Under the pieces are notes generated by a model, which saw nothing but the letters and a program-made list of their open reading frames with translations, was not told where the DNA came from and ran no database searches. Positions 1 to 32,440 of a stretch of 32,440 nucleotides of DNA are shown piece by piece. A program made the translations under genes and the position numbers. The DNA is from Methylococcaceae bacterium (GTDB lineage Bacteria; Pseudomonadota; Gammaproteobacteria; Methylococcales; Methylomonadaceae), in the NCBI GenBank assembly GCA_013141375.1, contig JABFRC010000012.1:1-32440 (forward strand), in the 5' to 3' direction. The number at the start of each line of letters is the position of its first letter. Position 1 is the stretch's first letter.

Positions 1-1275
1 ACCAATAATATTCAAGCAATACGGGGCATGCACGACGTCCTCCCCGAACAGACACCTCTTTGGCAATATGCCGAAACCATCATTAGAGAAGTGCTGGCCT
101 CTTACGGTTACAGCGAAATTCGCTTGCCGGTATTGGAAAAAACCGAACTGTTCAAACGCTCTATCGGTGAAGTCACTGACATCGTCGAAAAGGAAATGTA
201 CACCTTTGATGACAGAAATGGAGACTCATTGACCTTGCGCCCTGAAGGCACAGCCGGTTGTCTTCGGGCCTGTCTTGAACATGGTTTGTTACAAAATCAG
301 GTGCATCGACTTTGGTATTACGGCCCGATGTATCGCCACGAACGTCCACAAAAAGGCCGTTACCGTCAGTTTATCCAACTGGGCGTTGAAACTTACGGCA
401 TGTCCGGTCCGGATATTGATGCGGAATTGATTTTATTGATAGACCGTTTGTGGAAAAGGCTGGGCGTCAGAGACAAAGTCACCTTGCAGCTTAATTCATT
501 AGGTACTATCGCTGAGCGCTTGGTTTATAGAAATAATTTGGTTGAATATTTCCAAAAGCATCTGGATCAATTGGACGAAGACAGTCTGCGTCGCCTGCAA
601 ACCAACCCGCTGCGAATTCTGGATACCAAAAATCCGGCGATGAAAGAAGTGGTTGAGAATGCGCCAGAGTTAATGGATTATTTGGGCGAAGATTCCATTC
701 AACATTTTAAAGCCATTACAGCAATTCTGGATGACTTGGGTATAGGCTACAGCATTAATACCCGACTGGTCCGCGGGCTTGATTATTACAGTAAAACTGT
801 TTTTGAATGGGTCACGACTGAACTGGGTTCGCAAGGCACCGTTTGCGCGGGTGGTCGTTATGATGGTCTGATTGAGCAGCTAGGTGGTAAACCTAACCAT
901 GCCGTTGGTTTTGCAATGGGTATGGAGCGTTTGTTAGCCTTAATGGAATCGATTGAACTGACTATTCCGCCTTCAGTGGATGTGTATTTGATTAGAGCAG
1001 GTGAGCAAGCTGAACGTGTGGGCATGCAATTAGCCGAAACTATCCGAAATGAAATTCCAGGACTTAAAATACAAGTTAACTGTGGCGGCGGCAGTTTTAA
1101 AAGTCAGTTTAAAAAAGCCGATAAAACCGGTGCCGAGTTTGCTTTAATTCTGGGTGATGATGAAGTCAGCCGAGGCGAAGTGGCTATCAAGGCCTTACGC
1201 GATGCCCAGATCCCACAACAAACTCTGAGCCATATTGATCTCGTTGCGTTTTTGCGTGATCAATTTTCAGCATAA
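1..1275 (+). CDS. hisS: Histidyl-tRNA synthetase (5' end outside window)
   Basis: Class II aminoacyl-tRNA synthetase that charges tRNA-His in the cytoplasm. The reading frame is open from base 1 ([15 protein letters not shown]), so the methionine at 28 is internal and the true start lies just upstream of the window. Visible family motifs are motif 2 ([15 protein letters not shown]), the histidine-specific [15 protein letters not shown] segment near bases 764-810, motif 3 ([12 protein letters not shown]) and a C-terminal anticodon-binding domain. It is followed by yfgM, bamB and der, the usual gammaproteobacterial order. The 117-base gap to yfgM contains a hairpin repeat rather than a simple operon junction. 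The product assignment is secure. Confidence 0.97.
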
Positions 1276-1285
1276 AACACATTAA

Positions 1286-1331
1286 CCCCTCTCCCTTTGG
1301 AGAGGGGCCAATTGTCTCGCTGAATAGTTAT
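1286..1331. repeat. Partial copy of a TIR/hairpin element
   Basis: A perfect 9-bp stem (CCCCTCTCC 1286-1294, GGAGAGGGG 1299-1307) with a CTTT loop is followed by CGCTGAATAGTTAT at 1318-1331. The same two parts, hairpin plus CGCTGAATAGTTAC, make up the element at 11377-11462. The left inverted repeat is absent or degenerate: the hisS 3' end reads TTTTCAGC, a partial match. No T-run follows the hairpin, so it is not a classical terminator. Confidence 0.65.
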
Positions 1332-1392
1332 CATAAAATGCATTATTGAAAAATTACTGATTTGTTAGAACCATTAACTCAAGAGAATAAAA

Positions 1393-2040
1393 ATGGAAAT
1401 TTACGATACTGAAGAACAACAGGTTGAAGCAGTAAAAAGATGGTGGGCAGAAAATGGTCAAGCCTGCATAGTTGGTTTAGTGCTGGGTTTTATCGCCATT
1501 TTTGCGTGGAACTATTGGCAAGACTACAAAAAAGAACAGCAATTTCAAGCCTCCGCTATTTATGAAAAAGTGTTAAAGGCTGCCGAGGAAAATAAAAAAG
1601 AAACCGTTGAAAAATTAACTGCGCATTTGGAAGAGCAGTACAAAAACACCCCGTATGCTGTTTATAGCGATCTACTATTGGCAAAAACCAAAGTGGACGC
1701 AAACGACATTCCTGCAGCTAAGCAAATTCTGCAAGATGTTATTGCAAAGTCTGATAAACAATTAAGCCACATCGCAAGAATCAGATTAGTGCGTCTTTTG
1801 CTGGCTACGGGCGAATTCGAACAAGGCCTGCAATTGATTAACGCAGTGAATGCTAAAGCTGAATCCGGCTTTTCAGGCAGCTACGACGAGTTAACCGGCG
1901 ATTTGTATGTTGCCTTAAATCGTCCCGATGAGGCTCGCTCTTCTTATCAGAGTGCGCTAAGAAATGGTCAGCAGTCACCTTTATTGCAATTTAAAATTGA
2001 TGACTTGACCGCCCCAGAAAAGGTTGAAATTCAAAAATAA
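1393..2040 (+). CDS. yfgM: YfgM-like SecYEG ancillary protein, TPR-containing
   Basis: A 215-residue inner-membrane protein with a short cytoplasmic N-terminus, one transmembrane segment (about residues 24-42, IVGLVLGFIAIFAWNYW) and a periplasmic helical TPR-like domain. E. coli YfgM associates with the Sec translocon and PpiD and assists periplasmic chaperone networks; this is family knowledge. A purine-rich AAGAGA lies ahead of the ATG. Its TAA overlaps the bamB ATG by one base (TAATG), implying translational coupling. The hisS-yfgM-bamB-der order supports the call. Confidence 0.9.
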   Translation: MEIYDTEEQQVEAVKRWWAENGQACIVGLVLGFIAIFAWNYWQDYKKEQQFQASAIYEKVLKAAEENKKETVEKLTAHLEEQYKNTPYAVYSDLLLAKTKVDANDIPAAKQILQDVIAKSDKQLSHIARIRLVRLLLATGEFEQGLQLINAVNAKAESGFSGSYDELTGDLYVALNRPDEARSSYQSALRNGQQSPLLQFKIDDLTAPEKVEIQK

Positions 2041-3230
2041 TGCGCCTTCTTACGTTATTAGTAGTTCTCATTGGTTTGACGGGCTGTGCGTCTTTTGACA
2101 CGCTTTCCGAATCTGTCTCCGGAATCACCGATTACTTTACCGGTGGTGAAGACAATGCCGATCCACCCAGCCCTTTAACTGAACTTGCCTCGCCGGAAGT
2201 AAAAGTCGAAGAAATCTGGAAGGAATCCGTAGGTGTTGGCACAGATGAGCAATCCCTAAAATTAATACCAGCCATTGGCGGCGCGAAAGTGATTGCCGCC
2301 GATCGTAAAGGTTTGGTTGAGGCTCGAGATCTGCAAACCGGACGTCTGATTTGGGAAGCCGAAACGGACGTTCAATTCTCAGGAGGTCCGGGCTTAGGCA
2401 GGGATATCGTCGTTTTAGGTTCCAGCAATGCGGAAGTATTAGCCCTGAACATTGAAAACGGCGCGGTACTTTGGAAATCCCTTGTTTCCAGTGAAGTGCT
2501 TTCTGTACCTGTTGTTGGAAATGATGTAGTGGTAGTGAGAACGACCGATGGCATGGTTGTCGCACTGGATGTTAAAACCGGCGGCAAACGTTGGGCTTAC
2601 GAGCGAAATGCTCCCGCCCTAAGTTTAAGAGGCACTGGATCACCGTTAATTGCGGGTGAAAATGTTATTGCTGGTTATGATAACGGCAAGTTAATTGCCT
2701 TACGTTTAAGCGATGGCAAATATGTCTGGGAAACCAGCATCGCCATTCCCAAGGGCCGTACCGAAATCGAACGCTTAGTGGATCTGGATGTTGATCCTAT
2801 CGCCAACAATGGCATCATTTTTATTTCCAGTTATTTAGGTGGCATGGCGGCTATTTCTGAAAGCGATGGCGAGGTGGTTTGGCGCAATGAAAAGGCATCA
2901 TCTCATTCCGGCTTAAGTAATGACTTTACTTATTTATATCTGGCCGACGCTGAAAGCCATGTCTGGCAGGTGGACCAACATAATGGCGCATCACTTTGGC
3001 AGCAAAAAGATTTACATCAAAGACGACTCACTGCACCAGTGGCTTACCAAAGCTATGTGGTTGTCGGAGATTACGAAGGTTATGTGCATTGGTTAAGCAG
3101 CACCGATGGCAGACAGCTTGGACGCATTCAAATTTCTGAAAGTGCAATTGAAGCCAAACCCGTTGTGGTGGATGGCACTGTTTACGTTTACGCCAAAGAT
3201 GGCACGCTTGCCGCGCTGAGAGCCCGATAA
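2040..3230 (+). CDS. bamB: Outer-membrane assembly lipoprotein BamB
   Basis: Component of the BAM complex that inserts beta-barrel proteins into the outer membrane. The N-terminus is a lipoprotein signal with lipobox LTGC (Cys16), and the residue after the Cys is Ala, consistent with outer-membrane sorting. The rest is a PQQ-type beta-propeller with repeats such as VEARDLQTGRLIWEAE, VLALNIENGAVLWKS and VVALDVKTGGKRWAYE. Length of 396 residues fits the family (E. coli 392). The start overlaps the yfgM stop and the stop lies 2 bases before der. Confidence 0.95.
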   Translation: MRLLTLLVVLIGLTGCASFDTLSESVSGITDYFTGGEDNADPPSPLTELASPEVKVEEIWKESVGVGTDEQSLKLIPAIGGAKVIAADRKGLVEARDLQTGRLIWEAETDVQFSGGPGLGRDIVVLGSSNAEVLALNIENGAVLWKSLVSSEVLSVPVVGNDVVVVRTTDGMVVALDVKTGGKRWAYERNAPALSLRGTGSPLIAGENVIAGYDNGKLIALRLSDGKYVWETSIAIPKGRTEIERLVDLDVDPIANNGIIFISSYLGGMAAISESDGEVVWRNEKASSHSGLSNDFTYLYLADAESHVWQVDQHNGASLWQQKDLHQRRLTAPVAYQSYVVVGDYEGYVHWLSSTDGRQLGRIQISESAIEAKPVVVDGTVYVYAKDGTLAALRAR

Positions 3231-3232
3231 TT

Positions 3233-4627
3233 ATGTTACCTGTAATAGCCCTTGTTGGGCGCCCGAATGTTGGCAAGTCAACGCTTTTTAATTATCTGAC
3301 CCGAAGCCGCGATGCCTTGGTGGCTGATTTTTCCGGATTGACCCGAGATAGGCAGTATGGCCGGGTTAAGCATGGCGATAGACCTTGTCTGGTGGTTGAT
3401 ACCGGCGGTATTGCCGATGATGCCCAAGGCATCGAAAGTGTGTCTAGAAAACAAGTGCAGATAGCCCTGGAAGAAGCCGACATCGTATTCTTCATGGTGG
3501 ATGCGCGTGAGGGCTTGAGTGCATCGGATAAAGTCATTGCTGATACCTTACGAAAACTCGCTAAACCCATAATCTTGGTCACCAATAAAGTCGATGGTAT
3601 TGATGCCAATACGGCAGCCACAGATTTCTATTCCCTTGCACTGGGCGAACCGGTAAAAATTGCTGCCTCTCATGGCCGTGGTGTTCCAGAGTTACTGGAA
3701 ATAGCTTTCGAATTATTGCCAGCACCTACCGAGATCGTTGAAGAACAACATTCGGGTATTGGTATTGCCATCGTTGGTCGTCCCAATGTGGGTAAATCCA
3801 CCTTGGTTAACCGCCTGCTGGGTGAAGAGCGAGTGATTGTCTATGACGAGCCGGGCACCACGCGCGACAGTATTTACATACCTTTTGAGCGCAATGGCAA
3901 AGTTTTTACTCTGATTGACACTGCGGGCATGCGCCGTCGCTCAAAAATTGGCGAAACCATAGAAAAATTCAGTGTCATAAAATCATTACAGGCGATTGAA
4001 AAATCCAATGTGGTGATTTATCTGGTCGATGCCCGCGAAGGCATTACCGATCAGGATGCGCATTTATTAGGCCTGGTATTAGAAGCCGGTCGCGCGTTGA
4101 TTATTGGCCTGAATAAATGGGATGGTATCACCGCAGATCAAAAAGAAACCATCAAGCGACAACTGGATGTGAAGTTGTCCTTTCTTGAGTTTGCCGAAAA
4201 ACATCCTATTTCCGCATTGCATGGCAGTGGCGTGGGCAAATTGTTTGATATGGTTCAGAGTTTATATAACTCGGCAATGATTGATATGTCGACGCCTGTA
4301 TTGACAAGAATTCTAAAAGAAGCCACCGATACCCATCAGCCACCGCTAGTCGGAAATCGCCGTATCAAACTTAAATATGCCCATCAGGGCGGCCGCAACC
4401 CACCAGTGGTTGTGGTGCATGGCGTACAAACTGATTCCTTGCCGGAATCCTACAAGCGCTTTTTAGTGAATTTCTTTCGCGAAAAAATGGGCTTGGCAGG
4501 CACGCCAATCAGATTGGTATTCAAGTCCCCGGTCAATCCATTTCATGGTCAGAAAAATAAGTTAACCGAATGGCAAGTTAAAAAGCGCGAACGCTTAATA
4601 CGTCGCGCTAAAACTAAAGACAAATAA
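3233..4627 (+). CDS. der: Ribosome-assembly GTPase Der (EngA)
   Basis: Double-GTPase needed for 50S subunit maturation. Two tandem G domains are seen: GRPNVGKST at residues 9-17 with DTGG downstream, and a second GRPNVGKST near residue 181 with DTAGMRRRSK. NKVDG and NKWDG provide the G4 motifs. A C-terminal KH-like domain ends in a basic tail (KKRERLIRRAKTKDK). The 464-residue length fits the family. It follows bamB by two bases. Confidence 0.97.
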   Translation: MLPVIALVGRPNVGKSTLFNYLTRSRDALVADFSGLTRDRQYGRVKHGDRPCLVVDTGGIADDAQGIESVSRKQVQIALEEADIVFFMVDAREGLSASDKVIADTLRKLAKPIILVTNKVDGIDANTAATDFYSLALGEPVKIAASHGRGVPELLEIAFELLPAPTEIVEEQHSGIGIAIVGRPNVGKSTLVNRLLGEERVIVYDEPGTTRDSIYIPFERNGKVFTLIDTAGMRRRSKIGETIEKFSVIKSLQAIEKSNVVIYLVDAREGITDQDAHLLGLVLEAGRALIIGLNKWDGITADQKETIKRQLDVKLSFLEFAEKHPISALHGSGVGKLFDMVQSLYNSAMIDMSTPVLTRILKEATDTHQPPLVGNRRIKLKYAHQGGRNPPVVVVHGVQTDSLPESYKRFLVNFFREKMGLAGTPIRLVFKSPVNPFHGQKNKLTEWQVKKRERLIRRAKTKDK

Positions 4628-4645
4628 TCCAGCGAGGAGCACTTC

Positions 4646-5143
4646 ATGGCAACGCTTACATTTTTGAATAAACCTTTGAATACATCCGGCGAATTACCTG
4701 TCGTTGGCGCTAAGGCACCTGACTTTTCTTTAGTGAATACCCAACTGGTAGATGTATCACTGGAGAAGTTTTCTGGTAAACGCAAAGTACTGAATATTGT
4801 TCCCAGTCTGGACACGCCAACCTGCGCGGCATCTACACGTAGATTCAATCAAAAAGCATCGCATCTGGATAACACTGTGGTGTTGGTGGTGTCTGCCGAC
4901 TTGCCTTTTGCACAAAGCCGTTTTTGTGAAACTGAGGGATTAAAAGACGTTATTCCCTTATCCAGCTTTCGCTCCAGTTTTGCCAAAGACTATGGTGTTG
5001 AAATTATCGACACCTTACTCGCCGGATTGACCGCGCGGGCAGTGCTTATCATTGATGAAAATGACCAAGTAATTTACACGCAATTGGTTCATGACATCGC
5101 TCAGGAACCAGATTACGAAAGCGCGTTGGCTGTGTTAGCTTAA
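4646..5143 (+). CDS. tpx: Thiol peroxidase Tpx (atypical 2-Cys peroxiredoxin)
   Basis: Reduces hydroperoxides, probably with thioredoxin. The peroxidatic Cys60 lies in [11 protein letters not shown] and the resolving Cys94 in SRFCETEG, the Tpx spacing (C61/C95 in E. coli). The 165-residue length is typical. A GCGAGGAG ribosome-binding site lies just ahead of the ATG. The gene follows der by 18 bases, so it may be cotranscribed, and it ends at a clear terminator. Confidence 0.95.
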
Positions 5144-5191
5144 AGACGCAACACGGAATCAATCCCCCCCGGTTTTTTATACTTTTGCCTC

Positions 5192-5220
5192 AAAGCATAT
5201 TCAATCGGATATGCTTTTTC
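5192..5220 (+). terminator. Rho-independent terminator after tpx
   Basis: Perfect 9-bp stem AAAGCATAT (5192-5200) and ATATGCTTT (5209-5217), 8-base loop, continuing into a T-run (TTTTTCT). It closes the hisS-tpx transcription block and separates it from the converging gene. Confidence 0.8.
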
Positions 5221-5236
5221 TGATTCGTACTCATAA

Positions 5237-7879
5237 TTAAGGGCAGGGTATTGGTGAGGCCACAAATCCGACACCTCCGTTGTATGAACCCACTATTTGA
5301 CCAAGATTGTTGATGCCGTTTATTTGGGTGTAGCCTAAGCCGTTAGGTGCATCTAATAATGAGTTTAGAAATGTTTTATTGATGCCATCGTAGATAAAGC
5401 CATGTTGACCACCGTCAATACCTTGGTAATAACCGACGATTTCTCCAGTATTATTGATACCCGTTACCTGGGTTCCGAAGAAAGCGTCTGCATTTGGATG
5501 GGTGATTGTTGTCCAATTAGTACCGTCATAGACAAAGCCATGATTAGCTAAATCTGAATTGATAATATTGATATTACCTACTAACCAACCATTGTCGTTA
5601 ATACCGGTGTAGGTGGTGCTATCTGCAGCAGCGTCGGGATGGGCAGGCAGGGAAGTAAAAATTGATGTTTGGCTATTGAATAAAAAACCATAGAAATTTG
5701 AATTATCGTCAACATAATTACCCACAACAACACCGTTATCATTTATTGCACCCAGTGAGGTAACAGTAGGATTATTCACTGAAGCAGGGGCATTGATATA
5801 AGTATTTGTGCCACTCGTGCCATTTCTTACAAAATATCCATCAATATCTCTGCCTATCGCTTGACCAGTTGCGTTGAGACCTAAATAGAAGGTTTCTTGT
5901 GGATTGTCAGCAGGGCCGTCTAGCGAAATGTCATTATAAAAGCCACCGCCTAAGTTACCTTCGCTCCAGTATCCGACTTTGTCCCCGGCATCATTGATAC
6001 CATTAATCAGTGTAATGCCGGTTGAACCGGCCTGGACAAAATACCAGTCTTGAAAAGTATAAGTTGTAGTGCAGGAAGAAAGGATATCGGTAGTCAGGTT
6101 AAATCCAAGGGTTTGGCCGTCAGTCAATGGCACTGGCGTTCCATTTTCAAAACTTACCTTCCAGCTTGCAGAATGATTGCCGGCAGCCACAATTAACGGG
6201 GCTGTTACAGTTAATGTGAAGGTTTTAGTCTCATTTTGACTCCAGCTTTCTATATATTCCGGACTGATGTTAGTGATGGAGAGTAATCCTGTGTCGGTAT
6301 CGGGTGTTATAAATACATTTTTCAGGTCTGTATTACCATTATTCTGTAGATTCCAAGTCAATATTTTGGGTGTGTCACGGGCTAATACTTCGCTGTCGGT
6401 AAAGTTTTGGCTTTCTATATTAACTGAGGGCTTGGCCTCTACTTTTAAGTTGAAAGCAATATCATTGAGGGGCAGGGCTATGTTGTTGTCATGGGTCAAA
6501 GTCCAGTTTTTGGAATAACTGCCTGCCGCAGCACTTGTAGGTGCTGTTACAGTGACCGAAAAAGTGTTGCTTTGACCTTTAGCCCAGTTGGCGAGATTTG
6601 CAGGACTAATCGCCGAAACACTTAAGCCGGTATCCGAAGGTATTGGCGTAAGTGTGACATTTTTCAAATCCGTATTGCTGTTGTTTTTTACCGTCCATGA
6701 CAACACTTTGGGGGTGTCAGGTTTGAGTATATCTCCGTCAATAAAATTTTTACTTTCCAACGCTAATGCGATGTTGGTTAAGGTGGTGAAGGAAAAAGTT
6801 AGATCACTAAAAGCTAATGGTTTATAGCCTTCATAAGTAAAACTCCAGCTTTGACTATGAGTACCTGGGCCAATGTCGTTTGTAGCCGAGATAGAAACAG
6901 CAAATGTGTTGATTTCGCCAACTCTCCAGGAGGATAGCTTGGTTGGACTAATTGTATTGATAGTCAGTTCACCGCTGGGTTTGCCGGAAATTAATGTGAC
7001 ATCGTTTAAATCGATATTGCCCGTGTTCTTTACAATCCATGACAACAATTTTTCTGTGCCTGGCGTAAAAATTTCGCCGTCTGTGAAATCTTTAGAGTGA
7101 AAGCTGAGTGCAGCCTGTTCTTCAGATTGGATCGTTACAGTCACAACATCCGGCAGGCTTTTACGGTTTTCATCATCTTTGACAATCAGGCTAAATTTCA
7201 AAGTTGCTGCCAATGCATTATTTGGTAGCGTCAAAGGGCTGAGAAAAGTAGGTTGAACGGCTTTGCTATCTGATAACTTTACCTTGGGACCTTCTATTTG
7301 CTTCCATGCATAACTGACAATACTGCCGTCAGAGTCAGCGTTGTCATTACTGGCTGATCCATCAAGTATGACGTTCTTAGCTGTCGTCAGTGACTGGTCG
7401 TTACCTGCATCGGCAATAGGTGGTGTATTGACAGGTTTAACAGTTATAGTTACTTTCGCCTTTGAACTACTGGCTTGTTCATTATCGGTGACGATCAGCG
7501 TGAACGAATACTTTTTTATTTTCTTAACTAGCGGCGCGGTGAATGACGCCTTTTCGCTGAAGGCGCCTGTTAAGTTGATTGTCGGATCAAGGCTTGACCA
7601 TAAATAACTAACAATATGTCCTCCTTTATCCGAGCTACTAGAGCCATCTAAAGTCACGACACTTTGTTCGTTAACAGGCAATATTTTGACGATTTTTGCG
7701 ACAGGTTTTTTATTAGCGGCATTGACAGTCGGTGCCATCAAAAGCAACAAGCTAATCATCATTAGCCATAGGTAAAAAGCCGCTGTTTTTGTAGCGATGG
7801 TCGCTGTTATACAGAAAAAGCTATCTTGATATGTAGGATTGCCGACTGTTTGGGGCAAACGACTTATATTAATCGCCAT
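5237..7879 (-). CDS. Large secreted protein: Ig-like/PKD domains plus HAF-repeat propeller
   Basis: About 880 residues. I chose the ATG at 7879 because AGGAGC lies about 10 bases ahead of it; a TTG three codons earlier is too close to that site. An N-terminal hydrophobic segment (LMMISLLLLMAPTVNA) suggests export. Numbering from the TTG, residues 61-152 and 153-254 are two PKD/Ig-like domains (TLDGSSSSD, ILDGSASND). Residues 258-600 hold three repeats of about 115 residues with F(T/I)DG-TP-LSW-(V/L)-N-N-DL signatures. Residues 628-883 carry six (G)IN(D/N)xGxxVG repeats spaced about 45-50 residues, typical of HAF extracellular repeats. No PEP-CTERM, LPXTG or other anchor is visible. The role is unknown; it could be an adhesin or a surface polymer. 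Confidence 0.75.
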   Translation of the reverse strand: MAINISRLPQTVGNPTYQDSFFCITATIATKTAAFYLWLMMISLLLLMAPTVNAANKKPVAKIVKILPVNEQSVVTLDGSSSSDKGGHIVSYLWSSLDPTINLTGAFSEKASFTAPLVKKIKKYSFTLIVTDNEQASSSKAKVTITVKPVNTPPIADAGNDQSLTTAKNVILDGSASNDNADSDGSIVSYAWKQIEGPKVKLSDSKAVQPTFLSPLTLPNNALAATLKFSLIVKDDENRKSLPDVVTVTIQSEEQAALSFHSKDFTDGEIFTPGTEKLLSWIVKNTGNIDLNDVTLISGKPSGELTINTISPTKLSSWRVGEINTFAVSISATNDIGPGTHSQSWSFTYEGYKPLAFSDLTFSFTTLTNIALALESKNFIDGDILKPDTPKVLSWTVKNNSNTDLKNVTLTPIPSDTGLSVSAISPANLANWAKGQSNTFSVTVTAPTSAAAGSYSKNWTLTHDNNIALPLNDIAFNLKVEAKPSVNIESQNFTDSEVLARDTPKILTWNLQNNGNTDLKNVFITPDTDTGLLSITNISPEYIESWSQNETKTFTLTVTAPLIVAAGNHSASWKVSFENGTPVPLTDGQTLGFNLTTDILSSCTTTYTFQDWYFVQAGSTGITLINGINDAGDKVGYWSEGNLGGGFYNDISLDGPADNPQETFYLGLNATGQAIGRDIDGYFVRNGTSGTNTYINAPASVNNPTVTSLGAINDNGVVVGNYVDDNSNFYGFLFNSQTSIFTSLPAHPDAAADSTTYTGINDNGWLVGNINIINSDLANHGFVYDGTNWTTITHPNADAFFGTQVTGINNTGEIVGYYQGIDGGQHGFIYDGINKTFLNSLLDAPNGLGYTQINGINNLGQIVGSYNGGVGFVASPIPCP

Positions 7880-7889
7880 TGGATTCAAG

Positions 7890-7893
7890 CTCC
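7890..7893 (-). promoter_or_regulatory. Ribosome-binding site selecting the 7879 start
   Basis: GGAG on the minus strand lies 10 bases from the ATG at 7879 and only one base from the TTG at 7888, so it favours the ATG. Confidence 0.6.
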
Positions 7894-7953
7894 TATATAC
7901 ATAAGGCCCATTTATGGTCGATTATTAACTAAGCAGTAAAAATAAACTACTTC

Positions 7954-8100
7954 TTAAGACAATTTTCCTCCCACTTTGCCATTCTTATCCATCCAAATAT
8001 GTTGCAAGCCTAAATCACCCAGCCACTCTAGTCCGCGACCTTCCATCAGCATCGCAATTGTGCAGGCGCTACCGGCAATGCCAACCAAGACAAAAAAAAC
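7954..8100 (-). pseudogene. ApbE-like (FAD:protein FMN transferase) C-terminal remnant
   Basis: The minus strand reads VLVGIAGSACTIAMLMEGRG, then LEWLGDLGLQHIWMDKNGKV, and stops at 7954-7956. This resembles the extreme C-terminus of ApbE/flavin transferases, where an A-x-A-T-x-(L/I) helix is followed by a GL-WL-LGL segment. Only about 45 codons remain and the frame has no start, so it is a fragment. ApbE flavinylates redox proteins, so finding it beside cytochrome debris is coherent. The family match is from memory of the pattern and moderate at best. Confidence 0.4.
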
Positions 8101-8124
8101 ACCGCAGGTTTTTTTAGTGCGGGT

Positions 8125-8566
8125 GTGATGAAAACTGCTTTCGATGAAAGCGATCGCTCGCCAACGCCACGTAAGCCGGATTTATCCAATCCTGATCAAA
8201 GCCGTTTTGCTGTGCCGGCGGCTATGGATATTGGTGATTCTAGAAGTTCTGATGTCTATGGCAGTCAGCCCTTCACTACCAAGACCCCCCTTATACAGAG
8301 CGGGCAAAGATAATCATGGGCAAGCTGCTTGTGCGGCCTGTCATGGCGCAGCCCATGCCATTTGGCCTAATCGTGATCCCAATGACAATGTCACAGCCTT
8401 GCAATTGCAGGGCCATAGTGGGCCGATTGCCGAATGTTCGGTATGTCACACCGCTGATGCATTTGCCAAATTTGATGATATTGATGAAGGCCTGAAGGTG
8501 TCTAATCCTATAGCAAATTTAGGGGTTTGCGCAGCACCGTTGCACAAAGACCAGGCCGGGTCATGA
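8125..8566 (+). pseudogene. Multihaem c-type cytochrome, frameshifted remnant
   Basis: Two haem-attachment motifs in one frame: CAACH (8330-8344, in GQAACAACHGAAH) and CSVCH (8435-8449), followed by TADAFAKFDD. The upstream part (DRSPTPRKPDLSNPDQSR) is in the neighbouring frame, which is open from about 8101. The two frames join sensibly if one C is removed from the C6 run at 8285-8290, giving FTTKTPLYRAGKDNHG. The 3' part loses the pattern after GVCAAPLHKD and no signal peptide remains. Periplasmic electron-transfer cytochromes of this kind are common in methanotrophs. The gene is dead or badly truncated unless the C-run is a sequencing error. Confidence 0.65.
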
Positions 8567-8610
8567 TGCGTGGCAAATTAATAGATGACATGATTCATCT
8601 TATTTATGCT

Positions 8611-8759
8611 CGTCATTCCGAGACTCATGTCAGGTTATCCCATCGACACCACAGGGGTTATTGCAAATCTGCCCCCTGGATGCGGGTATCTAATGCCATG
8701 GATGGTGAGCTTAATACTTCCATGTAGTCTGGATTCCGGCAATCCCTGCCGGAATGACG
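8611..8759. repeat. REP-like palindromic repeat pair
   Basis: CGTCATTCCG (8611-8620) and CGGAATGACG (8750-8759) are inverted copies. The right copy is part of a compact hairpin TTCCGGCA (8734-8741) / TGCCGGAA (8747-8754) with an ATCCC loop. This GGATTCCGGC...GCCGGAATGAC type is a common dispersed intergenic palindrome in proteobacteria. Confidence 0.6.
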
Positions 8760-8951
8760 GGCTTTGTGACATTTGTGTATAACGATGAGAGCTCCGGCTT
8801 GGGGACTTCGGGTACGGAAGCCCCAGCTTCCGGAAGTTGCGAAGCTAGCGCTCCCAAACAGCGCTTATGAACGAGATAAAAACGCAAATAAGCGTTAGGC
8901 AAGCATAAAAATTGAGTACTTAAACATTTTACGCGCTACGGAGTCTTTCCT

Positions 8952-9066
8952 ACGCGTGTTTTTAGGGCTTGGTACAAAACTCTGCAGGCCACAGCTATCA
9001 AGGCTTGCAGAGAATCAAAAAGTACCGAACGATTTTTACGCGCCACTGGAGGTTAAAAACACGCGT
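8952..9066. repeat. Nested inverted repeat (long stem-loop)
   Basis: Outer arms ACGCGTGTTTTTA (8952-8964) and TAAAAACACGCGT (9054-9066) pair perfectly over 13 bp. Inside them GGTAC (8971-8975) pairs with GTACC (9022-9026), and CTCTGCAGGCC (8980-8990) pairs with GGCTTGCAGAG (9002-9012) at 10 of 11 positions. All three tiers nest in one structure of about 115 bases. No coding frame is obvious within it. Confidence 0.6.
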
Positions 9067-9612
9067 TGGAAACTTAAAAACACAAGAAAGAAACTTAGAA
9101 TCCCTCGCTAAAAATCCAAAAGTTGGCGAGGAAATCATTTTTCACACTGTATTTATATCCAATACAGGTTAGTCGGGCATGACTCGGTCAACTTTCATCC
9201 CCGCCCCGGACACTGGTTTTTGGGTCTGGTATGAGCATTCAAGTGCCAACTTAACACCTGAAAAAGAGGTTTCGGAAACCGATTTGGCCATCTAAAAAAG
9301 CCGCGAATGCTGATTTTCATGAAAAGACGGGCAATGCCGGTAATGCGACCGCTGTCGGCAAGCTGCCGAAACCATGATTCGGCCGGAAGTTCGGCTAATT
9401 AAAGAGTGCACTGGCTATAAGCATGGCCTGGGGTCACAGCTGGAGTATTGACGGTCCTGAAGTGACCAACGACCTCAGCAACGCCATCTCCAACTTGAGC
9501 GGCAATGATCAAACCGGTGCGCTGTGTTGTTTCGTTTTGATTCTGACCGAGGAAATATTGATCGGGGATTTCTATCGTAAGCTGCATGCGAGCCCAACTG
9601 TAACGGCTAAAT

Positions 9613-10749
9613 TCACTTACTTTTCTGGGACTTTAAAATCGTAAATTTGGCATTGGCCGCTACAACCGTGCTATTTCCAAACAGTTTTTTAAGATCAACT
9701 GGGTAATTTAAGTGTCGATTGCCAATCACCCATAGTTCGCCTTTGGGGCGCAACACTCTCAGCGCTTGCCTGAACATGCTCTGGGCAATTTGATCGCCGA
9801 CGGTGTGTTGTTGATGAAACGGTGGATTGCATAAAATAAGATCAACTGATTCTGATTTGAAATCAGTCAAGCCGTCTCCGATTTTAAATGAAGCCTGGCG
9901 CTCGTCTCCCATTGCTTGAAAATTTATCCTTGCCGATGCCACCGCCATATAGGATTCATCGACAAAATGAATGACAGCTTGCGGATTTTTTGATGCTGCG
10001 ATTAAGCCGACTACTCCGTTGCCGCAACCTAAATCAACAATGTCACGGAGACCTTGGTTGACAGGCAAATGCTGCAGGAAGAAACGGGTGCCGATATCCA
10101 GGCTGTCGCGCGAAAACACATTGGCATGATTGGTAATGGCAAAGTTCGTAGCTTCCAGTTGATAGGTGACTGGATAAGGATTGTTGAGTAGGGTAATGCT
10201 GGAATCTAACTGGCAGAAAATTAGGCGTGATTTCTTTTGGGCTAATGAGGTTGTTGTTGGGCCAAGCAAGCGTTCCAGTAATTTCCAAACCGAGGATGGC
10301 AAGGCTTTAATCATGCCCGCGACAACAATCTTGCTATCGGCTGTTAAATGCGGCCGAATCCGAATTAACTGATCTTCCAGCAAGGCCAGTGTCTTTGGCG
10401 CTTTTATGAGTACCCAATCGAAAATGCCCTCAGGAGCTTCCAGGCTGTTGATTAAGCCAACGTGGTCCTCGGGTATCTGGTTTGCTTGGAGATTAAGCCG
10501 AGTTGCCTGCTGCGAAAGCCAGGAGTCCGACAATGCTGTAGGGTGAAATGTATTCAATGCCACCGCCAGCGCACCAAAGCTGTCGTTGACGATTAAAATT
10601 CTCGCTTGTGCAGCCAAGCCATTTTGCTCGGCAAACATTTCAAGCAGGAATTCATCAGCCGCATCCCAAGCACGCAACAACTCATTGGCGCGTTTTGGAA
10701 GGCGGTTTAGCGTAAATTCACCTTGAGGTACGTTCAACAATTCAGTCAT
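9613..10749 (-). CDS. rlmG: 23S rRNA (guanine-1835-N2)-methyltransferase RlmG
   Basis: SAM-dependent methyltransferase for m2G1835 of 23S rRNA. The N-terminal half is a degenerate methyltransferase-like domain (RAWDAADEFLLE, LIVNDSFGALAVALN). The C-terminal half has the SAM motif VDLGCGNGVVGL and the catalytic NPPFHQQHTVGD signature of N2-guanine methyltransferases. Its 378 residues match the length of E. coli RlmG, which separates it from the shorter RsmC. The start lies 14 bases after the efpL stop, so the two probably form an operon. No good Shine-Dalgarno is seen. Confidence 0.9.
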   Translation of the reverse strand: MTELLNVPQGEFTLNRLPKRANELLRAWDAADEFLLEMFAEQNGLAAQARILIVNDSFGALAVALNTFHPTALSDSWLSQQATRLNLQANQIPEDHVGLINSLEAPEGIFDWVLIKAPKTLALLEDQLIRIRPHLTADSKIVVAGMIKALPSSVWKLLERLLGPTTTSLAQKKSRLIFCQLDSSITLLNNPYPVTYQLEATNFAITNHANVFSRDSLDIGTRFFLQHLPVNQGLRDIVDLGCGNGVVGLIAASKNPQAVIHFVDESYMAVASARINFQAMGDERQASFKIGDGLTDFKSESVDLILCNPPFHQQHTVGDQIAQSMFRQALRVLRPKGELWVIGNRHLNYPVDLKKLFGNSTVVAANAKFTILKSQKSK

Positions 10750-10763
10750 GCCTTCGAAATTGA

Positions 10764-11330
10764 TTAAACGCGGGACATGAATTTTCCGGTTTCGGTGTTG
10801 ACCTTCACCACTTCGCCGGGTTCAAGATATTCCGGTACCTGGATTTCTATACCTGTGGTCAATCGTGCGGTTTTGGTTCTGCCTGAAGCCGTTGCGCCTT
10901 TGATGGCTGGCGCGGTTTCAACGATTTCCAATTGCACGGAGCTGGGCAACTCGAGTCCTAGCGGGGCGTCGTCCACTAATAGCGCAACAATGCCTTCAAG
11001 TCCTTCGGTTAGATAACCAATCTGATCTTCCAGCTCCTCTCGGCCCAGCGTGTACTGGGTGTAATCTTCGGAATTCATGAAGATGTAGTTGTCGCCATCA
11101 ATATACGAAAACTGTACTTTGGCCCTTACCAAATCAGCATCCTTGAAAAAGTCATCGCCTTTTAACGACTCATCAAGCTTTTGCCCGGTCTTAAGATTGG
11201 TGAATCGAATTTTGTAGAGTGTAGCCGCACCACGCGATGACGGGCTTTTAACATCAACATGCTTTACTGCATGAGGTATTCCGTTGATCTCAACGACCAT
11301 GCCTCTTTTTAAATCACCTGCTTTTGCCAC
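10764..11330 (-). CDS. efpL: Elongation factor P-like protein EfpL (YeiP)
   Basis: Paralogue of EF-P, 188 residues with three beta-barrel domains. The loop VKSPSSRGAATLYK matches the EfpL/YeiP type (SPTARGAATLYK in E. coli) rather than EF-P. Arg33 occupies the position where EF-P carries its modified lysine. The C-terminal part ETAPAIKGATASGRTKTARL matches the family signature. EfpL is known to help ribosomes pass proline-rich stalling motifs. It is first in an operon with rlmG, so both products act on the ribosome. Confidence 0.93.
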   Translation of the reverse strand: MAKAGDLKRGMVVEINGIPHAVKHVDVKSPSSRGAATLYKIRFTNLKTGQKLDESLKGDDFFKDADLVRAKVQFSYIDGDNYIFMNSEDYTQYTLGREELEDQIGYLTEGLEGIVALLVDDAPLGLELPSSVQLEIVETAPAIKGATASGRTKTARLTTGIEIQVPEYLEPGEVVKVNTETGKFMSRV

Positions 11331-11376
11331 AAATATCTCCTGTTGCTTATTGTTTACTTCGATTTGAAAAAATATA

Positions 11377-11462
11377 GTAACTATTCAGCGTCTTTTTAAT
11401 CACTGGTGGTTTACTCCCTCTCCAGCAGGAGAGGGATCTAGTGCTTCGCGCTGAATAGTTAC
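11377..11462. repeat. 86-bp element with 14-bp terminal inverted repeats and internal hairpin
   Basis: Terminal repeats GTAACTATTCAGCG (11377-11390) and CGCTGAATAGTTAC (11449-11462) are perfect inverted copies. Inside is a perfect 9-bp stem, TCCCTCTCC (11415-11423) and GGAGAGGGA (11428-11436), with an AGCA loop. A related but incomplete copy lies at 1286-1331. It has no coding capacity. It fits a MITE- or REP-like non-autonomous element in the intergenic space upstream of efpL. Confidence 0.75.
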
Positions 11463-11574
11463 AAAATATTAAGATTGCCCGCAAAATTCGGGACTTGATT
11501 GTCATTATATCTTGGAACAGTGATCAATCGTCCGGACGATGTATGATGGCTTAAACAATTACCAGGCTTTTTTC

Positions 11575-12078
11575 ATGCTTGAATGGTCATACTCACAAAT
11601 TGATATTGTAAGGTCGCTGATATTGCTTCTGGCTGCGAATGGCGCGCCGGTGTTGGCAGTGTTGGTGTTTGGTAAGCATTGGAACTGGCCAATTGATGGG
11701 GGATTGATATTGCGCGATGGCCGTCACTTATTCGGCCACAGTAAAACGTGGCGCGGCTTATTGGCTGCCATCGTTTTGACCGCGTTAGTGGCATTCATTC
11801 TTAGTATAAATCTATGGACAGGCGCACTCTTCGGTCTGCTGGCCATGCTGGGTGATTGCCTCAGCAGTTTTATCAAGCGCAGGCTAGGGTATCCAACCAG
11901 TAGCCATGCCCGCGGATTGGACACCTTGACGGAGTCGATACTGCCCACCTTGCTTTTAAAACAGTCACTGGGGATCAACTGGGCTGATATTTTATGGCTG
12001 GCATTGATATTTTTTTTGCTGGAAGAATTTGTTTCGCCACTGCTCTATCAGTGGCATATTCGTAACCGACCGTATTAA
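11575..12078 (+). CDS. CarS-family (CDP-archaeol synthase-like) CTP transferase
   Basis: Multi-pass membrane protein, 167 residues from the ATG at 11575. I prefer that start because ACCAGG lies 8 bases ahead; an ATG at 11539 would add 12 non-conserved residues. Motifs are LFGHSKTWRG (52-61), GDCLSSFIKRRLG (93-105) and RGLDTLTES (113-121), the PF01864 pattern. Archaeal members make CDP-archaeol from CTP and an ether lipid. Bacterial members are less well characterised, and a diacylglycerol-type phosphatidate substrate is possible. The next two genes also belong to lipid-type families, supporting a lipid role. The exact substrate cannot be read from sequence. Confidence 0.75.
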   Translation: MLEWSYSQIDIVRSLILLLAANGAPVLAVLVFGKHWNWPIDGGLILRDGRHLFGHSKTWRGLLAAIVLTALVAFILSINLWTGALFGLLAMLGDCLSSFIKRRLGYPTSSHARGLDTLTESILPTLLLKQSLGINWADILWLALIFFLLEEFVSPLLYQWHIRNRPY

Positions 12079-12083
12079 TACTG

Positions 12084-12836
12084 ATGACTATTCCACGATT
12101 AAAAATATTAACGTATAACCTTCACAAAGGCTTTAATGCGAGTAATCGACGCTTTGTATTGCATCAGATCAAAGAAGCCCTAGTCGATACCAATGCCGAT
12201 GTCCTGTTACTACAAGAAATGCAAGGTGAGCACCAAAAACATCAGCGTAAAATTATCGATTGGCCAATTTGTTCGCACAGCGAGTTTATTGCCGAAGGCT
12301 GGTGGCCGTTTTATGTTTACGGTAAAAATGTCACGCATAGCGATGGTCATCACGGCAATGCCATTCTCAGTAAATATCCGATTGAAAGCTGGGAGAATAT
12401 CAATGTATCGCCTTACTCCTGGGCCAGTCGCAGTCTGCTGCATGCAGTTATTCGTCTGCCAATCAGCGAATTGCCTGTGCATGTCGTTTGTTTGCATTTT
12501 GGCTTGACTGGGGCGGAGCGCGATCGGCAAACCCAACAATTATGCGAGCGCATTGACAGCCATGTGCCGCATGATGCGCCCTTGATTGTGGCGGGTGACT
12601 TCAATGACTGGCGAGGTCGCGTTGAGCGGCATTTTCATGAGCAATTGGGTTTGCAGGAGGTGTTTCAGCAAACCCATGGACGGTACGCACGCACTTTTCC
12701 ATGCTGGCTGCCGATATTGACCATGGATAGAATTTATTACCGCGGTCTTTCACTCTATACCTGCGACCGACTTGCACATTCACCTTGGCCTGTTTTATCA
12801 GACCATGCACCGTTAACAGCTTCATTTACTTTATGA
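12084..12836 (+). CDS. Endonuclease/exonuclease/phosphatase (EEP) family protein, YbhP-like
   Basis: A 250-residue Mg-dependent hydrolase fold. Visible catalytic motifs are TYNLHKG (Asn12), LLLQEMQ (Glu45), a central HGNAILSKYP, HFGLTGAER, GDFNDW near residue 171 and SDHAPL near 239, all canonical for PF03372. No signal peptide is seen. E. coli YbhP, encoded next to cardiolipin synthase ClsB, is a relative. The position between a CTP transferase and a CDP-alcohol phosphatidyltransferase suggests that it cleaves a phosphate or phosphodiester in the same lipid pathway. It starts 5 bases after the CarS-like stop and its TGA overlaps the next ATG. Confidence 0.8.
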   Translation: MTIPRLKILTYNLHKGFNASNRRFVLHQIKEALVDTNADVLLLQEMQGEHQKHQRKIIDWPICSHSEFIAEGWWPFYVYGKNVTHSDGHHGNAILSKYPIESWENINVSPYSWASRSLLHAVIRLPISELPVHVVCLHFGLTGAERDRQTQQLCERIDSHVPHDAPLIVAGDFNDWRGRVERHFHEQLGLQEVFQQTHGRYARTFPCWLPILTMDRIYYRGLSLYTCDRLAHSPWPVLSDHAPLTASFTL

Positions 12837-13414
12837 AATTATCTCAATCCAGTCGCTGGACTTTACCCAATTGTCTGACCGGCTTTCGCTTTGTCGCTGC
12901 ACCCGGATTGTTATGGCTGGCATGGCAAGGGCAGGGGATAGGTTTTATGGTATTGCTCGCCCTTGCTTTTTTGACTGATGTACTTGATGGCTTTGTTGCC
13001 CGATTAACCGGTCAAGTGTCGGAATTTGGGGCTACATTAGATAGCTGGGCTGATGTGGTTAATTATTTAACCATTGCTTTGGGCTGCTGGTGGCTATGGC
13101 CGGAGATTGTTACTCAAGAATTACCTTATGTGGTGATGATTGTCGCTAGCTGCCTCTTGCCCGCAGTTGCCGGTTTCGCTAAATTTGGCAAATTCACCAG
13201 CTATCATACCTGGGGCGTTAAGCTGGCTGCAGCAGCAATGGGCGCAACTTTGTATCTGTTGTTCCTGGGAGGGCCAGCATGGCCATTTAGACTTGCTGCT
13301 GTGATTTGCATCTTGGCAGCCAGTGAGGAAATCGCGCTGACATTGTTGTTAGTTAAACCGGAATCCAATGTGCGCTCTATTTGGTTTGTATTGAGACGTA
13401 AGAAATCGACCTAG
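12833..13414 (+). CDS. CDP-alcohol phosphatidyltransferase
   Basis: Integral membrane enzyme of about 193 residues that would transfer a phosphatidyl group from a CDP-lipid to an alcohol. It has the complete signature D49xxD52G53xxA56R57x8G66xxxD70xxxD74 and several hydrophobic helices. The start at 12833 overlaps the EEP stop (ATGA); an in-frame upstream ATG at 12785 would overlap the EEP gene by about 50 bases. The acceptor alcohol (glycerol phosphate, inositol phosphate or other) is not predictable. The stop is inside a CTAG that also supplies the stop of the converging gene. Confidence 0.85.
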   Translation: MKLSQSSRWTLPNCLTGFRFVAAPGLLWLAWQGQGIGFMVLLALAFLTDVLDGFVARLTGQVSEFGATLDSWADVVNYLTIALGCWWLWPEIVTQELPYVVMIVASCLLPAVAGFAKFGKFTSYHTWGVKLAAAAMGATLYLLFLGGPAWPFRLAAVICILAASEEIALTLLLVKPESNVRSIWFVLRRKKST

Positions 13415-14553
13415 TGAGACATTATTTGATCGTAAACCTGCGCATAATCGGCAAGCATTCGGTTTAGGCTGAACACAGATTCGCAGCGACGTCTAGCGGC
13501 ATTTCCATGTGCTGTGAGCAGTTCAGGATGATCCAAATAGTATTTGATGGCTTGGCTCATTGCGACAGGATTTTGTTTTGCAATCAGTAGGCCGGTTTCG
13601 TTATTGATCACCAATTCCGGATTGCCGCCGACATCAGTGGCAATAACGGGTAGGGCAGTGGCCATGGCCTCAAGTATGGTATTGGATATGCCTTCATTGA
13701 TTGAGGGCAGTACAAAAATATCCAGCGTTCTCATTATCTCCGCGACATCACTGCGTTCTCCGGCAAACCAGACACTGTCGTTTAAATCCTTAGCATCTAC
13801 CATGGTGCGTAGTTTTTCTTGTAATACACCGGTACCCACCAGTACCAGACGCACCTTATCTTTCACTTCAGGATAGGTACTGACTAGATGAATAAAAGCC
13901 TCAACCAAGGTAATTTGATCCTTGACCGGATCTTGTCTGCCGACAGTGCCGATAATGGTCAGTTCCGGTGACCGAAATTCTAAAGGAAGCAATTCAAGAG
14001 GTGGTTCAGCGCTTAACTTAAAACGATTTAAGTCGACGCCATTGTAAAGTTGCGAGATTTTATAAGATGGCACTTGTATTTGTTGGCGCAGCCAGCTTTC
14101 CAGGTCTTTGGACATGGGAATATAGCGCTGTACCAGCGGTCGAAACAGTTTACGCAACAGCACATAACGCGGATTCGTGCCATCAACATCATCCAGATCT
14201 CTACCATGTTCACCGTGAATTCGGTGTTTTATACCAGCTAAAAAGCCCGGTAATTGAGCCTCCAAAGCTGATAAATTTCGGGTATGCAGAATATCAGGTT
14301 TTATTTTTCTAAGAAGCCGCCATAAGCGCAGATAAACGGCCAGATCCTTGCCTGGTTTTTTATGTAAACAATAGACGTCGACGTCATCTCGGGTGATACG
14401 TTCACGAAAGCTGGTGTAATCGGTCATGCAGATTACCGCATGGCGATACTTATCTGCAGGCAAGTGGTTGATTAAATTGACGACGCCATTTTCCAAGCCG
14501 CCAGTGCCCAGACGAAACAAAACATGGGCGATCAGAGGTGTGTCTGCTTTCAT
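13411..14553 (-). CDS. GT4 glycosyltransferase, PEP-CTERM/XrtA-associated (TIGR03088-like)
   Basis: A 380-residue family-1/GT4 retaining glycosyltransferase. It has an N-terminal Rossmann domain (HVLFRLGTGGLENGVVNL), a GTVGRQDPVKDQ hinge and the C-terminal E-x7-E donor site (EGISNTILE). The first part matches my memory of the sugar transferases that accompany exosortase A exopolysaccharide loci. Here the gene is the last of a five-gene minus-strand run rather than in an EPS locus. Its ATG overlaps the hemerythrin stop (ATGA), so it is translationally coupled. The donor and acceptor sugars are unknown. Confidence 0.8.
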   Translation of the reverse strand: MKADTPLIAHVLFRLGTGGLENGVVNLINHLPADKYRHAVICMTDYTSFRERITRDDVDVYCLHKKPGKDLAVYLRLWRLLRKIKPDILHTRNLSALEAQLPGFLAGIKHRIHGEHGRDLDDVDGTNPRYVLLRKLFRPLVQRYIPMSKDLESWLRQQIQVPSYKISQLYNGVDLNRFKLSAEPPLELLPLEFRSPELTIIGTVGRQDPVKDQITLVEAFIHLVSTYPEVKDKVRLVLVGTGVLQEKLRTMVDAKDLNDSVWFAGERSDVAEIMRTLDIFVLPSINEGISNTILEAMATALPVIATDVGGNPELVINNETGLLIAKQNPVAMSQAIKYYLDHPELLTAHGNAARRRCESVFSLNRMLADYAQVYDQIMSH

Positions 14554-14984
14554 CGATGCCTGGATGTATGATGATGAATTTTTTGTTGGTTTTTCAGATA
14601 CGGATCAAACACCTTGTGCTCCTCTGTTAAATGCTTTATCCACCAGTGCTTGAGAAAACTCATCAATAAATCCGGGTCTCTATGTACACATGCATTTTGA
14701 CTGACTAACTTGAATTCGGAAAAAAGCTGCTTGCGTTGCGCTGAATCATCATCAAGCCCAGGGTAGGGGGTTTTACTTAGAATCCCCTGTTCAGTCACAA
14801 AGTGAAAGCCCATGTAGAGTTTTGAAAGGTCGATAGTGGGCTTTAAAAAAGTAAGCTCATGACCTTGCTGGATAAAGTAGTGCAGCGAATTTATAGTCGA
14901 AACGATGCCTTTATGTTGCTCGTTAAGAATAGGGCAATCAATATCGTAGTTGTCCTGCCAAACGATGAAAAGTGGAGTGTCCAT
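14550..14984 (-). CDS. Hemerythrin-like protein with altered metal site
   Basis: A 144-residue four-helix hemerythrin fold (LFIVWQDNYDIDCPILNEQHKGI, HFVTEQGIL, YPG, WWIKHLTEEHKVFDPYL). His24, His61, Glu65 and His118 match iron ligands H25, H54, E58 and H106. Counting from Glu65, the positions of H73 and H77 are Asp80 and Arg84, and the bridging D111 is His123. Two His and one Asp ligand are therefore replaced. A GAAGAG ribosome-binding site precedes the ATG. It sits 42 bases after the agmatine-deiminase gene and overlaps the glycosyltransferase start by 4 bases. A normal O2-binding diiron site is doubtful. Confidence 0.78.
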   Translation of the reverse strand: MDTPLFIVWQDNYDIDCPILNEQHKGIVSTINSLHYFIQQGHELTFLKPTIDLSKLYMGFHFVTEQGILSKTPYPGLDDDSAQRKQLFSEFKLVSQNACVHRDPDLLMSFLKHWWIKHLTEEHKVFDPYLKNQQKIHHHTSRHR

Positions 14985-15026
14985 GAGCTCTTCGCTTAAT
15001 AAAAAGGTGGATTGGTAAGGTGTTAA

Positions 15027-16046
15027 TTAAAGGTTGAGCGCTTTTCTTGGAAATTGCATGGTCATGCAATGCAAACTGCCGTATTGATGAACTAGCGGCC
15101 GACAAGGCGTGGCGATAATCGTGCGATCCGGGAAGCACTCTGTCAGACGTTGCAAGGCTATCGCATCGTTAGGATCATCATAAACCGGCACCAACACCGC
15201 ATTGTTGATAATCAAAAAGTTGGAATAATTTGCCGGCAGACGTTGCCCTTCATCGTCGTAAATAGGCTTCGGCATCGGCAATGGAATCAGCTGATAAGCC
15301 TCGCCGGATTGAGTGCGCAAGGCTTGCAGTTGTGCCTGCATGGCTTGCAGACTGTCGTGATGCGGGTCTTGCGGATCAGCAGAGCTGGTGTAAGCAATCG
15401 TGGTGGCAGTGCAAAAACGCGCCAGCGTATCAATATGGGCGTCGGTATCGTCGCCGGTGAGATTTTCCTGATCTATCCATAACACACGATTAGCGCCAAG
15501 GTGTTTGAGTAATTGCTGCTCAATTTCTTGCTGGTTTAAGTTCTTGTTTCTGTTGGGGTTCAATAGACATTGACGGGTCGTCATGATGGTGTCTATGCCA
15601 TCGCTTTCAACGCTGCCGCCTTCCAGAATGAAATTAATATCGACAGATTTAGCGCCTTTAAAAGGAGCAACTTTCAATAGTTCTGAATTAAGCGCGTTAT
15701 CGAATTGATGCGGGTATTTTTCGCCCCAGCCGTTAAAACGAAAGTTCAGCAGCCGTGGCTGGCCGTCATTTTCCGCCGTTAAAAAAACCGTATCCCGCAC
15801 CCAGATGTCGTTAACCGTGGCATGAATAAAGGTGATGTTATCCACGGTTTTCAACTGCGGCTGGATATGCTGTTGATGCTCGTCATCGCGGCAGACAATT
15901 AGCAGTGGTTGATACTGACTGATGGTGTCGGCAATGAAAGTATAAGACTGTTCGACAGCGCTAAGATTGCGGAAATCGCCGGTGTGATGCGGCCAGGCGA
16001 TTAATACGGCAGCTTGTCGTTCCCATTCGGCTGGAAAGCGGATCAT
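15027..16046 (-). CDS. Agmatine deiminase / peptidyl-arginine deiminase family protein
   Basis: A 339-residue guanidine-modifying enzyme (PF04371). Motifs present are NDIWVRDT, the EGGS loop (FILEGGSVESDG), GDDTDAHIDTLARF carrying the catalytic His, and the C-terminal YGSLHCMTMQFP with the nucleophilic Cys. Agmatine deiminases convert agmatine to N-carbamoylputrescine in putrescine synthesis. The usual partner, N-carbamoylputrescine amidohydrolase, is not adjacent here. No signal peptide is seen, in contrast to secreted peptidyl-arginine deiminases. The ATG overlaps the recN stop by 4 bases. Confidence 0.88.
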   Translation of the reverse strand: MIRFPAEWERQAAVLIAWPHHTGDFRNLSAVEQSYTFIADTISQYQPLLIVCRDDEHQQHIQPQLKTVDNITFIHATVNDIWVRDTVFLTAENDGQPRLLNFRFNGWGEKYPHQFDNALNSELLKVAPFKGAKSVDINFILEGGSVESDGIDTIMTTRQCLLNPNRNKNLNQQEIEQQLLKHLGANRVLWIDQENLTGDDTDAHIDTLARFCTATTIAYTSSADPQDPHHDSLQAMQAQLQALRTQSGEAYQLIPLPMPKPIYDDEGQRLPANYSNFLIINNAVLVPVYDDPNDAIALQRLTECFPDRTIIATPCRPLVHQYGSLHCMTMQFPRKALNL

Positions 16047-17722
16047 TGATGTTGGTTTCCTGTAGTTAACATTTCTTGGGCATGCGCCAAGGTGTTGGCG
16101 GTAATGGTGACACCACCCAGCATGCGGGCAATTTCTTCAACGCGTTCGTCATCATGAAGTAACCTAACGCTGGACGAGGTGATGTCGGTTTTATTGTTTT
16201 TTTCAACGTAAAGATGCTGGTGCGCTTGTGCTGCGACCTGCGGTAAATGGGTGACGCACAGCACTTGCCGGTTGTGACTCAAGCTGCGCAATTTTTGCCC
16301 GACAATTTCCGCTATGCCACCGCCAATACCCGAATCAACTTCATCGAAAATCATCGTCGGCGTGGTTTTGTCGTTTGTCGTGGTGACTTGGATCGCCAAA
16401 CTGATGCGCGATAACTCACCGCCCGAGGCCACTTTAGCCAGTGGTTTGGCGGGAAGTCCCGGGTTGGCGCTGACCAGAAACTCGATTTTATCGATGCCGT
16501 TAAGTTTGGGCGCCGGGTTTTCCAGTGCGCTGAGTTGGACTAAAAACTCGCCTTGCGGCATGCCCAGTTCCTTAATCATCGCGGAAATTTGTTGTTGTAA
16601 TTGTTGGCCGCTAGTTTGGCGCTGCTTGGATAGCTGCTCGGCCAGTTGTTGGTATTGTTTCAGAGTTTGCTGGGTGAGTACTGTTAAAGCTTCGATGCGC
16701 TCGCTGCTGTGGGTCAGGCTATCGAGTTCCTGTTCCAGTTTAATCATCAGCTCAGGCAATTCGTCCGGATTGACATGGTGTTTGCGGCTAAGGCGTTGTA
16801 CCTGAGCAATTTGATTTTCCAAGGCTTCCAGATGTTGCGGGTCGATTTCCTGAGCTTCCAGAAAGCGCCGTAATTGCAGTGCGGCTTCTTCAGTTTGGAT
16901 TTGCGCATCGGACAGCATCGCGCAGATGTCATTTAATTCCGGCGCAAAGCGGGCGATGTGCTGCAACTCGTTTAAACTGTGGTTGAGCATCTGGTTAGTC
17001 GACAACTGGTCGCTTTCATACAGGCTATCCAGCTGGGCTTGGCCGACACTTAAAATATCGCCCAAGTTGGCAAGTTTGCTGTGTTCTTCCGAGAGCGCGG
17101 TATAGTTGAAATTGGCCAGATCCAATTGCTGTAATTCTTCAATTTGGTAGCGCAGTAATTCTTCGCGTTCGGTTTGATCCTGACTGGCTTTAACTAAATG
17201 GTTTAGCTCTTTTTGGCTGTTGTGCCATTGCCGATAACAGTCGTTGAGCTGATCCAGCAGGGGGTGGTTTTTAGCGTAAGCATCCAGCAGGCGGCGTTGC
17301 TCTTCTGGATCCAGCAGGGTTAAGTGTGCGTGCTGGCCGTGAATTTCCACCAGCTTTTCACTTAATTCCTGTAAGGCTTGCAAGGTGACCGGGCGATTGT
17401 TGATATAAGCCTTGGAGCGGCCGTCGCTATTGACGATGCGTCTAATTAAGCAATGATGCTCATCATCCAACTCATTGGTTTTAAGCCATTGTTGTGCTTC
17501 CGGCGCATCGGCAAGATCGAATTCCAGATTGATTTCAGCGCGTTTGCAGTCGGGTCTGACATAACCGGAATCGGCTCTGTCGCCCAGCGCCAGGCCCAAG
17601 GCGGTCAGCAAAATGGATTTGCCGGCACCGGTTTCGCCAGTCAGCACGGACATACCTTTGTCCAGATCAAGATCCAGGGATTTGACGACCGCAAGGTCGA
17701 TAATATTAAGATTTAATAGCAT
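16043..17722 (-). CDS. recN: DNA repair protein RecN
   Basis: SMC-like ATPase for double-strand-break repair, about 559 residues. Walker A is GETGAGKS, the ABC signature is ASGGELSR and Walker B is IFDEVDSGIGG, with long coiled coils between them. The ATG at 17722 (MLLNLNIIDLAVV) matches the family N-terminus. A GTG at 17743 would add seven residues and a longer overlap. From 17722 it still overlaps the nadK end by 17 bases. No obvious LexA box can sit upstream, because the gene is inside the nadK operon. Confidence 0.95.
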   Translation of the reverse strand: MLLNLNIIDLAVVKSLDLDLDKGMSVLTGETGAGKSILLTALGLALGDRADSGYVRPDCKRAEINLEFDLADAPEAQQWLKTNELDDEHHCLIRRIVNSDGRSKAYINNRPVTLQALQELSEKLVEIHGQHAHLTLLDPEEQRRLLDAYAKNHPLLDQLNDCYRQWHNSQKELNHLVKASQDQTEREELLRYQIEELQQLDLANFNYTALSEEHSKLANLGDILSVGQAQLDSLYESDQLSTNQMLNHSLNELQHIARFAPELNDICAMLSDAQIQTEEAALQLRRFLEAQEIDPQHLEALENQIAQVQRLSRKHHVNPDELPELMIKLEQELDSLTHSSERIEALTVLTQQTLKQYQQLAEQLSKQRQTSGQQLQQQISAMIKELGMPQGEFLVQLSALENPAPKLNGIDKIEFLVSANPGLPAKPLAKVASGGELSRISLAIQVTTTNDKTTPTMIFDEVDSGIGGGIAEIVGQKLRSLSHNRQVLCVTHLPQVAAQAHQHLYVEKNNKTDITSSSVRLLHDDERVEEIARMLGGVTITANTLAHAQEMLTTGNQHQ

Positions 17723-18611
17723 CGGGATGTGTGTGGTAACCACGGCTCCAGTCTAATTTATTTCTGAGGATGGCAAAAAAATCATGCCCTTCAGGGTGCA
17801 GAATTCTAATGGGTTTGGGATCTTTTTTGACCAAAATCGTATCGCTGATCAGCACTTCCGGTATTTCGATGTGATCGCAGGTAACCAATGCGTTGATTTG
17901 CGCGGTCTGGCAAAAGCTTATTTCAATTTCAACAGAATCGGCAATCACAATCGGACGATTGGATAAAGTGTGCGGATTCAATGGCACTAATACCAGGGCA
18001 TTTAACGAGGGGTGTAAAATCGGCCCGCCTGCAGACAACGAATATGCAGTTGACCCAGTGGGCGTGGAAATAATCAGGCCGTCTGAACGTTGCGAATTTA
18101 AAAACACGCCGTCAATTTTAGTGACAATTTCGATCATGCTCGGTGTCACCCAGCGATGAATGGCGACTTCGTTGACTGCTGTTTCTTCGTGAATTATGCG
18201 GCCTTCACGAATAATTTTGGTACGCAACAAATAGCGATTTTCTTCTAAATACTGTCCTTGCAGGATGTTATGGAGCTTTTCCGGCAAATCTTCGGGCGAT
18301 ATGTCTACCAAGAATCCCAGTCGACCTAAATTGACACCAATCAAAGGAATGTCAAAATCAACAATGGCGCGTGCTGCGGCCAGAAACGTACCATCTCCAC
18401 CGATGGCAATCACTAGATCACACAACTCACCCATATTGCCAGGAGAACATGATTTAACCGATCGGTCGCCGATAAAATGCGCACTATCTTTGGCAACGAC
18501 CACTTGATAATTCTGTTGTTGCAAGTAGTCGAAAATGACCGCCAGGGTCGCGGCAACACTTGGGTCGCTTGGCTTTGCAATGATCCCTATGGTGGTAAAC
18601 GAACGATGCAT
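17706..18611 (-). CDS. nadK: NAD kinase
   Basis: Phosphorylates NAD to NADP. Shows the GGDGTFLAAAR nucleotide motif, NLGRLGFLVD, and the SDGLIISTPTGSTAYSLSAGGP segment of the family. I place the start at the ATG at 18611 (301 residues), which aligns with known N-termini (TIGIIAKPSDPSVAATL). A GTG at 18629 is possible. It heads the nadK-recN-deiminase-hemerythrin-glycosyltransferase run and is divergent from hrcA. Confidence 0.94.
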   Translation of the reverse strand: MHRSFTTIGIIAKPSDPSVAATLAVIFDYLQQQNYQVVVAKDSAHFIGDRSVKSCSPGNMGELCDLVIAIGGDGTFLAAARAIVDFDIPLIGVNLGRLGFLVDISPEDLPEKLHNILQGQYLEENRYLLRTKIIREGRIIHEETAVNEVAIHRWVTPSMIEIVTKIDGVFLNSQRSDGLIISTPTGSTAYSLSAGGPILHPSLNALVLVPLNPHTLSNRPIVIADSVEIEISFCQTAQINALVTCDHIEIPEVLISDTILVKKDPKPIRILHPEGHDFFAILRNKLDWSRGYHTHPDAIKS

Positions 18612-18708
18612 GGTTAAACCAAAAGCCACAAAACGCCAGATTATACAATAGTGGTCGTCTGCTAACGAGTTTTAGCCGGATTCTGAAGTTGTATTGTCGA
18701 TTGCTTTG

Positions 18709-18735
18709 CTAGCACTCGCCTGGCTGGAGTGCTAA
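18709..18735. promoter_or_regulatory. CIRCE operator (HrcA binding site)
   Basis: CTAGCACTC (18709-18717), 9-base spacer, GAGTGCTAA (18727-18735). The consensus is TTAGCACTC-N9-GAGTGCTAA, so one base differs. It lies 67 bases ahead of the hrcA ATG and overlaps TAAAAT (18733-18738), a good -10 candidate. HrcA would therefore repress its own operon. Because the gap is divergent, nadK could also be affected. Confidence 0.9.
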
Positions 18736-18802
18736 AATTACACATCAATATTTTGGTATGGCTTGTCTTAGCCGAGTTTTTTGAGTGCGAAATGCAAATA
18801 TT

Positions 18803-19858
18803 ATGAGTGAAGCTCAATTGTTAAATGAACGCTCGATGCAATTACTGAAAACGCTGGTTGAGCGTTATATCAGTGACGGCCAACCGGTCGGCTCAAGAGT
18901 GTTGTCAAAAGATTCGGACTTGAATCTTAGTCCAGCCACTATTCGCAATGTCATGGCCGATCTTGAAGATTTAGGCTTGGTTCACTCGCCGCATACCTCC
19001 GCCGGCCGTGTGCCGACAGTAAGCGGTTATCGCATGTTCGTAAATTCGTTACTGACTGTTAAGCCCTTGCATTCCAATGAGTTATCTCATTTATATCAAC
19101 AATTATTGGCGAATGAAGATCAGGGCGATGTGATCGGTGCGGCATCCAGATTATTGGCAGATCTTACAAAAATGGCCGGCGTCGTCACTTTACCTAGAAG
19201 GGAAGTGGTGTTTTTGCGACACATTGAATTTTTGCCATTGTCTCATGGCCGGGTGCTGGTCATTTTTGTGACGAATGAACAGGAAGTGCATAACAAGATT
19301 ATTCATACATCCAAAGTTTTTAGTGCCTCAGAGCTGCAGCAATACGCCAATTATCTTAATTCTATTTATTCCGGGCTCAGTCTTAATGCCGTTCGGAAGG
19401 CGGTGTTAAAAGAGCTGCAAGACGATCAGGAACAGATGAATCAAGGCATGATTGATGCTGTCAGAATGGCTCAGCTGGCCTTTGATCAAGACGGTTCAAA
19501 AGAAGATTATGTCCTAACCGGCGAAACCAATTTGATGGGGTTCTCTGAGCTTGCCGACATGGATCGCTTGAAAAAACTGTTTGAAGCCTTCAGTCAGAAG
19601 CAGGATGTCATTCATTTACTCGATCAATGCATGAAAGCCGATGGTGTACAGATATTTATCGGCGAAGAATCAGGATATCAGCCCTTTGATCATTGCAGCC
19701 TGGTGACCTCATCCTATTCGGTTAGCGATGAAGTTGTAGGGGTGTTGGGGGTGATCGGCCCAACACGCATGGCTTACGAAAAAATCATCCCATTTGTTGA
19801 TGTGACAGCAAAATTACTCGGCGCAGCCTTGAATCCAAAATCCGGATCCCCATTGTAA
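18803..19858 (+). CDS. hrcA: Heat-inducible transcription repressor HrcA
   Basis: Represses heat-shock genes through CIRCE. N-terminal winged helix (LLKTLVERYISDGQPVGSR, LSPATIRNVMADLEDLGL, HTSAGRVPT), then the HrcA core domain ending GVLGVIGPTRMAYEKIIP. I use the ATG at 18803 (351 residues); a GTG at 18785 is in frame and neither has a strong ribosome-binding site. First gene of the hrcA-grpE-dnaK-dnaJ cluster. Gammaproteobacteria with HrcA are less usual than those relying on sigma-32 alone. Confidence 0.95.
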   Translation: MSEAQLLNERSMQLLKTLVERYISDGQPVGSRVLSKDSDLNLSPATIRNVMADLEDLGLVHSPHTSAGRVPTVSGYRMFVNSLLTVKPLHSNELSHLYQQLLANEDQGDVIGAASRLLADLTKMAGVVTLPRREVVFLRHIEFLPLSHGRVLVIFVTNEQEVHNKIIHTSKVFSASELQQYANYLNSIYSGLSLNAVRKAVLKELQDDQEQMNQGMIDAVRMAQLAFDQDGSKEDYVLTGETNLMGFSELADMDRLKKLFEAFSQKQDVIHLLDQCMKADGVQIFIGEESGYQPFDHCSLVTSSYSVSDEVVGVLGVIGPTRMAYEKIIPFVDVTAKLLGAALNPKSGSPL

Positions 19859-19897
19859 TTGTCGAATCTAACTACCTTACACAGGAATTTTAAAAAA

Positions 19898-20500
19898 ATG
19901 AGTACAGAGCAGGAAAAACCAGAACTACAGGTTGATGAAGAAAATCAGCAACAAGAGCATACCGAAGTCGGTGAACATGAATACACCATTGATGAATTGA
20001 AGCTTGAGCTGGTCGAGGCAAAACGCCAAGCCCATGAAAACTGGGATAAAGCGGTGCGTGCTCAAGCCGAGAGTGAAAATCTCAAAAGAAGAACCCAAAA
20101 GGATTTGGAAGATGCTCATAAATTTGCCCTGACCGGTTTTGCTAAGGAATTACTGCCTGTTCTTGATAGTTTGGTATTGGGATTACAAGCTGCTACCGGA
20201 GACAGTGAAGAGGTGCAAAAGTTCCGGGAAGGTAGTGAATTGACATTGAAACAACTTGAGTCGGCATTTGCCCGCTTCAAAATCGAGCCGATTGAGCCGC
20301 TTGGACAGCCTTTTAGTGCTGAATTGCATCAAGCTGTTGCCGTGCATCCCGATCCGTCGGTTGAGCCCAACACGGTCATCAACGTATTTCAAAAAGGCTA
20401 TGCGTTAAACGGACGATTGCTGCGTCCCGCCATGGTAGTGGTTGCTAAAGCGGCCGAACAGCCGGCAGTAAATTCGCCTGGTATTGATGAGCAGGCTTGA
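19898..20500 (+). CDS. grpE: Nucleotide exchange factor GrpE
   Basis: Promotes ADP release from DnaK. About 200 residues from the ATG at 19898, with AGGA 11 bases ahead; an upstream TTG at 19859 would add a poorly conserved 13-residue tail. N-terminal acidic region, a long helix (ENWDKAVRAQAESENLKRR) and the C-terminal beta domain with the signature HPDPSVEPNTVINVFQKGY. Lies 39 bases after hrcA. Confidence 0.95.
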   Translation: MSTEQEKPELQVDEENQQQEHTEVGEHEYTIDELKLELVEAKRQAHENWDKAVRAQAESENLKRRTQKDLEDAHKFALTGFAKELLPVLDSLVLGLQAATGDSEEVQKFREGSELTLKQLESAFARFKIEPIEPLGQPFSAELHQAVAVHPDPSVEPNTVINVFQKGYALNGRLLRPAMVVVAKAAEQPAVNSPGIDEQA

Positions 20501-20523
20501 ACAACACAAAACAGCCCCCACAA
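20496..20523 (+). promoter_or_regulatory. Possible sigma-32 promoter ahead of dnaK
   Basis: CTTGAAC (20496-20502), 13-base spacer, CCCCACAA (20516-20523). The sigma-32 consensus is CTTGAAA-N11-16-CCCCATNT. It overlaps the grpE stop codon and sits about 45 bases ahead of dnaK. The -35 matches 6 of 7 positions, the -10 less well. Confidence 0.4.
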
Positions 20524-20566
20524 TGGCAATAACTAATTCACTTAAATTAAAGATCTGGAGTATTAC

Positions 20567-22492
20567 ATGGCTAAAATAATCGGTATCGATTTAGGAACAA
20601 CCAACTCGTGTGTCGCTGTGTTGGAAAACGGCGTGGCTAGAGTTATTGAAAACAGCGAAGGTGCGCGGACCACGCCTTCAATTATTGCCTTTGCCAACGA
20701 CGGTGAAGTATTGGTTGGACAGTCAGCTAAGCGCCAAGCCGTAACCAATCCGAAAAATACCTTGTTTGCAGTTAAACGTTTGATCGGTCGTCGTTTTAAA
20801 GATGATGTCGTACAAAAAGACATTGCCATGGTGCCCTACAAAATCGTTGAAGCTGAAAATGGCGATGCTTGGGTTGACGTCAATGGCAAGAAAATGGCGG
20901 CACCAGAAATTTCAGCACGCGTATTGATGAAGTTGAAAAAAGATGCGGAAGCTTATCTGGGTGAAGAAGTCACTGAAGCGGTTATTACTGTACCGGCTTA
21001 TTTTAATGATTCCCAACGTCAAGCGACAAAAGACGCAGGCCGCATTGCCGGTTTAGACGTGAAACGTATCATCAATGAGCCAACTGCTTCTGCATTGGCT
21101 TACGGAATGGATAAGCCAAAGGGCGACACCAAAATTGCGGTTTACGACTTGGGTGGTGGTACTTTCGATATTTCAATCATTGAAATTGCCGAAATTGATG
21201 GCGAGCATCAATTTGAAGTGTTATCAACCAATGGCGATACCTTTTTAGGCGGTGAAGATTTCGACTCAAGAGTCATTGAGTTTTTGGTTGCCGAATTCAA
21301 AAAAGACACTGGCGTTGATTTACACAATGATCCATTAGCGTTGCAACGTTTAAAAGAAGCGGCTGAAAAAGCAAAAATTGAATTGTCATCAGCACAACAA
21401 ACAGATGTCAATCTGCCTTACATCACTGCCGATGCTACCGGTCCTAAGCATTTGAACGTGAAATTGACGCGTTCAAAACTGGAATCATTGGTTGAAGAAT
21501 TGATTAACCGAACTAAAGGCCCATGCGAAACAGCGTTGAAGGATGCGAAATTAACGGCTGCTGATATTCATGATGTTATTTTGGTAGGCGGTCAATCCCG
21601 CATGCCAAAAGTACAAGAAATGGTAAAAGGCATTTTTGGTCAAGAGCCGCGTAAAGATGTTAACCCGGATGAAGCCGTTGCCTTGGGTGCTGCTATTCAG
21701 GCTGGCGTGTTGGCCGGTGATGTTAAAGATGTGTTGTTGCTGGACGTTATTCCGTTGTCTTTGGGTATTGAAACCATGGGCGGCGTGATGACCAAGCTGA
21801 TCGAGAAAAACACCACGATTCCAACCAATGCCTCACAAGTGTTTTCAACCGCTGACGATAACCAGTCTGCTGTAACCATCCATGTATTGCAAGGTGAGCG
21901 TGAGCTGGCATCAGCAAACAAATCATTGGGTCGTTTTGATTTGGCGGATATTCCTCCTGCACCAAGAGGCGTTCCGCAAATTGAAGTGGGTTTTGATATC
22001 GATGCCAATGGTATTTTGAACGTTTCAGCAAAAGATAAAGCCACTGGCAAAAAGCAGTCCATCATCATCAAAGCATCTAGCGGATTATCTGATGAAGAAG
22101 TTGAACGCATGGTTAAAGATGCAGAAGCGCATGCTGATGAAGATCGTAAATTGCATGAATTGGTCGGCGCACGAAATCAAGCGGATGGTTTGATTCATGC
22201 GACTGAAAAATCGCAAAAAGAATTGGGCGATCAAGTCACTGCAGATGAAAAGGCCAGCATTGAAGCGGCTATTGACGCATTGAAAGCCGTGCTAAAAGGT
22301 GATGATAAGGCGGCTATCGAAGCTAAAACAGAAGCGTTGGCGGAAGTGTCAGGCAAATTAGCTGAGCGTGTATATGCACAAAAAGGTGGTGCGGAAGGCG
22401 CAGGTCCAGCAGATTCAGCCTCAGCTCATAAAGCTGATGATGGCGTGGTCGATGCGGAATTTGAAGAAGTCAAAGACGACGACAAAAAGTAA
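20567..22492 (+). CDS. dnaK: Chaperone DnaK (Hsp70)
   Basis: 641 residues: N-terminal ATPase domain beginning [19 protein letters not shown], with [14 protein letters not shown] and the [10 protein letters not shown] phosphate loop, then the substrate-binding domain ([14 protein letters not shown]), lid helices and an acidic C-terminal tail ([14 protein letters not shown]). The CTGGAG ribosome-binding site is well placed. It follows grpE by 66 bases. Confidence 0.98.
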
Positions 22493-22548
22493 ATTATCTT
22501 GGCTAGCTGGATTTTAAGCTGGTCAACGTTAACAATGTAATAAAATAC

Positions 22549-22596
22549 AAAGGACACCCTGAACACGTTTTTTGATGCGTGGACTTGGTGTCCTTT
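22549..22596 (+). terminator. Stem-loop between dnaK and dnaJ (attenuator or partial terminator)
   Basis: AAAGGACACC (22549-22558) pairs perfectly with GGTGTCCTTT (22587-22596) around a 28-base loop. Only a short T-run is present within the 3' arm, and the following bases are ATGG. It may therefore attenuate or process the dnaK-dnaJ transcript rather than end it. About 100 bases remain before dnaJ. Confidence 0.5.
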
Positions 22597-22698
22597 ATGG
22601 TAAATGGCTCTATTTAAGGGCTGTATTTTGAGAACACAGGATTCTAACTGGCTTGCGCTTGGTTAAATCGAACATACAAAGCGGATAGTTAAACAAAC

Positions 22699-23829
22699 AT
22701 GGCAAAAGAAGATTATTACAAGCTTCTGGAAATAGACAGAAACGCCAGCGATGCTGAGATAAAGAAAAGCTATCGCAGTAAGGCGATGAAGTTTCATCCG
22801 GATCGTAACAAAGATAATCCGGAAGCAGCGGAGATTAAGTTTAAGGAAATTAAAGAAGCCTACGAAGTCTTATCTGATCCTAAAAAACGTTCTGCCTATG
22901 ATCAATTTGGCCATGCCGGTGTTGATTCTTCGATGGGTGGTGGCCGAGGCGGCTTTGGCGGTGAAAATTTCAGTGATATTTTCGGTGATGTTTTCGGTGA
23001 TATTTTTGGCGGCGGCAGGCAACAACGCGGCGGTGCGCAGCGCGGCTCTGATTTACGCTATAACCTTGAACTGAGTTTGGAAGAAGCGGTATTCGGCACT
23101 GATGCCAAAATTCGTGTGCCGGTATTGGTCAGCTGTAATGAGTGCAGTGGCTCAGGCGCAAAAAAAGGTTCAAGCCCCATCATCTGTACAACATGTAACG
23201 GCCATGGTCAGGTAAGAATGCAACAGGGATTCTTCTCTGTGCAGCAGACCTGTCCAACTTGCCGTGGTTCAGGCAAACAAATTAAAGATCCATGCGGTAA
23301 ATGTCATGGGCAGGGCAGGGTCCAAGAAAATAAGACCTTGAACGCAAAAATCCCCCCCGGCGTTGATACCGGTGATCGCGTGCGACTGGCGGGTGAAGGT
23401 GAAGCAGGTGCCAATGGTGGCCCATCTGGCGATTTATATGTGCAAATTCAAGTTAAAGAGCATGCCATTTTTGATCGTGACGGAGCCAATTTGTATTGCG
23501 AAGTGCCCATCAGTTTTGCAACGGCCTGTTTGGGTGGAGAGTTAGAAGTCCCTACGCTGGATGGCAAGGTAATGCTGAAAATACCTGCTGAAACTCAAAC
23601 CGGAAAATCTTTCCGATTGCGCGGTAAGGGTGTTAAGCCGGTTCGCGGTGGTCCTGTGGGGGATTTGTTCTGTAAAGTTCAAGTTGAAACTCCGGTCCAT
23701 CTAACTAAAGAACAAAAAGCGTTGGTGGAAAAATTAGGTGAATCTTTGTCTGGTGGTAAGCACCACAGCCCCCAGGAGTCTTCCTGGACAGACAGCGTGA
23801 AGAACTTTTTTGACAAGTTGACAGGATAA
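22699..23829 (+). CDS. dnaJ: Co-chaperone DnaJ (Hsp40)
   Basis: 376-residue class I J-protein that stimulates DnaK. J domain with HPD at residues 33-35, Gly/Phe-rich linker ([20 protein letters not shown]), four zinc-binding repeats [24 protein letters not shown] and CGKCHGQG, then the C-terminal substrate domains. Lies 206 bases after dnaK, with a stem-loop between. dapB follows after 3 bases. Confidence 0.98.
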
Positions 23830-24636
<807 letters not shown>

Positions 24637-24655
24637 GTTTTAAAACTCAAATGAG

Positions 24656-24684
24656 TGGGCTTTCCAAGCTGGAAAGCCCATTTA
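24656..24684. terminator. Bidirectional terminator between dapB and transglycosylase gene
   Basis: TGGGCTTTCC (24656-24665) and GGAAAGCCCA (24671-24680) form a perfect 10-bp stem with an AAGCT loop. ATTTAAATATTT follows on the plus side. It starts 2 bases from the stop of the converging gene, so it can serve both strands. Confidence 0.75.
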
Positions 24685-25773
24685 AATATTTAAAAGCAGT
24701 CCTGGTATGCCAATGGATTGTATTCGCAAGGCATTGTTGCCTTCTTCATAAGCCAGTAGCTTTCCTTCTTTTTGCCAAATTCTAAAAGCCAAGGCGTTCG
24801 AAAGAACGCGAATAGGATAGTCTCTCGGCAATTTTTGTAGATACGGTTGAATAGTAACGAAATCGGTAGCTCCATATTGCTGCATAATCGATTTTAGACC
24901 GCCATTTGCAGGGCCAATATTGTACGCCAATAGTCCAAGAAATAAGTCGCCATGCATTTGCGCGAGATAATATTTCAAAGTGGCCGCAGCAATAAATGCA
25001 TTATGACGAGCATCGTTTAACGATATTTTTTCGACAATTTGTTTTTCAACCTGAGCGGTTATCGCTTTAGGTACTTGAGTGATTTGAAACAGGCCTCGTC
25101 CGCCATCTGCGCTGTCGCGGGGTAAAAATGAAGATTCTGTAGCGGCAACACCTTGCAGCAAGTTTGGATCTAGTGAGTATGCTTTAGCTGCTTCTTCAAT
25201 TGCTGGCTGGTATTGTTTTGCACGCTTAAGTAATGATGTAAGTTGTTCCTGCTCATATCGACGATAGGCGGCGTAAACTTGATGCGCAAGGGTGACTCTG
25301 CCGGCTTCCTGCTTTCCTCCGACCAAAGTGCGAAAATTTCCGAATGCCTGAGTAAAGTTGTTTTGGCTGGCGAACCAGCTGATGGTTAATGCCAAAATAA
25401 TTGGCAGTATGGGTATGAATTCCGGTTTTATGGATTGCAAATATTTTCTTAATTTGTGCCAGCCTGTCAGCAAGAAAGCAGTGGCAACGATAAGCACTAA
25501 AATGCCTGTTGCAAACGGTAAAAGGCTCGAAAATAAACTAGTGCCAGAAAACCAGTTGGCTGAGTAACCCAGTGCAATAATCACAGCGCTAAATCCCGTG
25601 AATACCAGGGCAACAATTTCTAATGTCAGAAAAATAAGCCTTTTATGTAGGCTGTGTGCGCTTAACTGTTTTTTTTTGGTGGAGCGTTTACGAGGTGTTG
25701 TTTGATTGTTGCTTTTTGTGGCTTTCGTGGATTTACTTTGGATTCTTTTAATATCGGCTTTGGGTGTATTCAT
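24682..25773 (-). CDS. Membrane-anchored lytic transglycosylase (SLT domain)
   Basis: 363 residues. A strongly basic cytoplasmic N-terminus (residues 1-45, including TPRKRSTKKKQ) is followed by about three hydrophobic segments (LIFLTLEIVALVFTGFSAVI, LLPFATGILVLIVATAFLL, FIPILPIILALTISWF) and a C-terminal SLT domain. The catalytic Glu is in GVAATESSFLPRDSADGG, with GLFQIT and LLAYNIGPANGG as the remaining SLT motifs. It would cleave peptidoglycan from the inner membrane. The multi-pass N-terminus is unlike the usual lipoprotein MltC/MltE forms. The partner process is not visible from context. Confidence 0.82.
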   Translation of the reverse strand: MNTPKADIKRIQSKSTKATKSNNQTTPRKRSTKKKQLSAHSLHKRLIFLTLEIVALVFTGFSAVIIALGYSANWFSGTSLFSSLLPFATGILVLIVATAFLLTGWHKLRKYLQSIKPEFIPILPIILALTISWFASQNNFTQAFGNFRTLVGGKQEAGRVTLAHQVYAAYRRYEQEQLTSLLKRAKQYQPAIEEAAKAYSLDPNLLQGVAATESSFLPRDSADGGRGLFQITQVPKAITAQVEKQIVEKISLNDARHNAFIAAATLKYYLAQMHGDLFLGLLAYNIGPANGGLKSIMQQYGATDFVTIQPYLQKLPRDYPIRVLSNALAFRIWQKEGKLLAYEEGNNALRIQSIGIPGLLLNI

Positions 25774-25845
25774 TACATCAAAAAGTTAATTGATAGACCT
25801 CAAAGCAAGCAGGCTCTTAGGTTTGTGATTTAATGGCAAATTCAG

Positions 25846-26076
25846 TTAAAAACCAAACTCTGATTCATCAAAATCTTCGAATTGCTCCTTCAATCGTTTT
25901 TTCTCCCAATAAATTTCAATTTTCCTTCGAGAGTCTCTTTTAATGGAATCTTCGTCCTTGTCACTAGTAAGTGAAGAAAGTTCGCCATCATCGAGAATTT
26001 CACTGTCTTCATGCTCTATTTCTGGTTGAGCGGGAGATTCAGAATTCAAAGGGGATTTAGAAGATGATTTAGTCAT
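25846..26076 (-). CDS. PA3496-family small acidic protein
   Basis: 76 residues: a Ser/Asp/Glu-rich N-terminus and a conserved C-terminus SRRKIEIYWEKKRLKEQFEDFDE. The R-(R/K)-x-IE-x-x-x-E-(R/K)-(R/K)-L-(K/R)-E pattern is that of the PA3496 family, annotated as putative envelope integrity proteins. No signal peptide or membrane segment is seen. It is transcribed alone, 72 bases before the transglycosylase gene. Confidence 0.7.
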   Translation of the reverse strand: MTKSSSKSPLNSESPAQPEIEHEDSEILDDGELSSLTSDKDEDSIKRDSRRKIEIYWEKKRLKEQFEDFDESEFGF

Positions 26077-26116
26077 TTGAACAGTTTAATAGTTGTTGAT
26101 AGAAGAAAACTACGCT

Positions 26117-26227
26117 CTAATGAATAGGGATAATATCATCAGGATCTACAAATTCAACTCTACAATCAGCCTTTGCAATAAATTTACATTGTGCGTCCCC
26201 ACAATGCTTAAAGCATTTCAAGTGCAA
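26117..26227 (-). CDS. Possible small Cys-rich protein or remnant
   Basis: 36 codons starting at a TTG: HLKCFKHCGDAQCKFI, then AKADCRVEFVDPDD. Four cysteines with CxxxC and CxxxxxxC spacing suggest metal binding. The frame is closed by a TGA just upstream, no ATG/GTG exists and no ribosome-binding site is seen. It may be the conserved tail of a lost gene. I do not recognise a family. Confidence 0.25.
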   Translation of the reverse strand: MHLKCFKHCGDAQCKFIAKADCRVEFVDPDDIIPIH

Positions 26228-26281
26228 TTTATTAAATCAGCTTGTCCATAGAAAAATCTTAATTAGCGGGTTAAAAAAATG

Positions 26282-26310
26282 TTGACGTATTGGGGGGCGG
26301 ACAGTAGAAT
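26282..26310 (+). promoter_or_regulatory. Sigma-70 promoter of the tRNA cluster
   Basis: TTGACG (26282-26287), 17-base spacer, TAGAAT (26305-26310). Placed about 50 bases ahead of tRNA-Pro with optimal spacing. Confidence 0.7.
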
Positions 26311-26362
26311 AGTCAGCTCTTCAAGGGCATTTGTTAAATAACAAATAATCAGCAAAGAAAAT

Positions 26363-26439
26363 CGGGATATAGCGCAGTTTGGTAGCGCGCCTGCTTTGGG
26401 AGCAGGATGTCGGGGGTTCGAATCCCTCTATCCCGACCA
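26363..26439 (+). tRNA. tRNA-Pro (anticodon UGG)
   Basis: 77 nt including encoded CCA. The acceptor stem CGGGATA pairs with TATCCCG. The anticodon stem CCTGC/GCAGG holds the loop TTTGGGA with TGG. The T arm is GGGGGTTCGAATCCCTC. First of three clustered tRNAs. Confidence 0.97.
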
Positions 26440-26442
26440 AAA

Positions 26443-26519
26443 GCGCTTGTAGCTCAACCGGATAGAGCACCGGCCTTCTAAGCCGGGGGTCGCAGGTTCG
26501 AGTCCTGCCAAGCGCACCA
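26443..26519 (+). tRNA. tRNA-Arg (anticodon UCU)
   Basis: 77 nt with encoded CCA. GCGCTTG pairs with CAAGCGC. The anticodon stem CCGGC/GCCGG surrounds CTTCTAA, giving TCT. Separated from tRNA-Pro by 3 bases. Confidence 0.97.
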
Positions 26520-26544
26520 TTTATTTACCCCATCATATATTTTG

Positions 26545-26620
26545 GTGAGCGTAGCTCAGTTGGTAGAGTGCAGGATTGTGATTCCTGTTGTCGCGGGTTC
26601 GAGCCCCGTCGTTCACCCCA
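26545..26620 (+). tRNA. tRNA-His (anticodon GUG)
   Basis: 76 nt with encoded CCA. GTGAGCG pairs with CGTTCAC. The anticodon stem CAGGA/TCCTG surrounds TTGTGAT, giving GTG. A G at 26544 can serve as the His-specific G-1 opposite C73. Its 3' end is next to the integrase gene and is the probable integration site. Confidence 0.97.
26590..26620 (+). other. Inferred attachment site (attL) in tRNA-His 3' end
   Basis: Integrative elements commonly recombine in the T-arm and 3' end of a tRNA and carry the integrase beside it. Here the tRNA is intact and a tyrosine recombinase follows within 225 bases, followed by transfer genes. The matching direct repeat (attR) lies outside the window, so the core is not defined. 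Confidence 0.4.
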
Positions 26621-26664
26621 TAAAATCAATAGCTTATACTCTTAGATCCAAAGTTTCTTAAAAA

Positions 26665-26686
26665 TGTGTGGTTTTGTGTGTGGTTT
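26665..26686 (+). repeat. Direct repeats, possible integrase arm sites
   Basis: TGTGTGGTTT at 26665-26674 and again at 26677-26686, 12 bases apart, between tRNA-His and the integrase gene. This is where arm-type sites of tyrosine recombinases often lie. The rest of 26621-26843 is AT-rich without a gene. Confidence 0.35.
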
Positions 26687-26843
26687 CCACAAATCATAAT
26701 GGATTTATAACAAATAACGGAAAAAAATCTAAATTCTGTACATATCGATGGGTCCTTATTCATAGGGTACATCAGTACAAGATTAACCATCATTATGTGT
26801 TTTACGTAAGCGAAACCTCCTATTCTGATGAAGTTCTATTTCA

Positions 26844-27965
26844 TCACTTATCCCTCGTTGGTTTTACTTTCTGTTTAGAGACATCGTAGACATTCATCAT
26901 ACTTTGGCTTCTATGTCCTGATGCCGCCATCTTGTCGCCTACTGTGTCAGATATGGACTTACGTTTTACATCATGTAAAGTAAAATCCGTAAAATTAATA
27001 CCAAGTTTTTCAGCTTTAGCTTTAGCAAGGTTACTAACCCTTGTCTTTGCACTTTTAAGTCCACGACTAGTTATTTTGTCACCTGTACGATCACTTATAA
27101 ACAACCATCGCAATTCGGGTTTTATTTGTCTGACTAGATTTTTTTCCTCAAGTATTTGGTTGCGCTTTGTCTTAGCTCGGTTCCATACTGAAAATAGGTT
27201 ATCGCTCCAAAGTGTAATGTTGTCTTTAGAGCCTTTTGCCCTATTGATTATCAAGCCCTCCGCTGTTTCGTTGGCGTCCGACATTTCCAATACTTCAATA
27301 GAACGCATACGACATTCGTAAGCTAATTCGATTATGTATGGCAAATACCAATATCCGCTTGCTTCTGCAACTTCCATTAAAAACCTGTAATCATCATCAC
27401 TTGCGTAATGTTGTCTTGGTGGGTTCTTCAACTTAGTTACACCTAAGCTAATGTTGTTTTTGATTTTTTCATATTCTATTGCCCATGAAAATATACGTTT
27501 AATATAGGACATTTCCTTGTTCGCCCTGCTTATGCTTTGCTCTCCTCTTTTGTCCCGGTACTTCCGAATAGTACCTGTAGTCCAGTTTGTTATTGGCTCA
27601 TCACCCAATAAACCTGTTTTAGTTTTGGTTTCACAGATTTTATCGTGGCAAAATTGGTAGTCTTGTTGTGTAAGTTGGCTAAGCTCACGCCATTTAAACG
27701 ATTTTTGGAAATCAAATGACAATGTCCTGAATGTGACTTCATTAGTCTTCTTGCTAAATTCAAACGCTTGCCATATTTCATGCATTGAAGCGGAACCATC
27801 GCAAATACGTTTTGACTTTTGTTTTCCAGTTGAAGGGTCGCAATAATTGACGCGCCAGTGTCCTTTTTTTCTAAATGAATGATACCAAACACCGTTAGGT
27901 AGTTTGTCCTTGTCATTAAGAATATGCGGTGGATAGCGAGTGCTCGTGCGTGGTTTTGGTGTCAT
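26844..27965 (-). CDS. Tyrosine recombinase / integrase of the ICE
   Basis: 373 residues: N-terminal DNA-binding region (GVWYHSFRKKGHWRVNY), core-binding helices and a C-terminal catalytic domain. Catalytic residues are Arg in CRMRSIEVLE, a Lys in the NRAKGSKDN strand, the His of LHDVKR, the His of ASGHRS and the nucleophilic Tyr in MNVYDVS. The H-x-x-R box reads H-D-V-K-R, so Lys replaces the usual second Arg. It points toward tRNA-His and lies at the element edge. It would excise and integrate the element. Confidence 0.92.
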   Translation of the reverse strand: MTPKPRTSTRYPPHILNDKDKLPNGVWYHSFRKKGHWRVNYCDPSTGKQKSKRICDGSASMHEIWQAFEFSKKTNEVTFRTLSFDFQKSFKWRELSQLTQQDYQFCHDKICETKTKTGLLGDEPITNWTTGTIRKYRDKRGEQSISRANKEMSYIKRIFSWAIEYEKIKNNISLGVTKLKNPPRQHYASDDDYRFLMEVAEASGYWYLPYIIELAYECRMRSIEVLEMSDANETAEGLIINRAKGSKDNITLWSDNLFSVWNRAKTKRNQILEEKNLVRQIKPELRWLFISDRTGDKITSRGLKSAKTRVSNLAKAKAEKLGINFTDFTLHDVKRKSISDTVGDKMAASGHRSQSMMNVYDVSKQKVKPTRDK

Positions 27966-28093
27966 AAACTAATGGTGTGTAATTCGTTTAAACATTTTTA
28001 TCATTATCAGATAAGTTATTTTGTATATGGTGACAATCAAGAGTTTCTTTATTTTAAAGGTAATTAACTTCTTTTAAATTAGACAGGTGCTTG

Positions 28094-28294
28094 TTATTCA
28101 AACTCAATATTTGCGCTTTTATCTATTTCTTGTATCCCCATCGCTTGATGGATAGCCTCAAGTGTTGTAAATATCTGACCGTTATTGCCATATAAAAATT
28201 TTACTTTTTGAGCGCGTAATAGCTTTTCCAATTTGGCGTTTGAAGTACATCCAGTTACAGCCTTGAGTTCCTGATTACTTACTAGGATTTGCAT
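28094..28294 (-). CDS. DUF4224-like small DNA-binding / excisionase candidate
   Basis: 66 residues from the ATG at 28294; a GTG at 28327 would add 11. The pattern VSNQELKAVTGCTSNAKLEK followed by LLRAQKVKFLYGNNGQ resembles DUF4224 proteins: a helix-turn-helix-like L-T-G segment, then L-x-x-x-x-(V/I)-x-F-x-x-(G/N)-x-x-G. Proteins of this kind lie next to integrases and may act as recombination directionality factors. That role is inferred from position. Confidence 0.55.
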   Translation of the reverse strand: MQILVSNQELKAVTGCTSNAKLEKLLRAQKVKFLYGNNGQIFTTLEAIHQAMGIQEIDKSANIEFE

Positions 28295-28336
28295 TAGCTT
28301 TAAATTCAAATTTTTATATATTTGCACGTCTTAAAA

Positions 28337-29542
28337 TTACTGAAATTTTAAGTGCGGAGGAACCTCATGACCTGTATCCCAAAGCCATGTGTTGATCTTG
28401 CTATTTTTTATTAGTGTATTTAATTTAATTCTGTAGGTTTCACTGGAAGAAGCAGGAAAGATCAACAATGCAGTACCCGATTTATCGTTGTCAGCCAACA
28501 GAACACTTGCTGTCGGTACATTGGGTGGCAAGTTATATCGCAAACATTTAATAAATCGCCGCTTGTTCTGGACTAATGAGTTAATCAACGTAAGCTCATC
28601 GGCATTGTCATAGGGTATCCAGTTTTCATTCACCATCATCAAGGCGATTTCTTCATAAGATGGGGTGCCTGATTTATTGATCCCAAATGTCCCGATAACC
28701 ATCAAGTGTCCGTTGGGATCCTCAGACCATAAGCCCATTTCGCTTCCGAAGACTTTACACAGGTAATGATATCGGTCCTTGTTCAATAGAATTGGGAAAT
28801 CAGGCAGATGTTTGATCACCATTTTGAAGCCAAATCGGGCGGTGGTAATGTCTTTGACTTCACCAATGATTAACATGAGTTTTATTTGTTTGCCACTTTC
28901 AGCTATGGAATGCAGGGTGGTAAGCCGTCGTTGGGCTATTTTGTCTTTGTGTTCAAGCTCAAAGACTTCAGGAATATAAAGCAACGCGCTTAAACTCGAA
29001 CGATTGGCGGTTTTGTCTTTGGCCGCTGCAAGCAAGTATTTACGAATGATGTACCAATTCCGTTTGCCAGTCATCGCAGGTGACCACTTATTGAGTTCAG
29101 CTTGTTCCCACAAATAATGCAAGGTGCCTCTTAAACTTAGTCTTTTGGGTTCTGATTTGGAATGATGGTTTTCATTTGCTTTATGATTAGACCCTCTGGG
29201 TATTGGGTTTATATCACCCTTGGTTAAGGTAAATTCGAATTTAAGGGCTGTCAGGCCAGTCTCGCTATTTTCCTTGATCGCCGAGCCCAAGACTTGATCC
29301 AACCCTGATAATCCGGCAGGGATTTCATAAGAACGGCACTCCAGATCATGATTGCTGCCGGTGTTGGGCATGCGTTTGAGAATGAAACGGTCATCGATTT
29401 TGGCTATGTACATGGGAACAGGTGGCTGTTTACAAGCACATAACGGTCGCATCTTTTGGGGATAAGCACTTATTAAGGATGCTTGGAAGCCTGCTTCGTC
29501 CATCGATATTTTCTTGCCCTGAAAGATATACTGCGATGCCAT
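28337..29542 (-). CDS. DUF1173 family protein (ICE cargo or transfer accessory)
   Basis: 401 residues from the ATG at 29542, one base beyond the stop of the upstream gene; an earlier in-frame start at 29578 would overlap that gene by 35 bases. A probable zinc site is formed by Cys35-x-Cys37 and His65-x3-Cys69 (PLCACKQPPV, NHDLEC). The rest is mixed alpha/beta without recognised catalytic motifs. DUF1173 proteins occur in conjugative plasmids and ICEs of gammaproteobacteria; the function is unknown. No signal peptide or membrane segment is seen, so it is probably cytoplasmic. Confidence 0.65.
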   Translation of the reverse strand: MASQYIFQGKKISMDEAGFQASLISAYPQKMRPLCACKQPPVPMYIAKIDDRFILKRMPNTGSNHDLECRSYEIPAGLSGLDQVLGSAIKENSETGLTALKFEFTLTKGDINPIPRGSNHKANENHHSKSEPKRLSLRGTLHYLWEQAELNKWSPAMTGKRNWYIIRKYLLAAAKDKTANRSSLSALLYIPEVFELEHKDKIAQRRLTTLHSIAESGKQIKLMLIIGEVKDITTARFGFKMVIKHLPDFPILLNKDRYHYLCKVFGSEMGLWSEDPNGHLMVIGTFGINKSGTPSYEEIALMMVNENWIPYDNADELTLINSLVQNKRRFIKCLRYNLPPNVPTASVLLADNDKSGTALLIFPASSSETYRIKLNTLIKNSKINTWLWDTGHEVPPHLKFQ

Positions 29543-29543
29543 C

Positions 29544-30170
29544 TCATTCCCATCCTGAGGTGGCGGCTGTTTTCCCAAACACGCCTAGAGCTTTGGATGG
29601 GAACGAATAGGTATGTAGCATTTCAAAACCCATGACCCGTATTGATGCTGAATAAGCAGACAATGATTGCTGAATCTGAGCGGATCGCAAGTTGTTAACT
29701 GGCGGTACCGTTTGTATCGAACCATTAACAGTTTTTACGGGTGAGGCTTGTTCAGCCCCTAAACGGGAGGCAATTTTAGCGGCTCGTCTAATAAGTTGTG
29801 ATCGGTAGAGTTTATTGAAATTCGGTGTCCTGGAATGGTAATTCGCAGCACGTTGCCAGATATCACCCTGATCGTTTTGGAGATGTCCCGCAATCCGCCA
29901 TGCTGCCAGATAGTAGGGATAGCAACCTTTGGCCAATACGTGGCTTTCGTTGATGCCGAAGGATCGTAAATCCGCTAGAGAAACCGTATTAAATTGCATG
30001 ACTCCATAATCATAAGTGCCATTGTTATTGCGTACTTTTTGTCCCGGTTTGCCGCCTTCCTGTTCGGCCACTGCCAACAAGACCAAGGCGGGGATGTGGT
30101 AATGGTTGGCGGCTTGAATAGAACATTCAATGCGTTCTTGTTGATAATGAATCGGGATATCCGCTTGCAT
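29544..30170 (-). CDS. Conjugation-associated lytic transglycosylase (VirB1/TrbN-like)
   Basis: About 208 residues from the ATG at 30170 (MQADIPIHYQQERIECSIQA), 7 bases after the trbL stop. An earlier in-frame GTG at 30224 would overlap trbL. SLT-like motifs are LLAVAEQEGGKPG (catalytic Glu), YDYGVMQFNTVS and AAWRIAGHLQN with AANYHSRTP. It would open peptidoglycan for the mating channel. A signal peptide is not evident. Its place after trbL matches trbN in IncP systems. Confidence 0.8.
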   Translation of the reverse strand: MQADIPIHYQQERIECSIQAANHYHIPALVLLAVAEQEGGKPGQKVRNNNGTYDYGVMQFNTVSLADLRSFGINESHVLAKGCYPYYLAAWRIAGHLQNDQGDIWQRAANYHSRTPNFNKLYRSQLIRRAAKIASRLGAEQASPVKTVNGSIQTVPPVNNLRSAQIQQSLSAYSASIRVMGFEMLHTYSFPSKALGVFGKTAATSGWE

Positions 30171-30177
30171 GGTCAGG

Positions 30178-31638
30178 TTACCCCATTGTTGTTTTCTTAT
30201 CGCGAAAAGCGGCAACTTCGCCATTGAAGTCAGGGGCTTCTTTACCTGCTTTCATGCCTGATCTTTGTTGCGCTAAAGCACCAGGATTGGCAATCGCTGT
30301 CGCTAATTTGCCACCGAAGGTGTTTTCACGGATGTTATGTTTGGTTTGGGCGAATTTATCATTTGCGAGTTCACCAATGCCGCGAGCGATAGCTTTACCA
30401 AACGATTCATTGCTGCCTTTTTGCTGGGAAGCAGACGTTTTTGAATTACTGTCTTGTTGTCCCAATGGGCTTTCACTTGTAGTCGATGTGCTTGTGTTGC
30501 CCATCCCACCGATACTACCAACCGTATCTCCCATCGATGTTGCAAGTGAATTACTGCTTGAACTATCACTATTGTTTCCGTTAGCTCCAAACATTGATGA
30601 CAAACTTGAACCAGATGAACTGTCGCCGCTAGAAGCTTTCATAGCAGCTTGGATTGCCATGACTCCACCAGACATCGATTGTGCTGTTGAAATAGCAGCT
30701 TGGGCTGCTTGATTGGCAATCGCCGCGGCGGTTGCAGCCCCTACCAACAATGCTCCTGTTCCTGCTTGCCCGATATGTCCGGTATTAATGTGACCGGTGA
30801 CGATTGAAGACACCATTGTTGGCACTTTGTTTGCCAAGTTATATAAAGCAATGGTGGCCAGTAAGATAACGCCCATTTCTTTTAAAACCACTTCGGCAGA
30901 CAATGTGCTGATTAGGTCGCTCAGGAAGTTTTGGCCTATGCCGACAATTAATATCATGACCATCAACTGAGTACCCACCATCAGCACACTCTTGTAATAT
31001 GCTATAGCGATATCAGATGTCCACCGTGAACCGCCAAAGCCTAAAAAGAAGATTCCGGCATAGGCCAGAATCCAACTCGCTATGGTCAGTAACATCATAT
31101 TCACGGCAATCAAGCCGAACAATGCCAAAATGACCAAGGCGATTGCAGTTGCGACAATGGCCTGCGCCATTGACCCAAAAGAAAAATCCGTTGCATCAAT
31201 TATTTTGGTAAAAAAATCCAATGCCAAATTGATGATCGTTCCTGGAGTCACGACACTGGGTACATGGGCAGCTTCTCCAGCAATGCCTTTCAGGGAGTTG
31301 ATAAATGCCATGGCCATTTGTGGGCCGTTATCGAGCAACCATAAATAAAACCCGGTGAACCCTAGAAAACGAATTAGTTCGACAAAGAAATCTGAAATAT
31401 CGGCTTTTTTAAGTGCCAAAATGCCAAACGTCCAGACCATACTGATAAGAGTCAACCCCCAAAATAATTGGTAGGCGTGTTTTTTGATTGTGCCTTCCCA
31501 ACCTGTGGCCGCCGTTTGGTATTTGGCCATCACTCGGTTAAATGCATCGGCATCGAGGGTTGCGGCAGACACATCATTGACTAGTAAGGTTGATAATGAA
31601 AACCCCAATATAATCAAAATGAAATTTTTGCTTGGCAT
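30178..31638 (-). CDS. trbL: P-type conjugative transfer protein TrbL (VirB6-like)
   Basis: 486 residues. A signal peptide (NFILIILGFSLSTLLVNDVSA), several transmembrane segments up to about residue 280, an Ala-rich region, then a Ser/Asn/Gly-rich C-terminal tail and the ending KAGKEAPDFNGEVAAFRDK. TrbL is the inner-membrane channel component of the Trb type IV secretion system. The order trbJ - small protein - trbL - transglycosylase matches IncP trbJ-K-L-N, and the topology fits the family. The stop is 7 bases from the next start. Confidence 0.88.
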   Translation of the reverse strand: MPSKNFILIILGFSLSTLLVNDVSAATLDADAFNRVMAKYQTAATGWEGTIKKHAYQLFWGLTLISMVWTFGILALKKADISDFFVELIRFLGFTGFYLWLLDNGPQMAMAFINSLKGIAGEAAHVPSVVTPGTIINLALDFFTKIIDATDFSFGSMAQAIVATAIALVILALFGLIAVNMMLLTIASWILAYAGIFFLGFGGSRWTSDIAIAYYKSVLMVGTQLMVMILIVGIGQNFLSDLISTLSAEVVLKEMGVILLATIALYNLANKVPTMVSSIVTGHINTGHIGQAGTGALLVGAATAAAIANQAAQAAISTAQSMSGGVMAIQAAMKASSGDSSSGSSLSSMFGANGNNSDSSSSNSLATSMGDTVGSIGGMGNTSTSTTSESPLGQQDSNSKTSASQQKGSNESFGKAIARGIGELANDKFAQTKHNIRENTFGGKLATAIANPGALAQQRSGMKAGKEAPDFNGEVAAFRDKKTTMG

Positions 31639-31668
31639 AGTGAACCTAACCTAATAACTGATGACCTT

Positions 31669-31687
31669 TACCGGTTTGTACCGGTTT
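31669..31687. repeat. Tandem palindromic repeat ahead of trbL
   Basis: TACCGGTTT occurs at 31669-31677 and 31679-31687, 10 bases apart, each containing the palindrome ACCGGT. It lies in the 73-base gap before the trbL start. A repressor could bind on one face of the helix. Confidence 0.35.
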
Positions 31688-31711
31688 ATTGAATGTCTTT
31701 CATTTTAGAAA

Positions 31712-31918
31712 CTAGTACCCAATTTCTTTAGCTGGTTTGTAAGTACCGCTTTTAAATTTGTTCATCTTTGTGTCTGGTTCTAGTGAAGTTTGGTTTTGCG
31801 ATTGAATTGGATCGCTTTTTTGATTTACCAAGATCACAATAATGCTTAGAACAAAAACCAGCAGTATGACGATGCTGGCAATACGATACTGACTTAATAA
31901 TAAGAGGATAGTTTTCAT
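31712..31918 (-). CDS. Small membrane protein in the TrbK position
   Basis: 68 residues from the ATG at 31918, 4 bases after the trbJ stop. One transmembrane helix (about 12-31, IASIVILLVFVLSIIVIL) and a polar C-terminus. In IncP systems this slot holds TrbK, an entry-exclusion lipoprotein, but no lipobox cysteine is present here. The final residues KFKSGTYKPAKEIGY nearly repeat the end of TrbJ (KFKSGSYTPAKETGY). The function is unknown. Confidence 0.55.
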   Translation of the reverse strand: MKTILLLLSQYRIASIVILLVFVLSIIVILVNQKSDPIQSQNQTSLEPDTKMNKFKSGTYKPAKEIGY

Positions 31919-31922
31919 AGTA

Positions 31923-32402
31923 TTAATACCCCGTTTCTTTGGCTGGCGTGTAGCTGCCACTTTTAAACTTTTCCTCCAAGGCTATTGCTCTGGCCTCCTT
32001 GTCATTTTGTACAGCCATTTGGGTAGCCAAGGCGTTTTGTTGGGCGACTAATAATCCCCTGATTTGCAGTAGTTGGTTGGCTTGCTCACTGGCCAGTTCA
32101 TTGGCCGCTTGTAAAGCTTGCAGTCGGCCGGTCGAGGATTGCGCGGCTCGTTGTAATTCCCACAAGTGTTTTGAGTCCCTTTGCAAGGTTTGCTGTTGTT
32201 GGTCAACACCTCTGAACAGCGCATCGTTTGCCTTTTTCCGTGCTTCTGAGCTTAACCGGTCTACCTCAGCTAATTTAGCAAGGTCAGCAACCGTGCAGCG
32301 ATTTGCGCCAATACAGGGCAAGTTCCGGTAATAATCGATCACCTGAAATTGTCCGAGGAAGCTATCGAAACTTAAAGTGGACCCCGCCGTCCAGACAAAT
32401 AT
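31923..32402 (-). pseudogene. trbJ: TrbJ (VirB5-like) C-terminal part, 5' end disrupted
   Basis: The frame runs from a TGA at 32403-32405 to 31923 and encodes about 159 codons, including TLSFDSFLGQFQVIDYYRNL then PCIGANRC, which matches the middle and end of TrbJ, a periplasmic pilus-tip protein usually near 240-260 residues. The helical part (RLSSEARKKANDALFRG, LQALQAANELASEQANQLLQ) fits. The only start available is an internal GTG at 32342, which would remove the signal peptide and N-terminal half. The upstream bases may belong to an insertion sequence end. A frameshift or sequence error is also possible. Confidence 0.7.
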
Positions 32403-32440
32403 TCAGCCAGTTTAAGATAGAGGCCTGTTTACATTACAGC
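32385..32440. mobile_element. Possible insertion-sequence end at window edge
   Basis: Just where the trbJ frame breaks, the minus strand reads TGGACGGCGGGGTCCACT, preceded by TCTTAAACTGGCTGAAT. Repeated TTAA-plus-GGTCCACTT-type segments resemble subterminal repeats of IS21-like elements. No transposase is inside the window, so this is only a suggestion. Confidence 0.25.

What the first reader, a model, noticed from the sequence alone, without database searches (positions are those of the whole stretch)
11575..13414. CarS-like / EEP / CDP-alcohol transferase cluster: candidate unusual phospholipid pathway
Three coupled genes pair a PF01864 CTP transferase (archaeal CDP-archaeol synthase type) with a complete-signature CDP-alcohol phosphatidyltransferase and an EEP hydrolase between them. 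Seen: motifs GDCLSSFIKRRLG, DxxDGxxAR...GxxxDxxxD, GDFND, 5-base spacing and an ATGA overlap. Known: CarS activates ether lipids in archaea, and CDP-alcohol transferases then add a head group. Inferred: a self-contained activation, transfer and dephosphorylation route (for example PGP-like to PG), possibly on a non-standard lipid.
Basis: partly seen in the sequence, partly recalled or inferred. Interest (0 to 1): 0.7.

Follow-up and report, generated by a model that had tools for sequence, protein, structure and literature searches.

The report
Accessory phospholipid-synthesis gene trio in methanotrophs
Three neighbouring genes in a methane-eating bacterium form a conserved extra membrane-lipid assembly line (an activator, a head-group transferase and a hydrolase), whose transferase may be the missing maker of cardiolipin in these bacteria, although no enzyme activity has been shown.

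Summary
In detail: a CarS-like CTP transferase (11575-12078), an EEP hydrolase (12084-12836) and a CDP-alcohol phosphatidyltransferase (12833-13414) lie in one tight operon. The linkage is conserved. Of 80 named transferase loci, 78 carry the hydrolase as neighbour and 56 carry all three. In the methanotroph family, CarS occurs only in genomes that have the transferase (58 of 58, against 0 of about 105). The same genome has cdsA, pgsA, pssA and pgpA elsewhere, so this is an accessory module, not the basic PG route, and nothing found points to ether lipids.

Across sampled Gammaproteobacteria the YbhP gene sits beside either a PLD-type cardiolipin synthase (11 of 48) or this transferase (11-12 of 48), never both. 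The window genome has no PLD-type cardiolipin synthase. Methylotuvimicrobium alcaliphilum 20Z, reported to make cardiolipin, has the hydrolase-transferase pair and no hit to the bacterial Cls model. Best reading: the transferase makes cardiolipin (or a close anionic lipid) from CDP-diacylglycerol that CarS helps to supply; YbhP's step is unknown. Genomic inference only.

The parts
11575..12078 (+). CarS-like (PF01864) membrane CTP transferase, 167 aa; in-frame upstream ATG at 11539
   Evidence: PF01864 55.7 bits; profile of the family finds solved Aeropyrum CarS 5guf at E 4.6e-13 with D41, K57-T58, GD94..SF.KRR and LD116 aligned
12084..12836 (+). EEP-fold hydrolase of the YbhP family, 250 aa, no export signal seen by inspection
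   Evidence: PF03372 91 bits; 44% identity over 245 aa to E. coli YbhP; N12, E45, H138, D172, N174, D215, D240, H241 invariant in 68 aligned sequences; AlphaFold2 model pLDDT 92.5 matches EEP structures, best 4ruw Z 30.1
12833..13414 (+). CDP-alcohol phosphatidyltransferase, 193 aa, subfamily with TSYHTWxVK and EE motifs
   Evidence: PF01066 76.8 bits; catalytic D49, D52, G53, A56, R57, G66, D70, D74 and Y124-H125-T126, K130, E165 invariant in 80 aligned sequences; model pLDDT 94.4, best structure S. aureus PGP synthase Z 16.9
12833..12836 (+). ATGA stop/start overlap between hydrolase and transferase
   Evidence: read directly; the pair is adjacent in 78 of 80 loci
11331..11574 (.). divergent intergenic region between efp (- strand) and the trio; a promoter is expected here but none stands out
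   Evidence: promoter-like matches no more than in shuffles; efp identified at 10764-11330

Best explanation
The trio is an accessory phospholipid-synthesis operon of the bacterial inner membrane. Inferred steps: (1) the CarS-like enzyme joins CTP and phosphatidic acid to give CDP-diacylglycerol, adding to the supply from the housekeeping CdsA; (2) the CDP-alcohol transferase moves the phosphatidyl group onto an alcohol acceptor, most likely phosphatidylglycerol, giving cardiolipin (a eukaryotic-type, CLS_cap-like reaction), with another anionic or polyglycerol phospholipid as the alternative; (3) the cytoplasmic YbhP-type hydrolase acts on a lipid, intermediate or by-product common to both this pathway and the PLD-type ClsB pathway, so not specifically on PGP. 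Shown here: gene identity, intact catalytic residues, conserved linkage, optional CarS, and the two alternative partners of YbhP. Inferred: all substrates and products.
For: Linkage: hydrolase gene adjacent in 78 of 80 named transferase loci, all three in 56, including one rearranged locus where they stay together. In the methanotroph family CarS is found only with the transferase (58 of 58; Fisher p about 1e-32, not corrected for relatedness). YbhP link to lipids: in 48 sampled gammaproteobacterial loci outside the order, 11 YbhP genes adjoin a PLD-type Cls, 11 (12 with a looser limit) adjoin this transferase, none both; E. coli ybhP-clsB-ybhN. Transferase: best fold PGP synthase, the neighbour family of CLS_cap (PMC3378450), and across 80 members the lowest NCBIfam E-value is to NF053678, a cardiolipin synthase model of the same fold. 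The window genome's only two PF13091 hits are polyphosphate kinases. M. alcaliphilum 20Z (G159, identified by its plasmid) has the hydrolase-transferase pair, no TIGR04265 hit, and reported cardiolipin (PMC5802761, PMC9853399).
Against: The transferase is far below every NCBIfam equivalog cut-off, cardiolipin synthase included (41.6 against 240 bits). PLD-type Cls is rare in the whole order (24 of 234), also where the transferase is absent, so there is no anticorrelation across genomes. Many of these genomes carry other PLD-domain proteins, one of which could make cardiolipin; those of 20Z were not inspected. 26 of 48 YbhP genes have neither partner. Relatives on cyanobacterial plasmids sit in organisms not known (general knowledge) for cardiolipin. 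A second clade of this transferase sits in an unrelated-looking operon with a desaturase, so the acceptor may differ within the family.
Confidence: 0.4

Rival explanations
1. One reading: CarS makes a CDP-lipid, the transferase makes PGP from it and glycerol 3-phosphate, and the EEP enzyme dephosphorylates PGP to PG.
For: Closest fold is PGP synthase; a hydrolase next to a transferase fits transfer then dephosphorylation; the EEP fold includes phosphomonoesterases.
Against: pgsA and pgpA exist elsewhere; below the TIGR00560 PgsA cut-off (37 against 109); in a simple alignment the transferase lacks the GRE...LRE basic segment of the genome's own PgsA; YbhP also pairs with ClsB, whose reaction makes no PGP; known bacterial PGP phosphatases are PgpA, PgpB and PgpC, not EEP proteins (PMC11629553).
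Confidence: 0.15
2. The module makes a different phospholipid or phospho-lipid conjugate (another polyol, amino-alcohol or sugar acceptor, or a modified bacteriohopanoid or special acyl chain), and YbhP trims or recycles it.
For: The subfamily has its own invariant YHT...K and EE motifs and matches no named equivalog; a sister clade lies in a carbamoyltransferase / iron-redox enzyme / desaturase operon; relatives beside VTT/TVP38 membrane proteins.
Against: No positive evidence for any particular acceptor; YbhP's two alternative partners argue for a product shared with ClsB.
Confidence: 0.3
3. Archaeal-type ether-lipid activation: CarS acts on an isoprenoid or alkyl ether lipid.
For: PF01864 membership and alignment to solved CarS.
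Against: Below the CDP-archaeol synthase equivalog cut-off; no archaeal ether-lipid gene in the trio or among the neighbours examined; such CarS-like proteins occur in 68 of 370 sampled Gammaproteobacteria, for which ether lipids are not generally known. Archaeal ether-lipid genes were not searched genome-wide.
Confidence: 0.05
4. The EEP protein is a nuclease or repair enzyme that travels with the lipid genes by accident.
For: Fold matches include TDP2, APE1 and ExoIII.
Against: Pairing with one of two unrelated phospholipid synthases in about half of the sampled loci, kept even when the trio is rearranged.
Confidence: 0.07

Closest known systems
E. coli ybhP-clsB-ybhN operon
   Same: Same EEP hydrolase (44% identity over its length) encoded with a phospholipid head-group enzyme in one operon.
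   Different: The partner is a PLD-type cardiolipin synthase, not a CDP-alcohol transferase; no CarS-like gene; a YbhN membrane protein is present.
CDP-alcohol-type (eukaryotic-type, CLS_cap) cardiolipin synthase of mitochondria, actinobacteria and some proteobacteria
   Same: CDP-alcohol phosphatidyltransferase fold, motif and size; CLS_cap has displaced PLD-type Cls in some lineages (PMC3378450).
   Different: Sequence far below the NCBIfam cut-off; own YHT...K / EE motifs; activity unknown.
Archaeal CarS (CDP-archaeol synthase)
   Same: PF01864 family, catalytic residues and overall length.
   Different: Bacterial subfamily below the archaeal equivalog cut-off; likely substrate is ester-linked phosphatidic acid.
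E. coli ynbABCD
   Same: Another accessory pairing of a CDP-alcohol transferase with a CDP-diacylglycerol-synthase-like enzyme and a phosphatase.
   Different: Only remote similarity; CdsA-type activator and a different phosphatase.

Membership tests
CDP-alcohol phosphatidyltransferase (PF01066) | Pfam score over cut-off and D-xx-DG-xx-AR-...-G-xxx-D-xxx-D motif | tested here: met
   76.8 bits against 22; motif invariant in 80 aligned sequences
CDP-alcohol-type cardiolipin synthase (NF053678) | Score over the equivalog cut-off | tested here: not met
   41.6 against 240 bits, though it gives the lowest E-value over 80 members
CDP-alcohol-type cardiolipin synthase (NF053678) | Makes cardiolipin from CDP-diacylglycerol and PG | not testable with these tools
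   needs enzyme assay or mutant lipidomics
PGP synthase PgsA (TIGR00560) | Score over the equivalog cut-off | tested here: not met
   37.4 against 109.1 bits; the genome's own PgsA is elsewhere, next to uvrC
CarS-like (PF01864) | Pfam score over cut-off and conserved CTP-site residues | tested here: met
   55.7 against 22 bits; alignment to 5guf
CDP-archaeol synthase equivalog (NF003114) | Score over the equivalog cut-off | tested here: not met
   70.1 against 148 bits
YbhP / EEP (PF03372) | Full-length similarity to E. coli YbhP and complete EEP metal and catalytic residues | tested here: met
   44% over 245 aa with one gap; invariant residues; fold
ybhP-clsB type module | A PLD-type cardiolipin synthase as the partner enzyme, or at least present in the genome | tested here: not met
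   in the window genome only two polyphosphate kinases hit PF13091 and there is no TIGR04265 hit; genome 96% complete

The most novel reading that the evidence does not exclude
In many Gammaproteobacteria the YbhP-ClsB cardiolipin module has been functionally replaced by a YbhP-CDP-alcohol-transferase module, often with its own archaeal-type CTP transferase feeding it: an undescribed bacterial route to cardiolipin (or a cardiolipin-like lipid) that would explain how methanotrophs without PLD-type Cls make it, and would place the uncharacterised protein YbhP in cardiolipin metabolism.
Probability: 0.33. Interest if true: 0.7.

Novelty: new variant of a known kind. Interest (0 to 1): 0.55.

Why it matters
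It gives a testable candidate for cardiolipin synthesis in methanotrophs, whose stacked membranes carry methane oxidation; ties E. coli YbhP, for which the literature searched gave no function, to phospholipid metabolism through two unrelated partner enzymes; and suggests that CarS-like proteins are used by ordinary bacteria as an optional second CDP-lipid synthase.

Tried and rejected
Strict replacement of PLD-type Cls by the transferase across the order: rejected, PLD-type Cls is rare regardless (7 of 74 with the transferase, 17 of 160 without). Abundant ~540-aa PLD-domain proteins as PLD-type Cls: one inspected has two PLDc_2 domains, and the set does not reach the TIGR04265 limit used; their function stays open. 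Defence function: no PADLOC match. Phage origin: no phage record matches the transferase. Horizontal-transfer signature by base composition: the trio's GC and GC3 resemble its neighbours. Relation to E. coli ynbA/ynbB: only remote. Solved relatives of the EEP protein by single-sequence search: none; by profile and fold only generic EEP proteins, so its substrate could not be read from structure. Papers on a biochemical role of YbhP: none found in the searches made.

Full report
What is there. The window belongs to a Methylococcales genome of 3.9 Mb in 373 contigs, 96% complete; its same-genus relative G048 has a first contig of the same length (84,445) as a Methylococcaceae metagenome contig in the named set. 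Between efp (10764-11330, minus strand) and a family-4 glycosyltransferase (13411-14553, minus strand) lie three plus-strand genes with a 5-base gap and an ATGA overlap. They are a CarS-like protein (PF01864), an EEP hydrolase (PF03372) and a CDP-alcohol phosphatidyltransferase (PF01066), all well over the Pfam cut-offs.

Not the housekeeping route. The genome has one CdsA, a PgsA beside uvrC, a PssA, a fourth CDP-alcohol protein and a PgpA. So the trio is additional to ordinary PE and PG synthesis.

Conservation. In 234 genomes of the order, the transferase subfamily occurs in 74 and CarS-like proteins in 94. Within the window's family (about 179 genomes, counted from the handle ranges) CarS is found in 58 genomes, every one of which has the transferase; none of about 105 genomes without the transferase has it. 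Relatedness inflates the p-value, but the pattern is one-sided. In 80 named loci the order CarS-EEP-transferase on one strand holds in 55, one locus (L144) is rearranged with the EEP gene inverted, 22 have EEP-transferase only, and 2 have the transferase only, one at a contig end and one in another operon. The surrounding genes change from genome to genome. The EEP-transferase pair is therefore the core and CarS a frequent third member. Outside the methanotrophs the pair occurs in Methylophaga and relatives and in several unrelated gammaproteobacterial families.

The hydrolase is YbhP. It is 44% identical to E. coli YbhP over 245 residues with one gap. E. coli ybhP is followed by clsB and ybhN. 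In an even sample of 370 Gammaproteobacteria, 51 have a YbhP-family protein. In the 48 loci outside Methylococcales, a PLD-type cardiolipin synthase is adjacent in 11, the transferase subfamily in 11 (12 if a 773-base gap is allowed), four of these also with CarS, both kinds in none, and neither in 26. With about five CDP-alcohol genes per genome, chance adjacency would be under 1% per locus (rough estimate). YbhP thus has two unrelated alternative partners, both phospholipid head-group enzymes. This argues that its substrate is shared by both routes, and against a dedicated PGP phosphatase. No biochemical study of YbhP was found.

The transferase. All catalytic motif residues are invariant in 80 diverse members, together with a subfamily signature Y124-H125-T126, K130 and E165, with E166 nearly invariant. 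The AlphaFold2 model (pLDDT 94.4) is closest to S. aureus PGP synthase (Z 16.9, rmsd 2.4 over 158 residues), ahead of PIP synthases (Z about 12) and PS synthase (Z about 10). By NCBIfam the family is about equally far from several named enzymes and below all cut-offs; over 80 members the best E-value is to a cardiolipin synthase model of this fold. CLS_cap enzymes are close to PGP synthases and are known in some proteobacteria (PMC3378450). A simple alignment shows that the GRE...LRE segment of the genome's own PgsA is not conserved in the trio's transferase, which weakly disfavours a glycerol-phosphate acceptor.

Why cardiolipin. The window genome has no PLD-type Cls: its only two PLD-family hits are polyphosphate kinases. 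G048 also lacks one. G159 is Methylotuvimicrobium alcaliphilum 20Z, shown by an exact match of a stretch of its 128,415-base contig to that strain's plasmid of the same length. It carries the EEP-transferase pair, has no hit to the bacterial Cls model at E 1e-20, and is reported to contain cardiolipin, about 11% of phospholipids in a literature-compiled table (PMC5802761), rising with pH (PMC9853399). In mitochondria the CDP-diacylglycerol plus PG reaction makes cardiolipin (PMC8027125), and a second CDP-lipid synthase would serve exactly that reaction. Against this, PLD-type Cls is rare in the order whether or not the transferase is present, other PLD-domain proteins exist in many genomes including 20Z, and no activity is known. 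I put the cardiolipin reading at 0.4 and an unspecified other acceptor at 0.3.

The CarS-like protein. A profile of the bacterial subfamily finds the solved Aeropyrum CarS at E 4.6e-13, with the metal and CTP-site motifs aligned, so CTP transfer is likely. It is below the archaeal equivalog cut-off. Similar proteins are found in 68 of 370 Gammaproteobacteria, mostly without YbhP or the transferase next to them, so CarS has a wider role and was recruited here. Archaeal CarS selects against bacterial phosphatidic acid (PMC9385802), so whether the bacterial subfamily accepts it must be tested.

Verdict. Its pathway is replaced by an accessory, probably cardiolipin-type, module in which YbhP is a core member.

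Noticed in passing
L149, L151-L153, L155, L126 (genomes G146, G110, G112, G150, G053, Methyloprofundus): A sister clade of the transferase (100/99 support) is, in the loci read out, the last gene of an operon with a carbamoyltransferase, a haem-oxygenase-like iron redox enzyme and a fatty-acid desaturase: an apparently undescribed lipid or metabolite cluster in methanotrophs.
   Followed up: partly
L144:4676-7235: The trio is rearranged (EEP inverted) and a VTT/DedA-type membrane protein gene overlaps the transferase; an acyltransferase gene is nearby.
   Followed up: partly
L244, L245, L246: Distant relatives of the transferase on plasmids of Nostoc, Allocoleopsis and Thiothrix, one beside a TVP38 gene, one beside TnsA/Mu-type/TniB/TniQ transposition genes.
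   Followed up: partly
window 11377-11462: An 86-base palindromic element with 14-base perfect inverted ends (GTAACTATTCAGCG) in the efp-trio intergenic region; the end motif recurs once at 1318-1329 and in Methylotuvimicrobium loci L073, L239 and L242.
   Followed up: partly
L199, L201, L204, L205, L210, L215, L050: Elsewhere CarS-like genes lie tail-to-tail with a calcineurin-like phosphoesterase gene of about 315-340 aa in several families (family assigned on L215 and L050).
   Followed up: no
L004 (own genome, contig C57): A fourth CDP-alcohol protein (383 aa) followed by a YbhN-like membrane protein gene, with a sulfatase-like gene divergent to it: another possible lipid cluster (the two neighbours named by eye).
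   Followed up: no
L146:1526-3121: A 531-aa protein with two PLD domains; proteins of this size and hit pattern are common across the family but below the Cls model limit, function unknown.
   Followed up: partly
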